This document shows, in pieces, positions 1 to 64,000 of a stretch of 64,000 nt of DNA. Source of the stretch: Corynebacterium terpenotabidum Y-11 (GTDB lineage Bacteria; Actinomycetota; Actinomycetes; Mycobacteriales; Mycobacteriaceae); NCBI RefSeq assembly GCF_000418365.1, contig NC_021663.1, positions 1,364,001 to 1,428,000 of the forward strand. Reading direction: 5' to 3'. Both the position numbers and the translations under genes were made by a program. Under the pieces are notes generated by a model. It worked only from the letters and a program-made list of their open reading frames with translations. It was not told the DNA's origin and searched no databases. Position 1 is the stretch's first letter. Every line of letters starts with the position of its first letter.

Positions 1-104
1 TCGATGTGCAGCCAGTCCGCCCCGGGAACCTCCGCGATATTCGCAGCGAGATCAGCGAAATCGGCGGCGAGGATGGAGGGGGCGATCAGCGTCTGTTGGC
101 TCAT
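1..104 (-). CDS. rpe: Ribulose-phosphate 3-epimerase, N-terminal fragment (runs off the window)
   Basis: Only the first 35 codons lie in the window; the gene continues beyond base 1. The peptide begins MSQQTLIAPSILAADFADLA and ends ADWLHID. APSILAADF and the D-WLHxD strand are the conserved first strand and metal/substrate-binding start of the Rpe TIM barrel. The enzyme interconverts ribulose 5-phosphate and xylulose 5-phosphate in the pentose phosphate pathway and Calvin-type cycles. Start chosen at ATG 104 because a TACCAT -10 box lies 7 nt upstream, as expected for a leaderless mRNA; an in-frame ATG at 113 lies inside that box. As I recall, rpe directly follows rsmB (fmu) in C. glutamicum; here about 9 kb separates them. 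Confidence 0.9.
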   Translation of the reverse strand, partial: MSQQTLIAPSILAADFADLAANIAEVPGADWLHI

Positions 105-111
105 GGATCCC

Positions 112-117
112 ATGGTA
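112..117 (-). promoter_or_regulatory. -10 box of rpe (leaderless)
   Basis: TACCAT on the minus strand ends 7 nt before ATG 104. This fits the corynebacterial TAnnnT -10 consensus and would place the transcript start at the A of the start codon. No ribosome binding site is visible. Confidence 0.5.
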
Positions 118-191
118 TACGCAGGCGCCCGCAGGCCATGTTTCCACCATATTTCGTGCAGATTTCCGCTGCGTATCGTGGCGATGTTCGA

Positions 192-221
192 TTCGCTCCG
201 GGTTTTCCCATCCATTAGTCT
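192..221 (+). promoter_or_regulatory. Possible gltB promoter
   Basis: TTCGCT (192-197), an 18-bp spacer and TAGTCT (216-221) form a weak sigmaA-like promoter about 100 bases before the gltB start. The 217-bp divergent region (105-321) between rpe and gltB shows no AmtR or GlnR operator that I could recognise. Confidence 0.3.
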
Positions 222-321
222 TGCCTCACCAGAGCAAAGGAATTTCCGGCGTGGGTGCAGTGATCCGCCACAAGCGGTTGCACCACGACCGGGTACCCCG
301 AGGCGAAAGATCAACCCGTTC

Positions 322-3300
322 ATGAGTTCGACATTCGGCCTGTACGACCCGTCCCGCGAGCACAGCGCCTGCGGCGTCGGTTTCCTCACCCGCAAGGACG
401 GCGTCCCCACCCACGACGTCCTCGACCGGGGCCACCGAGCCCTGTGCGCTATCCCCCACCGCGGCGGCATGTCCTCCGAGGGCGTCGGCGACGGCGCCGG
501 CGTGAACATCGACCTCTCCGTCGAGTTCTTTTCCGCCGTCACCGGCCTCGACCTGGAAGAGCGACGCTTCGGCGTCGGAAATTTCTTCCTCCCCGAGGAC
601 GCCGCCCAGGAAGAGGTCGCCCGCGACATCGTCACCGCTGCCCTCACCGCGGAAGGCCTTGATGTCGTCACCATCCGTGAGGTCCCGGTCAACGCGGCCG
701 CACTGCGTCCCGCAGCCCTCGCCTACCAGTTGCCGATTCTCCAGTGGGTCTTCACCGTCCCCGGATCGATGAGCGCCGCCGCTGCCGACCGGGCGGCGAA
801 CTCCGCCCTGCTGCGCATCGAGGAGGCCGCCTACTCGCGCTCCGAGCTCAAGGGCCTGTACCCCCTGTCGCTGTCCACCCGCACCCAGGTGCTCAAGGGT
901 CGTCTCAACGCCGACGAGGTCATCCCCTGGTTCGCCGACCTCACCGATGAGCGTCACAGCGTGCGGACCATGTACTTCCACACCCGGTTCTCCACCAACA
1001 CCGAACCGCACCCGTCGATGGCCCAGCCCTTCCGCCTCATGGCCCACAACGGTGAGCTGAACACCGACCGGAAGAACCGGATCAGCGACGAAGCCGCCGC
1101 CGCGTCCTACCAGCGCCACATCATCCGCCCGCCAGGGCAGTCCGACTCCTCCCGCCTCGACCAAACCCTCCAGTCGCGCGTCTTCGACGATCGGCTCGAC
1201 ATCGTCGAGGCCGTCGTCTCCCTCATGCCCCCGGCCTGGGAGAATGACACCTCGCTGCCGGAGAACGTCCGCGACATGCTGGAGTACTTCTCCCTCTACG
1301 AGGAGAAGAACGACGGTCCCGCCGCCCTCATTTTCAATGACGGTGACGTCGTCGGCGCCCGCCTCGACCGCCTCGGCCTGCGTCCGCTGCGCAGTGTCGA
1401 GACCGCCGACTACCTCATGGTCTCCTCCGAGGCCGGTCAGCTCGACGCCGAACCGGAGAACGTCCTTCACCGTGGACGTATCGAGGCCGGCGGCATGCTC
1501 AGCCTCGACCACCGCACCGGCGAGATCCGCCGCACCCGCGAAACCCTCGAGGACCTCGCCTCCCGCCGCGACTACGCCACCCTGCTGGCCGAGGCCCGCA
1601 CCGACATCCGCGACATCCCTGTCTCCGGCCTCCAGCGCGGCACCACCACCCTCGGCTACCAGGGTGACCTCAGTCTCTCCGGCCGGTTCGTCGCCTATTC
1701 CATGAACCAGGAGAGCTTCCGGTTCATGATGGACCCGATGCTCGCCACCGGCGCCGAGCGGATCTCCGCGATGGGCTACGGCAACGCCATTAACGCCCTG
1801 TCCGACACCGAAGGTGGTGTGGCCAAGTACTTCTCCCAGCGTTTCGCTCAGGTCACCAACCCGCCGCTCGACTCGATCCGCGAAGCCGACGGCATGACCT
1901 TCCGCGTCGCCCTCGGTGCCAAGCCCGACGGCCGGGACTCCGACGACCCGCGCGAACCCACCCACCAGATCGTCGTGGAGACCCCCATCCTCTCCCACCT
2001 CGACATGCTCCGCCTGCGCGAACAGGACCTGGTGCCCTTGCGTCGCTTCGACCTGCTCTACGAGCCCGTCGCCGACGATGCGGACGCCAACGCCGACTCC
2101 CTCGTCGGCGCCCTCGACCGGCTCTGCGACGCTGTGGCCCGCTTCGCCGGGGAACAGGGCGGCATTGCGGTGCTCTCCGACCGCTCCGTCGACTCCAAGC
2201 ACGCTCCGGTGCCGCTGCTGCTCGCCGTCTCCGCGGTGAACCAGCGGCTCATCGCCGACGGTCTGCGGATGCGCGTCTCCGTCATTGCCGACTCCGGCCA
2301 GTTGCCCAGCTCCCACCACATCGCCTCCGCCCTCGGGTTCGGTGCCGCCGCGGTCTACAGCCTCTCCGCCCGCCTGCGCGCCGAGGAGAAGTACCCCGCC
2401 CCCACCGGCCCCGCCGGTGACTACACCGAGACCGACAAGGCCTTCGACAAGTTCCGCAAGGCCGCCCTTAAGCAGCTCGGCAAGACCATGGGCCGGGTGG
2501 GTCTGTGCACCGTGGAGAGCTACATCGGCGGCGAATTCTTCGAGCCGAACTACCTCGACACCCGCGACCCCGCGCTGGCTCGCTGCTTCCCGCACATGGA
2601 GGCCCCGGTCCGGGGCGTAGGCTTCCGCCGTATCGCCGAAGCCAACACCGAATGGCACCAGCGCGCCGCCTCCATTGCCGAGGATAAGGACATCCCGCTG
2701 CTCGGCCTGTTCAAGGAACGCTCTGAGGGTGCGGGCCACTCTTTCGGCACCACCGCCGTGCGTGGCTTCACCGGCCTCACCGACGAACCGCTGGCGTTGC
2801 CCGCCCCGGCTATGCCGACGACGCAGGACGCCGCCCCCACTGAGGACGCTGACACCACTGGCGCCGGTGACGCTCTGCGCCTGCTCACCCTTGGCCAGCT
2901 GTCCGATGCCTTCGGTATCTCCGACGATGCCTACACCAACGCCGGTTTCGGCGCCCTGACCCCGGAACAGATTGACGCGTTCAAGGTCACCCCCGGTTAC
3001 CGCGACTTCGTGTCCACGACCAAGGCAGAGCGCGCCCGCCGTCCTTCCGCCCTGCGCGACATCCTCGCCCTGCCTGCCGACGTCACCGGCCTGCGGCTGT
3101 CCGAGGACTTCGCCCGCCAGCTCGGCCGCTTCTCCCTCAACGGTAACGACTCGATCTGCGTCCGCGGTCTCGACATCGAACCTGCCGGCACCGACACCTG
3201 GTCCCTCGTCCTCGTCGATGAGGATGACCGACTCACCGGCCACGCCGAACTCGCTGTCTGGCTGCGCGACGCCTTCGGCGCGGCGATCCTGGCCGTACGG

Positions 3301-5934
3301 GTCACGGCGGCGTCCCTCACCGTCACCGCCCACGGACGCGCCGCCCGCTTCCTCGGCATGCTGCGCGTCGCACCGGAGAGCCTGGCGGTCGCCGACGTCC
3401 AGCCCGCCCACGAGATCACCCGGACCCTTGCCTCCGGTGCGATGAGCCACGGCGCCCTGGTCGCCACCGCCCACGAGGCGGTCGCCCACGGCACCAACAT
3501 GGCCGGCGGCATGTCCAACTGTGGTGAGGGCGGGGAGCACTTCTCCCGCGCCGGCACCATCCGCGGCTCGAAGATCAAACAGTTCGCCTCCGGACGTTTC
3601 GGTATCTGGGCCGGTTACCTCGCCGACCCGCAGCTCGAGGAACTCGAGATCAAGATCGGTCAGGGCGCCAAGCCCGGCGAAGGCGGCCAGCTGCCCGCCC
3701 CCAAGGTCACCGTGGATATCGCCGCGGCCCGTGGCGGTACCCCGGGCATCGAGCTCGTCTCCCCGCCGCCCCACCACGACACCTACTCCATCGAGGACCT
3801 GGCCCAGCTCATCCACGACTGCAAGGCAGCACGGGTGCGGGTCATCGTCAAGCTCGTCTCCTCCGAGGGCATCGGCACCATCGCCGTGGGCGTGGCCAAG
3901 GCCGGCGCCGACGTCATCAACGTCGCCGGTAACACCGGTGGTACCGGCGCCGCCGCCGTGACCAGCCTGAAGTACGCCGGACGCTCCGCCGAGATCGGTG
4001 TGGCCGAGGTCCACCAGGCCCTGCTCGTCAATGGTCTGCGCGACAAGGTTGTGCTGCGCTGCTCCGGTGCCCACCAGACCGGGCGCGACGTCGTCGTCTC
4101 CGCCCTCCTCGGTGGCGACTCCTTCGAGTTCGGCACTACCGCCCTGATGATGCTGCGGTGCGTCATGGCGAAGAACTGCAACATCAAGTGCCCGGCCGGT
4201 CTGACCACCAACGCCGAAGCGTTCGACGGCGATCCCCGCGCCCTGGCCCAGTACCTGCTGAACATCGCCCACGACGTCCGCGGCATCCTCTCCCGCCTCG
4301 GCCTGCCCTCTCTGCGCGCCGCCCGGGGCCGCTCGGACCTGCTGCAGCTGCTGGAGCATCCGTCGTCCGTCGGCCACCTCGATCTGCGCAAGATGCTCGC
4401 CCTGGTGCCCGAGAAGAAGGTCACCGACCCGGTGTACCTGGAGAAGAACTTCACCACCGACGACCACCTGCTCACCGAGGTGCGTGAGGCACTCGTCACC
4501 CGCGGTGCGACCTCAGTGGAGATCGGTGCCGACAACGGCGGTATCCCGCTGCACAACTGGGACAAGTCCGTCGGCGGTCAGCTCTCCGTCGACATCGAAC
4601 GGCTGCTCAACCACGGCACCGACGGCGCCGGCCTGCATCTCAGCGACGCGGAGGTCGATGCACTGCCCGCCACCATCCGGGACAACCGTGGCCGCGCCTA
4701 CCTCGACGACGGCACCGTCACGGTGCACACCTCCGGCTCCGCCGGACAGTCCTACGGTGTGTTCTGCAACGACGGCCTGATCCTGGAGCACACCGGCACC
4801 GCCAACGACGGCGTCGGCAAGAGTCAGGGCGGTGGCACCGTCATCGTCCGCTCCCCCGGCGGCGGCGCGGACGTGCCCGGCGGCAACGTCCTCATCGGCA
4901 ACTTCGCCCTCTTCGGTGCCACCGGCGGACGCCTGTTCGTCGAAGGTGAGGCAGGCGACCGCTTCGCGGTCCGTAACTCCGGTGCCACCGCCGTCGTCGA
5001 AGGCATCGGCGAGTTCGGTGCCGAGTACATGACCAACGGCACCGTGCTGAATCTCGGCACCGTCGGTAAGGGCCTCGGCAACGGCATGTCCGGCGGTTTC
5101 CTCTACCAGTACGACCCCGAGGGCATCGTCCCGGACATCGCCAGCCACGACTCCCTGGTCACCTTCCCGCTGCCCGATGCTGAGCCCTTCCACGAGGTCA
5201 CCGTCCGCACCCTGCTGGAATGGCACATCGAAGCCACCGGGTCCGCCCTGGCTACCCGCCTGCTGGAGGACTGGGACACCACCCGTCGCCACATCGTCTG
5301 CGGGATGCCCCGGGCCCTGCTGCTCTACCAGGACGCCGACGCGATCCTGTCCGCTGCGTCCCGTAAGGACCTGCTCGACGAACTGGCGACCTCCATCGCC
5401 ACCGACCGGCTCCACGCCTTCAAGCTGGACTACCGGGACCAGCGCATCGTCGCCGACGGGCACGTCCCCGGTCGCTCCACCGGTGGGACACCGGAGGGTC
5501 CGGCCGCGATGTTCGACCTCATCGCGTCCTACACGATCCTCAACGTCGCCCGCGAGTTCGCCCGCGACCGTCTCACCGGGACAGTCGACGCTGCCGACCC
5601 GCGGATCGATGATGCGACCCGCAAGCTGATCCTCACCGAGGACTTCTTCGTCATGCAGAAGGTCGTCCGCTACCTGCGGGATTCGCTGGATTCCCTCGAT
5701 GACGCCCAGCTGGCGGTGCTGATCGCCACCAAGCGGCTCAGCGACTACAAAGCGTCCCTGGAGAAGCGCAACGTGCGCGGCATCGACATCCCCGCCACCT
5801 ACGGCTGGATCATGCACCAGGACCTGAAGAACTCCGCCCGGATGGACGACGCCCACATCGATGAAGCCATCGCCCAGGCCTCCCTCGACGACCTCGTCGC
5901 CGGATGGCGTGACATGAAGGGAGTGAACGCATGA
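322..5934 (+). CDS. gltB: Glutamate synthase large subunit, long divergent form
   Basis: Glutamine-hydrolysing glutamate synthase; makes two glutamates from glutamine plus 2-oxoglutarate. At 1870 residues it is clearly longer than the usual roughly 1500. Order: class II glutaminase from Cys17 (HSACGVGF), with HRGG and GDGAG motifs; a long central region; the FMN synthase domain with KPGEGGQLPAPKV near 1117 and SPPPHHDTYSIEDLAQL; cluster cysteines C1280, C1286 and C1290; the GXGXG beta-helix (about 1395-1610); the usual family end near 1665; then about 205 residues I do not recognise. The cysteines are spaced C-x5-C-x3-C, where the family norm is C-x5-C-x4-C. Start at ATG 322 places the nucleophile at residue 17, as in relatives; the frame stays open upstream. 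Its stop overlaps the next start (ATGA), so it is coupled to a diflavin reductase rather than gltD. Identity as GltB-type is secure; partner and electron donor are inferred. Confidence 0.93.
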   Translation: MSSTFGLYDPSREHSACGVGFLTRKDGVPTHDVLDRGHRALCAIPHRGGMSSEGVGDGAGVNIDLSVEFFSAVTGLDLEERRFGVGNFFLPEDAAQEEVARDIVTAALTAEGLDVVTIREVPVNAAALRPAALAYQLPILQWVFTVPGSMSAAAADRAANSALLRIEEAAYSRSELKGLYPLSLSTRTQVLKGRLNADEVIPWFADLTDERHSVRTMYFHTRFSTNTEPHPSMAQPFRLMAHNGELNTDRKNRISDEAAAASYQRHIIRPPGQSDSSRLDQTLQSRVFDDRLDIVEAVVSLMPPAWENDTSLPENVRDMLEYFSLYEEKNDGPAALIFNDGDVVGARLDRLGLRPLRSVETADYLMVSSEAGQLDAEPENVLHRGRIEAGGMLSLDHRTGEIRRTRETLEDLASRRDYATLLAEARTDIRDIPVSGLQRGTTTLGYQGDLSLSGRFVAYSMNQESFRFMMDPMLATGAERISAMGYGNAINALSDTEGGVAKYFSQRFAQVTNPPLDSIREADGMTFRVALGAKPDGRDSDDPREPTHQIVVETPILSHLDMLRLREQDLVPLRRFDLLYEPVADDADANADSLVGALDRLCDAVARFAGEQGGIAVLSDRSVDSKHAPVPLLLAVSAVNQRLIADGLRMRVSVIADSGQLPSSHHIASALGFGAAAVYSLSARLRAEEKYPAPTGPAGDYTETDKAFDKFRKAALKQLGKTMGRVGLCTVESYIGGEFFEPNYLDTRDPALARCFPHMEAPVRGVGFRRIAEANTEWHQRAASIAEDKDIPLLGLFKERSEGAGHSFGTTAVRGFTGLTDEPLALPAPAMPTTQDAAPTEDADTTGAGDALRLLTLGQLSDAFGISDDAYTNAGFGALTPEQIDAFKVTPGYRDFVSTTKAERARRPSALRDILALPADVTGLRLSEDFARQLGRFSLNGNDSICVRGLDIEPAGTDTWSLVLVDEDDRLTGHAELAVWLRDAFGAAILAVRVTAASLTVTAHGRAARFLGMLRVAPESLAVADVQPAHEITRTLASGAMSHGALVATAHEAVAHGTNMAGGMSNCGEGGEHFSRAGTIRGSKIKQFASGRFGIWAGYLADPQLEELEIKIGQGAKPGEGGQLPAPKVTVDIAAARGGTPGIELVSPPPHHDTYSIEDLAQLIHDCKAARVRVIVKLVSSEGIGTIAVGVAKAGADVINVAGNTGGTGAAAVTSLKYAGRSAEIGVAEVHQALLVNGLRDKVVLRCSGAHQTGRDVVVSALLGGDSFEFGTTALMMLRCVMAKNCNIKCPAGLTTNAEAFDGDPRALAQYLLNIAHDVRGILSRLGLPSLRAARGRSDLLQLLEHPSSVGHLDLRKMLALVPEKKVTDPVYLEKNFTTDDHLLTEVREALVTRGATSVEIGADNGGIPLHNWDKSVGGQLSVDIERLLNHGTDGAGLHLSDAEVDALPATIRDNRGRAYLDDGTVTVHTSGSAGQSYGVFCNDGLILEHTGTANDGVGKSQGGGTVIVRSPGGGADVPGGNVLIGNFALFGATGGRLFVEGEAGDRFAVRNSGATAVVEGIGEFGAEYMTNGTVLNLGTVGKGLGNGMSGGFLYQYDPEGIVPDIASHDSLVTFPLPDAEPFHEVTVRTLLEWHIEATGSALATRLLEDWDTTRRHIVCGMPRALLLYQDADAILSAASRKDLLDELATSIATDRLHAFKLDYRDQRIVADGHVPGRSTGGTPEGPAAMFDLIASYTILNVAREFARDRLTGTVDAADPRIDDATRKLILTEDFFVMQKVVRYLRDSLDSLDDAQLAVLIATKRLSDYKASLEKRNVRGIDIPATYGWIMHQDLKNSARMDDAHIDEAIAQASLDDLVAGWRDMKGVNA

Positions 5935-7685
5935 CCCTCCACCTGCCCACCGGGGCCCCGTTCTCCGTGGAACAACAGACCTGGCTCGACGGATTCTTCG
6001 CCGGACTTGACCTCGGCCGTGAGCGCTACCAGGGCCCTGCGGCCATGCTCACCGTCGACGTCCTCTTCGGATCGCAGACCGGCAACGCCTCCGACCTCGC
6101 CGACCAGCTTGCCGGGGGCCTGCGCGCCGCCGGATTCGGGGCGAATGTCACCGAGCTCGACAGTGCCGGCGTCGGCGTGCTGACCTCCGGATCCAGCCAC
6201 GTCCTCATCGTCACCTCCACCTACGGTGAGGGCGAGATGCCCGACAACGCCGGTATGTTCTGGGAGGATCTGACGTCCACCGAGATGCCTCGGCTGGAGG
6301 ACCTGCACTTCGCCGTGCTCGCCCTGGGTGACTCCGGCTACGACGGCTTCTGCCAGGCAGGCAGGGACATCGACATCCGGCTCGAACAGCTCGGTGCGAG
6401 GCGTCTCACCCCGCGGGTCGACTGTGACGTCGACTTCGAAGATGACGCCGCGGAGTGGATCGACGCCGCCGTGGCCGCTGTCGTCGCCGCTGCCCCGGCA
6501 GGCGCTGCGGTGCCCGGTGGTGCCGGTACCGGTGGCAGTGCCGGTGGCGCTGCGAAGCCGGAGAAGTCGACGTGGAACCGGAAGAACCCCTTCTTCTCCC
6601 CGCTGGCCGCGACCCGCCGCCTGTCCGCCGAGGGCAGTGCCAAGGAGATCCACCACTACGAGTTCGACCTGGGAGATTCCGGTATCACCTACGCCGCCGG
6701 CGATGCCCTGGCCGTCCTCCCGGTCAACGATCCCGAACTGGTGACCGCGATCCTCGCCCGGCTGGGACTCGAAGGCACCGAGGCGGTGGCCGACTCCACC
6801 CTCTTCGACGTCATCCTCACCGGCCGGGAGATCCGGACCCCGTCCAAGGACCTTATGGCCGCCATCGCGGACGCCGCCCCGACCGGGGTGCTGGCCGATG
6901 TGATCCGCCGCGATGACCGGGACGCCCTGGACTCCTATCTGTGGGGACGTGACATCCTCGACCTGCTCGAGGAGAACCCGTCCGTGCGGTTCACCACCGA
7001 CCAGCTGCTCGATCTGCTGCGTCCGCTGCAGGCCCGCCAGTACTCCATCTCCTCGTCCCCGCTGGCCAGCCCGGACCGGATCCACCTCACGGTGGCGTCC
7101 GTCCGGCACAGCAAGGGTGCCGGGGCACGCATGCTCGGTGGTGTGTGCTCGACCTACCTCTCCGACCGGATCGCCGACGGGGACCTCACCGGCATCTGGC
7201 TCCAGCCGAACAACGCATTCAGCGTGCCGGAGGATCCCTCGAAGCCGGTCATCATGGTCGGCCCCGGTACCGGCATCGCCCCGTTCCGCGGCTTCCTGCA
7301 CGAGCGGGCGGCGGCCGGGGCGACCGGTGGGAACTGGCTCTTCTTCGGTGACCAGCACGAGGCCACCGACTTCATCTACGCCGACGAGCTCACCGAGCTC
7401 TCTGAGCAGGGTGTGCTGACGAAGCTCTCGCTGGCGTTCTCCCGCGATCAGGCGGAGAAGGTGTACGTGCAGACCCGGATGCGGGAGGAGGCCGAGGAGC
7501 TCTTCCGCTGGCTGGAGGACGGTGCCTACTTCTACGTCTGTGGTGACGCGTCACGCATGGCCAAGGACGTCGAGACCGCGCTGCTGCAGGTCATCGCCCA
7601 GCAGTCCGGCGGCTCGGAGAATGCGGCGCTGGAGTACCTGGCGACGCTGAAGAAGGAGAAGCGGTACGTCCGCGACGTCTACTGA
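5931..7685 (+). CDS. CysJ-type NADPH diflavin reductase coupled to gltB
   Basis: A 584-residue soluble flavoprotein with the sulfite-reductase alpha / cytochrome P450 reductase layout. Flavodoxin-like FMN domain at about 40-185 (SQTGNA 48-53, STYGEGE 96-102, LGDSGY 132-137); Ala/Gly-rich hinge 181-210; FAD domain with RQYSIS 369-374 and GGVCSTYL 403-410; NADPH domain with GPGTGIAPFRGF 444-455, FFGDQH 471-476 and CGDA 537-540; and the typical C-terminus RYVRDVY. It should pass electrons from NADPH through FAD to FMN and then to a partner. No sulfite reductase haemoprotein (CysI) is nearby; instead the start codon overlaps the gltB stop by 4 nt, so GltB is the obvious partner. A terminator follows. 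The domain call is firm; service to glutamate synthase is inferred from coupling. It could alternatively serve a sulfite reductase encoded elsewhere. Confidence 0.9.
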   Translation: MTLHLPTGAPFSVEQQTWLDGFFAGLDLGRERYQGPAAMLTVDVLFGSQTGNASDLADQLAGGLRAAGFGANVTELDSAGVGVLTSGSSHVLIVTSTYGEGEMPDNAGMFWEDLTSTEMPRLEDLHFAVLALGDSGYDGFCQAGRDIDIRLEQLGARRLTPRVDCDVDFEDDAAEWIDAAVAAVVAAAPAGAAVPGGAGTGGSAGGAAKPEKSTWNRKNPFFSPLAATRRLSAEGSAKEIHHYEFDLGDSGITYAAGDALAVLPVNDPELVTAILARLGLEGTEAVADSTLFDVILTGREIRTPSKDLMAAIADAAPTGVLADVIRRDDRDALDSYLWGRDILDLLEENPSVRFTTDQLLDLLRPLQARQYSISSSPLASPDRIHLTVASVRHSKGAGARMLGGVCSTYLSDRIADGDLTGIWLQPNNAFSVPEDPSKPVIMVGPGTGIAPFRGFLHERAAAGATGGNWLFFGDQHEATDFIYADELTELSEQGVLTKLSLAFSRDQAEKVYVQTRMREEAEELFRWLEDGAYFYVCGDASRMAKDVETALLQVIAQQSGGSENAALEYLATLKKEKRYVRDVY

Positions 7686-7724
7686 TATGCGGCGCGGTCG
7701 TCCGCGTCCCGCATCGCGTCCAAG

Positions 7725-7740
7725 AATCTGACACGACTGG
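7725..7740 (+). repeat. 16-bp repeat copy 1 (AATCTGACACGACTGG)
   Basis: Exact inverted partner of 9244-9259. A one-mismatch inverted copy is at 7764-7779. Together they bracket the DUF559-like gene. Confidence 0.8.
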
Positions 7741-7783
7741 TTGGTCCGTCTCGCTGAGAACACCCGGTCGTGTCAGATTTTTT
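7725..7783 (+). terminator. Rho-independent terminator after the gltB operon
   Basis: Arms 7725-7740 and 7764-7779 form a 16-bp stem with one G:U pair and a 23-nt loop, followed by a T run (7778-7783). It starts 40 nt after the diflavin reductase stop. The arms are copies of a repeat that recurs at 9244-9259. Confidence 0.7.
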
Positions 7784-7848
7784 GCGCTGTAGGTGCCCTA
7801 CCCCGCGGCGAGGACAGCGACCGGTGCCGAACCAGGTGCGTCGGCGAG

Positions 7849-7891
7849 TTATCCACATCGAGTCCCGTGAATCGGAAGAGAGTTGTCCACA
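7849..7891 (+). promoter_or_regulatory. Two DnaA-box-like sites
   Basis: TTATCCACA (7849-7857) equals the classical DnaA box; TTGTCCACA (7883-7891) is the variant favoured in actinobacteria. They lie 25 bases apart in the same orientation. Binding is not shown, and no replication gene is adjacent. Confidence 0.4.
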
Positions 7892-7963
7892 GCACGAGAC
7901 CTGATCATGGACAGATCGGCGTCCCCGTGATGTACTCCGGCGAAGAACCTGTATCGGATCATC

Positions 7964-8045
7964 GAGGGGATGAGGACCGTGGGGATAAGCACTGTGGGGA
8001 TGAGCACCGTGGGGATGAGCACCGTGGGGATGAGCACTGTGGGGG
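7964..8045 (+). repeat. 15-bp tandem repeat array
   Basis: Four near-perfect units of GTGGGGATGAGCACC (7979-8038, differing only at A/G and C/T positions), preceded by a degenerate unit (7964-7978) and followed by a partial one (8039-8045). Each unit carries a GTGGGGAT core resembling an interrupted inverted DnaA box. The period is a multiple of three, so the downstream reading frame stays open through it. Confidence 0.85.
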
Positions 8046-8134
8046 AAGGTCGACAGCGCCGGACGCGGGACCGTGGACAGAACGCCAGGTCAGACAACCC
8101 GCTAGGTCGTGGACCGGACTACACGCGGAGGATC

Positions 8135-9187
8135 GTGCCGACGGCGTTGCCGGTGAAGCGCACGGAACTCGCGGCCCGGCCGGAGATCACGGACTGGGCA
8201 CTGCGTCACCGCTATATCACCGCCGCCCGAGGCGTGGTGGTCCCGCGGCCCGATCACTACGATCCCGCGGCATTCGACGGTTTCGGGCTCGACGCGGTGA
8301 CCAGGGCCTGGGCGAACCACCTCAAACACCCCGGGGCGGTCCTCGGCGGATGGAGTGCCGTGGCCGTCTACGGCCTCAGACCCGACTGGGCGGACCATGC
8401 CCCGGTCGTCCTGCTCTCCGGCACACATTCCCGGGGTTCGTTGACCTCCGCCACCGCGGCCCGATACCCGCTGCGCCCGGTGTTCCTGCCGCTCCCGGAC
8501 GATCTCGAGACATGCACCCCCTGCCCCCGGTTCCCCACGATGAAGGTGGTCACTCCAGGACTCGCCGCGGCACAGTGCCTGTCGACCATCCTCGACGGAC
8601 GCCACACCTGGTGGGTCCACGATGTCCCCGGTCTCACCCGACGGGAAGTTCGTGCAGTGCAGTTCATCGACGCCTTCGCCCAGTGCACCTGGGTGAGCCG
8701 CAGGGAGATTCTCGGGGCGGCGAAAGGGCTGGTCAACCGGAAACGGCTGAGGAAACTCCTGGCCCTGGCCGACGACGGAGCACAGTCACCGATGGAGACG
8801 GTGACTCGGCTGCTGGTCCGGGATCTCCTGCCCGCACCGTACCGGTGGGAGTCCCAGATCCGGGTGGATCTCGATCCTGGTGCCGCCACCGGATGGACCC
8901 GGCAGACTCTTCCGGACCTGGGTGTCCATGGGCTGAAGATCGCGATCTACTACGACGGGGCCTACCACGATGACGATCACCGGACCGACGTGGACTTCGA
9001 CCAGTTCCACACGCTGCGCGACCTGGGATGGGAGGTACTGAGGTTCAACAGGAAGACCATCCGTGACCCACGCAAGGTCCGCGAACTGGTGAGCAACGCC
9101 ATTGCCCGGGCCATCAGCCAGACCATCAATCAGGCCAACAGTCAGACCATCAATCAAGCCATCAGCCAGGCGCAGTCGGAAGGCTGA
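8135..9187 (+). CDS. DUF559 / Vsr-like PD-(D/E)XK nuclease-domain protein
   Basis: A 350-residue protein. The N-terminal half resembles actinobacterial proteins annotated with an AbiEi-like antitoxin domain. The C-terminal third looks like the DUF559/Vsr endonuclease fold: SPMETVTRLLVRDLLP with E221, LPDLG with D261, AIYYDG with D274, H278, then DFDQFHTLRDLGWEVLRFN. The usual arrangement E...D...YDGxxH...D...LGWxVLR is intact, so nuclease activity is possible. The C-terminus (about 325-347) is a degenerate SQTINQA repeat coded by imperfect tandem DNA. Start is uncertain: GTG 8135 has GGAGG only 3 nt upstream; GTG 8153 is an alternative. It stands alone, convergent with rsmB, between inverted copies of a 16-bp repeat. 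Role unknown; defence or mobile-element association is only a guess. Confidence 0.7.
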   Translation: MPTALPVKRTELAARPEITDWALRHRYITAARGVVVPRPDHYDPAAFDGFGLDAVTRAWANHLKHPGAVLGGWSAVAVYGLRPDWADHAPVVLLSGTHSRGSLTSATAARYPLRPVFLPLPDDLETCTPCPRFPTMKVVTPGLAAAQCLSTILDGRHTWWVHDVPGLTRREVRAVQFIDAFAQCTWVSRREILGAAKGLVNRKRLRKLLALADDGAQSPMETVTRLLVRDLLPAPYRWESQIRVDLDPGAATGWTRQTLPDLGVHGLKIAIYYDGAYHDDDHRTDVDFDQFHTLRDLGWEVLRFNRKTIRDPRKVRELVSNAIARAISQTINQANSQTINQAISQAQSEG

Positions 9188-9243
9188 GTCCATCCCCGGA
9201 AAACTTCCGGACACGAGGGGGTGGTCAACTCCCCGCTCACCAC

Positions 9244-9259
9244 CCAGTCGTGTCAGATT
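9244..9259 (-). repeat. 16-bp repeat copy 3 (inverted)
   Basis: Reads CCAGTCGTGTCAGATT on the plus strand, the exact reverse complement of 7725-7740. It lies in the 119-bp gap between the convergent DUF559-like gene and rsmB. That gap also holds a small CCGGAA-AAC-TTCCGG hairpin near 9194-9208, with no T run. Confidence 0.8.
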
Positions 9260-9306
9260 TCTTACACCTGGAGTACCCGGACGCGCCGTGGCTGCTTCCG
9301 ACGTCC

Positions 9307-10953
9307 TTACACCCGGCGCAGCACCGCGAGGAACATCGCGTCAGTGCCGTGCCGGTGCGGCCACAGCTGAACGAACGGCGCGGAATCCAGCGTCCCGGAG
9401 GCCGAAGCCGGGAGCGGCCCGGACAATGGGGTGCCCTGCGTGAGCTCCGAGAACAGTGCTGTCGCGTCCTCGATGACGGCGCCGGTCTCCTCCGCGATCG
9501 ACCGGACAACTTCGCGCGTCTCCGCCGGGTGCGGCGAACAGGTCGAGTAGACGACCACACCGCCGGGTCGGGTTGAGGCCAGCGCGGAGCGCAGCAGATC
9601 GCGCTGCAACGAGACCAGCTCCGCCACATCGGACGGGGACTTGCGCCACCGGGCCTCTGGCCGCCGACGCAGTGCACCGAGACCGGTACACGGGGCGTCC
9701 ACCAGTACCCGGTCGAAACCGGTGCCGGACGCCGAGGTCGGGATATCCAGCCCAGGAATCTCGGCGAGTTTGCGCCCGTCACCCTCATGGACCCGCACCG
9801 GCAGACCTTCGGTCGCCTGCCGCACCAGTTTCGCCCGGTGCGGGGCGGGCTCGACGGCGTCCACCTCAGCGCCGGTCGCACCGACGCCCATGGCCCAGGA
9901 GGCGAGGAAAGCGGTCTTGCCGCCGGGACCCGAGCACAGATCCAGCCAGCGGCCGTGGTCGTCCTCGACCGTGGCCCGCAGCAGGGCCAACGCGATGAGC
10001 TGTGAGCCCTCGTCCTGCACACCCGCCAGCCCCTCGCGCACCGGCTCGAGCTGGCCTGGATCGCCCTCGGTCAGGTAGACGGCATAGGGGGACCAGCGCC
10101 CCTCTTCTCCCCCGGTGACCAGCGCGAGCTCTTCAGCGGTGATCTGTCCGGGCCGTGCCGCGAGGTGCACCAGCGGGCGCTGGTCATCGGCCTCCAACGC
10201 TGCCGCCAGCTCGGACGCTGGCTCGGTCGTGGTTCCGCCGAGCGCGGCACTGAAGGCTTCGGCGATCCAGGTCGGATGCGAGGTCTGCAGGGCCAGCCGG
10301 GCGACCGGGTCACTGATCGTCCCGGTGACCTTGCGCTCCCAGACTTCGGCCGGGGTGCGGGTCAGGGTCCGCAGCACGCCGTTGGTGAACCCGGCGGCCT
10401 TGGCTTCACCGTTGGCCTTCACCAGCTCGACCGTGGTGTTCACCGCCGCATGGTCGTCGACCCGGGTACGCAGGATCTGGTAGGCGCCCAGGCGCAGTGC
10501 GTCGAGCACCACGGCGTCGATCCGGTCGACGGACCGGCCGGCCGCGTCGGCGATAACGGCATCGAGCAGGCCCTGCATGCGCAAGGTGCCGTAGGTCAGT
10601 TCGGTGGCGAAGGCGGCGTCGCGACCGGTGAGCTTCTCCTCGCGCAGGGCCGCGGGCAGGGCGATGTTGGCGAAGGCCTGATCGCGGGTCACCTTGCGGA
10701 GGACGTCGAAGACCACGTCGCGGACGCGGTCGCCGGAGCCGAGACGACGCGTCGCATTCTCATGTTCACGTCGGTGCGATGCGCTGCGTCGCTCATAACC
10801 GCGGTTGCCGCCCTGACCGCGGCCACCGCGCTGTCCGTCGCGCTGTCCGTCACGCTGCCCACTGCGCTGCCCACCTGTGGTGCTGCCCTTGTTCGTGCGG
10901 GACTGCCCGCCGCCCTCGCGTGCGGACTCGGACCGTGACCGGAAGCCACCCAT
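9307..10953 (-). CDS. rsmB: 16S rRNA m5C967 methyltransferase RsmB (Fmu/Sun)
   Basis: SAM-dependent rRNA cytosine-5 methyltransferase, 548 residues. After a disordered Gly/Arg/Gln-rich N-terminal tail of about 70 residues (GQRDGQRDGQRGGRGQGG) comes a NusB-like RNA-binding domain (RVRDVVFDVLRKV to about 205) and the Rossmann methyltransferase domain, with DLCSGPGGKTAFLASW for SAM, DAPCTGLGALRRRPEARWR (motif IV cysteine) and VVYSTCSPHPAET (catalytic motif VI cysteine). The basic tail is longer than usual for the family and may be an extra RNA-binding arm. The ATG overlaps the fmt stop by 3 nt, so it is translated from the priA-def-fmt-rsmB operon. Confidence 0.95.
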   Translation of the reverse strand: MGGFRSRSESAREGGGQSRTNKGSTTGGQRSGQRDGQRDGQRGGRGQGGNRGYERRSASHRREHENATRRLGSGDRVRDVVFDVLRKVTRDQAFANIALPAALREEKLTGRDAAFATELTYGTLRMQGLLDAVIADAAGRSVDRIDAVVLDALRLGAYQILRTRVDDHAAVNTTVELVKANGEAKAAGFTNGVLRTLTRTPAEVWERKVTGTISDPVARLALQTSHPTWIAEAFSAALGGTTTEPASELAAALEADDQRPLVHLAARPGQITAEELALVTGGEEGRWSPYAVYLTEGDPGQLEPVREGLAGVQDEGSQLIALALLRATVEDDHGRWLDLCSGPGGKTAFLASWAMGVGATGAEVDAVEPAPHRAKLVRQATEGLPVRVHEGDGRKLAEIPGLDIPTSASGTGFDRVLVDAPCTGLGALRRRPEARWRKSPSDVAELVSLQRDLLRSALASTRPGGVVVYSTCSPHPAETREVVRSIAEETGAVIEDATALFSELTQGTPLSGPLPASASGTLDSAPFVQLWPHRHGTDAMFLAVLRRV

Positions 10954-11957
10954 CAGTTTTCTCCCTCGGTATCAGCGGTATCAGCGGTATCAGCGTCGAA
11001 GGACACCGTGCCGGCGAACAGGTCAGCCCGGCCGCGGACCCAGTCGGCCGCATCCATCATCTTCTTGCCCGGCGGCTGGATCCGGGTCAACTGCAGCACA
11101 TCGTCCCCGGTGCCGACGAGCACCCGGTTCTTTTCCACGACGAGCTCCCCGGCGGGAACATCGACCGGAGCGTCGTCCTCCACCGGCATCAGCAGGCCGA
11201 GTTTGTAGCGTTCCCCGGCCAGCGTGGTCCACGGTCCCGGGGCCGGGGTGTGAGCGCGGGTGACGCGCTGGATGTCCACGGCGGGCCGGGTCCAGTCGAC
11301 GCGGGCGTCAGCGGAGGTGATCTTTGCTGCATAGGTCATGCCGTCGACGGACTGTTCCGCCGGGACAACCTGCCCGGACGCCAGCCCAGTGAGCGTGTCC
11401 GACAGCAGCACCCGACCGGCGTAGGTCAGGCGGGTCAGCAGATCGTCCGCGGTGTCGGTGACACCGATCGCCTCGTCGACGGTGCCGGTGACCGGCCCGG
11501 CGTCCAGCTCCGGGACGATCCGGAAAGTGGACGCCCCGGTCACTGCGTCCCCGGCCGCGATGGCGGCCTGCACCGGGGCGGCACCCCGCCACCGCGGCAG
11601 CAGGGAGAAATGCAGGTTGATCCACCCGTGGCGGAACATGTCGAGCACGTCCGCCGGCAGGATCTGTCCGTAGGCGACGACAGCGACCGCGTCCACCCCG
11701 TCATCCGCGTACCCGCGTAGCACCTCTCGGACCTCTGCGGCGCCGTCCGCCGAGGCTTTCAACGACGGCCACTTGTGTACCGGAACCCCGGCCGCCTCGG
11801 CGACCTCGGCGACCGCCGACGGGTGCAGGGTGCGCCCGCGGCCCCGCTTCGCGTCCGGCTGGGTGAGGACGGCGACCACCTCATGGTCCGACTCTTCCAG
11901 CAGATACCGCAGGGTGACCGCGGCAGGTTCCGGGGTGCCGGCGAAGAGGATCCTCAT
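10953..11957 (-). CDS. fmt: Methionyl-tRNA formyltransferase
   Basis: Formylates Met-tRNAfMet for initiation using 10-formyl-THF. 334 residues, normal length. The N-terminal formyltransferase domain shows MRILFAGTPEPAA, AYGQILPADVLD, the catalytic NLHFSLLPRWRGAAPVQAAI (N-x-H) and the D of TGASTFRIVPELDAGPV; a C-terminal OB-like domain follows. Start is ATG 11957, which overlaps the def stop (ATGA), so the deformylase and formylase genes are coupled; the stop overlaps rsmB. The C-terminus TADTADTEGEN is coded by three tandem 9-bp units at 10968-10994, outside the conserved fold. Confidence 0.96.
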   Translation of the reverse strand: MRILFAGTPEPAAVTLRYLLEESDHEVVAVLTQPDAKRGRGRTLHPSAVAEVAEAAGVPVHKWPSLKASADGAAEVREVLRGYADDGVDAVAVVAYGQILPADVLDMFRHGWINLHFSLLPRWRGAAPVQAAIAAGDAVTGASTFRIVPELDAGPVTGTVDEAIGVTDTADDLLTRLTYAGRVLLSDTLTGLASGQVVPAEQSVDGMTYAAKITSADARVDWTRPAVDIQRVTRAHTPAPGPWTTLAGERYKLGLLMPVEDDAPVDVPAGELVVEKNRVLVGTGDDVLQLTRIQPPGKKMMDAADWVRGRADLFAGTVSFDADTADTADTEGEN

Positions 11958-12454
11958 CGGTTGAACCACTCGCTCGCCCGGATTTCGCCCATGACGTCGC
12001 GGCGGGTTTCCGGCGCCATCCGCTGGAAGAACATCACCCCGTCGAGGTGGTCGGTCTCGTGCTGGACGCAGCGGGCCAGCAGTCCGGTGGCCTCCCGGTC
12101 CACCGGCTCCCCGTCGACGGTGACCCCGGAGACGTGGATCTGTGCCGCGCGGGTGACGTCTCCGCCGACGTCGGGCACCGACAGGCACCCCTCCCGCCCG
12201 GTCTGTGTCTCTTCGCCGATGGCTTTCCACACCGGGTTGATGATGTGCCCGCGGTCGCCGTCGCAGTCGTAGACGAAGACGCGTCGGGTGACACCCACCT
12301 GGTTCGCCGCCAGTCCCACTCCACCGGCGGCATCCATCGTCTCGTACATGTCATCGACGAGGGTGCGCAGGGTCGGATCGGACGGGTCGGTGATCTCCTC
12401 GGCCACGGTCCGCAGGACCGGGTCACCGAAGAGACGGATGTCAAGAGCAGTCAT
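11954..12454 (-). CDS. def: Peptide deformylase
   Basis: Metalloenzyme that removes the N-formyl group from nascent proteins. 166 residues. All three signature motifs are present: GVGLAANQVG, EGCLSVP (metal-ligand cysteine) and QHETDHLDG (two histidine ligands and the catalytic glutamate). It lies 11 nt downstream of priA and overlaps fmt by 4 nt. Tight coupling of def and fmt is the common bacterial arrangement. Confidence 0.97.
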   Translation of the reverse strand: MTALDIRLFGDPVLRTVAEEITDPSDPTLRTLVDDMYETMDAAGGVGLAANQVGVTRRVFVYDCDGDRGHIINPVWKAIGEETQTGREGCLSVPDVGGDVTRAAQIHVSGVTVDGEPVDREATGLLARCVQHETDHLDGVMFFQRMAPETRRDVMGEIRASEWFNR

Positions 12455-12465
12455 GACCGCCCAGT

Positions 12466-14505
12466 CTATCCCACCCGCACCGGGTCAACGACCACGCGCA
12501 GGGGTTCGGACTGCCGATGCGTCGCCCGCACCGCCTGTGCCGCGCGCAGCGCCGCCCCGACCTGCTCTACCTGCTCCCCCGCTGCCCGGATGATGAGCCG
12601 TCGGGCGCGGTGCGCCTCCTGCTCCCCCAGTCCGGCCGGGAGTCGGACGCCGCCCGGCAGCTCCACGGGGCCGAGAAACTCGACGGCCAGACCCGCGGAC
12701 TCCGGGCGGGACTCCCACGCCTCCCGCAGTTCGGTCAGCGACTCGGGTGTCCCGTCGACGGCAACGAAGACCACGGCCGGCGGCAGATGCGCCTCCCGGC
12801 GGCTCGCCAGTTCACGGGATGCCGCCCCCTCTGGATCCCAGCGGATGAGCGCCTGCACCGCCGGGACGTCCGGCGCCGACACCACGAGAACCTCCCCGCC
12901 GTTGTCCCGCGGCACCACCAGGCAGGTCATCTCCATCCACCGGTCCAGGGCATTCTCGGCGGCCCGCAGATCTTCACGGTTCAGTGAGAGCCATGGATCG
13001 AGGACCACCGCACATCCGTAGCCGCCCTTGGCGACCGGCTCGGCCCCGGTCGTCGCCACCACGAGTCGCGCCCCGGCGGGCACCGTGGGATGGATCTGGG
13101 AACCGCCGGAGACGGTCACCGGAATGCCGGTGAATGCCCGCCCCAGTTCCTCGGCGGTCCGGTCCTGGCCGATGACCGTCATCCGCAGCGCATGCCCACC
13201 ACAGGTGGTGCAGGTGAAGTGGCCCTCGATCGCCCCGCACCACCGGCACCGGGGTGCCGCCGCCTCGTCACCGGACCCCCCGGGCAGTTCCAGTGGACCG
13301 TTACACCGGCGGCATCGGGCCGAGGTCCGGCAGGAGGTACACGCCAGCGCCGGGGCATAACCACGGCGCGGCACCTGGATCAGCGCCGGGAGCCCGGCTT
13401 CCAGCGTCCGTCGTACCGCCGCGAATCCCGCGGCGGGTAGCCGGGTGAAGGACGCATGAGCGTCGAAGATGTCGTCGAGGCCGTGGACCCATGGCATCCT
13501 TGCGGCCAGTGCCTCCGGGGTGGGACGCAGCGTCGGCAGGAACCCTTCCTCGACCCAGGCCTGGATCTCGGCCGACCGGTGGGCACCGCCGACGATGAAG
13601 GCGAACCCCTCGGCCTCGGCCCGCATCCGCAGCACCTCGCGGGCGTGGATGTACGGGGCCCGCGGGTCGACCAGCGACTCGTCACTCTCCCCGACGAGCA
13701 CGACCAGCCGCAGATCCTGCACCGGGGCGGTCGCCGCCGAGCGGGTGCCCACCACCACCCGGCCCTGTCCGGCCAGCACCGCGAGATAGCGGCGGTACCG
13801 GGCCTGTGGGCCGATGGCGGCGGAGAGTTCCGTGATCTGCGCAGCGGCCAGGAACTGTCGCAGGGCGCCGGTGATCCGGTCGACCTCCCGCTGGTTCGGG
13901 GCGACGAGCAGGACCCCGCCACCAGACCAGGCCACAGCCGCGGCCAGTTCGGCGATCCGGGTCGGCCAGTCCTCTCCCGGCGTCCACAACCAGGACGCCC
14001 GCACAGCGCGACCGTCGAGGACTCCGTTGATCAGGCTGTCCGCGTGCCGGTACGCCGACCAGTTCTCCAGTGCGGCGCCACGGGCGACGTCCCCCAGATC
14101 CTGCGGCGATTCCAGGGCGCCGTAGAGGTCCTCCCAGCTGCCTCCGTCGCCGAAAAGGCCGGCCTTCTCCGCACTGGCGTGCCGGGAGGGGACGCAGGCC
14201 CGGAGGATGTCGGAACGGACGCCGGCGTACCGGTCGGCCAGCCGGTTGACGAGGTCCCACAGCTGGGGCGGAACCACCGGCGTCTCCCCGAGGACACGCG
14301 ACAGCGGCGCCAGGCGTCCGGAGTGATCGCTGGCCCTGCGCCGTTCGATGACGACCGCGTCGACCAGGCGTCCGGCGAAGCGTACCCGGACCCGCACTCC
14401 GGCGACCGCGGACGCATCGAGCTCCTCCGGGACGGCGTAGTCGAACAGCCGGTCCAGGTGCGGCATGCCCAGGAGCGGGAGGACCCGGGCGACAGGAAGG
14501 TCCAC
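12466..14505 (-). CDS. priA: Actinobacterial PriA-like primosomal protein without helicase motifs
   Basis: 679 residues aligning along the length of PriA: N-terminal 3'-end-binding domain (VARVLPLLGMPHLDRLFDY), a helicase-like core and the cysteine zinc-binding module (CTSCRTSARCRRC ... CRWCG ... CTTCG). The Walker A motif GxTGSGKTE is absent (the region reads WPTRIAELAAAVAWSGGG) and the DEEH box is replaced by VGESDES, so ATP-driven unwinding is not expected. The same loss is known for actinobacterial PriA, which may act only as a structural primosome protein. GTG start at 14505, 15 nt after metK; def follows 11 nt after its stop. Confidence 0.88.
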   Translation of the reverse strand: MDLPVARVLPLLGMPHLDRLFDYAVPEELDASAVAGVRVRVRFAGRLVDAVVIERRRASDHSGRLAPLSRVLGETPVVPPQLWDLVNRLADRYAGVRSDILRACVPSRHASAEKAGLFGDGGSWEDLYGALESPQDLGDVARGAALENWSAYRHADSLINGVLDGRAVRASWLWTPGEDWPTRIAELAAAVAWSGGGVLLVAPNQREVDRITGALRQFLAAAQITELSAAIGPQARYRRYLAVLAGQGRVVVGTRSAATAPVQDLRLVVLVGESDESLVDPRAPYIHAREVLRMRAEAEGFAFIVGGAHRSAEIQAWVEEGFLPTLRPTPEALAARMPWVHGLDDIFDAHASFTRLPAAGFAAVRRTLEAGLPALIQVPRRGYAPALACTSCRTSARCRRCNGPLELPGGSGDEAAAPRCRWCGAIEGHFTCTTCGGHALRMTVIGQDRTAEELGRAFTGIPVTVSGGSQIHPTVPAGARLVVATTGAEPVAKGGYGCAVVLDPWLSLNREDLRAAENALDRWMEMTCLVVPRDNGGEVLVVSAPDVPAVQALIRWDPEGAASRELASRREAHLPPAVVFVAVDGTPESLTELREAWESRPESAGLAVEFLGPVELPGGVRLPAGLGEQEAHRARRLIIRAAGEQVEQVGAALRAAQAVRATHRQSEPLRVVVDPVRVG

Positions 14506-14520
14506 AGGTCGGTACCTGAT

Positions 14521-15747
<1,227 letters not shown>

Positions 15748-15793
15748 TGAGGTGTTCTCTTCCTGTCGGGAGACGGATAGGACAGTTGTTCTC

Positions 15794-15813
15794 ATATTAG
15801 ACTAAGCGGTCTA
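15794..15813 (-). promoter_or_regulatory. metK -10 box and McbR operator
   Basis: TAGACTAAGCGGTCTA (15798-15813) is a perfect TAGAC-N6-GTCTA palindrome, the McbR site that controls metK and other methionine/cysteine genes in C. glutamicum. It overlaps the putative minus-strand -10 TAATAT (15794-15799), so binding would block RNA polymerase. McbR itself is not in the window. Confidence 0.8.
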
Positions 15814-15888
15814 CGCGGGTACGGGCCGGTCCCCGGCGTGGTTCGCCCGGGGTCGACGCCCGCAGCATATCGGCGGGAGGCATGGAGC

Positions 15889-17274
15889 CTACTCCGGAGC
15901 GAACAGCTCGTCGAGGGCGTCGAGAATGTGCGATGCCACCACCAGCTTTGACGCCGCCGGCACCTCGGTCACATCCTCGGCACCGGGCTGGTCACCGGGG
16001 GTGAGCAGCCAACCGGAGCTGGAATCCTGACCGAAGACCAGCCCGTCACCCACCGCATTGCACATCAACAGGTCGCAGCCCTTCCTCGCCAACTTGGCCC
16101 GGGCCAGGTCGAGAGGAGTGTGGTCGGCATCCCCGGTTTCCGCGGCGAAGCCGGCGATGAGCAGGCCCTCCGGAAGCTCACCGGTCCGGCGGGCCTCGAC
16201 GAGACCACGCAGGATGTCCGGGTTCTCGGTGAGGGAGAGCGTTGAGAGGTCGGTGTCCCCGCCCTTCTTCAGCTTCGCCTCCGCCGCTGACGCGGGGCGG
16301 AAGTCCGCGACCGCCGCGGACATGATCACCGCGTCCACACTACTGGCGGCGTCCACGACGGCCTGCTGCATTTCTCGGGCGGTCCGCACCCGGGTGACCG
16401 TGGCACCCGAGGGCTCCGGCAGGTCATCGGTGTATCCGGCGATGATCTCCACCCGCGCACCGCGCTGTACGGCGACATCGGCCAGGGCGAATCCCTGCCG
16501 ACCCGAGGACGCGTTGCCGAGGAAGCGCACCGGGTCCAGCGGCTCATGCGTGCCGCCGGCGGTGATGAGGATCCGACGGCCGACCAGCGACCGCCGGAAG
16601 ATCCCGAAGCAGTCATGGGCGGCCAGGGCCAGGGCGGCGATATGCTCCGGCTCCGGCATCCGACCGGCACCGGAATCCGGACCGGTGAGCCTGCCGTGGG
16701 CGGGGTCGAGCACCACCGTGCCCCGGCGACGCAGCGTCTCCACGTTCTCCCGGGTGGCCGGATGTGCCCACATTTCGGTGTGCATCGCCGGGGCGAGGAC
16801 CACCGGACAGGTCGCCACCAGACAACTGGCGGTGATCAGGTCATCTGCCCGTCCGTGGGCCAGCCGTGCCATGAGGTCGGCGGTCGCGGGCGCGATGACC
16901 ACCAGATCGGCCTCCTGGCCGAGCCGGACATGCCGGACCTCGTCGACGTCCTCGAAGACGGTGGTAGTCACAGGGTTACCCGACAGGGCCTCGAAGGTGG
17001 CTGTACCGACAAACTTCAGCGCGGCCTCGGTCGGCACCACGTGGACGTCATGCCCGGCCTTGGTGAAGGTACGGATCAGGGCGCAGGCCTTGTAGGCGGC
17101 GATTCCCCCTCCGACCCCGACGAGGATACGCAGTGCCCCGGACGCCCCGGACGCCCCGGTGTTCACGGTGTCCGCCTGGTCGGCGGTTCTCCTCGGTGCC
17201 GTTGATGCGGCGACAGTCTGTGCCGCAGCGGCCGGATCAGCCGCATCTGTCGCCTCATTCGCAATGTCAGTCAC
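15889..17274 (-). CDS. coaBC: Bifunctional phosphopantothenoylcysteine decarboxylase / synthetase (CoaBC, Dfp)
   Basis: Two consecutive steps of coenzyme A synthesis. 461 residues. The N-terminal FMN-dependent decarboxylase (CoaC) has GVGGGIAAYKA, the catalytic-site stretch APAMHTEMW and the flexible-loop GADSG-like LTGPDSGAGRMPEP. The C-terminal CTP-dependent synthetase (CoaB) has ITAGGTHEPLDPVRFLGNASSGRQG, AAVADFRP and the KLKK loop. The first 47 residues are a low-complexity Ala/Thr extension including ASGASG coded by 9-bp repeats (17133-17159); the true start may be the GTG near codon 36 rather than GTG 17274. It lies between the rpoZ terminator and the metK promoter. Confidence 0.94.
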   Translation of the reverse strand: MTDIANEATDAADPAAAAQTVAASTAPRRTADQADTVNTGASGASGALRILVGVGGGIAAYKACALIRTFTKAGHDVHVVPTEAALKFVGTATFEALSGNPVTTTVFEDVDEVRHVRLGQEADLVVIAPATADLMARLAHGRADDLITASCLVATCPVVLAPAMHTEMWAHPATRENVETLRRRGTVVLDPAHGRLTGPDSGAGRMPEPEHIAALALAAHDCFGIFRRSLVGRRILITAGGTHEPLDPVRFLGNASSGRQGFALADVAVQRGARVEIIAGYTDDLPEPSGATVTRVRTAREMQQAVVDAASSVDAVIMSAAVADFRPASAAEAKLKKGGDTDLSTLSLTENPDILRGLVEARRTGELPEGLLIAGFAAETGDADHTPLDLARAKLARKGCDLLMCNAVGDGLVFGQDSSSGWLLTPGDQPGAEDVTEVPAASKLVVASHILDALDELFAPE

Positions 17275-17411
17275 GGTGATCCAGCCTAGCCCACCGGGTG
17301 TCCAGGCGAAGCCATGTGCCTGGGTCCGGTCCCGGCTGGTCGCTCCAGGTCGGTCGCGTCCCGGAAAACTGTTCCGGAGATCCCACCCGGCAAACCGACC
17401 CGGCGATGAAA

Positions 17412-17456
17412 CGACGACGCCCGCCCCACCGTCACGCGGTGGGGCGGGCGTCGTCG
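17412..17456 (-). terminator. Terminator of the mihF-gmk-rpoZ operon
   Basis: Perfect 20-bp GC-rich stem (arms 17412-17431 and 17437-17456) with a 5-nt TCACG loop, 46 nt after the rpoZ stop. On the minus strand it is followed by TTTCATC, a short T tract. It is the strongest inverted repeat seen in the window. Confidence 0.85.
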
Positions 17457-17501
17457 GAACGTGGAGTCGGCGCGGCGGCTCCGGAAGTGTCCGGAAGAAA
17501 C

Positions 17502-17789
17502 TCAGCCTTCGGTGTGCTCGAGAAGATCCTGGTCGATCTCGCGCAGCGCGATCGACAGCGGCTTCTCCTTGTTCTCCGGGGCGACCAGGGGGCCGACGAA
17601 CTCGAAGACACCTTCGCCCACGTTCTGGAAGTAGTTGTTGATCTGGCGGGCCCGCTTCGCAGCGAAGATCACCAGAGCGTACTTCGACGAGACCTTGGTG
17701 AGAAGGTCGTCGATCGGCGGGTTGGTGATGCCGATCGGCTGGTCGAAGACCGTCGAGTTGTCGTTGACGTCGACGTCCTGAGTTTCCAC
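17502..17789 (-). CDS. rpoZ: RNA polymerase omega subunit
   Basis: Small RNA polymerase assembly subunit. 95 residues with the family core [34 protein letters not shown] and the C-terminal [20 protein letters not shown] 17789 is chosen because ACGAGG sits about 7 nt upstream and the length matches relatives; an in-frame upstream codon at 17825 has no such site. It lies 54 nt downstream of gmk, the usual bacterial pairing, and ends at the strong hairpin. Confidence 0.95.
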
Positions 17790-17843
17790 GTGAATACCTC
17801 GTTGTTCAGCATTGTCAGCGTCCACCGGACGCTGCTGTGTGTT

Positions 17844-18422
17844 CTACTGCCCGTTGCCGAGCAGGATATCGGCGATGGTGCGCACCGCCGTGTCGAGATC
17901 GTCGTTGACCACGAGCTGGTCGAACTCGTCGGAGGAATCGAGTTCCTTCCGGGCTGTCTCCAGTCGACGGGCGATGACCTCAGCGCTTTCGGTGCCACGT
18001 CCGGTGAGCCGTTCCACCAGATCGTCCCAGCTCGGCGGGGCCAGGAAGACGGTGACGGCGTCCGGCAACAGGCGCTTGACGTTGCGTGCACCTTCCAGAT
18101 CGACCTCCACCAGGACTGGCCGACCGGCGGCCAGTGCGTCCTCCACCGGGCCCCTGGGGGTTCCGGAAAGCTGAAGTCCACCATGGATTTCGGCCCATTC
18201 CAGCATCCGACCGGTCTCGATGGCCTGACGGAAGAGGTCGGTGGAGACGTAGTGGTAGTCCACCCCGTCGACCTCGCCGGGACGCGGGTCCCGGGTGGTC
18301 ATCGATACGCTGAAGAACAGTTCCGGGACGGCCTCCCGCAGACCCTTGACCACCGTCGACTTCCCGACGGCGGACGGACCTGCGAGAACCACCAGCCGGG
18401 GGTTCGTCGCGTCCGTTGTCAC
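17844..18422 (-). CDS. gmk: Guanylate kinase
   Basis: Phosphorylates GMP to GDP with ATP. 192 residues. P-loop [12 protein letters not shown], the GMP-binding [20 protein letters not shown] and the lid/nucleotide segment [20 protein letters not shown] are all present. GTG start 5 nt after the mihF stop, so the two are in one transcript. Gmk, mIHF and omega together are a conserved actinobacterial neighbourhood. Confidence 0.97.
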
Positions 18423-18427
18423 CGGGA

Positions 18428-18748
18428 CTACGCCTCGAAGCCGAAACGCTCCAGCAGGGCGCGACGCTGGCGGTCGCCGAGACCGCGCAGACGGCGGGTG
18501 GGGGCGATCTCCAGCTCGGTCATGATTTCCTGAGCCTTGACCTTGCCGACCTTGGGCAGAGCCTCCAGCAGGGCGGACACCTTCATCTTGCCGATGATCG
18601 GGTCGGTGTCGGCCTTGTCGAGAACCTCCTTGAGGTTGGTTCCGCCACGCTTCAGCTGTTCCTTCAGCTCGGCGCGGGCCTTGCGGGCCTCAGCGGCCTT
18701 CTTGAGGGCGTCAGCGCGCTGCTCCGGGGTCAACTGGGGAAGGGCCAC
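18428..18748 (-). CDS. mihF: Integration host factor mIHF
   Basis: Actinobacterial nucleoid protein, unrelated in fold to enterobacterial IHF. 106 residues: a basic N-terminal helix ([22 protein letters not shown]) and a helix-two-turn-helix DNA-binding part ([26 protein letters not shown]). GTG 18748 is preceded by GGAGGA with a 5-nt spacer, which fixes the start; the frame runs open further upstream. It heads the mihF-gmk-rpoZ operon and has a long leader. Confidence 0.96.
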
Positions 18749-18903
18749 GGGTTTCCTCCGTATGTCTCGTTGGATAGATGATGTCGGGTGTTTCCCTCGC
18801 CGACGGGGAGGGATCCCCATCAGTGGTTCGGGCGCCTCCGTACGGTCCGTACGGTCCGTCCGGGACCTTCGTCAGAGAGGTCGCGCCATGAAACAACGGG
18901 CCA

Positions 18904-18909
18904 AGTGTA
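18904..18909 (-). promoter_or_regulatory. Putative -10 box of mihF
   Basis: TACACT on the minus strand, with TTCGAC 18 bp upstream as a possible -35. It would give an untranslated leader of about 150 nt before GTG 18748. The leader contains a repeated GTACGGTCC stretch (about 18839-18861) and a six-codon ATG-to-TGA reading frame. Confidence 0.45.
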
Positions 18910-18967
18910 GCGCCCCTACCTGCGGTTGTCGAATACCACCCCAGGCTGAGGCGCTGCGCCGACCAGC

Positions 18968-19829
18968 TTAATGACCATAACTTATCTGCGGGAACTGTGC
19001 GGCGGAATCGGCGACCGCGGTGCGCAGTACCCCAATATCCGGACCTGCGGCGAGGATCGCACGCGAGATGTTGGGGCTGGCCAGATTTTCCGCCGCCCCT
19101 GCGATCCGGGCGATGTCGGCGGGGGTACCGCCCTGGGCACCGACTCCCGGCATAAGGATGAGACCGCCCACCGCGTCCAGCACCGGCGGGTCGGTGACGG
19201 TCGCACCGACGACCACACCGAGGTTTCCGGCACCACCGGACGCCACATGTGCGGCGTTGCATTCTGCCACCCGGTCGACGACAGTCTGGGCCACCGTCGG
19301 GCCGACACCGGCGTCACCGGTGCTCAGCTGTTGGAACTGGGGGCCGGAGGGGTTGGAGGTTGCCGCCAGGACGATGACACCCCGCCCGGTCCGCTCCCCC
19401 GCCTCGATCACCGGTTCCAAGGAACCGAATCCGAGGTACGGGGAGACCGTCACCGCGTCCGCGCACAGCGGCGACTCGGTGCCGAGCCATGCAGTGGCGT
19501 AGCCGGCCATGGTGGAGCCGATGTCGCCGCGTTTGGCGTCGGCGATCACCAACGTTCCCGCGGCGCGCAGGGACGCCAGTGCGTCCTCCAGGACGGCGAA
19601 ACCCGCCGACCCGAAGGCCTCGTAGAACGCCACCTGGGGCTTGACCACGCAGGCGGTGTCGGCGAAGGCCTCCACGCAGATCCGGGTGAAGGTGCGCAGA
19701 CCGTCGACGCTCACCGGCAGGCCCCAGGCCTCCAGCAGGCCGGCGTGCGGGTCGATGCCCACACACAGCCGCCCCAGGGAGGCGGACCGGGCGAGGAACC
19801 GGTCACCGAACGTTCCGTCGGTCGACGAC

Positions 19830-19840
<11 letters not shown>
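18968..19840 (-). CDS. pyrF: Orotidine 5'-phosphate decarboxylase
   Basis: Last step of UMP synthesis: OMP to UMP plus CO2. 290 residues, the longer type-2 OMP decarboxylase family found in actinobacteria. The catalytic [11 protein letters not shown] loop is intact, with LCVGIDPH at the N-terminus and [10 protein letters not shown] as the phosphate-binding end. ATG 19840 overlaps the end of carB by 11 nt, so it is the last gene of the pyrR-pyrB-pyrC-carA-carB-pyrF operon. Confidence 0.96.
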
Positions 19841-23174
<3,334 letters not shown>

Positions 23175-24395
23175 TTAGTTGTTCCCTTCCATCAGCTCGA
23201 TGAACTGGTCGAACAGCGGGTTGGCGTCGTGGGGGCCGGCGGCGGCCTCGGGGTGGTACTGGACGGAGAAGGCGAGACCGCTGTCGAGGGCCACACCTTC
23301 GACACAGTCGTCGTTGAGGCAGGTGTGGGTGACCTGCGCGGTACCGAAGGGGGTGTCGAAGGGTTCACCGGCCCGGCCGGACAGTGCGAAGCCGTGGTTC
23401 TGGGCGGTGATGTCGATGACGCCCGTGAGGTGGTTGATCACCGGCACGTTGATGCCGCGGTGACCGAACTTCAGCTTGTAGGTGCCCATGCCGAGGGCCC
23501 GGCCGAGGATCTGGTTGCCGAAGCAGATGCCGAACAGCGGGATCTTCTTCCCGAGGACCGTCTTCACCTGCTCGACCATGATGTCGGCGGTAGCGGGGTC
23601 ACCGGGTCCGTTGGAGATGAACACGCCGTCGGCGTCGTACTTCTCGAGCAGCGGCTCGATGGCGGAGTTCGCCGGGACAACGACGGTGCGGATGCCGCGG
23701 GCGGCGAAATTGCGCGGAGTATTGGTCTTGATGCCCATGTCGTAGGCGATGACGGTGAATGCCGGATCAGCGCCATTCTCCGGTTCGACGACGTAGACCT
23801 CGTCGGTGGAGACCTCGGCGGCCAGGTCGGCACCGGCCATCGACGGCTGGTCGTTGACCTCGGCGATGAGCTCCTCGAGTGGGCGGGCTGCGGCGTCCCC
23901 GGAGAAGATGCCAGCCTTGACCGAGCCCTGGTCACGCAGGTGGCGGACGATGGCGCGGGTGTCGACACCCTGGATGCCGACGATGCCCTGGGCGGCCATC
24001 TCCTCGCCCAGCGAGCGGTCCGCACGCCAGTTGGAAACGGTGCGGGACAGGTCACGGATGACCAGGCCGGCGACCCAGATGCGGTCGCCGTGGGATTCGC
24101 CGTCCTCGTCGTTCCACCCGGTGTTGCCGATCTGCGGGGCGGTCGCCACGACGATCTGCCGGTGGTAGGAGGGGTCGGTCATGGTCTCCTGGTATCCGGT
24201 CATCGCGGTGGTGAAGACGGCCTCGCCGAGGGTCGTCCCCTGTGCGCCGAAGGCCCGGCCGCGGAAGACGCGGCCGTCGGCGAGCACCAGGAGCGCGGGG
24301 GTTCGGGTGGAACTCACGGAATTGCTCTTCTCTGTCGTAGGAAGTGTTGCAGTGGTCATCTGTGCAGTTGTCTGGGCTGCTGTCTGGGCGGTCAT
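23175..24395 (-). CDS. carA: Carbamoyl-phosphate synthase small (glutaminase) subunit
   Basis: Hydrolyses glutamine and channels ammonia to CarB. N-terminal CPSase_sm domain (LADGRVFRGRAFGAQGTTLGEAVFTTAMTG in two parts) and class I amidotransferase domain with FISNGPGDP, the nucleophile in FGICFGNQILG and the catalytic HPE in SVQYHPEAAAGP. Start uncertain: ATG 24395 immediately follows the pyrC stop but gives a low-complexity MTAQTAAQTTAQ leader (406 aa); ATG 24359 (394 aa, the length of C. glutamicum CarA) or GTG 24317, which has a GAGAAGAG ribosome site, may be used instead. Confidence 0.96.
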   Translation of the reverse strand: MTAQTAAQTTAQMTTATLPTTEKSNSVSSTRTPALLVLADGRVFRGRAFGAQGTTLGEAVFTTAMTGYQETMTDPSYHRQIVVATAPQIGNTGWNDEDGESHGDRIWVAGLVIRDLSRTVSNWRADRSLGEEMAAQGIVGIQGVDTRAIVRHLRDQGSVKAGIFSGDAAARPLEELIAEVNDQPSMAGADLAAEVSTDEVYVVEPENGADPAFTVIAYDMGIKTNTPRNFAARGIRTVVVPANSAIEPLLEKYDADGVFISNGPGDPATADIMVEQVKTVLGKKIPLFGICFGNQILGRALGMGTYKLKFGHRGINVPVINHLTGVIDITAQNHGFALSGRAGEPFDTPFGTAQVTHTCLNDDCVEGVALDSGLAFSVQYHPEAAAGPHDANPLFDQFIELMEGNN

Positions 24396-25766
24396 CTAGT
24401 CGGTCACAGCCTCACCGTCGCGGCAGGTGATCCTGCCACGCAGCAGAGTGGTGGAGACCTTCACCGGTAGGTCCTCCCCTTCGTAGGGGGTGTTGGACGC
24501 CTTCGAGGCGAAGTCGGCACCGTGGGCGGTCCAGGCTCGGCCGGTGTCGACGACGCACAGGTTCGCCGGCTCACCGACGGCTACCGGGCGACCGTGGCCG
24601 GGCAGCTTGACGATCTCGGCGGGTCGCTCGGACATCACCTTGGCGACGAAGCGCCAGTTCTGGGGCTCCTGTCCGGCCGGCACATCGGTGACGAACAGCC
24701 GGGCGATGAGCGCCAGGGAGGTCTCCAGGCCGAGCATTCCGGGGCGGGCCTTGTCGAACTCGCAGCACTTCTCCTCGGAGCCGTGCGGGGCGTGGTCGGT
24801 GGCGACACAGTCGAGGGTGCCGTCGATCAGTGCCTGACGCAGTGCCAGGGTGTCCGCGTGCTCGCGCAGCGGCGGGTTGACCCGGAAATTGCCGTCGTAG
24901 GTCTCCAGTTTTTCGTCGGTGAGGACGAGGTGGTGCGGGGTGACCTCGGCGGACAGCGGGATATCGTGCTCCTTGGCCCAGCGCAGCAGTTCCACGGTGC
25001 CCTCGGTGGACGCGTGGCAGATATGCAGGCGTCCGCCGTAGTCGCGGGCCAGCAGGGCGTCGCGGATGACGATCGCTTCCTCGGCGACCCGGGGCCAGCC
25101 GCGCAGCCCCAGACGGGCAGCGGTCTCCCCCTCGTGGGCGACGGCCCCCTCGGTGAGCCGGGGTTCCTCGCAGTGCTGGGCGAGCAGGACATCGAGGCCC
25201 TTGGAGTACTCCACGGCACGACGCATGAGCTGCGGGTCGGCGACGCACTTGCCGTCATCGGAGAACATCCGGACCTTGGCCTCGGAGGCGGCCATCATGC
25301 CGAACTCGGTGAGGTCCTTGCCTGCCAGGCCCTTCGTGATGGAGCCGACGGGGTGGACGTCGCAGAGGTTGGTCTGCTGACCCTTCATCCACACCATCTC
25401 CGCAATGGCGGGGTTGTCGGTCACCGGATCGGTATTCGCCATGGTGAACACGGCGGTGAATCCGCCACGGGCCGCAGCGGCGGATCCAGACGCGATGGTC
25501 TCGGTATCCTCCCGGCCCGGTTCGCGCAGGTGGACGTGCATGTCCACCAGGCCAGGCAGGAGCACCTGCCCGGGCAGGTCGAGGGTCTCGCCCTCAGTGG
25601 AGAGGGCGCCGGCGGCGGCGATCTCCGCGATGACGCCCGCACGGACCAGCACGTCGGCGGGCTCTCCCTCGCCGTAGACGAGGACGCCGCGCAGCAGCAC
25701 CTCACTGTCGGCCGGGGCGTGCAGCGTCCCGGTGGCAGGGTAGTTCATGGTCTTCTTCTCAGTCAT
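24396..25766 (-). CDS. pyrC: Dihydroorotase
   Basis: Cyclises carbamoyl-aspartate to dihydroorotate. 456 residues, class I dihydroorotase of the amidohydrolase superfamily. Metal-site motifs visible: [10 protein letters not shown] (HxH), the zinc-ligand histidines in LAQHCEE and LHICHAST, and the catalytic aspartate in [12 protein letters not shown] 25766 overlaps the pyrB stop by 4 nt; carA begins directly at its stop. Confidence 0.97.
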
Positions 25767-26731
25767 TCTGCGACGCTTCCTTCGGTTCCGACGAGCAGGG
25801 TGAACAGGGCGGCCATGCGCACGTGGACACCGGCGGTGACCTGGTCGAGGACGACGGCGTTCGGGGCGTCCGCCACCGAATCGCTGATCTCCATGCCGCG
25901 GAGCATCGGGCCGGGGTGCATGATCACCGTATGGTCCTGCAGTGTGGCGGCGCGGGCCTCGGACAGCCCGTAGCGGGCGGCGTACTCCCGGTGGGACGGG
26001 AAGAACCCGCCGTTCATCCGTTCCGCCTGGACCCGCAGCATCATCACCGCGTCTGCCCGGGCGATCGCGGCGTCCATGTCCTCAGTGATGCTGACGGTCC
26101 CGGTCGCGCCGGTGGGGTTGACCCAGTGCTCCATCCCGGGGGCCTGGAGAGTCGCCGGGGCGACGAAGGTGACGTGGGCGCCGAGGGCGGTGAGCAGCAG
26201 GGCATTCGACCGTGCGACGCGGGAATGCAGCAGGTCACCGACGATGACAACCTCCGCCCCCTCGATCCGTCCCAGCCTGTTGCGCAGGGTGACGGCGTCG
26301 AGCAGCGCCTGGGTGGGGTGCTCGTGGGAACCGTCGCCGGCATTGAGGACGCTGATCCCGTCCGTTCCCCGGCCGACCCAGTTCGCCACCTGGCGGGCCG
26401 CGCCGGAAGAGGGGTGTCGCATGATGATCGCGTCCGCACCGATGGCGCGGAGCGTCAGGGCGGTGTCCTTGAGGGACTCCCCCTTCTTCACCGACGAGGA
26501 GGACGCCGAGATGTTGATGACGTCTGCGCTCATCCACTTGCCCGCGGTCTCGAAGCTGGAGCGGGTCCGGGTGGAGTTCTCGTAGAAGAGGGTGAAGACC
26601 GTCCGGCCGCGCAGGGTCGGCAGCTTCTTGACCTCGCGGTCACGCAGCGAGTCGGCGAAGCGGTCAGCTTCGTCGAGCAGGCCGGTGATCTCCTCGGCGG
26701 TCAGGTCGGCAATGCTGAGCAGGTGCTTCAT
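25763..26731 (-). CDS. pyrB: Aspartate carbamoyltransferase catalytic chain
   Basis: Joins carbamoyl phosphate and aspartate. 322 residues. Carbamoyl-phosphate motif [13 protein letters not shown], the HPSSGAA segment, HPTQALLD and the aspartate-binding loop [10 protein letters not shown] are present. No regulatory PyrI chain is adjacent, as usual in Gram-positive bacteria where control is through PyrR. Its ATG overlaps the pyrR stop by 4 nt. Confidence 0.97.
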
Positions 26732-27276
26732 TCGGTGTCTCCTCGACGGATGAGCTGGACGCTGTCGGCGCCGTCGATCTCGGTGAGTTCCACGCTGACA
26801 TCCTCACTGAGCGCGGTGGGGATGTTCTTTCCCACGTAGTCCGCCCGGATCGGCAGGTCGCGGTGACCGCGATCGACGAGGACCGCGAGTTGGACCTTGT
26901 GCGCCCGGCCGATATCGCGCAGCGCGTCGAGGGCCGAACGGATGGTCCGGCCCGAGAACAGCACATCGTCGACGAGGACGACGGTCGCGCCGTCGATGCC
27001 CTCGCGCGGGACAGCGGAGGTCTGCAGTGCCCGGTGCGGGCTGGTCTTCAGGTCGTCCCGGTAGAGGGTGACGTCCAGGGCGCCGTGGAAGACCTCCACG
27101 CCGCAGAAGTCGTGGATCCGGTCCGCGAGACGCGCTGCCAGTGGAACACCCCCCGACGGGATCGCCAGCAGGACGACCCGGTCAGCGCCGGGCGCGTCAA
27201 GCGCCGTCTTCTCGATGATCTGGTGCGCGATGCGTGCGATGGTACGGCCGACACCGTCGGCGTCCATGATTATCAT
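26728..27276 (-). CDS. pyrR: PyrR: pyrimidine operon RNA-binding regulator / uracil phosphoribosyltransferase
   Basis: UMP-sensing RNA-binding protein with uracil phosphoribosyltransferase activity. 182 residues; the PRPP-binding loop [21 protein letters not shown] and the conserved [13 protein letters not shown] and LYRDDL segments are intact. First ATG chosen (AAGGAGGT 4-5 nt upstream); a second ATG lies three codons in. A PyrR-type RNA hairpin ends 3 nt before the ribosome site, so the product probably represses its own operon at translation, as reported for mycobacterial PyrR. Confidence 0.97.
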
Positions 27277-27290
27277 CGTGACCTCCTTCC

Positions 27291-27306
27291 CCGCCTCACA
27301 GGACGG
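27291..27306 (-). promoter_or_regulatory. PyrR-binding RNA hairpin in the pyr leader
   Basis: The minus-strand RNA reads CCGUC-CUGUGA-GGCGG: a 5-bp stem with a CUGUGA hexaloop. It contains the PyrR consensus core UCCnGnGAGGY. The AAGGAGG ribosome site of pyrR starts 3 nt downstream, and no terminator/antiterminator pair is seen, so bound PyrR would block translation rather than cause attenuation. Confidence 0.8.
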
Positions 27307-27356
27307 ATCGTTAAAGGTGGTCGGGTCAGCTTCACGCCGAGCCCTTGCCGCCGCTC

Positions 27357-27384
27357 AGTTTAGCATGTGGCGGCGGGGTGACAC
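27357..27384 (-). promoter_or_regulatory. Promoter of the pyr operon
   Basis: Minus strand: GTGTCA (27379-27384), 16-bp spacer, TGC-extended TAAACT (27357-27362). The start would lie near 27350, giving a leader of roughly 75 nt that contains the PyrR hairpin. The promoter lies in the 112-bp gap after nusB. Confidence 0.6.
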
Positions 27385-27388
27385 ATGA

Positions 27389-28015
27389 TCAGGCGACCGA
27401 CCCGTCGGAGGGCCCGTCGGACGGTTGGTCAGACCCCTCATCGGGGGTGTCGTGACCCACAACGGAATCAATGAGAGCGTCCGTGGCAGAGGCGTCGACT
27501 GCGTCCCCCGCTCCGGCGGCACCGGCCTCAGCCAGTGTCACGGCGTCCGCAGCCTCCTTCGCAGCGAGGCGTCGGTCACGGGAGATGCCGTCGAGCACGG
27601 CATGGACGTAGCCGGGGGCCTTGTCGTGGCCGTACTCCTTGGCCAGGCCGATCCCCTCATCGACGGCGACCTTGTCGGGCACATCGTCGAAATTGTGGAG
27701 CAGCTCCCAGGCGCTGACGCGCAGCACGGCGCGGTCCACGGCCGGGAGGCGGTCCAGGGTCCACTCACTCGACAGGTGGGCGGCGATCGCGTCATCGATC
27801 CCGTCGAGGTGTGCGGCGACACCGGCCACGATCGTGGCGGTGTACTCCTGTACCGGGGCGACCTGGTTCGCCGGATCCTGCGACAGCTGACGCCGGTCCT
27901 CGACGATCTCGACCGGGTCGATGTCCCGGAACTCCGCCTCGAAGAGCATGTCCACGGCACGCCGTCGGGCGCGGAATCGCGACCCGTGGCGGTGGTGGTT
28001 CTTGTCCTCAGTCAT
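27389..28015 (-). CDS. nusB: Transcription antitermination factor NusB
   Basis: RNA-binding antitermination protein that acts with NusE on rRNA operons. 208 residues: the all-helical NusB domain ([15 protein letters not shown] to [12 protein letters not shown]) fills the first 150, followed by an acidic Ala/Asp/Ser-rich tail of about 55 residues not found in short NusB proteins. It lies 18 nt downstream of efp; this pairing is common in actinobacteria. Confidence 0.95.
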
Positions 28016-28033
28016 CGGTAACTGTCGTTGCCT

Positions 28034-28597
<564 letters not shown>

Positions 28598-28641
28598 GTG
28601 TGTACTCCCTAGAGGAAAGTCGGACAGGTAATCGACCTAAC

Positions 28642-28647
28642 AGTCTA
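28642..28647 (-). promoter_or_regulatory. Putative -10 box of efp-nusB
   Basis: TGC-extended TAGACT on the minus strand in the 60-bp gap between pepQ and efp. It would give a leader of about 40 nt. No clear -35. Confidence 0.45.
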
Positions 28648-28657
28648 GCAGGTGGGT

Positions 28658-29731
28658 CTAGACGATCCGCAGTGCGGTCGACGAGGGGTTGACGGTCTCC
28701 GCCCCGTCCGCGGTGACGATGTAGGTGTTCTCGATCCGCAGGCCGGTCCGCCCCGGCAGGTACGCACCCGGCTCGATGGTCAGCGTCATCCCCTCCGCCA
28801 GTGTCCTGTCCTCCGGGGTGCGGGACGCCGCGTACGGTGCCTCGTGCACGTCCAGGCCCACGCCGTGTCCGGTGGAGTGGACGAAGTACTCGCCGTAGCC
28901 GCCCTCGGTGAGCACGTCGCGGCAGACCTTGTCGATGGCGAACAGGCCGGCCCCGGGCGCCACCGCGTCCACCCCGGCGAGGAAGGACCGGTGCACCAGG
29001 TCGTACAGTTCGGACGCCAACGCGTCCGGCTCACCGACGCACACGGTGCGGGTCTGGTCCGAGGCGTAGCCGTCGAGCCACACACCGAAGTCAACGGTGA
29101 CCAGGCCGGGAACGATGACATCCCGGGAGACCCCGGCGTGCGGCTTGGAACCGTTGATCCCGGACGCCAGGATCGTGTCGAAGCTCAGCCCGTCTGCCCC
29201 GGCGCTGCGCAGCCGGTGCTCCAGGTCCGCAGCCGCCTCAATCTCGGTGATCCCCTCCCGGATTCCCCCGGCCTCAAGGAATTCGGCGAAGACGGTGTCC
29301 GCCAGGCGCCCCGCCTCCCGGAGAAGATCGAGCTCGGCGCCGTCCTTGATGAGGCGGGCGTCCTCCACCGCACCGGCGAGGATCGTCGGATCGCCGAGCG
29401 CCCGGGCGTCCCCGACCGGCAGTCCCGGTTCAATCGCGAAGCCGGCGTCCCCGGCGATTCCGCGGAGCTCGCCGAAGAGGTCGCGGCTAATGCGGATGTC
29501 CAGGTCCGGGGAGGACGCCGTCTCCTGTCGGATCTGGGTGTCGTACCTGCCATCGGTGACGACGGTGGCCGTACCGTCGGCGCCGAGCAGCAGCGCGGCG
29601 TTGGACCCGGAGAACCCGGTGAGGTAGCGGACGTTCTTCAGGTCACTGATCAGCAGGTACGCGTGGCCGGAGTCGGCGATGGTGCGGGCCACTGCGGCCC
29701 GACGGGAGGAGTGGTCGACAGGTGCGCTCAT
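28658..29731 (-). CDS. pepQ: M24 family Xaa-Pro peptidase (aminopeptidase P / PepQ type)
   Basis: Cytosolic dimetal peptidase cleaving next to proline. 357 residues: creatinase-like N-domain, then the pita-bread domain with the metal-site residues in TVDFGVWLDGYASDQTRTV (two Asp), HSTGHGVGLDVHEAP (His), LTIEPGAYL (Glu) and GLRIENTYIV (Glu). It sits just upstream of efp, as in many Gram-positive genomes. Whether it acts on dipeptides or longer peptides cannot be told from sequence. A TAGGGT -10 box lies 8 nt before the ATG. Confidence 0.93.
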   Translation of the reverse strand: MSAPVDHSSRRAAVARTIADSGHAYLLISDLKNVRYLTGFSGSNAALLLGADGTATVVTDGRYDTQIRQETASSPDLDIRISRDLFGELRGIAGDAGFAIEPGLPVGDARALGDPTILAGAVEDARLIKDGAELDLLREAGRLADTVFAEFLEAGGIREGITEIEAAADLEHRLRSAGADGLSFDTILASGINGSKPHAGVSRDVIVPGLVTVDFGVWLDGYASDQTRTVCVGEPDALASELYDLVHRSFLAGVDAVAPGAGLFAIDKVCRDVLTEGGYGEYFVHSTGHGVGLDVHEAPYAASRTPEDRTLAEGMTLTIEPGAYLPGRTGLRIENTYIVTADGAETVNPSSTALRIV

Positions 29732-29739
29732 GACCCCTG

Positions 29740-29745
29740 ACCCTA
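29740..29745 (-). promoter_or_regulatory. -10 box of pepQ (near-leaderless)
   Basis: TAGGGT on the minus strand, 8 nt before ATG 29731, in the 25-bp gap after aroQ. Confidence 0.5.
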
Positions 29746-29756
29746 CGCCGTGGGCC

Positions 29757-30188
29757 TTATCGCTGCGCGAGGAACTCCAGTGCCGCGGTGTACCCGTAGG
29801 CGCCCAGACCGACGATCACGCCGGCCGCCCCCGCGGAGAGGTAACTGTGGTGCCGGAATTCCTCCCGGGCGTGCACATTGGAAATGTGCACCTCCACGTA
29901 ACCGGCGCCGTCGGAGACCTCCGCCAGCGCATCCTTCAGCACCACCGAGGTGTGGGTGAGGCCTCCGGCGTTGATGATCACCGCATCGCCCTCATCGGCG
30001 GCGCGGTGGATACGGTCAAGGATTTCCCCTTCGCAGTTGGACTGGAAGCAGTCGAGATCCACGCCGAGTTCAGCGGCCCGGGCCCGCAGGCCCGCCTCGA
30101 TATCGGCGAGGGTGGTGGAACCGTAGACGTCCGGCTGACGCTTGCCCAGCCGGTCGAGATTCGGTCCGTTGACGACGAGTACCTTCAT
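29757..30188 (-). CDS. aroQ: Type II 3-dehydroquinate dehydratase
   Basis: Third shikimate-pathway step. 143 residues. Motifs: [19 protein letters not shown] with the catalytic tyrosine, [14 protein letters not shown], the NAGGLTHTS anion-binding loop and [20 protein letters not shown] 30188 is used rather than the preceding GTG: it shares its A with the aroKB stop (TGATG), a termination-reinitiation junction. Last gene of the aroC-aroKB-aroQ run. Confidence 0.97.
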
Positions 30189-31882
30189 CACTTCGCCTCC
30201 TGGTCAGCGTGCTCGGTCAGCGTGGCGTCGTAGGCGGCCTGGAGGTCTGCCGCCTCCGGGCCCTCCAGGCGGACCGGCGCATAGGGCAGCCCCTCACGGT
30301 CGGAGAGGACGACGATGCGCAGGTGGCCGTCACGGTTCTTCTTGTCCCTGCCCATGACCTCCAACAGGACGTCCAACGGCGCGCCGTCGTAGCTTGTCGG
30401 CAGGCCGACGGAGGTGAGGATCCGCCGGTGCCGGGCCACAGCATCCGCCCCCAGCAGGCCGGCGGCATGGGCGAGTTCGGCCTCGTAAACCATGCCCACC
30501 GCGACGGCCCAGCCGTGCCGCCAGCGGTAATTCTCGTGCTGCTCAATGGCGTGACCGTAGGTGTGCCCGTAGTTGAGTATCTCCCGCAGTGAGGATTCCC
30601 GCAGGTCCTGGCCAACGACGTCGGCCTTGACCTTCACCGAGAGTTCGATGAGTTCGGGAAGGGCGCCGCGGGGGTCCAGGGCAGCGGCCGGATCCGCCTC
30701 GTAGATGTCGAGGATACGCGGGTCACGGATGAACCCGGCCTTGATGATCTCCGCGGATCCGGCGGTGATCTCCTTGATGGGCAGGGTATCCAGCACGTCG
30801 AGATCGACCAGTACCGCGGCCGGCTCGTGGAAGGATCCGACGAGGTTCTTGCCCGCGGCGGTGTTGATCCCGGTCTTGCCGCCGACCGCGGCGTCCACCA
30901 TGGCCAGCAGGGTGGTCGGGTACTGGACGACGCGGATCCCCCGCATCCAGGTTGCCGCGATGAATCCGGCGAGGTCAGTGGCCGCCCCACCACCGACGCC
31001 GACGATGATGTCCTGGCGAGACAGTCCCGCCGCGGCGCAGACGTCCCAGCATGCGGCGGCACCGGACACGGTCTTGGCGTCCTCGGCGTCCGGCGTCTCG
31101 TACAGCACCGGGTCGATCCCTGCTGCGCGCAGCCCGGCGGCCACGCGGTCCGCCAACTCCGCCAGTGGCGGCTGGTGCAGGATCACGGCTTTCGCCGCTC
31201 CGGGAACGGCGTCGGCGACCTGGCCGGTGAGATCCCGACCGATGACGACATCGTAGGGGTGGTCGGTGGCGACGTGGACGCGACGGAGATCGGTCACGGG
31301 AGACTCCTTGACTGTGGTGGTTGACTGCGCGCTCGTTGACTGCGCGGTGGTTTGCCGGGCGGCGCGCTCCTCTTCGAGCGACTCCAGAATGTGGAGGACC
31401 TCGGCGACAGTCTGCCGGGGATCGCGCCCTTCGCTGCTGACGGTGGCGTCGGAGACCTCGTCGTAGAATGACGCCCGCTCAGTCTGCAGTTGTCGGTAAC
31501 GGGCCACCGGGTCCTCGGCCGCGACGACCGGGCGGTTGGCGTCCCCGGTCGTCCGTCGGGCGCCTTCCTGCGCGGAGACGCGGAGATGGACCACGGGCAG
31601 GTCGGCGAGCAGGGCCCGGGTTGCCGGGGAGATCACCGCACCGCCACCAAGGGAGACGATGCCTCCGGTGCCCAGGGCCCGGGCAACGTGCTCCTCCTCC
31701 AGCTCACGGAACGCCGGCTCGCCGAGCTGACGGAAAACCTCGCCGCAGGGCAGTCCGCGGTCCTGCTCGATGAGCAGGTCAGAATCGACGACCTCGCAGT
31801 GCAGGGCATTGGCGAGGCGGCGGCCGATGGTGGACTTTCCGGCGCCGGGAAGACCGACGAGGACGAGGCGTGGCGTGGACAT
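30188..31882 (-). CDS. aroKB: Fused shikimate kinase / 3-dehydroquinate synthase (AroK-AroB)
   Basis: One uninterrupted reading frame of 564 residues covers two shikimate enzymes. Residues 1-170 are AroK: P-loop GLPGAGKST, shikimate-site DSDLLIEQ, and LGGGAVIS. A Gln/Ser/Thr-rich linker (about 175-195, [13 protein letters not shown]) leads to Aro[33 protein letters not shown], the metal-site [10 protein letters not shown]. In the relatives I know these are two adjacent genes. A good ribosome site (AAGGAG) sits 6 nt before an in-frame GTG at 31297 (codon 196), so free AroB of 369 residues may also be made. No stop codon separates the two parts, hence AroK cannot be made alone. ATG 31882 is 1 nt after the aroC stop. 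Confidence 0.92.
31295..31309 (-). promoter_or_regulatory. Internal ribosome site and GTG for AroB inside aroKB
   Basis: AAGGAG (31304-31309), 6-nt spacer, GTG (31295-31297), in frame with the fusion. It sits exactly at the start of the AroB homology ([16 protein letters not shown]), as expected of the former separate aroB start. Confidence 0.6.
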
Positions 31883-31883
31883 G

Positions 31884-33101
31884 TCAGTTACCCCAGTCCA
31901 GACGGGCGTCGACCTCCGCAAGGTAGGCCCGGTAGTTCCGGGTGGTCTCCGCCAGGGAGTCCCCACCGAACTTCTCCAGCAGGGCCCGGGCGATCACCAG
32001 TGCCACCATCGACTCGGCGACGATGCCGGCGGCCGGTACCGCGCAAACGTCGGAGCGCTGGTGGATGCCGGTGGCGGCGGCGCCGGTGTCGGTGTCGATC
32101 GTCGCCAGCGCCCGGGGCACGGTGGAGATCGGCTTCATCGCCGCCCGGACGCGCAGCGGTTCGCCGTTGGTCATGCCGCCTTCCACACCGCCGGCCCGGT
32201 TGGTGCGACGCTCCAGGCCGTCGTCACCGACGAAGATCTCGTCGTGGGCCGCGGAGCCGCGGCGACGGGCCTCGGCGAAGCCGTCGCCGATCTCGACACC
32301 CTTGATCGCCTGGATGCTCATCAGCGCCTGGGCGAGCTGACCGTCGAGGCGGGCGTCCCACGCAACGTGGCTACCGAGACCGACGGGCAGGCCGGTGACG
32401 ACGACCTCGACGATGCCGCCGAGAGTGTCACCGGACTTCTTGGCCTTCTCGATCTCGGCGATCATCGAGGCCTCGTGGGTGTCGGATACGCCGGTGAAGG
32501 CACGGACCGGGGAGGCGTCGACGGCGTCGAGGTCGGCGGCGGTCGGAGCGGGACCGTCGTAGGTCTCGGAGGGGCCGATGGAGATGACGTGGCTGATGAC
32601 CTCGGAGCCGGTGACCGCACGCAGCAGGGCGCGGGCGACGGTACCGGCGGCGACGCGGGCCGCGGTCTCCCGGGCACTGGAGCGCTCGAGGATCGGGCGG
32701 GCTTCGGTGTGCCCGTACTTGAGCATGCCGGACAGGTCGGCATGGCCGGGACGCGGTCGGGTGAGGCGGGCACCACGACCCGAGCTCATCTCCTTGGCGG
32801 TCTCCGCATCATCGAGATCGATCGGGTCGGCGGACATGATGGTGGTCCACTTCGGCCATTCGGTGTTCCCGACCATGACGGCGACCGGGGAACCGAGGGT
32901 CAGACCGTGACGGACGCCACCGAGGAAGGTGACCTCGTCTGCCTCGAACTTCATCCGCGCTCCGCGTCCGTAGCCGAGGCGACGGCGGGCGAGTTCGCGG
33001 GAGACCTCCGCGCGGGTGACGGGCACCCCGGCGGGCATATTCTCCACAATGGTGACAAGGGCCTGGCCGTGGGATTCCCCGGCAGTTGTCCAACGCAGCA
33101 T
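31884..33101 (-). CDS. aroC: Chorismate synthase
   Basis: FMNH2-dependent last shikimate step, EPSP to chorismate. 405 residues. Signature regions: [59 protein letters not shown] and [17 protein letters not shown] 33101 gives the expected [13 protein letters not shown]-terminus; a CACAAT box 6 nt upstream hints at another near-leaderless start. First gene of the aroC-aroKB-aroQ cluster. Confidence 0.97.
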
Positions 33102-33180
33102 GCGCTTATTGTGACATGTCCCGGTCAGCCCCGTCACGTCACCCCACTTCACGGGGTGGAACGCCGGAGCGTGCACGATG

Positions 33181-33627
33181 TCACATGGTGAGAAACCCGG
33201 GGAAGATCACTGCGAGCCAGGACGCCCCGAGCATCCCCGGGCCGTGCGGCAGCGTACCGGGGGATGATCGGAGCAGAGGTACCAGGCACAAGGTCAGGAC
33301 CGAGGACGCCGCCACCGCTAGCCACCAGCCCGGCAGTCCCCCGACTGCGGCGACGATCCCGCCCAGGGACAGCGCGAGCTTCGCGTCTCCTCCCCCGGCC
33401 CGCAGTCGCAGGGTGATCTTCCCCGGCACCACACAGAGAGCCCACCAGCCCAGCGCCCCGGCCAGCGCCCACGGGTGACCGGTGACCGGGCACAGGATCC
33501 ACACCAGTGCTGCGGCCGGCACCGTCAACCGGTCCGGCAGTCGTCGCTCCCGCAGATCGGAGACCGTCAGCGCCACCGACCACACCAGAGCCAACGCTGC
33601 CGCCCCACACGCTGCGGTCCCCCACAT
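33181..33627 (-). CDS. Prepilin peptidase-like A24 membrane protease
   Basis: 148-residue, strongly hydrophobic protein with about four to five membrane segments. The two aspartates of the A24 family are visible in [11 protein letters not shown] and [10 protein letters not shown] (GxGDxK). It is the short form without the N-terminal methylase domain of PilD. No pilin or type II secretion genes are nearby. A comC-like gene between aroC and aroE is, as I recall, also found in C. glutamicum, so the position is conserved although the substrate is unclear. Confidence 0.85.
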
Positions 33628-33659
33628 GATGGTCCCCGATTCCCCTGTCCCCCGACAGC

Positions 33660-34610
33660 TCAGTCCAGTCCGAGATGTTCCTTGAGCACAGCGTACATGT
33701 CTGCCGCCGAGCCGCCCGGCGCATCGGTCACGCCGGTGAACTGCCGGAACTGTTCGGCACCCTGGCCGGCCAGCATGAGCAGTCCGTCTGCGGTGGTCCG
33801 CCCGGCCGCCTGCGCAGTGGACAGCAGCCGCGTCGGGTACGGGTCGTAGATGACGTCGATGACGGTGGCCGCCCGGGCCAGTGCGTTCGCCCGCTCACCG
33901 GCGGCACTCTCCGGCACAGTGGAGACAAGGACGTCACAGCCTCCGCACACGTCACCGAGATCGTGGGCGTCCAACCGGGTCCACGAGAATTCCATGCCGT
34001 AGCCCTCGATGAGCGGCTGCAGGGCCAGGGCCTTGTCGGAGCGGGCCAGAACCTCGACGTGTCGGACGCCGCGGGCAGCGAAGGCCGCCACGGTGGGCCG
34101 GGCGGTTCCGCCGTTGCCGACGACAGCGGCCCGTTCCGGAACCGTGCCGCCGAGGACAGTATCGAGACAGGTGGTGAGGCCAACGACGTCAGTGTTGTCC
34201 GCCTGCCACCGGCCGGTGGGCGCACCGTCGGCGTCGCGCAGCGGAACCAGGGTGTTCGCACTGCCGATGGTCGCAGCCCGGTCAGTGACCTCATCCGCCA
34301 GGGTCAGGGCGTGCGGTTTGCCGGGCATGGTCACGGAGAACCCGCCGACGCAGGACGGGGAGCCGGTGAGGAGCCGACGCAGTTCGTCTTCTTCCCCGGC
34401 CTCGACCCGGACGTAGCGAAACCCCGGGATGTCCCGTGCGGCGCTGCGGTGGATCACCGGAGACAGTGAGTGGCCGACAGGTCGGCCAAGGACGGCGCAC
34501 AGCGTGGTTCCGGATTCCGTGCCGGTCTCCACCGCCTCGGCGAGGTCGAGAAAACCCTCGACCGAAAGGACCTGCTCGGCGGACCTAGCGGTCACTGTCG
34601 AGCACTCCAT
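33660..34610 (-). CDS. aroE: Shikimate dehydrogenase
   Basis: NADPH-dependent reduction of 3-dehydroshikimate. 316 residues with the substrate-site VLGRPVGHSLSPVIHRSA, the catalytic-lysine region FSVTMPGKPHA, DNTDVVGL, the nucleotide-binding VVGNGGTARPTVAAF and a C-terminal GLLMLAGQGAEQFRQFTG. ATG 34610 overlaps the 3' end of mltG by 26 nt; a shorter start within the first 20 codons is possible because the extra N-terminus is not conserved. Confidence 0.94.
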   Translation of the reverse strand: MECSTVTARSAEQVLSVEGFLDLAEAVETGTESGTTLCAVLGRPVGHSLSPVIHRSAARDIPGFRYVRVEAGEEDELRRLLTGSPSCVGGFSVTMPGKPHALTLADEVTDRAATIGSANTLVPLRDADGAPTGRWQADNTDVVGLTTCLDTVLGGTVPERAAVVGNGGTARPTVAAFAARGVRHVEVLARSDKALALQPLIEGYGMEFSWTRLDAHDLGDVCGGCDVLVSTVPESAAGERANALARAATVIDVIYDPYPTRLLSTAQAAGRTTADGLLMLAGQGAEQFRQFTGVTDAPGGSAADMYAVLKEHLGLD

Positions 34611-35769
34611 TGGCCTGGGCCTCGGCGGTGGCGACCTCGTGGGATTCGTAGTCGCTGCTGAATACGGTGGTGCCGTCCTGGTCGATGGTGACGAAGTAGA
34701 GCCAGTCGCCGTCGGCGGGCCGTTCGACGGCCTGCAGTGCTTCCACGCCGGGCGAGGCGATGGGGGAATCCGGCAGACCTTCCTTCGCATAGGTGTTCCA
34801 CGGCGTCTCCCGAGCGCGGTCTTCGTCGGTGGTGGCGACCTCCTGGGCGTCGAGGTCATAGTTCACCGTCGAGTCAAACTGCAGCATCTGGCCCGCGGCC
34901 AGGCGGTTGAGGATCACCCGGGCGACCTTGTCGAAGTCGCCGGCCGGGGCCTCACGCTCCACGAGGGAGGCGGCAGTGAGGACCTGATACGGAGTGAGCC
35001 CGACGTTGTCGGCCATCTCCACCAGACCGGTGCCCTCGTACTCCTCGGCGGAGGCAATGAGGAGCTGGCGGATGATCTCGACCGGTTCGGCGGTCGGATC
35101 AAAGAGGTGGACGCCGGGTGAGATCAGCCCTTCGATCCGTCGGCCGTCAGCACCCAGGGCGGCAACCTCGGTGACGGCCCAGTCCGGCACGCCGAGATCT
35201 ACCGGGTCCGTGGTGGCGATGGCTTCGTGAAGCTGGTCGACGGTGACACAGGAGTCGAGCCCGTCGGTCAGGCCCTCCCGGCAGGAGTTCGACGCGATCA
35301 TCGAGAGGATCCCGATCCGTGGGTCCCCGCTGACGACGACCGTGTCGTCGAGGGCGGTACCGGTGGGGATGTCGATGACGCCGAGGCGCCGGGTCTCATC
35401 GGTGAGCGCCGCCAGAGCGGACGCCGCGGACATCTTCTGCTGCAGGGCGTAGTAGCCGGCCTGAAGATCATTGAACTGGCCGAGCCGTTCGGCGTCCTCG
35501 GCGGCACTGATGATCGCGGAGCGGGAGCCGACCACGTTGTCCTCGAGCAGCTGCGGCACCAGTCCGGAGACGGTGTCCCCGTCCTCCACCCGCACCAGGA
35601 CGACCTCCCCGTTGCCTTCACCGGCGTAGTCGCGGGTACCGACGATCTCCCGTTGCCAATACACGTAGACGACAACGAAGACGAGGAGGACGACCAGTGC
35701 CGCACCGACAGCGATGGACCATTGACGGCGCCGACGGTAGGTGGGCTCAGTGGAGGGCTTTCCGGACAT
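34585..35769 (-). CDS. mltG: Endolytic murein transglycosylase MltG (YceG)
   Basis: Membrane-anchored enzyme that cuts nascent glycan strands and sets peptidoglycan length. 394 residues: short basic cytosolic N-terminus (TYRRRRQWS), one membrane helix (about 18-38), then the YceG domain with the catalytic glutamate in LTAASLVEREAPAGDFDKVARVILNRL and the LQFDSTVNYDL motif. ATG 35769 has GGAG 9 nt upstream; an earlier GTG at 35799 is less likely. It sits between ruvX and aroE, the order found in other actinobacteria. Confidence 0.93.
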   Translation of the reverse strand: MSGKPSTEPTYRRRRQWSIAVGAALVVLLVFVVVYVYWQREIVGTRDYAGEGNGEVVLVRVEDGDTVSGLVPQLLEDNVVGSRSAIISAAEDAERLGQFNDLQAGYYALQQKMSAASALAALTDETRRLGVIDIPTGTALDDTVVVSGDPRIGILSMIASNSCREGLTDGLDSCVTVDQLHEAIATTDPVDLGVPDWAVTEVAALGADGRRIEGLISPGVHLFDPTAEPVEIIRQLLIASAEEYEGTGLVEMADNVGLTPYQVLTAASLVEREAPAGDFDKVARVILNRLAAGQMLQFDSTVNYDLDAQEVATTDEDRARETPWNTYAKEGLPDSPIASPGVEALQAVERPADGDWLYFVTIDQDGTTVFSSDYESHEVATAEAQANGVLDSDR

Positions 35770-35857
35770 GAGGGTAGTCTCCGCGCCTTTCCTGAGCACG
35801 GTGTGCTCACTTAGGAGGTGTTAAGAGGTATCGGTCGATCATTCTCGCACGAAATCA

Positions 35858-36406
35858 TCACGAATCGTTATCTGACACCCGATTGCGGGCCTGAAACGTC
35901 CGTCGGGCATCCAACCAGCCCTGCAGAATGTGGACCGCAGCTGCCTGGTCGATACGCGACCTGCCCTTCTTCTGGTTCACCCCGGAGGCGTGCATCGCAG
36001 TCGTCGCCGCCATCGTCGACATCCGCTCATCGACGAGCCGGACCGGGATATCCAGATCCCGGTGCAGTCGGGCGGCGTAGTTTTCTGCCCGACGAGTGGA
36101 CGCCGTGCGCTGCGACCGCAGGCTCACCGGTAGGCCAACGACCACTTCGACCACGAAATTCTCTTCGATGAGAGCACGGATGCGCGGGTACTCCTCCCCC
36201 GGCCGGGCACCGCTGGTGCGGTCCGCCTGGACAGTCTCCAGTGGGGTGGCGAGGATACCGTCCGGGTCGGACAGGGCGACGCCGATCCGGACGGTCCCGA
36301 CATCGAGACCGAGTCGGCGTCCCCGCCCGGGATCGTCGTCCCCGGGCCGGTCGGGGGTCGGGCCGGGGGTGGGGTCAGGGGTGGAGCCGGAGCTACGGTC
36401 GGACAC
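35858..36406 (-). CDS. ruvX: RuvX / YqgF family putative pre-16S rRNA nuclease
   Basis: RNase H-like fold linked to 16S rRNA 5'-end maturation. 182 residues: a Pro/Asp-rich N-terminal 30 residues, then RLGLDVGTVRIGVALSDPDG, VVVGLPVSLRSQ, VRLVDERMSTMAA and the final acidic site in RIDQAAAVHILQGWLD. GTG start 5 nt after the alaS stop; alaS-ruvX-mltG is a conserved order. Confidence 0.93.
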   Translation of the reverse strand: MSDRSSGSTPDPTPGPTPDRPGDDDPGRGRRLGLDVGTVRIGVALSDPDGILATPLETVQADRTSGARPGEEYPRIRALIEENFVVEVVVGLPVSLRSQRTASTRRAENYAARLHRDLDIPVRLVDERMSTMAATTAMHASGVNQKKGRSRIDQAAAVHILQGWLDARRTFQARNRVSDNDS

Positions 36407-36411
36407 GTCGC

Positions 36412-39144
36412 CTACCCGGCGACGGACTGCTCGACGATGCCGCGCACGGCAGCGACGGCAGCGTCGATTCCGGCGGCATCGGATCCTGACCCCTGCGCCA
36501 TGGCAGGCTTACCGCCGCCCCGGCCGCCGACGTACGGGGCGACGGCCTTGACGATCTCACCGGCGGAGACCCCGAGGGCGACCGCCGCGTCGGTGGCGGC
36601 GGCGATGAACGGCACCTTGCCCGACTCCGGGTCGGCGGAGATGAAGAAGGCCACGGCCGGCTCCGACCCGACCCGACCCTTGGCCTCATTGGCCAGGGTC
36701 CGCAGGTCCCCACCGGAGATGCCGTCGGGGACGCGGGCGGCGACAACGCGCAGGTCACCGACGGTCGCCGCCCGCATCACATAGTCACCGACCTTGGCGG
36801 ACAGTTCCGCGGTCCGGAACTGGGTGATTCGCTTCTCCATCTCGTGCAGCCGCGCGCTGATGGACTCGACCCGCTCCGGGACCTCCTCGACCGGAACCCG
36901 GAACCGGCTGGACAGTGCGCTGGAAACCCGGTGCTGGTCGGCGAGGAACCGGAACGAGTCGACGCCGGTGTAGGCCTCGATGCGGCGCACACCGGAACCG
37001 ACGGAGGATTCACCGAGTACGGTCACCGGACCGATCTGGGAGGAGTGGGAGACGTGGATGCCGCCACACAGCTCCATGGAGAACGGGCCGCCGATCTCCA
37101 CGACGCGCACCTGGGTGCCGTAGTTCTCACCGAACAGGGCCATCGCTCCCATCGCCTTGGCCTCGTCGAGACTGGTCTCGATGGTGTTGACGGTGTAGTC
37201 GGTGTCCACGGCCTCATTGGCGATCAGCTCGATGCGCCGGAGCTGGTCGGCGGTGAGCTGCTCACCGTAGCTGAAGTCGAAGCGCAGGTAACCGGGTCGG
37301 TTCATCGACCCCGCCTGGACGGCGGTGGGGCCGAGCACCTGACGCAGGGCGGCGTGGATGAGGTGGGTGCCGGAGTGCGCCTGTCGGGCCTGGTGACGCC
37401 AGGTGTGGTCCACCGTCGCGGTGACCGTGTCGCCCACGGCGAGTTCGCCGCCGGTGACGGTGACATTGTGCAGCCAGACCTTCTTGCCGGTCTTCTGCAC
37501 GTCCTCGACCGCAGCGACACCGCCGGGACCCGAGATCGTGCCGCGGTCGGCAAGCTGTCCGCCGGATTCGGCGTAGAAGGGAGTCTGGTCAAGGATGACC
37601 TGGACCTTGGACCCCTCGCCGGCACGGTCGACCAGCGCACCGCCGGCGACGAGGCCGAGGATGCGTCCCTCCGTCTCGGTCGCACCGTAGCCGAGGAAAA
37701 CGGTGGCGTGGTTGTCGACGAAGGGCCGGTAGACCGAGACATCGGCGTGGGCGTGCTTCTTGGCCCGGTTGTCGGCCTTGGCGCGGGCCTTCTGCTCCGC
37801 CATCCGGGCGTCGAAGGCCTCGGTGTCGACGGTCAGACCGGACTCGGCGGCCATTTCGACGGTGAGGTCGATCGGGAAGCCGTGGGTGTCATGGAGGGTG
37901 AAGGCGGCGTCCCCGTCGAGAATGGTTCCGGCGGAGGCCTTGACCTTCGCAGCGGCGTCCTCGAACAGTCGGGTACCGGACTCGAGGGTCTTGAGGAAGG
38001 CGGTCTCTTCACCGACGGCGACGGCGCGGATGCGCTCCCAGTTGTCGGCGATCTCCGGGTAGGAGGGAGTCATGGTCGCCCGGACGGTGTCCATGAGCTT
38101 CTCCATGGTCACACCGGTGGCGCCCAGCAGTCGGGCGGAGCGGATGATGCGGCGCAGCAGACGGCGCAGGATGTAGCCGCGACCTTCATTACCGGGGGTG
38201 ACACCGTCGAGGATGAGCATCAGTCCGGTCCGGCAGTGGTCGGCGATGACGCGGAAGCGGATGTCCTCGGTGTGCGCCGCGTGATAGGCGGCGGAGGTGG
38301 TGTCCCCGGCCTTGGCGAGGGTCTCACTGCGGCCGTAGGTGGCACCGGTGAGCTGCTCGGCGACGGTGATCACCGGGGCAAGGAGATCGGTCTCGTAGAC
38401 GTTCTCCACGCCCTGGAGAATGCAGGCGACGCGCTCGACGCCCATACCGGTGTCGATGTTCTTCTTCGGCAGCGGGCCGACGATCTCGAAGCTGTCCTTG
38501 CCGGTGCCCTCGCCCCGCTCATTCTGCATGAACACGAGGTTCCACAGCTCGATGTAGCGGGTGTCGTCGACGACCGGACCGCCGAACTCGCCGTAGGCCT
38601 CACCACGGTCGTAGTAGATCTCCGAGCAGGGTCCGCACGGGCCGGGAATGCCCATCGACCAGTAGTTGTCGGCCATGCCGAGACGCTGGATCCGCTCCTC
38701 GGGAATGCCGATCTTCTCGTGCCAGATCGCGGCGGCCTCGTCGTCGTCGAGGTAGACGGTGACCCACAGCCGCTCCGGGTCGAGGCCGAAGCCGCCGTCG
38801 GCGACCGAGTTGGTGAGCAGCGACCAGGCGTTGGAGATCGCGCCTTCCTTGAAGTACTGACCGAAGGAGAAGTTGCCGGCCATCTGGAAGAAGGTGTTGT
38901 GGCGAGTGGTGATGCCCACCTCCTCGATGTCGAGGGTGCGCACACACTTCTGGATGGAAGTGGCGGTGCCGTTCGGGAACGGCGGATTCTGCTCACCGAG
39001 GAAGTACGGCTTGAAGGGCACCATGCCGGCATTGACGAAGAGCAGGTTCGGGTCGTCGAGGATCAGCGAGGCGCTGGGAACCTCCGTGTGACCGGCCTTC
39101 ACGAAGTGGTTGATGAAACGCTCACGGATCTCATGCGTCTGCAC
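36412..39144 (-). CDS. alaS: Alanyl-tRNA synthetase
   Basis: Charges tRNA-Ala. 910 residues, full length: class II catalytic core ([48 protein letters not shown] in the first 120 residues), tRNA-recognition domain, editing domain with the zinc-binding [11 protein letters not shown] and [13 protein letters not shown] motifs, and a C-terminal C-Ala/DHHA1 domain ([21 protein letters not shown]). Start is GTG 39144. Confidence 0.98.
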
Positions 39145-39201
39145 GGTGATGGAACCTTCTTGTTGCTCGTGCTTGTATGTCAGGGCTTAACCGGAAACAG
39201 T

Positions 39202-40584
39202 CTACCTGCCACCGCGGACGATCCCACGCAGGGTGTCCAGGGTGGCAGAGAGCTGGCGTTCCCGGCCATGGTCAGTGGGGGCGTAGTAGACCGCGCCGGC
39301 AAGGTCCTCGGGCAGGTAGTTCTGGGCGAGGACGCCGCGCGGGTCGTCGTGGGGATAACGGTAGCCGACGGCATTGCCCAGGGCCTCGGCACCCGAGTAG
39401 TGCCCGTCACGCAGGTGCGCCGGGACGATGCTCCCCCTCCCGGCACGCACATCGGCCAGCGCAGCGTCGATCGCGGTGATCACCGCATTGGATTTCGGGG
39501 CGGTGGCCAGGTAGACGGTCGCCTCCGCCAACGGGATCCGACCCTCCGGCATTCCGATGAAGCTCACCGCCTCGTGGGCGGCGACGGCGATCTGCAGGGC
39601 CTGCGGATCGGCGGTTCCGATGTCCTCGGCGGCGTGGACGACCAGACGTCGGGTGATGAACCGGGGGTCCTCCCCCGCGTCGATCATCCGGGCGAGGTAG
39701 TGGAGGGCGGCGTCCGGATCCGAGCCACGGATCGACTTGATGAAGGCACTGACGATGTCGTAGTGCTGGTCACCGTCCCGGTCGTACCGGGCGACGGCCT
39801 TGTCGGTGGAGCGGGCCACAGTGTCAACGGTGATCTCGGCGTCCCCGGCGTCCCCGGCGTTCCCAGCACTGTCCTCCGCCGTCTCCGCGGCCGCCTCCAG
39901 GTAGGTCAGCGCGCGGCGGGCGTCCCCGGCGGCCAGGGCGGTGAGCCGGGCGCGGGCCTCCTCGGTGAGGGAGATTCTGCCGTCATAGCCGCGGGCATCG
40001 GCCACCGCACGTCGCAGCAGTGTCGAGATATCCTCCGGTGCCAGCGGCGTCAGCTCCACCAGCAGGGACCGGGACAGTAACGGTGCGACGACAGAGAAGC
40101 TCGGGTTTTCGGTCGTTGCGGCAACGAGCAGAACGGTCCGGTTCTCGACGGCCGCAAGGAGGGCATCCTGCTGGGTCTTCGAGAACCGGTGCACCTCATC
40201 GATGAACAGGACCGTCGGGACGCCGTCAATGAGCCGCCGGCGGGCGGCGTCGATGACGGCGCGCACCTCCTTCACCCCGGAGTTCAGGGCGGACAGGGCC
40301 TCAAAGCGGCGTCCGGACGCCCCGGCGATGAGCGAGGCCACCGTCGTTTTCCCGGTGCCCGGCGGTCCGTAGAGGATGACCGAGGATTCGCCGCGACCGT
40401 CGATGAGACGACGCAGCGGCGACCCTTCATCGAGGACATGGGTCTGCCCGACGACCTCGTCGAGGCTGCGGGGGCGCATCCGTACCGCCAGTGGGGCGTG
40501 GGCCCCGGGGTGGAAGTAAGCGTCGGCCGACCGCGACGGCGGGGCCGGATCGGCGCCACCGAGGCCGAACAGTCCCTCAGCCAT
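39202..40584 (-). CDS. rarA: Replication-associated recombination protein RarA (MgsA)
   Basis: AAA+ clamp-loader-like ATPase acting at stalled forks. 460 residues: [15 protein letters not shown], Walker [18 protein letters not shown], Walker [17 protein letters not shown], sensor 1 AATTENPSF, arginine finger region [13 protein letters not shown], and the tetramerisation domain with [22 protein letters not shown] and GYRYPHDDP. An Ala/Gly/Asp-rich insert ([13 protein letters not shown]) interrupts the helical lid. It lies upstream of alaS. Confidence 0.95.
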
Positions 40585-40599
40585 GTCTCCGGTGTCCGT

Positions 40600-41823
40600 T
40601 CAGCGGGACCGCAGGCCGGACCGGGTCTGCGGGACCGCGCCCAGGCCCGCCAGACGGGCCAGCAGGGCGGTGGCGAACTCGGCCACGTCCGCGTACCGGG
40701 AATCCGAGGTGGACCGGACGGGTGCGTGGAGGGCGTACCGACGGACGGACTCGACCGTCGTCGCGAAATCGGCGAGATGGGTCTCCGGCAGCCGGTCCAG
40801 CCGACGGGCGCCCTCCGTCGCGGTCTGTGCGCCGTCGATGACGGCCAGGGTGCCGTGGTACAGCAGAGACAGACTCATGAGGGTCCAGCCCATCAGCGAG
40901 GTCATCAGCGCATCTGCCAGCCGGGCGGGTTCACGGACATTCGGCCAGACGCTCACCACCTCGGACGCCCATGCCTCGATGAATTCGGCAGACTCCTCCT
41001 CCTCGAGCAGCGGGGTGCTGATGTCGTGCGGGAATCCGGCGATCACGCAGGCGACGTCGAAGACGATATCCCGGAAACCCGCCCACTCGAAGTCGAGGAA
41101 GACGACCTGGTCGGCGAGCATGATGTTGTCCGGGGTCAGGTCGAAGGGGGTGAAGGCCCGCAGCCGGGACCGGGACTGCCGGATCCCGGCCTCCTCGGCG
41201 AAGGCTTCGACCGCGTCGGGGATCTCGACGCCGCTGCTGCGCAGCAGGTCGAGACCTTGGGCGACCAGGGCGGCGACGTCGACGTCCCGCTCCCCCGTCT
41301 GGCTCACCGGAAGCCCGTGCCGGGCGTACTGGCGACGGTTGAGGGTGTCGAAGGAATGCTCCCCGTCCGCGGTCGCGACCTGCATCTTGCCCAGGGCACG
41401 CCCGAGCTTGCGCAGGGCCGAGATCCGCTTGTCAACATCGTCGAGAACAAGGATGTCGGAGAAGCTCTCGCCGGTTCCGGCATCGGACAGAACGATGATG
41501 CGCTCGTCAATGTCGTGGGCGAGCAGCAACGGCCCCGGCCGGTTCTCCGTCGGCAGCGTATTGGTGTACTGGTACGCGACGACCTCACGGATCATCGCTG
41601 CCTCGGCCTCCGCGGAGAGCGGCGAATCCGGGTCCACCGACGACAGCTGCTTGATGACGACAGATCGTTCCTGGAGGAAGGGGTTGGGGGTGACCTTGGC
41701 CCGCAGGACCAGGGAATCGCTGGATCCACCCAGGTTCTCGGGCTGGGTGAGTTCCGGTGTTCCCCCGAACCGGCGGCCCAGCAGGTGGGCCGCCCGGTCG
41801 AGGACGGTGTCGATAGTCAGCAC
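40600..41823 (-). CDS. Aminoglycoside/choline-kinase-like phosphotransferase family protein
   Basis: 407 residues with a protein-kinase-like APH fold: an N-lobe lysine in SVVIKQLSS, the catalytic-loop equivalent FTPFDLTPDNIMLAD (D and N of the HxDxxxxN motif; the histidine is replaced by T/P) and the metal-binding VVFLDFEWAGF. Substrate unknown; the family phosphorylates small molecules. GTG 41823 is chosen because GGAGG lies 7 nt upstream. It sits between aspS and rarA; as I recall the same gene is there in C. glutamicum, so it is a core gene rather than a resistance determinant. Confidence 0.8.
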   Translation of the reverse strand: MLTIDTVLDRAAHLLGRRFGGTPELTQPENLGGSSDSLVLRAKVTPNPFLQERSVVIKQLSSVDPDSPLSAEAEAAMIREVVAYQYTNTLPTENRPGPLLLAHDIDERIIVLSDAGTGESFSDILVLDDVDKRISALRKLGRALGKMQVATADGEHSFDTLNRRQYARHGLPVSQTGERDVDVAALVAQGLDLLRSSGVEIPDAVEAFAEEAGIRQSRSRLRAFTPFDLTPDNIMLADQVVFLDFEWAGFRDIVFDVACVIAGFPHDISTPLLEEEESAEFIEAWASEVVSVWPNVREPARLADALMTSLMGWTLMSLSLLYHGTLAVIDGAQTATEGARRLDRLPETHLADFATTVESVRRYALHAPVRSTSDSRYADVAEFATALLARLAGLGAVPQTRSGLRSR

Positions 41824-41875
41824 GTGGGTGCCTCCGGTGTCGTGGCGGGGGTGGTCGACGAGTGTGGCCGCGACT

Positions 41876-43666
41876 CTACTCGGCCGGTGCCGGCTTCTTC
41901 GGCTTGGCGTCGATGCCGGCTTCCTTCCGCTGCTGGGCGGTAATCGGTGCCGGTGCGTCGGTGAGCGGGTCCACTCCGCCACCGGACTTCGGGAAGGCGA
42001 TGACGTCACGGATGGACTCGTAGCCGCCGAGGAGGGAGACGATACGGTCCCAGCCGAAGGCGATGCCGCCGTGCGGCGGGGCGCCGAAGGCGAAGGCGTC
42101 GAGGAGGAAGCCGAACTTCTCCTGTGCCTCCTCCTCAGTGATGCCCATAACGGCGAAGACGCGCTCCTGGACGGCCCGCTGGTGGATACGGATGGAACCG
42201 CCGCCGATTTCGTTGCCGTTGCAGACGATGTCGTAGGCGTAGGCGGTGGCCGCACCGGGATCGGTGTCAAAGGTGTCGATCCACTCCGGCTTCGGCGAGG
42301 TGAAGGCGTGGTGGACCGCGGTCCACGACGAGTGACCGAGGGCGACATCGCCGGACGCGGTGGCGTCGGCGGCGGACTCGAACAGGGGGGCGTCGACGAC
42401 CCAGGTAAAGGCCCAGTCGCCGTCCTTGATCAGGCCGAGACGCTCGGCGATCTCGCCGCGGGCGGCACCGAGCAGCGCGCGGGAGGCCTTGACTTCACCG
42501 GCGGCGAAGAAGATGCAGTCGCCCGGCTGGGCGCCGACGTGGGCGGCGATGCCGGCGCGCTCCGCATCGGTGATGTTCTTGGCCACGGGGCCGGTGAGCG
42601 CACCGTCCTCACCGACGAGGATGTAGGCGAGGCCCTTGGCGCCGCGCTGCTTGGCCCATTCCTGCCAGGCGTCGAGCTGACGACGCGGCTGGGAGGCACC
42701 ACCGGTCATGACCACGGCACCGACATAGTCGGACGAGAAGACGCGGAAAGTCGTGTCCTTGAAGAACTCGGTGCACTCGGTGATCTCGATGTCGAAGCGC
42801 AGATCCGGCTTGTCGGAACCGTAACGGCGCATCGCCTCGGCGTAGGTGATCCGCGGGATCGGGGTGGTGATCTCGTAGCCGATCTCGGCCCACACCGCGG
42901 TGAGGATCTTTTCGGCGAGGGCGATGACGTCTTCCTGGTCGACGAAGCTCATTTCGACGTCGAGCTGGGTGAACTCCGGCTGCCGGTCGGCGCGGAAATC
43001 CTCGTCCCGGTAGCAGCGGGCGATCTGGAAGTAGCGTTCCATACCGGCGACCATGAGCAGCTGCTTGAACAGCTGCGGGGACTGCGGCAGGGCGTAGAAG
43101 CTGCCCGGACGCAGGCGGGCCGGAACAAGGAAGTCGCGGGCGCCCTCGGGGGTGGAGCGGGTAAGGGTGGGGGTCTCGATCTCGGTGAAGTCCTCGTCCA
43201 GCAGGACGCCGCGGGCGGCCTGGCTGACCTTGGAGCGCAGCCGCAGGCCATAGGCCTGACGTTCACGGCGAAGGTCGAGGTAGCGGTACTTCAGGCGGGT
43301 CTCTTCGCCGACCTCGCCGCCGGTGGATTCCTCGATCTGGAACGGCAGGGCGGTGGACTCGTTGAGAATCTCCAGGTCGGAGACGTTGAGCTCAATGGCA
43401 CCGGACGCCAGGTTCGGGTTCTCGGATCCTTCCGGCCGGTCCTCGACGACACCGGTGACCCGGATGCAGTATTCGCTGCGCAGGGCATGGGCCCGCTCGG
43501 CGACCTCGTTGTCCCGGAACACGACCTGGGCGAGACCAGAGCGGTCGCGCAGGTCGATGAAGATCACCCCGCCATGGTCGCGCCGTCGGGCGACCCACCC
43601 GGTGAGAGTGACCTCCTTTCCGGTGTCGTCGGAGCGAAGGTCGCCACACAGATGCGTCCGCAGCAC
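41876..43666 (-). CDS. aspS: Aspartyl-tRNA synthetase
   Basis: Class II synthetase for tRNA-Asp, possibly also tRNA-Asn if a GatCAB amidotransferase exists elsewhere. 596 residues: OB anticodon domain ([19 protein letters not shown]), motif 2 [28 protein letters not shown] (in parts), the bacterial GAD insertion (about 290-420) and motif 3 [17 protein letters not shown] 43666 has AAGGA 9 nt upstream and gives the expected [10 protein letters not shown] start; the frame is open another 72 codons upstream. Confidence 0.97.
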
Positions 43667-43848
43667 GTCGCGTTGTCCTTTCGGATCAGAGTCATGGGGC
43701 GGCACGTCGTCGGCCTCCCCGGGTGTTGCCCGTACCGTGGCCACCGGCGGTTGACCGGACCTGGTACGCATGTCGAGCGTCAAGACTACTCCCCCGTGTC
43801 CACAAGGGTGGGGGTGGGTAGGTCCGGCGCGTGGTGGCGGCGACAGGC

Positions 43849-43854
43849 TACCGT
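43849..43854 (+). promoter_or_regulatory. -10 box of the small membrane protein gene (leaderless)
   Basis: TACCGT, 6 nt before ATG 43861. The GGAGG in between is only 1 nt from the ATG, too close to act as a ribosome site. Confidence 0.45.
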
Positions 43855-43860
43855 GGAGGC

Positions 43861-44187
43861 ATGGTTGAGAACTCCCGTGCACACGGCACCCCGGGCCGTC
43901 CCCGGTCCGGCGACTCCGACGGTATCCGCGATGAAGTCACCGTCGAAGACACGATCGTCACCCCGTTGGACCGCCGCGACGTCTACCGGTATTTCTGGGT
44001 CATCAACCAGGTGATCCTCGCTGTTTCAGCGGTCGTCGCGGTGTGCGCGATCGTCTACGGTCTGGCGGCCGGCGAATCCGACGCCTGGATCAGCGGGCTG
44101 GCGGCGACGATCATCGCCATGCTGTCGATCATCGGTCTGCTGCTGGCCCGGCTCGGCAGCGACCTGAAGTTCGCCCGACAGATCTGA
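43861..44187 (+). CDS. Small two-helix membrane protein, unknown function
   Basis: 108 residues. A polar N-terminus of about 45 residues is followed by two membrane helices, [22 protein letters not shown] and [21 protein letters not shown], and a short basic end. I do not recognise the family. ATG 43861 is chosen because a TACCGT -10 box lies 6 nt before it; GTG 43831 or 43834 would add 9-10 residues. It is divergent from aspS and convergent with the GDPD-like gene. Confidence 0.7.
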
Positions 44188-44209
44188 TTCCGACCCGTCC
44201 CGCCTGCGG

Positions 44210-44947
44210 CTACCGGAGTGCGGCGGCCAGGCCGTCGGCGTCATCGGTGGTGATCTGGTCCACCCTGAGCTCCAGCAGTCGTCGGGCCGTCCGCACCCCG
44301 TCCGGGTCCGCGGTCGTCAGGGTGTAGGCGTCCACCCGCTTTCCTGCGGTGTGGAGGTCGGCGACGATATCGTGACCGCGGTCGGCGAGCGCGAGGATGA
44401 GCCGGTGGTCCAGGTAGATCATCACCGCGGTCGGCTGCGCGCCCAGCGCGTCGGCAAGGAAGGCCGCCACATCACCCGACCTGTGCAGTCGCCGGACCGC
44501 CCGGCGGGTGCAGGGGTCGTGACCGGTCCGGAGCCGCGGATCGACCGCCCCGATCGCGGCCACCGCGACCGGATCCGTGCCCGACACGGTGACGACGTCT
44601 GCCACCGGGCCGACCGCCGTCGCGACCGCCTGCGCCGCCCACGGGGTGAGGGTCCGCGCGGGATCCTTGATGTCGAGCTGCAGTTCGGCGGTGGGTGCGA
44701 CGTCCACCGCCTGCCGGATCACCGAGGCCAGCGGGGTCGCCGGTGCGTCCCACCAGCGGTACCGATCATGCCGGACCGTCGGTACCCCTCCCCGGGCGAT
44801 CCGCACGTCGATTTCGACCCCGGCGCCGAGCGCCAACCCTTCGACGATCCGGGCGGGGGTGAAGGGACGATCACCGGGGCGACGCCGTCCCCGGCGCCAT
44901 TTGAGCCGGGTGGTGTGTCCGTCGTAGACAAGGTCGGTGGGCGTCAT
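44210..44947 (-). CDS. Glycerophosphodiester phosphodiesterase-like TIM-barrel protein
   Basis: 245 residues resembling the GDPD family: an opening [44 protein letters not shown] region (metal-site E and D in GVEIDV), TVRHDR, LQLDIKDP, and the terminal DAYTLTTADPDGVRTARRLLELRVDQITTDD barrel strand. The usual first HRG histidine is replaced (WRRG), so catalysis is uncertain. ATG 44947 overlaps the stop of the upstream membrane hydrolase by 4 nt, so the pair is coupled. Confidence 0.7.
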   Translation of the reverse strand: MTPTDLVYDGHTTRLKWRRGRRRPGDRPFTPARIVEGLALGAGVEIDVRIARGGVPTVRHDRYRWWDAPATPLASVIRQAVDVAPTAELQLDIKDPARTLTPWAAQAVATAVGPVADVVTVSGTDPVAVAAIGAVDPRLRTGHDPCTRRAVRRLHRSGDVAAFLADALGAQPTAVMIYLDHRLILALADRGHDIVADLHTAGKRVDAYTLTTADPDGVRTARRLLELRVDQITTDDADGLAAALR

Positions 44948-45705
44948 CCATTCACCAGTACCAGGACCAGCTGCCAGCCTGCGAGTCCGGTGCACACCAG
45001 CAGCAGCGCCTGATCCCACACCCCGGACGTGCGGATTGTCATGGCCGACGGCAGGGTCCAGTTCCACCAGCGTTTCCCGTCCCGCGGAATCAGTGGCGAG
45101 GTCAGTGGAATCCCGGACGTTGTCAGCAGGTCACCTACCAGGTGGGTCAGCACACCTGCCGTCACGGCGGAGGCCGGCAGCAGCGGCGTCTGAAGTGCAG
45201 GGATACTCCGGTAGGCGAGCACTCCCACCACCACGGACAGGGCGACGATGACGATGCTGCCGCGGTCCTTCGCCCAGGAGGGAAACAGTCCGCTGAGCGC
45301 CAGACCGGTGAACAGGATGAGCATCCCGACCACACCCGCTGTCCCCCACACGCCGCCGATCCCCCAGGCGCAGAGCCCGGCCAACAGAGCGAACCAGAGG
45401 GTGTGGGTGGCGGTCCGGTGACCGCCGGTGATCCGGGTGTCCTTCCGGGTACCGGTGGCACGGACGGTGAGGACGCTGAGTGCGGCACCGGCCCGGGCGG
45501 CCAGTCCGGTGAGGGGGCCGAAGGTCCGGGCGACGGTCGAGCCCGGAGCATCGATGTCCGGCAGCAACGCCGCCCCGGCGGTGATTCCGGCATAGGCGAG
45601 GATCTCGGCGGTGGTAGTCGCCCCGCCCCAGTGCGGTGGAAGTGTGGTGGCCAGGGCCAGACCGACAGCGGCACCGGACATGGCGTGGGTCGGCCCCTGG
45701 ACCAT
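44944..45705 (-). CDS. YdjM/DUF457-type membrane-bound metal-dependent hydrolase
   Basis: 253 residues with about six to seven membrane segments and the family's membrane-facing histidine/aspartate motifs: GPTHAMSGAAVGLAL, LLPDIDAPGSTVAR, GGHRTATHTLWFAL and LTHLVGDLLTTSGIPL. The family is annotated as LexA-regulated or lipid-processing membrane hydrolases without an established reaction. ATG 45705 has GGAGGGGAG upstream. Coupled to the GDPD-like gene by ATGA; a joint role in glycerophospholipid turnover is only a guess. Confidence 0.8.
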   Translation of the reverse strand: MVQGPTHAMSGAAVGLALATTLPPHWGGATTTAEILAYAGITAGAALLPDIDAPGSTVARTFGPLTGLAARAGAALSVLTVRATGTRKDTRITGGHRTATHTLWFALLAGLCAWGIGGVWGTAGVVGMLILFTGLALSGLFPSWAKDRGSIVIVALSVVVGVLAYRSIPALQTPLLPASAVTAGVLTHLVGDLLTTSGIPLTSPLIPRDGKRWWNWTLPSAMTIRTSGVWDQALLLVCTGLAGWQLVLVLVNG

Positions 45706-45737
45706 ACTCCCCTCCGATAGTGTGTGTGCGGTGAGAA

Positions 45738-45757
45738 TTCCTGCAGATATGCAGGAA
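45738..45757 (-). repeat. Perfect hairpin TTCCTGCA-GATA-TGCAGGAA
   Basis: 8-bp stem with a tetraloop, directly adjacent to the terminator hairpin at 45758-45784, in the gap between tRNA-Lys and the membrane hydrolase gene. It could be part of the terminator or of the promoter region of the downstream pair. Confidence 0.55.
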
Positions 45758-45784
45758 CCCCGGCCAGTGTGACCTGGGCCGGGG
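45758..45784 (-). terminator. Terminator of tRNA-Lys
   Basis: CCCCGGCC and GGCCGGGG arms with an 11-nt loop, followed on the minus strand by TTCCTG. It starts 7 nt after the tRNA 3' end. Confidence 0.65.
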
Positions 45785-45790
45785 TGATGG

Positions 45791-45863
<73 letters not shown>

Positions 45864-46009
45864 GCACGTTGTCCGGCGTGGCCGTTCAACGGATGGAAAC
45901 TATAGGCCGAGAATGACCGCTCGGCAACACAGCAGGTCAGGAGACGTCTTTCACCCCGCCAGCCACACCCGAACCAGAGCTTGGGATCGCGGAGCGGACC
46001 AACCACTGT

Positions 46010-46015
46010 TAGGGT
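46010..46015 (+). promoter_or_regulatory. -10 box of the 45-residue peptide gene (leaderless)
   Basis: TAGGGT, 7 nt before ATG 46023. No ribosome binding site between them. Confidence 0.55.
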
Positions 46016-46022
46016 GTGCGCC

Positions 46023-46160
46023 ATGGACATCACAGCGATCATCTCCCTCATTAACAGCCTTCTCACCCAGGCAGACTGGGCCGCCTACAACAACTGGGAC
46101 TCCGTCAGCCAGATTCTCGACGCGATCATCCCGGACGCCGCTGCCAACTACCAGCCCTAG
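46023..46160 (+). CDS. 45-residue acidic peptide, possible PorA/PorH-like cell-wall peptide
   Basis: Reads MDITAIISLINSLLTQADWA and continues through AYNNWDSVSQILDAIIPDAA to NYQP. Five aspartates, no lysine or arginine, no signal peptide; hydrophobic residues recur every 3-4 positions, as in an amphipathic helix. Size, charge and lack of a signal sequence recall the 45-57-residue PorA/PorH channel peptides of Corynebacterium, but I see no direct sequence match. Support for expression: a TAGGGT box at leaderless spacing and a hairpin (46188-46205) shortly after the stop. It lies alone between tRNA-Lys and thrC. Confidence 0.6.
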   Translation: MDITAIISLINSLLTQADWAAYNNWDSVSQILDAIIPDAAANYQP

Positions 46161-46187
46161 GCTCCGGTCACCGCAACGGCACCGGCG

Positions 46188-46205
46188 CATCGGGAACACC
46201 CGATG
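46188..46205 (+). terminator. Hairpin after the 45-residue peptide gene
   Basis: CATCGGG-AACA-CCCGATG, a perfect 7-bp stem with tetraloop, 27 nt after the stop. There is no T run, so termination efficiency is uncertain. The remaining 200 bases to thrC hold nothing recognisable except the thrC -10 box. Confidence 0.45.
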
Positions 46206-46391
46206 TGAGTGCCGCCAACGGTGGCGTCAGCTCTCCATTCCCACAGTGAACAGGAACTGCCCGTCGAGGGTGTGGCCGAGACTGCTGATGCAGCGGCATC
46301 CGGCGGCCTGCACCCCCAGCTCAGCAGCATGACCCGCGCGGCGGCGGATATTACCGGGGTACTGCACCGCCGGGTGTCTCGCTGCACTCGC

Positions 46392-46397
46392 TAGGCT
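46392..46397 (+). promoter_or_regulatory. -10 box of thrC (leaderless)
   Basis: TAGGCT, 7 nt before ATG 46405. No ribosome binding site is present. Confidence 0.55.
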
Positions 46398-46404
46398 GTG
46401 ACCC

Positions 46405-47859
46405 ATGAAGTACATCTCCACGCGCGACGCGCAGGCCACCCCTGTCACCTTCACCGATATTTTGCTCGGCGGTCTGGCACCGGACGGTGGCCTGTACCTG
46501 CCCGAGGAATACCCGCAGCTCGACGCCGCCACACTGGAGCGGTGGCGCGGTGTGCTCGACACCGGTGGCTATGCCGCCCTCGCCGCCGAGGTCGTCGCCC
46601 TGTTCGTCGACGATATCCCGGTCGAGGACCTCCGCGAGATCACCGCGCGGGCCTACAGCACCCCGAAGTTCGCCTCGGCACAGATCGTCCCGGTCACCGA
46701 CCTGGAGCCGGGTGTGAAGATCGCGCACCTGTCGGAGGGGCCCACCGCGGCGTTCAAGGACATGGCAATGCAGCTGCTCGGCGAGCTGTTCGAGTACGTT
46801 CTGCGCAAGCGCGGCGAGACCATCAACATCCTCGGTGCGACCAGTGGTGACACCGGGTCCTCCGCCGAGTACGCGATGCGCGGCCGGGCCGGCATCCGGG
46901 TGTTCATGCTCACCCCGGCGGGCCGCATGACGCCGTTCCAGCAGGCGCAGATGTTCGGCCTGGAGGACCCGAATATCTTCAACATCGCCCTCGACGGCGT
47001 CTTCGACGACTGCCAGGACGTGGTGAAGGCTGTGTCCGGGGACGCCGCATTCAAGGCGGAGTACCACATCGGCGCCGTGAACTCGATCAACTGGGCACGC
47101 CTGATGGCCCAGGTCGTCTACTACGTCTCCAGCTGGATCCGGGCGACTGACAGCCCGGAGGACACCGTCTCCTTCAGCGTGCCGACCGGCAACTTCGGCG
47201 ACATTTGCGCCGGTCACATCGCCCGGAGCATGGGAGTGCCGATCGACCGGCTGATCGTGGCGACGAACGAGAACGACGTCCTCGACGAGTTCTTCCGTAC
47301 CGGTGAGTACCGGGTGCGGACCTCCGCGGAGACGCTGGCGACCTCCAGCCCGTCGATGGACATCTCCAAGGCCTCGAACTTCGAGCGGTTCATCTTCGAC
47401 GTGGTGGGACGGGACGGTGCCCGCACGGCGGACCTCTTCGGGTCCCAGGTCCCGGCTGGCGGGTTCTCCCTGTCCGCCGACCCCGCGTTCCCGCAGGTCG
47501 CCAAGGACTACGGTTTCGCGTCCGGATCATCGACCCACGCTGACCGGCTGGCGACGATCCGGCACTGCTGGGAGACCACCGGCGTCCTGGTCGACCCGCA
47601 CACCGCCGACGGTGTGAAGGTCGCGCGTGACTACCTTGCCGAGCACCCGGACGCTGCTCCGGTGGTGTGTCTGGAGACCGCCTTGCCGGTGAAGTTCGCC
47701 GACACGATCCGCGAGGCCATCGGGGATGAGCCGGAGGCGATGACCCCGGAGCGGTTCCGCGGCATTCTCGACGCCGACCGGCACGTCACCGACCTGCCGA
47801 ACGACGTCGAAACGGTGAAGGGTTTCATCCGCGACTCCATCGCGAATGTGCAGGTGTAG
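46405..47859 (+). CDS. thrC: Threonine synthase
   Basis: PLP enzyme converting O-phosphohomoserine to threonine. 484 residues, the long class found in proteobacteria, yeast and corynebacteria. The PLP lysine is in SEGPTAAFKDMAMQLLG; the phosphate-binding loop region is ILGATSGDTGSSAEYAMRG; VPTGNFGDICAGHIARSMG and TSSPSMDISKASNFER are also typical. Leaderless start at ATG 46405. No hom or thrB is adjacent. The following kinase gene overlaps its last 14 nt. Confidence 0.96.
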   Translation: MKYISTRDAQATPVTFTDILLGGLAPDGGLYLPEEYPQLDAATLERWRGVLDTGGYAALAAEVVALFVDDIPVEDLREITARAYSTPKFASAQIVPVTDLEPGVKIAHLSEGPTAAFKDMAMQLLGELFEYVLRKRGETINILGATSGDTGSSAEYAMRGRAGIRVFMLTPAGRMTPFQQAQMFGLEDPNIFNIALDGVFDDCQDVVKAVSGDAAFKAEYHIGAVNSINWARLMAQVVYYVSSWIRATDSPEDTVSFSVPTGNFGDICAGHIARSMGVPIDRLIVATNENDVLDEFFRTGEYRVRTSAETLATSSPSMDISKASNFERFIFDVVGRDGARTADLFGSQVPAGGFSLSADPAFPQVAKDYGFASGSSTHADRLATIRHCWETTGVLVDPHTADGVKVARDYLAEHPDAAPVVCLETALPVKFADTIREAIGDEPEAMTPERFRGILDADRHVTDLPNDVETVKGFIRDSIANVQV

Positions 47860-48328
47860 CCCTATCGCCACCCTGTACGTCACCCGCGGATTCCCGGCGT
47901 CGGGCAAGACGACCTGGGCAGCGCGGTTCTGTGCCGGTTCCGGTGCGGTGAACATCAACCGGGACGACATCCGGCGGACACTGCGGCTCGGTCAGCACGG
48001 GACCGACGACCAGGAGGCCGGGGTCACCACCGTGCAGGAGGCGTTCTTCCGTGCCGCAGTGGCGAACGGCTCCGATATCGTCCTGTCGGACACGAACCTG
48101 CGTCTGCGGTCGCTGCGTCCCTTCCTTCGCCGTGCGCTGGCCGCCGGGTACGCGGTGGAGCTGCGGGACTTCCGGGTGGAGCTTGACGAACTGTTGCGTC
48201 GCAATGCCGCCCGGGAAGCGGACCGTCGGGTCCCGGACGCGGTGATCCGCGAAATGTGGTCGCGGTACCCCCCTGAGCAGTGGCCCCCGATTGAGACGCT
48301 TCTCGAGGACGCCGCAGGTCCTGCCTAG
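47846..48328 (+). CDS. P-loop kinase-like ATP-binding protein (polynucleotide-kinase/Zeta-like)
   Basis: 160 residues of the AAA_33/T4-polynucleotide-kinase-like group. Walker A GFPASGKTTWAARF, the INRDDIRRTLRLG substrate segment, VLSDTNLRLRSLRPFLRRAL and a lid with RRNAAREADRRVP are present; the phosphate acceptor is unknown. ATG 47846 overlaps thrC by 14 nt, implying coupled translation. Stop codon overlaps that of the convergent capA-like gene inside a CCTAGG palindrome. No antitoxin-like partner is adjacent. Confidence 0.75.
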   Translation: MCRCSPIATLYVTRGFPASGKTTWAARFCAGSGAVNINRDDIRRTLRLGQHGTDDQEAGVTTVQEAFFRAAVANGSDIVLSDTNLRLRSLRPFLRRALAAGYAVELRDFRVELDELLRRNAAREADRRVPDAVIREMWSRYPPEQWPPIETLLEDAAGPA

Positions 48329-49452
48329 GCAGTCTCCTCCGGCGCGGCGGTGACGGGGATGCACGTCCGGTAGCTGTCGGACAGGGAGGTGAGTTCGGCG
48401 GCTGTGGCGTCATCCACCGGACGCGGGATGCCGTCGTAGCCGATGAGCATCGGCTGCCAGTCGGCGTCACTGACCCGCCGGGCGTTCTGCTCCGCCACCG
48501 GGGCGTCGGACGCGGGGATATCGAAGGTCACGGTGAGGACGCCGGTATGGCCAGCCTCCCCGGCGTTGAGATAGTAGATGAAGTTGCCCATGCCGTAGTT
48601 GACGTAGGCGTTGCCCAACCAGCCCTGACCGTTGAGACGGTGCTGGTGTCCACCGACGATGAGGTCGGCGCCGGCGTCCTCGAGGGCCTCGGATGTGGCG
48701 ATGGCCTGCTCCCCGGGGCAGTGCGCGGCCTCGATCCCCCAGTGCATGCTCACCACGACAACATCGTGGTCCTTCTTCGCGTCGCGAACCTCGCGCAGCA
48801 GCCGGTCCCGGGGGACGGCCGAGGCGATGCCGTACTTGTCCACGCCCGCGGAGTTGTATTCGAGCGTCTCCTCGTAGACCTCGGACGCGTTCACCAGGGC
48901 AATCTTCACCCCGTTGGCCTCCAGGGTGACCGGGGTGAAGGCCTCGTCGATGTCCCGGCCGATCCCGGCGACCGGGATCGGCGACGCGTCCTTGGCGGCG
49001 AGAGTGTCCACTGCGCCTTCCTCGCCGTAGTCGAAGGCATGGTTGGCCGCCATGGTGACGGCATCCACCCCCGCGTTCTGCAGGGAGACCAGCGCGGACT
49101 CCGGCGCGCGGAAGGTGAAGGCCTTGCCCGGGAACGGGGTGCCACGGTCGGTGATGGAGGTTTCCAGGTTCACCACCGACAGATCGGCGGCGCCGAGGGT
49201 GTCCCGCAGTTCAACCAGGGAATTCGGGTCCGTGGCGAGGGAAGCGAGGTGGGACTCGAACATGACGTCCCCACCGAAAGCCATGGTGACCGAGCGTGCC
49301 GGGGTCGGGGCGGTGGCCTCGGCACCGGCTGCCTCATCCCCCGAGCACGCCGTCGAACAGGCCGCAGCTGTGACGACAGCGACGGTGGCCGTCAGTATTT
49401 TCCCTGCTTTCCCTGCTTTCCCTGCTTTGCAAGCTGTGACCCGAATACTCAC
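48325..49452 (-). CDS. CapA/PgsA-family lipoprotein (metallophosphatase-like)
   Basis: 375 residues. N-terminal KAGKAGKAGK stretch and a hydrophobic helix lead to candidate lipobox cysteines (C32 in VVTAAAC, C36 in CSTAC), so it is probably a membrane-anchored extracytoplasmic lipoprotein. The body is the PGA_cap calcineurin-like fold: FGGDVMFE, SVVNLETSI, AANHAFDYGEEG, VVSMHWG, GGHQHRL and NYGMGNFIYY. Homologues support poly-gamma-glutamate capsule export, but no pgsBC/capBC genes are here. GTG 49452 has AGGAG 5 nt upstream. The KAG repeats are coded by three 9-bp units (49400-49426). Confidence 0.85.
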   Translation of the reverse strand: MSIRVTACKAGKAGKAGKILTATVAVVTAAACSTACSGDEAAGAEATAPTPARSVTMAFGGDVMFESHLASLATDPNSLVELRDTLGAADLSVVNLETSITDRGTPFPGKAFTFRAPESALVSLQNAGVDAVTMAANHAFDYGEEGAVDTLAAKDASPIPVAGIGRDIDEAFTPVTLEANGVKIALVNASEVYEETLEYNSAGVDKYGIASAVPRDRLLREVRDAKKDHDVVVVSMHWGIEAAHCPGEQAIATSEALEDAGADLIVGGHQHRLNGQGWLGNAYVNYGMGNFIYYLNAGEAGHTGVLTVTFDIPASDAPVAEQNARRVSDADWQPMLIGYDGIPRPVDDATAAELTSLSDSYRTCIPVTAAPEETA

Positions 49453-49680
49453 CCGTGCTCCTCCACCTGTCCTCGTCCACCGGAGAACCGGTGATGCCCA
49501 CGCGGTAGCGTATCTGTAACTGTCTGCGGAGCCCGTGTCCGCAACTGCCCCGAAAAATGAGGCCAGGAGCACCTCCCGCCGCAGCACCCCGGGGAGGTCG
49601 CCGGGGTACGGGACCACTGCGGCACAACACTCTGCCACCGCGGGTTGCCCAAGGTGCTGAACTGCGGGAACAGCGTCAGA

Positions 49681-49686
49681 TAGGGT
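49681..49686 (+). promoter_or_regulatory. -10 box of the metallopeptidase gene (leaderless)
   Basis: TAGGGT, 6 nt before ATG 49693, with no ribosome binding site. Confidence 0.55.
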
Positions 49687-49692
49687 AATCGC

Positions 49693-50649
49693 ATGACGTT
49701 CAACAGCAACCTCAAGGGCACCGGCGGTCGCGCGTCCTCCGGCGGCAGCTCAGGAGGATCAGGCGGCTTCAGTTTCGGCGGAGGTAGCGGGAGTGGGAAT
49801 CGCGGCAGCAGTGGAATCCTCGCCGTGGTCATGGGCATCGTCGGCTCGAAGTTCGGTATCCCCGGCGTCATCGTCATCGCGGTGATCGGATTCTTCGTCA
49901 GCGGCGGCACCAGCCTGTTCAGCAGTGGATCCTCGGACACCCTCTCCAGCAGCAGCTCCGTCACCTCGGACAGTTCCCTGGAGCACTGCAAGACCTGGGA
50001 GGACGCCAACACCTACGACGACTGCCGTATCGAAGGCACCGCCATTTCCCTCGACGCCGTCTGGTCGGAGATCCTTCCCGCCGAGACCGGCATTGCCTAC
50101 ACCGAACCGGCCGTGCAGATCGGCGACGGCACCGTCTCCACCGGCTGCGGCACGGCCTCCACCGCCCAGACCGGCCCGTTCTACTGCCCCGGCGACAAGA
50201 CGGTGTACATCGGGGACGACTTCTTCGCCCAGCTCACGCAGTTGGGTGGCTCCGACGGCCCCTTCGCCCAGATGTACGTCGTCGCCCACGAGTTCGGCCA
50301 CCACATCCAGAATCTCCAGGGCACCATCGGCCTGTCGGACTATGACGACCCCGGTGAGGATTCCAACGCCGTGAAGATGGAACTCCAGGCGGACTGCTAT
50401 GCCGGGGTGTGGGCCAATCACGCCGATTCCGGTGACAACGCCATGCTCGACCCCCTCACCGACGACCAGATCGCCCAGGCCATCCAGTCTGCCCAGGCGA
50501 TCGGCGACGACGCCATCCAGCGGTCCTCCGGAGCCCGGGTCAACCCGGACGCCTGGACACACGGTTCCTCCGAGCAGCGCCAGCAGTGGTTCACCACCGG
50601 GTACACCAGCGGCACCGTCAATGCCTGCTACCAGGAGTTCCAGCGGTAG
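49693..50649 (+). CDS. ypfJ: YpfJ/KPN_02809-type neutral zinc metallopeptidase
   Basis: 318 residues. A Gly/Ser-rich cytosolic start of about 40 residues, one membrane helix (about 42-70, ILAVVMGIVGSKFGIPGVIV), a Ser-rich stalk and an external peptidase domain. The zinc site HEFGHH is at 199-204 and the third ligand lies in MELQADCYAGVW. Substrate unknown. As I recall this gene sits next to aspS in C. glutamicum; here thrC, capA-like and other genes lie between. Confidence 0.9.
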   Translation: MTFNSNLKGTGGRASSGGSSGGSGGFSFGGGSGSGNRGSSGILAVVMGIVGSKFGIPGVIVIAVIGFFVSGGTSLFSSGSSDTLSSSSSVTSDSSLEHCKTWEDANTYDDCRIEGTAISLDAVWSEILPAETGIAYTEPAVQIGDGTVSTGCGTASTAQTGPFYCPGDKTVYIGDDFFAQLTQLGGSDGPFAQMYVVAHEFGHHIQNLQGTIGLSDYDDPGEDSNAVKMELQADCYAGVWANHADSGDNAMLDPLTDDQIAQAIQSAQAIGDDAIQRSSGARVNPDAWTHGSSEQRQQWFTTGYTSGTVNACYQEFQR

Positions 50650-50661
50650 ACCCCGGCAGAG

Positions 50662-52218
50662 CTAGCCGCGGATCAGGTCCGCGGCACGCTCCCCAATGAG
50701 GTAGCAGGTGATGTTCGGGTTCACCGCCGTCAGCTGCGGCATGACCGAGGCGTCCACCACCCGCAGACCATCCACACCCTTGACCCGCAGCTGCGGGTCC
50801 AGCGGGGACATGGCATCGTCCAGCGCACCCATCCGTACCGTCCCCGCCGGGTGGTAGACGGTATTGTGCGTCTTCGAGACATAGGACGCGATCTCCTCGT
50901 CCGACTGCACCGCCTCACCCGGGAACAGCTCACGACCGGTGAATTCCGCCATCGCCGGTTGGGCGACGATCCGCCGGGCCAGTTTGATGCCCTCCACCGC
51001 GATGTGCATGTCATAGCCCTCCTCGTCGGTGAAGTACCGGGGGTCGACCTTCGGCTTGTCCCGGAAATCACTGGACCGCAGGCGCACCGTCCCGCGTCCC
51101 TTCGAGTGGGTGATATTCGGCGTGAGGCAGAACGCCTCGTCCGCGGTCGGATACCCCTGGCGTCGGGTGTGCATGTCGAAGGGCATCGAGCCGTAGTGCA
51201 TCATCAGGTCCGGCAGGCCCAGCCCATTCGCACCTCCGTCGTCGACCATCTCGAAGATGCCGATCTCCCACCACTGCGTCGCCGAGCGTGTCATCGGTAC
51301 CGTCGACTCCCAGGAGATCACCGCCTCCGGATGGTCCTGCAGGTTCGACCCCACACCCGGTGCGTCCACCAGCACGTCGATGCCGTACTCCGCGAGGTGT
51401 TCTGCCGGGCCGATCCCGGAGAGCATCAGCAGCTTCGGTGAATCGATGGCGCCGGCGGAGACAATGACCTCCTTGTCCGCGCGCACCGTCGCGAGGCGTC
51501 CGAAGATGTCGGCGAGGTACTCCACGCCCACCGCGCGGGTGCCCTCGAAAATGATCCTCGAGACCTGACGGTCGGTGAGGATGTCGAGGTTCTCCCGGTC
51601 CAGGACCGGATGCAGGTAGGACACCGACGAGGACCCCCGGACGCCGTCCTCGCTCGCGCTGATCTGGAACCAGTCCGCCCCGTGGGCGACGGTCTCCCCC
51701 TCGTTGAACGGTGTGGTCGGCAGACCCTCCTGCGCACAGGCCTCGAGTACCGCCACACCCACCGGGTCGGTCGGCGGCACCGACCGCATGGGCACCGGAC
51801 CACCGTGGCCATGGTGCTCACCCGGCCGGTCGTTGTCCTCCAGCCGGAGCAGCAGCGGCAGGACCGTGGCGGAATCCCAGCCGTCCGCACCGAGCGTGAC
51901 CCAGTAATCCAGGTCCTGGGCCGGGGTGTGGAAGGCGATGCAGGAGTTGTGGGAGGAACATCCACCGAGGACCTTGGCCCGGGCGTGCCGCATGAAGGAG
52001 TTGCCGTTCTCCTGCGGTTCGATCGGGTAGTCCCAATCATAACCGGATTCCAGCAGCGCCGGCCACTGGTCCAGGGTGAGGATCTCGGGCTTGTCGACAT
52101 CGGTGGGTCCGGCCTCGATGAGCGCCACGGTGACCGCCGGGTCCTCACTGAGTCGGGCGGCGACGACCGCTCCGGAGGAACCGGCACCGACGATGATGTA
52201 GTCGTAGCTGTTTCGCAT
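50662..52218 (-). CDS. Choline oxidase-like GMC flavoenzyme (betA position)
   Basis: 518 residues. N-terminal FAD motif DYIIVGAGSSGAVVAARLSEDP. From memory it follows Arthrobacter globiformis choline oxidase (CodA) closely: YDWDYPIEPQENGNSFMRHA, and GGCSSHNSC with His90 at the site where CodA attaches FAD covalently, plus Ser92. Equivalents of the CodA active-site residues are visible: HPE at 296-298, H371 in TPNITHS, H456 in VYHPAGT, N500 in VNPNIT. So it may be an O2-using oxidase that takes choline through betaine aldehyde to glycine betaine, rather than a membrane-linked BetA dehydrogenase. It is last in the betT-betB operon, 9 nt after betB. Alternative: choline dehydrogenase. Confidence 0.87.
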   Translation of the reverse strand: MRNSYDYIIVGAGSSGAVVAARLSEDPAVTVALIEAGPTDVDKPEILTLDQWPALLESGYDWDYPIEPQENGNSFMRHARAKVLGGCSSHNSCIAFHTPAQDLDYWVTLGADGWDSATVLPLLLRLEDNDRPGEHHGHGGPVPMRSVPPTDPVGVAVLEACAQEGLPTTPFNEGETVAHGADWFQISASEDGVRGSSSVSYLHPVLDRENLDILTDRQVSRIIFEGTRAVGVEYLADIFGRLATVRADKEVIVSAGAIDSPKLLMLSGIGPAEHLAEYGIDVLVDAPGVGSNLQDHPEAVISWESTVPMTRSATQWWEIGIFEMVDDGGANGLGLPDLMMHYGSMPFDMHTRRQGYPTADEAFCLTPNITHSKGRGTVRLRSSDFRDKPKVDPRYFTDEEGYDMHIAVEGIKLARRIVAQPAMAEFTGRELFPGEAVQSDEEIASYVSKTHNTVYHPAGTVRMGALDDAMSPLDPQLRVKGVDGLRVVDASVMPQLTAVNPNITCYLIGERAADLIRG

Positions 52219-52227
52219 GTGATGTCC

Positions 52228-53706
52228 CTACTTCTGTGGGAACCAGCCGGTGACGGCTGGTTCAGTGTTCTCATAGATGTGCTTGGCCTCCCGGTACTCC
52301 TCCAGCCCGGTCAGCCCCAGTTCACGCCCGTTGCCGGACGCCTTGAACCCGCCCCACTCGGCCTGCGGCACATAGGGGTGGTAGTCGTTGATCCAGATCG
52401 TGCCGTGCCGCAGGGCCCGCGACACCCGGTGCGCGGTGCCCCGGTCCGAGGTCCACACCGCGCCAGCCAACCCGTACTCAGTGTGGTTGGCTGTCGCGAT
52501 GGCCTCCGCCTCGGTGGTGAAGGTCTCCACCGTGATCACCGGGCCGAAACCCTCCTCGACGACGGCCGGGTTGTCGATGGCACAGTGGTCCAGCACCGTC
52601 GGCCGGTAGAAACAGCCCTTCTCCAGTTCCGGTCCGCCCCAGGTTCCGCCGCATCGCAGCGTCGCCCCGGCGGCCACTCCCCGGTTGACGTAGTCGGTGA
52701 CCTTGTCCCGGTGTTCGGTGGAGATCAGCGGGCCGGCCTCCGCCTCCGGGTCGAACGGTCCCCCCAGGACGATTCCCTCGGCACGGCGGACCAGTTCGTC
52801 GACGAAGGCCTCCTTGATGGACTCCTCCACGATCAGCCGGGTCCCGGCCGAGCACACCAGCCCGGAATCGAGGAAGCCTGCGTTGAGTGCGTTGTCCACG
52901 GCGGCCTCGAGGTTGGCGTCCGCGAAGATGATGTTCGGGTTTTTGCCGCCGAGTTCGAGGGCGACCTTCTTCACCGAGTGCGACGCAGCTTCGGCGATCC
53001 GGCGGCCGGTGACCAGGCCACCGGTGAAGGAGACCAGGTCCACGTCCGGATGGGCGGACAGCGGTGCACCCGCCACGGCTCCTGCTCCCAGCACCAGGTT
53101 CGCCACCCCGTCCGGGATGTCGAGTCGATCAAGGACGTCCATCAGCAGAATCGCGGTGTGCGGCGTCAGTTCCGCCGGTTTGAGGACGAAGGTGCAGCCC
53201 GCAGCGAGCGCCGGGGCGATCTTCCAGCTGGCCTGCAGCAGCGGGAAGTTCCACGGGGTGATCATCCCGCACACCCCCACCGGCTCGTAGACCACCTGGG
53301 AGACCACGGTCGGGTCGCCGGCGTCCACCAGGCGTCCGGGATGCTGGTCGGCGATCTTGCCGAAGTACCGGAAACACCTGACGATGTCGTCGATGTCCCC
53401 CTCCGCCTCCACGAGCCGCTTGCCCGTGTCCAGTGCCTCGGCACGGGCGAACTCCGCCTTCCGGGACGTCAACGCGTCCGCCACCGCCAACAGCAGGTCC
53501 CCGCGTGCCGCGGCGGGACGCGCCGACCACTCCCCGGCGTCGAAGGCCCGCCGGGCCGCGGCAATGGCCGTCTCCGTGTCGGAGGAGGTGGCCTCCGAGA
53601 CCACGCCGACGATCGTGCCGTCGGCCGGGCAGGTCACGGTTCGCGTTCCTCCGTCGGAGGACGCCACCCAGGCTCCGTCAATGTAGAGGGTTGCCGTGTC
53701 ACTCAT
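52228..53706 (-). CDS. betB: Betaine aldehyde dehydrogenase
   Basis: NAD(P)-dependent oxidation of betaine aldehyde to glycine betaine. 492 residues of the ALDH superfamily: MITPWNFPLLQASWKIAPAL, FVLKPAELTP, SFTGGLVTGRRI, the general-base glutamate in VALELGGKNPNIIF, the nucleophile cysteine in DSGLVCSAGTRL and EEGFGPVI near the end. Specific substrate assigned from operon context with betT and the choline-oxidising enzyme. Start overlaps the betT stop by 4 nt. Confidence 0.93.
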   Translation of the reverse strand: MSDTATLYIDGAWVASSDGGTRTVTCPADGTIVGVVSEATSSDTETAIAAARRAFDAGEWSARPAAARGDLLLAVADALTSRKAEFARAEALDTGKRLVEAEGDIDDIVRCFRYFGKIADQHPGRLVDAGDPTVVSQVVYEPVGVCGMITPWNFPLLQASWKIAPALAAGCTFVLKPAELTPHTAILLMDVLDRLDIPDGVANLVLGAGAVAGAPLSAHPDVDLVSFTGGLVTGRRIAEAASHSVKKVALELGGKNPNIIFADANLEAAVDNALNAGFLDSGLVCSAGTRLIVEESIKEAFVDELVRRAEGIVLGGPFDPEAEAGPLISTEHRDKVTDYVNRGVAAGATLRCGGTWGGPELEKGCFYRPTVLDHCAIDNPAVVEEGFGPVITVETFTTEAEAIATANHTEYGLAGAVWTSDRGTAHRVSRALRHGTIWINDYHPYVPQAEWGGFKASGNGRELGLTGLEEYREAKHIYENTEPAVTGWFPQK

Positions 53707-55844
53707 GCGTTAAGGTCTCCTTCAACTCTGTCTGTGTCAGTCTTGTCTGTACTGATGTCGGTGTCCTCGGTCCAGAACGCCGGAACCGTGGACTCTGCCC
53801 CGGTCGGGGACGGCCGGTCTCCGGAGAGATTCATGTAGGTGATGTGCTCGTCATAGGCATCGAGCACATCGGCAATGACCTGGTCCCTGGTGTAGCCGAG
53901 GATATCGTGGCCCCGGGAGCCGGTGGCCGAGAAGATCTCCAGGGAGTAATAGACGTCGTCCTCGACATTGAGGTTGGACGCGAAGTTCGGCACCTGGGCC
54001 GCCACCGGGTAGGCCTCGTACTTGAAGTCGGTGTGCCCGGGGAAGGCCACCACCAGGTCGACGTAACTGATCGGATAGTCGGGGTGCTCGCCCCGGGTGC
54101 AGGTAACGTCGAGCCCCAGGCTCCGCAACTCCTCGGCGACCTCCTCGATCGCCGGGGCGGCAGTCTCCTCCACGAACTTCTCGGCCTGTTGCGCGGTGGG
54201 AAAGCTGAGACTGCGGTGCAGACGACGCCGCCACACCAGGCGGGCCGGGCCGGACACCTGTGCCCGGTCCATCAGCGCCCGGATCCGGGAGGACTCCCGT
54301 GAATCGAGCGAATACTGCTCGGCCTGCAGCACCCGCCACACGCTGAGCATGATGAGGTACATCACCACGGCGAAGGGCAGACCGATGAGCACCGTCGCCG
54401 ACTGCAGGGTGTAGACCCCACCGATGAGCAGCATCACCAGGGTCAGGGCTCCGGTGATCACCGCCCAGACGATCCGCAGCCACGGCGGACCATCGGTGTC
54501 GTCCACCGTCGACTTCGAGGTCATCGTCGCCATCACCAGGGAGCCGGAATCGGCGGAGGTGACGTAGAACAGCAGTCCGGTGACCACGGCCACGGCCACC
54601 GCGAAAGTCGCCCCCGGGTACTGCTGCAGCAGGATGAAGAAGCCGGATTCCGGGGTGTTCACCGCCGCGTCGAGGAATTCCTCGTTGCCGTCACGGAAGA
54701 AGCCGAGTGCGGCGTTGCCGAAAATCGAGATCCAGATCGCCACGAAGGTGAAGGGGATGACCAGGACGCCAAAAACGAACTGGCGGACGGTGCGTCCCCG
54801 CGAGATCCGGGCGAGGAACAGACCGACGAACGGTGCCCAGGCGATCCACCAGGCCCAGAAGAACAGCGTCCAGTCCGCCAGCCAGTCTTGGGAGGGGTAA
54901 TCCTCCGACCCCTCGGTGTAGGAGAAGGTGTTCAGCATCATTCCCGGGAACCGGGAGACGAAGTCACCGAGGTTCTGCACCAGGGCGTTGAGCAGTTCTG
55001 CGGTCCGACCCATGACCACAATCCACACCATGAGGACCACCGCCAGCCAGACGTTCAGCTCCGACAGCCGGCGGATGCCCTTGTCCACACCGGACACGGT
55101 CGACAGGATCGTGATGAACACGGACAGGGCGATGAGTCCGATCTGCACCCCGGTGCTCGTCGGCAGCCCGAAGAGCTCGGAGAGTCCGTAGTTGATGAAC
55201 ACCACGCCGATACCGAGGGAGACCGAGATGCCGAAGGCCGTGCCGATGGACGCGGCGATCTCCACGGAGTGCCCGACCACCCCGTGGACCCGGCGACCGA
55301 AGATCGGGGCGAGGGCGGACCGGATCGACAGCGGCATGTGGTAGCGGTAGGCGAACAGACCGAAGGCCAGCCCCATCAGGGCGTACATCGCCCAGCCGGG
55401 GATGCCGTAGTGGAACATGGTCCACAGTGGCGCCATCCGGGCCGCCTCGTCGGACAGCTCCTCCCCCTCCGGCGGGGTGAGGAAGTTCGTCGCCGGCCCG
55501 GAGATGCCGAAGAACATCAGGTCCACACCGATGCCGGCGGCGAAAAGCATCGCCCCCCAGGTGAACAGGCCGAACCTCGGCTGGGAATGGTCCGGCCCGA
55601 TCTTGGTGTTACCGGTGCGGCGGAGGGCGACGAGAAGGACGAAAACCACCACCACCCCTGCGGTGAGGACGTAGAACCAGCCGAGATTGGTGGCGATCCA
55701 GTCCTTGACGTTGTTGATCACCGTGTCGGCGGAATCCGGGGCGAGCCAGGCCCACAGGACGAATGCCACGATCAGCCCCGCGGCTGTACCGAAGACCGGC
55801 CAGTTCACGGGTGAATCTGCTGGTTTTTCCGTTGTCTCCGTCAT
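53703..55844 (-). CDS. betT: BCCT-family choline/betaine transporter
   Basis: Secondary transporter for quaternary amines. 713 residues: twelve predicted membrane helices in the first 520 with the BCCT signature FFWAWWIAWAPFVGLFLARISRGRTVRQF-type region (about 325-353), then a C-terminal cytosolic domain of about 190 residues like that of osmoregulated BetT. The long tail fits osmotic activation, as described for BetT-type carriers. First gene of betT-betB-oxidase; a TACCGT -10 box at leaderless spacing and a palindrome lie upstream. Choline is the most likely substrate given the two oxidising enzymes. Confidence 0.92.
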   Translation of the reverse strand: MTETTEKPADSPVNWPVFGTAAGLIVAFVLWAWLAPDSADTVINNVKDWIATNLGWFYVLTAGVVVVFVLLVALRRTGNTKIGPDHSQPRFGLFTWGAMLFAAGIGVDLMFFGISGPATNFLTPPEGEELSDEAARMAPLWTMFHYGIPGWAMYALMGLAFGLFAYRYHMPLSIRSALAPIFGRRVHGVVGHSVEIAASIGTAFGISVSLGIGVVFINYGLSELFGLPTSTGVQIGLIALSVFITILSTVSGVDKGIRRLSELNVWLAVVLMVWIVVMGRTAELLNALVQNLGDFVSRFPGMMLNTFSYTEGSEDYPSQDWLADWTLFFWAWWIAWAPFVGLFLARISRGRTVRQFVFGVLVIPFTFVAIWISIFGNAALGFFRDGNEEFLDAAVNTPESGFFILLQQYPGATFAVAVAVVTGLLFYVTSADSGSLVMATMTSKSTVDDTDGPPWLRIVWAVITGALTLVMLLIGGVYTLQSATVLIGLPFAVVMYLIMLSVWRVLQAEQYSLDSRESSRIRALMDRAQVSGPARLVWRRRLHRSLSFPTAQQAEKFVEETAAPAIEEVAEELRSLGLDVTCTRGEHPDYPISYVDLVVAFPGHTDFKYEAYPVAAQVPNFASNLNVEDDVYYSLEIFSATGSRGHDILGYTRDQVIADVLDAYDEHITYMNLSGDRPSPTGAESTVPAFWTEDTDISTDKTDTDRVEGDLNA

Positions 55845-55851
55845 TCAACAG

Positions 55852-55857
55852 ACGGTA
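55852..55857 (-). promoter_or_regulatory. -10 box of the bet operon (leaderless)
   Basis: TACCGT on the minus strand, 7 nt before ATG 55844. No ribosome binding site. Confidence 0.5.
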
Positions 55858-55873
55858 ACCTACCCCCGGTCAT

Positions 55874-55899
55874 CCCGCAGGGTGAGATATCTCAGCGGG
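55874..55899 (-). promoter_or_regulatory. Palindrome upstream of betT (operator or hisS terminator)
   Basis: Inner perfect 12-bp palindrome TGAGATATCTCA (55883-55894), flanked by CCCGC / GCGGG arms. It covers about -30 to -55 relative to the predicted betT transcript start, where a repressor would overlap the -35 region. It also spans the hisS stop codon and could act as a T-less hairpin terminator. No regulator gene is adjacent. Confidence 0.45.
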
Positions 55900-57178
55900 T
55901 CAGCGCCTGCTGTACCGTTGCCACGACCTCGGCCACCGGGATCTCCCGTTGCTCCCGGGACCCCAGATCGCGCAGCACCACGGTACCGTCGGCGAGTTCC
56001 TGCTCCCCGAGGACGAGGGCAAAACGGGCACCGGCCCGGTCAGCACCCTTCATCGCACCCTTGAGGCCGCGGTCCCCGTAGGACATGTCGGCGCTGAGTC
56101 CGGCGCGCCGCAGCTGGTCGATGACCACCGCCATCGTCCGCTTCGCGGCAGTACCCATCGGCACGCCGTAGACATCCACCCGGCGTCCGGACGTCGGGGA
56201 CACCCCTTCGGCGGCCAGCGCCAGCACCGTGCGGTCCACGCCGAGACCAAAACCGATCCCGGAGAGGTCCTGCCCACCGAGCTGGGCCATCAGCCCGTCG
56301 TAGCGTCCACCGCCACCGATGCCGGACTGGGCGCCCAGGCCATCGTGGACGAACTCGAAGCAGGTCTTGGTGTAGTAGTCCAGGCCCCGGACCAGCCGGG
56401 GGTTGAGCACGTACTCCACGCCCATGTCGTCGAGCAGGCCGGTGACGGTCTCGAAGTGCTCCCGGGCGGCCGGCGACAGGTGGTCCGGCATCAGCGGAGC
56501 GTCCGCCAGCATCTCCTGCACTTCGGGGCGCTTGTCATCGAGAACGCGCAGCGGGTTGATCTCCGCCCGCTTCCGGGTCTCCTCGTCCAGTGGCAGGGCG
56601 AACAGGAAATCCTGCAGTGTCTGCCGGTAGGCCGGGCGGCAGCTGTCGTCACCGAGACTGGTGAGCTCGAGTCGGTACCCGGTGAGCCCCACCGCCCGGT
56701 AACACCGGTCGGCCAGTCCGACGACCTCGGCGTCCAGCGCCGGATCGTCGACGCCGATCGCTTCCACACCGACCTGCTGCAGCTGCCGGTAGCGGCCGGC
56801 CTGGGGACGCTCATAGCGAAAGAACGGCCCGGAGTAGGTCAGCTTGACCGGCAGCTGACCGCGGTCCAGATTGTGCTCGATGACGGCACGCATCACCCCG
56901 GCAGTCCCTTCCGGACGCAGCGTGACTGAACGCCCGCCACGGTCGGAGAAGGTGTACATCTCCTTGGAGACGACATCGGTGGACTCGCCGACACCGCGGG
57001 CGAACAGGGCGGTCTCCTCGAAGACCGGAAGCTCGATGTGACCGTAGCCGGAGTTGTGGATCACCGTCTCGAAGGTGCTGCGCACCGCATGGAAGTCGGC
57101 GGATGCCGGCGGCACGTAGTCGGGCACGCCCTTGGGGGCGGCAAACGGCTGGATCTTCGCACTCTTCGCGTCACTCAC
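55892..57178 (-). CDS. hisS: Histidyl-tRNA synthetase
   Basis: Class II synthetase, 428 residues. PKGVPDY N-terminus, motif 2 region [17 protein letters not shown] and [24 protein letters not shown], the HisA loop [25 protein letters not shown] and motif 3 [15 protein letters not shown], then the anticodon domain. GTG 57178 gives the expected N-terminus. A TATAGT box inside the 3' end of the upstream MBL gene suggests its own promoter. Confidence 0.97.
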
Positions 57179-57182
57179 GGCG

Positions 57183-57848
57183 TCACACTATACCTTGGAG
57201 GAAACCGTTGGTTCTCCGCTCCTCCCCGATCGTGGTGGCCGGGCCGTGACCGGGGTAGACCACGTCACTGTCGGCGAACTCCTCCGGTATGCGGCGCAGG
57301 CTCGCCATCATCGCGTGCGGATCGGACAGCGGCAGGTCGGTGCGTCCCACGCCCCCACGGAACAGCACATCACCGCCGAGAACGGTGCCCTCGGCACCGC
57401 GGAACATCACCGACCCCGGCGAGTGGCCCGGCATGTGGACCGCGGTGAATTCCACTCCGGCGATGGTGAGCACGTCCCCCTCCTCCACTGGCTGCGGTAC
57501 GGCCGGGACCTCCATCTCCGCCGTGCGGTGCAGTTCGCCGAGCGGCCCCATGGCGTCGAGCGCTCCGCGGGTGAGCCACGGCAGGTCACCGTGATGCATG
57601 TACACGGGGACGCCGTACTCCTGCTGCAGCTCCGGCAGGTCCCGGATGTGGTCGATGTGGCCGTGGGTGAGCACGATCTGTTCCACGGTGAGCCCCTGGT
57701 CTGCGACGGTCTGCCGGACCAGCGCGGCCGCCCCCATCCCGGGGTCGACGACAGTGGCACGGGCGCCGTCATGGATGACCAGGCAGTTCGTCTCCAGGGG
57801 GCCGGTGGGCAGCACGATGGTCTTCGGGGTGGACGGCACGGTGTTCAT
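57183..57848 (-). CDS. Metallo-beta-lactamase-fold hydrolase (glyoxalase II-like)
   Basis: 221 residues. The dinuclear metal motif [11 protein letters not shown] is intact, followed by [26 protein letters not shown] and the terminal [20 protein letters not shown], typical of the GloB/YcbL group that sits next to hisS in actinobacteria. It is likely a thioester hydrolase; substrate unknown. ATG 57848 has a TACCCT box 8 nt upstream; a GTG-initiated form nine codons longer is less likely. Confidence 0.88.
57187..57192 (-). promoter_or_regulatory. -10 box of hisS
   Basis: TATAGT on the minus strand, 8 nt before GTG 57178, lying in the last codons of the MBL hydrolase gene. Confidence 0.45.
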
Positions 57849-57856
57849 GAGGCCCG

Positions 57857-57862
57857 AGGGTA
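57857..57862 (-). promoter_or_regulatory. -10 box of the MBL hydrolase gene (near-leaderless)
   Basis: TACCCT on the minus strand, 8 nt before ATG 57848. It is divergent from the cyclophilin gene. Confidence 0.4.
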
Positions 57863-57941
57863 CCGTCACCGTCACAGCAGGGTGTGGAACAATGGGCGGT
57901 TGTCCCTGAATTATGACCCCGTGAAAGTGAGGCCCGGAGCG

Positions 57942-58802
57942 TTGTCCGACAACTCCGCCCGCCGCGATGCGGCACTGAAGAACCTCGACAAGGAGCTGAA
58001 GTCCCGGTCACGCCGGGAGAAGATGCGCCCGCTCGGGGTCGTCCTGGCCACCGTGGTGGTCCTCGTCGTCATCGTCGGCAGTATCTGGTTCGCCGTCACC
58101 CGTGACGACAGCTCTGACACCGTCGCCGAGGAGACCACCTCCGACGTTGCGACGCCCACCGCCGTCGCCATGGTCGACGCACCCCTGGAGGCGTACCCCG
58201 ATACGGTGACCTGTGAGTATCCGGAATCCGGGGAGGCCTCGAAGGAGGTCACGACGCCCGACACGGAGAACATTCCCACCTCCGGCACCGTGAACGTCAC
58301 CCTGTCCACCAACATGGGCGACATCCCGCTGGTCCTTGACCGGTCGAAGTCCCCCTGCACGGTCAACGCCATCGAGCACTTCGTCTCCTCCGGTTACTAC
58401 GACGACACGGTCTGCCACCGTGTGGTCGTCGCCGAGACGATGAAGATCCTGCAGTGCGGTGATCCGACCGGTACCGGCACCGGCGGTCCGGGCTTCACCT
58501 TCGCCGACGAGTACCCGTCCAACGCCTACGACGAGGCGGATGCAGAGAACCCGGTCATCTACCCGCGCGGTACCCTCGCCATGGCCAACGGCGGTGCGGA
58601 CACCAACGGTTCGCAGATGTTCCTGGTGGACGACGACACAACACTCGCGCCCTCTTACAACGTCTTCGGCACGGTTACCGAGGACGGCCTCGTGGTCCTC
58701 GACAGCATCATCGCCGAGAATGCGGACGCCAACCAGGACAACGGCGGTGACGGCGCCCCGGTCACCGAGGTGCGTATCACCTCCGCCACGGTCGACGCCT
58801 AA
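57942..58802 (+). CDS. ppiA: Membrane-anchored cyclophilin-type peptidyl-prolyl isomerase
   Basis: 286 residues from TTG 57942. Basic cytosolic N-terminus (SRSRREKMR), one membrane helix (about 31-53), a Thr/Glu-rich stalk and an extracytoplasmic cyclophilin domain from about 115: VTLSTNMGDIPLVL, YYDDTVCHRVV, PRGTLAMANGGADTNGSQMFLV and NVFGTVTEDGLVVLD. Probably folds secreted proteins. Start uncertain: TTG 57942 has GAGG about 9 nt upstream and gives an N-terminus like relatives; GTG 57921 and 57927 are in frame. Ends at a bidirectional terminator facing rel. Confidence 0.88.
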   Translation: MSDNSARRDAALKNLDKELKSRSRREKMRPLGVVLATVVVLVVIVGSIWFAVTRDDSSDTVAEETTSDVATPTAVAMVDAPLEAYPDTVTCEYPESGEASKEVTTPDTENIPTSGTVNVTLSTNMGDIPLVLDRSKSPCTVNAIEHFVSSGYYDDTVCHRVVVAETMKILQCGDPTGTGTGGPGFTFADEYPSNAYDEADAENPVIYPRGTLAMANGGADTNGSQMFLVDDDTTLAPSYNVFGTVTEDGLVVLDSIIAENADANQDNGGDGAPVTEVRITSATVDA

Positions 58803-58806
58803 CTCC

Positions 58807-58840
58807 CCGGGGGTCTGGCCCACGTGGGCCTAGCCCCCGG
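58807..58840. terminator. Bidirectional terminator between ppiA and rel
   Basis: 34-bp near-perfect palindrome: outer arms CCGGGGG / CCCCCGG and an inner perfect GGCCCACGTGGGCC (58817-58830). It lies 5 bases after the ppiA stop and includes the rel stop codon, serving both convergent genes. No T run on either side. Confidence 0.6.
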
Positions 58841-61103
58841 TGGTCACCCGGTAGACGTCGAAGACGCCCTCCACATTGCGCAGCTGGTTCATCAGGTAGC
58901 CGAGCTGCTTGATGTCGGAGACCTCGAAGGTGAACCGGCATACCGCGACCCGGTCCTCCGAGACATGGGTGCTTGTCGCCGTGATCGGAACCTTCTGCTC
59001 ACTGACCACGCGAGTGACCTCGCTGAGCAGCCCGGTCCGGTCCAGACCCTCGATCTGCAGCGTCACCATGAACACCGCATTCGACACATTCGACGCCCAC
59101 TCGACCTCGATGAGCCGTTCTGGTTCGGCGTGCAGCTTCCCGGCGTTGGTGCAGTCCGTGCGGTGCACCGACACTCCACCACCCTTGGTGATGAAGCCGA
59201 AGATCTCGTCGCCGGGCACGGGGGTACAGCACTTCGCCAGCTTCGCAGAGAAATCCGCGTTGCCCTGGACGAGGACGCCGGAGCCGTCTCCACGTCCGGA
59301 CTTCACCGCCTGCTGCGGGGTGACGCGGTGCGGTCGGGCGGTGGGCTCCGGGAGGTCATCGACGTCCTCGGTGGCGTCGCCCTGGTAGATCTCCTTGAGC
59401 AGGTTGACGACGTGGCCGGCGGTCTCACCACCGGAGCCGATGGCATTGTAGATGTCGTCGACACTCTCCCGGTGCAGGGAGACCGCCACGGTCTTCAGTG
59501 CTTCGGCGGTAATGAGCCGCTGCAGGGGGATGCCGGTGCGCTGGGCCTCGTGGGCCAGCGCCTCCTTCCCCTTCTCCAGAGACTCCTCCCGCCGCTCCTT
59601 GTTGAACCAGGCGCGGATCTTGTTCTTGGCCCGCGGAGAGACCGCGATTTTCTCCCAGTCCTTCGACGGACCGGCATGGGCGTCCTTCGACGTGAAGACC
59701 TCCACCCGGTCACCGGTGTTCAGCGGGGTCTCCAGTGCAACGAGCTTGCCGTTGACCTTCGCGCCGATACAGCGGTGGCCGACCTCGGTGTGCACCGCGT
59801 AGGCGAAGTCGATCGGTGTCGACCCGGCGGGCAGCGTGATCGGGTCCCCCTTGGGGGTGAACACGAAGATCTGGTTGGTCGACAGGTCGTAGCGCAGCGA
59901 GTCGAGGAACTCGTTGGGGTCCGCGGCCTCCTTCTGCCAGTCGAGCAGCTGACGCATCCACGCCATCTGGTCAACCTCGGCGTTGTCGCCCCGGTGGGAT
60001 CCCTTGGTTTCCTTGTACCGCCAGTGCGCGGCGATGCCGAACTCGGCGGCGTAGTGCATCTCATGGGTCCGGATCTGTACCTCCAGGGCCTTCGCGTCCG
60101 GACCCAGCACAGTGGTGTGCAGGGAACGGTAGACGCCGAAACGGGGCTGGGAGATGTAGTCCTTGAACCGGCCGGGCATCGGCTGGTACAGCGAGTGCAC
60201 CGCACCGACCGCGGCATAACAGTCCTTCACGTCGTCGACGAGGATCCGGATCCCCACCAGGTCGAAGATGTCGTCGAAGTCGCGGCCACGGACGATCATC
60301 TTCTGGTAGATCGACCAGTAGTGCTTGGGACGGCCGACGACATCAGCGACGATGTGGGCGTCCCGCATCGTCGTCTGGATCTCGTCGATGATGCGGGCGA
60401 GGTACTGGTCACGCTTCGGCGCGCGGTCGGCGACGAGACGGACGATCTCGTCGTACTTCTTCGGGTACAGGATCGCGAAGGAGAGGTCCTCGAGTTCCCA
60501 CTTGATCGTCGCCATACCCAGGCGGTGCGCCAGCGGGGCGATGACCTCCAGGGTCTGACGGGCCTTCTTCGCCTGCTTCTCCGGCGGCAGGAAGCGCATG
60601 GTGCGCATATTGTGCAGCCGGTCGGCGACCTTGATGACCAGGACGCGCGGGTCGTTGGCCATCGCCACGATCATCTTGCGGATCGTCTCCGCCTCGGCCG
60701 CCGATCCCAGGGCGACCTTGTCCAGCTTCGTCACCCCGTCGACGAGTTGGGCGACCTCCCGGCCGAAGTCGCGGGTGAGGTCCTCCAACGAATAGTCGGT
60801 GTCCTCCACCGTGTCGTGCAGCAGTGCGGCGACGAGGGTGGTCGTGTCCATGCCGATTTCCGCGGCGATATTCGCCACGGCCAGCGGGTGGGTGATGTAG
60901 GGCTCCCCTGACCTGCGCAGTACCCCGTCATGCAGTCTCTCGGCGGTCGTGTAGGCCCGGTCGAGCAGCTCGATATCGGCTTTGGGATGGTACCGGCGGT
61001 GGACAGCAGCCAGCGGCCCGAGGACCGGGTTGACCCTGCTCTTCCCGGTGAGGCTGCGAGCGATCCGTGCAGCCATCCAGAGGGAGTTCTTCTCGTTACT
61101 CAT
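58830..61103 (-). CDS. rel: Bifunctional (p)ppGpp synthetase/hydrolase Rel
   Basis: Stringent-response enzyme. 757 residues in the standard order: HD hydrolase domain (H72 in ITHPLAV, HD at 96-97 in [23 protein letters not shown]), synthetase domain ([57 protein letters not shown] in two parts), TGS domain ([30 protein letters not shown]), zinc-finger-like linker with [10 protein letters not shown], and a C-terminal ACT domain. Both catalytic sites look intact. It has its own promoter downstream of apt. Confidence 0.97.
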
Positions 61104-61181
61104 GCCTTACCGTTCTCTCCCGGGGCGTCACCCCGCCGGCCGTCCGCCCGTGGTCAGGGATCTGGCTGTGCGTGTGCTGTA

Positions 61182-61187
61182 ACTCTA
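61182..61187 (-). promoter_or_regulatory. Putative -10 box of rel
   Basis: TAGAGT on the minus strand in the 120-bp apt-rel gap, with TTGCTG 19 bp upstream (61207-61212). The leader would be about 75 nt. Confidence 0.5.
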
Positions 61188-61223
61188 GTGGTAGTTCGCT
61201 GCCGACCAGCAACACAGGCCCGG

Positions 61224-61781
61224 TTACCTGCCGGCGGACACCACGTAGACCGGCAGATCGCTGAACCGTACGCGGGCGCCCAGCTCCTCGACCTCCAAGG
61301 CGACAGCCACGCCACACACCACGCCACCGGCACGTTCGATGAGTTGCCGGGCGGCCCGGAGGGTGCCCCCGGTCGCCAACACATCGTCGATGAGTAGGAC
61401 GCGCCGTCCCATCAGATCAAGACCGTCGGCGGGGATCTCCAGGGCAGCGGTACCGTACTCCAGCGTGTACTCCTCATGGAGCACCGGCGGCGGCAGTTTC
61501 CCTGCCTTGCGGACCGCGAGGATCCCAACCCCCAGTTCCGCGGCCACGGCGGAGCCGAGGAGGAAGCCTCGGGCGTCCAGCCCGGCGACCACATCGACCC
61601 GCAGCGGACCGCAGGCATCGGCGAGATCGTTGACGATGAGCCGGAATCCGTGGGCGTCGGCGAGAACCGGGGTGAGGTCCTGGAACACGATGCCGGGCGT
61701 CGGGTAGTCGGGAACGAAGCGCGTCAGGGTCCGCAGCGCCCACCGGGCGTCGGCACCGACGGGGATTTCTCGGGCGGCCAT
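61224..61781 (-). CDS. apt: Adenine phosphoribosyltransferase
   Basis: Salvages adenine to AMP with PRPP. 185 residues: FVPDYPTPGIVFQDLTPVL, the dipeptide-loop region AGLDARGFLLGSAVA, LAVRKAGKLPPPV and the PRPP loop VLLIDDVLATGGTLRAA. ATG 61781 shares its A with the dciAE stop (TGATG), so translation is coupled by reinitiation; a GTG directly before it is less likely. Confidence 0.96.
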   Translation of the reverse strand: MAAREIPVGADARWALRTLTRFVPDYPTPGIVFQDLTPVLADAHGFRLIVNDLADACGPLRVDVVAGLDARGFLLGSAVAAELGVGILAVRKAGKLPPPVLHEEYTLEYGTAALEIPADGLDLMGRRVLLIDDVLATGGTLRAARQLIERAGGVVCGVAVALEVEELGARVRFSDLPVYVVSAGR

Positions 61782-63406
61782 CACTTCTCCTCGGTGGAAT
61801 CGGCCTCAGGGCGTTCAGTGACCGGGTGGTCGCTGGAGGTCCACCGGTCCATGTTCCAGCTCAGGCCAAGGTCGGTTCCAGAGTCACTGACACCGTCGAC
61901 GTCGGCGGCGGTGACCACGAGCCTCGGTTCCACCAGCAGGGGGACAGTCAGGGTGTCCTCGGCCAGGGCCTCTTCGGCACCGCGCAGCTGCGACACCGTC
62001 GACCCGGGTGACACCGTGGCCGTGGGATTCCGTCCGTAGGACGTCCTCGTTTCCAACAGAGCGTCGTAGTCGGTTCCCGCGGCACCGGGGGTCTCCAGAG
62101 CGGCGGTGTCCAGAGGCACCCCCACCACGGTCACACCTCCCCCGCTGCAGGACGCCGCGATCGCCTCAACCTCGGCGACGTAGCGCGGCTGGTCGGCGGC
62201 ATAGCCGATCCGGACCGTTGTCCCGTCCAGTGTGGACGAGGTCAGCTGCGGATCATGGACACTGGAGGCGGCCGCGGTGGATTCCAGGGCGGTGGCGGCG
62301 GGACTTCCGGGCTGGGCGATGCGCAACGCGAAAGGCTGTACCTCCACTCCGATAGCCGTGCTCACCGCAGTACCCAGAGCGGTCCGGTCGATACATGCGG
62401 CGAAGGCGCGGCGGGCGTCGGCGGTCTCGAACACGCCCGTCGCCGCCAGGGTCAATCCGTCAGTACGGTTCCCGGCCTCCCGGGAGACGGTCAGCCCCGC
62501 GTCCGTGAGATCCGCATCCGAGGCAATGCCGGCGGTCACCGCGGCGTCGGTGACAGAGGCTTCACCGTCGAGCGCCGGGGTGAGGCTGCCTCCGGGACGC
62601 ACCCGGATCCGGTCCAGACCAGGCCGGTCCCCCGTCCATTCCGGATTGCCGCTGAGCAGCAGACTGCCGTCCTCGGACCGCTCCTCGATCCGGAACGGAC
62701 CGAAGGTGGGCACGGTCGACGGGTCGGTGGCCGTGAGGTCGAAGGTCGTCGACCAGGCGGTACCCAGTCCCGTCAACGCCGCCTCGTCCCCGGCGTCGAC
62801 CGCTTCGACGACGCTGCCGACCCCGGCCGTCGCGGCCACGGTATGCGAGGGCAGGATCTCCCCCGCCCCGAACAGCTCTCGGTACCGGGTGCCGAAGCCT
62901 TCGTCGAGTTCCACCCGGAAGTTCCGGGCACCGGCCTCGCAGGTGATGTTGGTGACCCGGCTCAGCAGGCTGTCACCGGTGGCGAAAAGGTCGGTGCGCA
63001 GCGCGGCAACCCACCGGAGCAGGAAATCGTCGCACACCACCGGGGCGCCGTCGGAGTAGCTGGCGGTATCGGCGATGGTGTAGTCCACCACATCCGGCTG
63101 GTCAGCCAGCGGCGTGGCGGTGACCAGATCGGAATTGGGGAGCAACCGGTTCCCCGGTCCTGGGAGGAACGCCCCGGGGTACAGGCGGGCGGACAGGGAC
63201 GCTGCCCCGGTCGCGGTCCCCAGGATGCTCGCCGCGTTGGTGGTCAACAGCGGTGAGTTCAGAACGTAGGTGAAATCTCCGGTGCCGGACCCACCGTCAC
63301 CGAACCCGCTGTCCCCGCAGGCGGCGAGCATGCCGGCGGTGGTGGCGGCCACCAGCACCGTGGCGCCTGCGCGCCGTCCGATGCCGGAACTGAAGCTGCG
63401 GGTCAT
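61781..63406 (-). CDS. dciAE: Dipeptide/oligopeptide-binding lipoprotein (DciAE-like)
   Basis: 541 residues, family 5 extracellular solute-binding protein. Signal peptide with lipobox GMLAAC (acylated Cys near 29), then a low-complexity GDSGFGDGGSG start of the mature protein and a diverged SBP_bac_5 body (YSDGAPVVCDDFLLRWVAAL, GPFRIEERSEDGSLLLSGNPEW). No permease or ATPase genes follow. The placement between secF and apt-rel equals that of dciAE in C. glutamicum, so it may be an orphan binding protein. ATG 63406 has GGGAG 7 nt upstream. Confidence 0.88.
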   Translation of the reverse strand: MTRSFSSGIGRRAGATVLVAATTAGMLAACGDSGFGDGGSGTGDFTYVLNSPLLTTNAASILGTATGAASLSARLYPGAFLPGPGNRLLPNSDLVTATPLADQPDVVDYTIADTASYSDGAPVVCDDFLLRWVAALRTDLFATGDSLLSRVTNITCEAGARNFRVELDEGFGTRYRELFGAGEILPSHTVAATAGVGSVVEAVDAGDEAALTGLGTAWSTTFDLTATDPSTVPTFGPFRIEERSEDGSLLLSGNPEWTGDRPGLDRIRVRPGGSLTPALDGEASVTDAAVTAGIASDADLTDAGLTVSREAGNRTDGLTLAATGVFETADARRAFAACIDRTALGTAVSTAIGVEVQPFALRIAQPGSPAATALESTAAASSVHDPQLTSSTLDGTTVRIGYAADQPRYVAEVEAIAASCSGGGVTVVGVPLDTAALETPGAAGTDYDALLETRTSYGRNPTATVSPGSTVSQLRGAEEALAEDTLTVPLLVEPRLVVTAADVDGVSDSGTDLGLSWNMDRWTSSDHPVTERPEADSTEEK

Positions 63407-63429
63407 GATGGAACTCCCCTGTCTCCCCG

Positions 63430-64000
63430 TCACATTCCCGGACGCCAGGAGCGGCCCCGGTCACCGTGGCCGGAGTGATCGGGCCGGTACACCGTCCGCC
63501 GCGGCGTGTCGGCGGCGGCCTCCGGATCCTCCGCGTCGGTGGAATCGGCGGTGGGCTCGGCGGTGGTGACCGCAGACTGCCCTGCTTCCACAGACGGGGA
63601 ACCGGCGGCGGTACCGGCGCCGTCGAGAGGGAGAAGATCTGCGGCGGAGGCTCCGACCGCGGTATCCGGCTCTTCTGCGGCGGTGGCGGCGGAGGGGTCC
63701 GCGGCGAGCTCGCGGGCACGGGTGACCTTTGCGTCGTGGTCCCGGTAGCGGCGCTGACGGGCCTTCAGGGTGACCAGCAACGGAGCGGAGAAGTAGATCG
63801 AGCTGACCGTACCGGCGACCACGCCGACGAGCTGGACCAGCGCGAGATCCTTCAGCGTGCCCACACCCATCAGCCACACCGCCACGACAAGCAGCGCGGC
63901 GATCGGGATCACCGAGAACAGGGAGGTGTTCAGCGAGCGCATGATCGTCTGGTTGACCGCGAGGTTGACCTGTTCCCCGTAGGTCGACCGGGTCGAACTC
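63430..64000 (-). CDS. secF: Protein translocase subunit SecF, C-terminal part (gene continues beyond the window)
   Basis: The last 189 residues of SecF; the frame is open to base 64000. Visible: STRSTYGEQVNLAVNQTIMRSLNTS, the conserved cytosolic-loop/TM motif of SecD/SecF, then two membrane segments (SVIPIAALLVVAVWLMG and LALVQLVGVVAGTVSSIYFSAPLLV) and LKARQRRYRDHD. A long acidic Ala/Thr/Asp-rich cytoplasmic tail of about 110 residues follows, longer than in typical SecF. With SecD it uses proton flow to assist Sec export. Confidence 0.95.
   Translation of the reverse strand, partial: SSTRSTYGEQVNLAVNQTIMRSLNTSLFSVIPIAALLVVAVWLMGVGTLKDLALVQLVGVVAGTVSSIYFSAPLLVTLKARQRRYRDHDAKVTRARELAADPSAATAAEEPDTAVGASAADLLPLDGAGTAAGSPSVEAGQSAVTTAEPTADSTDAEDPEAAADTPRRTVYRPDHSGHGDRGRSWRPGM

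Follow-up and report, generated by a model that had tools for sequence, protein, structure and literature searches.

Glutamate synthase (GOGAT) is a central entry of nitrogen into metabolism. The bacterial NADPH-dependent enzyme is composed of GltB and GltD, the latter carrying FAD and two 4Fe-4S clusters, and the textbook bacterial enzyme needs this iron-sulfur relay of GltD. CysJ-type proteins normally serve CysI, and N-methylglutamate synthase is an example of a GltB-like enzyme working with another amine or keto acid. We know of no description of a two-component enzyme composed of GltB and a diflavin reductase.

Gene pair in the window

The window is a stretch of 64,000 nucleotides from Corynebacterium terpenotabidum Y-11. 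A complete GltB-type ORF and a CysJ-type diflavin reductase ORF in it share 4 nt (ATGA), as claimed in an earlier note made on this DNA, and the coordinates proved exact (Table 1). The Pfam domains (GATase_2, Glu_syn_central, Glu_synthase and GXGXG in the former; Flavodoxin_1, FAD_binding_1 and NAD_binding_1 in the latter) agreed with that description. The terminator placed after the pair by the same note was borne out by the folding of region 7715-7795, with -38 kcal/mol and the z value tabulated (against 200 shuffles). The output of a simple terminator consensus scan held one other site, at 7324 within the reductase gene, and lacked this hairpin, presumably because the allowed loops were 3-8 nt only.

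Table 1. Positions in the window of the gene pair and of the features assigned to it
Feature	Position	Strand	Evidence
DtxR/IdeR-like iron box TTAGTCTTGCCTCACCAGA	215..233	+	13/19 match to the consensus used; start codon 107 nt downstream
Long GltB-type glutamate synthase large subunit, 1870 aa	322..5934	+	ATG at 322, TGA at 5932-5934; Pfam domains; GOGAT large subunits as best solved relatives
Cys17 codon (CGVGF motif; predicted N-terminal nucleophile)	370..372	+	Alignment; motif in 77/78 long GltBs
Extra domain between central and FMN domains, GltB residues ~879-1019	2956..3378	+	Alignment
Fe-S cysteines C1280-x5-C1286-x3-C1290	4159..4191	+	Motif count
C-terminal extension beyond GXGXG, residues ~1665-1870 of GltB	5314..5931	+	Alignment, structure comparison
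CysJ-type diflavin reductase, 584 aa (FMN, FAD and NADPH domains)	5931..7685	+	ATG at 5931, stop ending at 7685; Pfam; best PDB relative E. coli SiRFP (6efv, 394 bits)
Intrinsic terminator hairpin with T run	about 7722..7782	+	Folding z -5.35

Long GltB

The best solved relatives of the long GltB in the PDB were the GOGAT large subunits 7mfm, 6s6s and 1ea0, and the domain set of the GltB superfamily (N-terminal Cys GATase_2, Glu_syn_central, Glu_synthase and GXGXG) was found complete. The score with the NCBIfam equivalog of the large subunit was 1001.1 bits, just under the cut-off of 1047. Like Fd-GOGAT, the long GltB is a single large FMN/Fe-S subunit without GltD, but it is closer to the NADPH-type large subunit (788.9 versus 676.3 bits) and differs by the dedicated diflavin reductase gene beside it.

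In domain order, and in having a glutaminase, an FMN domain and a GXGXG domain, the protein agrees with the GltB of GltB-GltD. It is, however, longer by 337 aa than the canonical GltB of its own genome and by 384 aa than the E. coli one; it has an extra domain and a C-terminal extension, and its Fe-S loop is shortened. The extra domain was missing from canonical GltB in the alignment and had a confident core in AlphaFold models; neither a Pfam family above cut-off nor a matching PDB fold (E<=0.001) was found for it. The C-terminal extension, mostly helical in the predicted model, likewise gave no Pfam family above cut-off. The model of residues 800-1870 had a mean pLDDT of 67.7, and its best matches were GOGAT structures, with a poor global fit; the docking proposed below does not draw on this model. 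By analogy with canonical GltB, from which the processing is carried over, a 16-residue propeptide is inferred before Cys17.

Motifs were counted in 78 long GltBs, obtained from 81 pairs (the window and the 80 loci described below) by leaving out five (L012 and L017, partial; L032, L041 and L076, broken in the alignment) and adding two Corynebacterium GltBs. The Fe-S cysteines reported by the earlier note were present, and their spacing was corrected: C-x5-C-x3-CP was found in 78/78 long GltBs and C-x5-C-x4-CP in 7/8 canonical GltBs (E. coli GltB fits neither pattern), so the loop of the long form is one residue shorter than the canonical C-x5-C-x4-C. The glutaminase, FMN and 2-oxoglutarate-site motifs were found in 74-78 of the 78; as these patterns were designed from long-form sequences and hit just 1-8 of 8 canonical GltBs, the counts represent conservation within the family and not identity with canonical GltB.

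In the tree (36 pairs of the set), the long GltBs formed one clade, separate from the eight canonical GltBs, and the root between the two groups was drawn with branches of 3.1 on both sides. This distance and the altered Fe-S loop would suit a long GltB of changed chemistry, which uses another amine or keto acid and does not make glutamate, but such an enzyme is very unlikely given the conserved FMN and 2-oxoglutarate-site motifs, the nucleophile motif in all but one of the long GltBs and the gltBD position of the pair in Pantoea-type genomes (below), which argues for the same job.

Diflavin reductase and the resident systems

The reductase was the sole FAD_binding_1 protein found in this genome. 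Like CysJ, it has flavodoxin, FAD and NADPH domains, but it scored 573.7 bits with the NCBIfam cysJ equivalog, below the cut-off of 668.15, and its partner is GltB and not CysI; with the model for sulfite reductase subunit alpha (PRK06214) it scored 459.5, above the cut-off of 432. By using looser patterns, the FAD and FMN motifs of the reductases were matched in 83/83 and 81/83, respectively (14/83 and 25/83 by the strict first patterns).

The reductase tree was built with 38 pairs and without the outgroup row BM3_L154, whose frame had been wrongly cut. CysJ and the diflavin modules of nitrate reductases branched among the deepest lineages of the pair reductases, and the monophyly of the latter was not rejected (p-AU 0.43). 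The three sampled CysJs fell together with the nitrate-reductase modules, no single pair reductase grouping with them, and the five sampled nitrate-reductase modules formed a clade of their own. The module of the bifunctional nitrate reductase/sulfite reductase flavoprotein, about 40-50% identical to the pair reductase, serves a nitrogen-assimilation enzyme, as the pair reductase would, but is fused to a molybdenum enzyme; molybdopterin domains were seen in two of these proteins. The reductase also has relatives without a long GltB: an evenly drawn sample of 396 genomes from the phylum contained three stand-alone proteins (48-51% identity), a broken one (G398) and many that are fused.

The one NIR_SIR protein of this genome lies at C1:417 kb and the pair at C1:1364-1372 kb, where no cysI is linked to the reductase. 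The sulfite reductase adjoins a ferredoxin-NADP-reductase-like gene and not a CysJ. As far as the sequence tells, this speaks against the cysI dependence named in the earlier note as counting against its reading, and a role of the reductase as the CysJ that this genome lacks was rejected. A canonical gltD elsewhere, named there for the same reason, does exist, but it adjoins its own canonical gltB (~C1:173.8-180.3 kb), and the Fer4_20 match of the genome falls in this gltBD, away from the pair; where a GltD with two 4Fe-4S clusters would stand beside the long gltB, the diflavin reductase is encoded. An organism without GltD is thus ruled out and the pair is a second system in this Corynebacterium. 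The resident canonical GltD may feed the long GltB as well.

Pairing across genomes

Co-occurrence and co-evolution of the two genes had been proposed as a check, and both were supported. A long GltB lay directly upstream of the reductase in 80/80 closest loci (the best 80 of 582 confirmed stretches), cut by a contig end in L012 and L017; these loci span Actinomycetota, Proteobacteria and one planctomycete. Within the phylum sample, a long GltB (E<=1e-200) was found in three of the 396 genomes, that of the window included, and the reductase adjoined it in all three. The GltB and reductase distances of 78 pairs were correlated with r = 0.945, against a maximum of 0.10 in 500 permutations. The long GltB and the reductase are a conserved unit. 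The planctomycete pair sits among Rhodobacterales in both trees, and the pair would be a widely transferred alternative.

Genomes without GltD and the gltBD position

A clear GltD (44% identity or more) was missing from 20 of the 50 pair-bearing genomes tested; 18 of these 20 had no GltD match better than E 1e-12, and the metagenome bins G039 and G049 had a distant GltD-like protein at 31%. The long GltB was the only large GltB in 19/20, including the Streptomyces sp. GQFP chromosome and Pantoea sp. SOD02. All 13 Pantoea/Erwinia-type loci had the order arcB - long gltB - reductase - sspB - sspA - rpsI - rplM - zapE, the E. coli order being arcB - yhcC - gltB - gltD - gltF - other genes - sspB - sspA - rpsI - rplM - zapE; in 13/13 the pair occupies the E. 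coli gltBD position. As far as gene content and order tell, gltBD is shown to be replaced by the pair in several lineages, and the pair looks like the only glutamate synthase in some bacteria.

That the long GltB is fed by ferredoxin or by a resident GltD, with the reductase serving another acceptor such as sulfite reductase, is unlikely. GltD is present here and in 30/50 pair-bearing genomes, the NCBI name of the reductase is sulfite reductase subunit alpha, and the pair reductases lie near CysJ in the tree; against this stand the genomes without a clear GltD, the ferredoxin-NADP-reductase-like neighbour of the sulfite reductase cluster here, and a second diflavin protein of CysJ length (609-630 aa) in 9/9 gltD-less genomes named Pantoea, Erwinia or Enterobacter, adjoining CysI in Pantoea SOD02. 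The constant pairing among the best 80 of 582 loci and the gene overlap here favour a joint enzyme.

Proposed enzyme

The pairing, the single GltB clade, the GltD-less genomes and the gltBD position make a working NADPH-glutamate synthase most likely, and the pair is very probably such an enzyme, with the diflavin reductase in the role of GltD. The separate GOGAT architecture suggested by the earlier note is supported by the 80/80 pairing (best of 582), by the 20/50 genomes without a clear GltD, by the 19/20 without another large GltB and by the 13/13 enteric loci. The complete explanation, a two-component NADPH-GOGAT with a diflavin reductase for GltD that is iron-sparing beside gltBD, is considered probable from the comparisons made. 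It seems somewhat likelier than otherwise that the long GltB and its own diflavin reductase represent a third bacterial GOGAT class, in which GltBD is displaced or accompanied by an isoenzyme of iron starvation. This form of glutamate synthase is apparently widespread but undescribed.

In the proposed reaction, glutamine would be hydrolysed by the N-terminal glutaminase of the long GltB, the ammonia would pass to its FMN site, and 2-iminoglutarate would be reduced there to glutamate. Electrons would run from NADPH, expected to be the donor as in GltB-GltD, through FAD and FMN of the reductase into GltB, to its Fe-S cluster and its FMN, by direct FMN-to-Fe-S contact and without a low-potential 4Fe-4S relay. 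The reductase may dock via the extra domain and the C-terminal extension; the complex and the electron path are the inferred parts of the proposal. If it is correct, a CysJ-type reductase can drive GltB, glutamate formation via GOGAT in gltD-less bacteria is explained, and many annotations as sulfite reductase subunit alpha need correction.

Probable link to iron

Putative DtxR/IdeR-like boxes are enriched upstream of the pair in Actinomycetota as a class, the box in the window being weak when taken alone. With the consensus used, the best score was at least 13/19 upstream of 13/30 actinobacterial genes, compared with 1.7% of shuffles, and below 13 in the other 17 (6/6 Curtobacterium among them). 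For 24 of the actinobacterial loci, eight upstream regions reached 13, versus seven sites among the 414,477 positions elsewhere. A wider test, covering three more upstream regions, gave scores of 14, 13 and 14, and 13 was also reached upstream of one of five canonical gltB genes. The DtxR box was picked for follow-up from a multi-box scan of 79 upstream regions, in which the NtrC (two forms), GlnR, AmtR, Fur, RirA and Irr boxes were not clearly enriched over shuffles. No iron motif was prominent over all 79 or within Proteobacteria, where de novo palindromes exceeded shuffles mainly through motifs common to close relatives.

A HemS-like gene was found directly 3' of the reductase in 23 of the best 80 of 582 loci (14 as seeds of the profile and nine by the profile), and by this search neither in the other 57 nor elsewhere in the flanks of the 80. 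In several Rhodobacterales, the surroundings of the pair include siderophore-interacting proteins, TonB receptors or an ExbB-family gene, and siderophore-uptake genes adjoin the pair on a Ketogulonicigenium (K. vulgare) plasmid. Together with the upstream boxes, these neighbours would fit an iron/haem acquisition unit, in which the HemS-like protein would be supplied with haem or ferric siderophore reduced by the reductase, and the glutamate made by GltB would go to a siderophore. This is improbable, as the HemS-like gene was not found in most of the loci, the Pantoea/Erwinia-type pair stands between arcB and sspB, in the gltBD position, and the pair holds the sole large GltB in nearly all genomes without a clear GltD.

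The DtxR/IdeR-like boxes, the HemS-like third gene and the siderophore-uptake neighbours suggest that iron is probably the reason for two glutamate synthases in this Corynebacterium. Where canonical gltBD is present, the pair is reasonably likely to be an isoenzyme that spares iron and is produced during iron starvation, because it does away with the two 4Fe-4S clusters of GltD; a flavoprotein in place of GltD would save eight iron atoms. In Actinomycetota, the pair would be controlled by DtxR/IdeR and made when iron is scarce, and the operon may include the HemS-like haem protein. Glutamate synthesis would then join the iron-sparing response, and the idea of an iron-sparing GOGAT would become directly testable.

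In Staphylococcus aureus, gltB2 (glutamate synthase) mRNA is given as a predicted target of the iron-repressed sRNA IsrR, and according to the passages concerned, IsrR did not significantly alter the stability of this mRNA (PMC9410917). As far as those passages go, GOGAT would be handled as an iron cost elsewhere too, with the difference that there an Fe-S enzyme would go down, whereas here a lower-iron isoenzyme would go up. In the Pantoea-type loci, the identified neighbours of the pair are non-iron genes.

Layout of the gene pair

The arrangement described in the earlier note, a GltB-type gene overlapping a diflavin reductase gene with a terminator after it, was found again in its coordinates, in the overlap (ATGA) that joins the two genes and in the hairpin with its T run. 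The genome of C. terpenotabidum Y-11 is a single contig of 2,751,233 bases, and the nearest named reductases came from Corynebacterium variabile (85% identity). In public records the long GltB was named 'glutamate synthase-related protein' and the reductase 'sulfite reductase subunit alpha' or 'diflavin oxidoreductase'. No description of a GltB-diflavin pair was found among the titles and abstract openings listed from the open-access PMC literature, and subscription papers may hold one. The word 'diflavin' was absent from a flavoenzyme review (PMC8097209), in part of which only the NADPH and ferredoxin types of glutamate synthase were described.

Features of the pair and of the sequence downstream of it in the window
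Feature	Position	Strand	Description
Long GltB	322-5934	+	1870 aa; four domains of the glutamate synthase large subunit (Pfam)
Diflavin reductase	5931-7685	+	584 aa
Hairpin with T run	~7722-7782	+	end of the unit, after the reductase gene
ORF	7966-9187		405 aa, past the terminator
15-bp tandem repeat	7966-8044		5.3 copies, at the start of the 405-aa ORF

The C-terminus of the 405-aa ORF gave a weak DUF559 match (21.4 bits, with a cut-off of 20.6).

Canonical gltBD and sulfite reductase in the same genome

The earlier note would have taken a canonical gltD elsewhere that activates this GltB, or a cysI that needs this reductase, as evidence against its proposal that the reductase replaces GltD. 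A gltD was present, in the canonical gltB-gltD of C. terpenotabidum itself (about C1:173.8-180.3 kb; GltB of 1533 aa counted from the likely start, GltD of 517 aa), and the sole Fer4_20 match of the genome lay inside it (C1:178,851). The single sulfite/nitrite reductase (C1:417 kb) did not stand beside a CysJ; it adjoined a Pyr_redox_2 gene (Pfam), a ferredoxin-NADP reductase by its look, with a CysH-like gene (named by eye) nearby, and the window's reductase is therefore not an obvious CysJ. The latter was the only protein found with FAD_binding_1 in this genome. A third Glu_synthase-domain protein (L088, G000 C1:2250189-2251145) lay in an open frame of 553 aa.

Distribution and co-evolution of the pair

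The reductase scan, with one genome per species, gave at least 582 confirmed stretches, from which the best 80 (48-61% identity) were kept. A long GltB, about 55-71% identical to that of the window and cut by the contig end in two loci (L012 and L017), lay directly upstream on the same strand in 80/80; these being the closest loci, looser reductase relatives may be unpaired. Going by record titles, the hosts were Actinomycetota, Proteobacteria (alpha, beta and gamma classes) and one planctomycete. The distance matrices of the partners were correlated with r = 0.945 over 78 pairs, against at most 0.10 in permutations, shared ancestry contributing to this value.

In an even phylum sample of 396 genomes, the long GltB (E<=1e-200) occurred in three, the window's included, each time with an adjoining reductase. 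The sample also held one reductase with an internal stop (G398), many diflavin modules inside open frames of 1272-1542 aa, and three stand-alone reductases (L185-L187; 48-51% identity) from same-family genomes without long GltB; the neighbours, scanned in two of these genomes, included D-Ala-D-Ala carboxypeptidase, SRP54 and MFS genes. Two diflavin fusions from other searches were molybdopterin oxidoreductases by domain scan, and are probably nitrate reductases. In the tree, CysJ and the nitrate-reductase modules, grouped together, attached among the deepest lineages of pair reductases, a single clade of which was neither supported nor rejected (p-AU 0.43).

Within Corynebacterium, the reductase (about 66% identity or more) was found in 6/242 genomes (split between two frames in one, cut by the contig end in another), and the long GltB in all six. 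This sporadic presence, the plasmid-borne pairs of Tsukamurella, Shinella and Ketogulonicigenium, and the nesting of the planctomycete pair in Rhodobacterales in both the GltB and reductase trees point to horizontal transfer of the pair as a unit.

Several loci departed from the simple arrangement. At L180 (Corynebacterium, G170 C2:1212000-1228000), the long GltB was open (87% identity) and the reductase was split over two frames with about 120 nt between them, as a pseudogene, a frameshift or an assembly error would give. At L188 (G579 C1:1525000-1544900), the pair was followed within about 1.1 kb by part of another reductase, 48% identical over query residues 204-584 (C1:1530234-1531391). 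A molybdopterin-oxidoreductase/diflavin fusion of 1392 aa (L177:1809-5984) was situated about 10 kb from the pair of Streptomyces sp. GQFP, so that related diflavin modules may serve two nitrogen enzymes in this strain. Related reductases on a Paracoccus plasmid (L195) and a Paenarthrobacter plasmid (L196), 46% and 42% identical to the window's, respectively, adjoined aldehyde dehydrogenase and glutamine-synthetase-like genes. The annotation of the stretch shown listed no GltB, which suggests some further partner.

Genomes in which the pair probably replaces gltBD

With the GltD of C. terpenotabidum as query, GltD was found in 30 of 50 genomes searched among the 80 bearing the pair (44-69% identity). 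Among the other 20, six of them metagenome bins, 18 had no GltD match better than E 1e-12, the weaker matches coming from pieces of other NAD(P)-binding flavoproteins; the remaining two, the bins G039 and G049, held a distant GltD-like protein (31%). A GXGXG search of the 20 showed the long GltB to be the sole large GltB in 19 (five bins included); G039 held a canonical-type GltB fragment besides it, and small extra GXGXG proteins (233-382 aa) were found in 4/20. The 20 included the Streptomyces sp. GQFP chromosome, Leucobacter weissii, two Methylobacillus, Pseudovibrio stylochi and nine Pantoea/Erwinia-type genomes (Pantoea sp. SOD02 included). The pair reductase was the only FAD_binding_1 match in five of the 19 genomes scanned from this group (three Porticoccaceae/Cellvibrionales bins, Pseudovibrio and a Rhodospirillaceae bin).

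The pair was located between arcB and sspB-sspA-rpsI-rplM-zapE in 13/13 enteric loci, whereas the arcB/sspB interval of E. coli K-12 holds yhcC, gltBD, gltF and further genes. In five Porticoccaceae/Cellvibrionales loci, the pair had an aroB-like gene on its upstream side and was immediately followed by a hemE-like gene (named from reading the proteins), which matches the place of gltBD in Pseudomonas. Most simply, the pair would do GltBD's job, and the separate GOGAT architecture proposed earlier gains from both the genomes lacking a clear GltD and the enteric position. Two records with the pair at the Pantoea-type site were named Enterobacter ludwigii EnVs2 (L035) and E. cancerogenus M004 (L080); the EnVs2 reductase hardly differs from its Pantoea sp. 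SOD02 counterpart, and these records may therefore carry wrong species names.

Features of the long GltB

Aligned with canonical GltB, the long GltB showed two additions, an extra domain inserted after the central and before the FMN domain and an extension at the C-terminus, neither with a Pfam match over the cut-off. The extra domain modelled alone (mean pLDDT 81.5) gave no PDB match at E<=0.001. Both would be natural candidates for docking of the reductase. The Fe-S loop was C-x5-C-x3-C in 78/78 long GltBs and C-x5-C-x4-CP in 7/8 canonical ones, that of E. coli fitting neither pattern. Glutaminase, FMN and 2-oxoglutarate-site motifs, with patterns written around the long form, were present in 74-78 of 78, and the canonical GltB of C. 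terpenotabidum showed the same blocks when aligned. In the tree, 36 long GltBs formed one side of a branch and eight canonical ones the other, with E. coli on a long branch.

Proposed electron path and iron link

On the main reading, which the compared sequences make quite probable, the pair would be a two-component NADPH-GOGAT with a diflavin reductase for GltD and, somewhat less probably, an iron-sparing isoenzyme where gltBD is also present. For the electron path and chemistry, we infer that electrons would pass from NADPH through FAD to FMN within the reductase, and singly from its FMN hydroquinone to the Fe-S cluster and then the FMN of GltB, which would reduce the imine made from 2-oxoglutarate and the ammonia released from glutamine. 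By dispensing with the two 4Fe-4S clusters of GltD, a diflavin partner would spare eight iron atoms per protomer. Where an organism has both enzymes, iron shortage would lift the repression of the pair.

Upstream regions were scored with a DtxR/IdeR consensus of 19 positions, taken further after eight motif types had been scanned. Sites of >=13/19 were found in 13/30 actinobacterial regions (1.7% in single-base shuffles) and of >=14 in 8/30 (0.2%), the high-scoring ones 34-169 nt ahead of the start used; with three further regions (scores of 14, 14 and 13), the tallies became 16/33 and 10/33, respectively. Non-actinobacterial regions reached >=13/19 in 2/53. As background, the same score was reached at seven of 414,477 other positions in 24 whole loci, eight of which had such a site in the upstream region. 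The window's own site (13/19 only), the six Curtobacterium regions (6/6 at 11-12) and the choice of this motif from among eight scanned types were counted against the iron link. Upstream of canonical gltB, the scores were 12, 10, 13, 9 and 9 in five regions.

A HemS-like gene, detected with a profile built from 14 neighbour proteins, was present in 23/80 loci (the 14 seeds and nine more), in 23/23 directly 3' of the reductase and in the same orientation, with no other profile match in the flanks of the 80; downstream of the window's pair the protein was of another kind. The hosts ranged from Streptomyces, Herbiconiux, Rhodococcus and Mycobacterium to Rhodobacterales and Hyphomicrobium. Among 13 HemS-like proteins scanned, Pfam HemS (PF05171) was over the cut-off in nine (L005, L006, L012, L014, L024, L030, L041, L057 and L075), below it in three (L047, L053 and L082) and absent from the plasmid one (L193). 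In K. vulgare, the pair and the HemS-like gene were followed by genes for an AraC regulator, a TonB siderophore receptor, a siderophore-binding protein and a siderophore-interacting protein, and proteins of the last kind were found by similarity in the flanks of 5/80 loci, two of them confirmed by Pfam.
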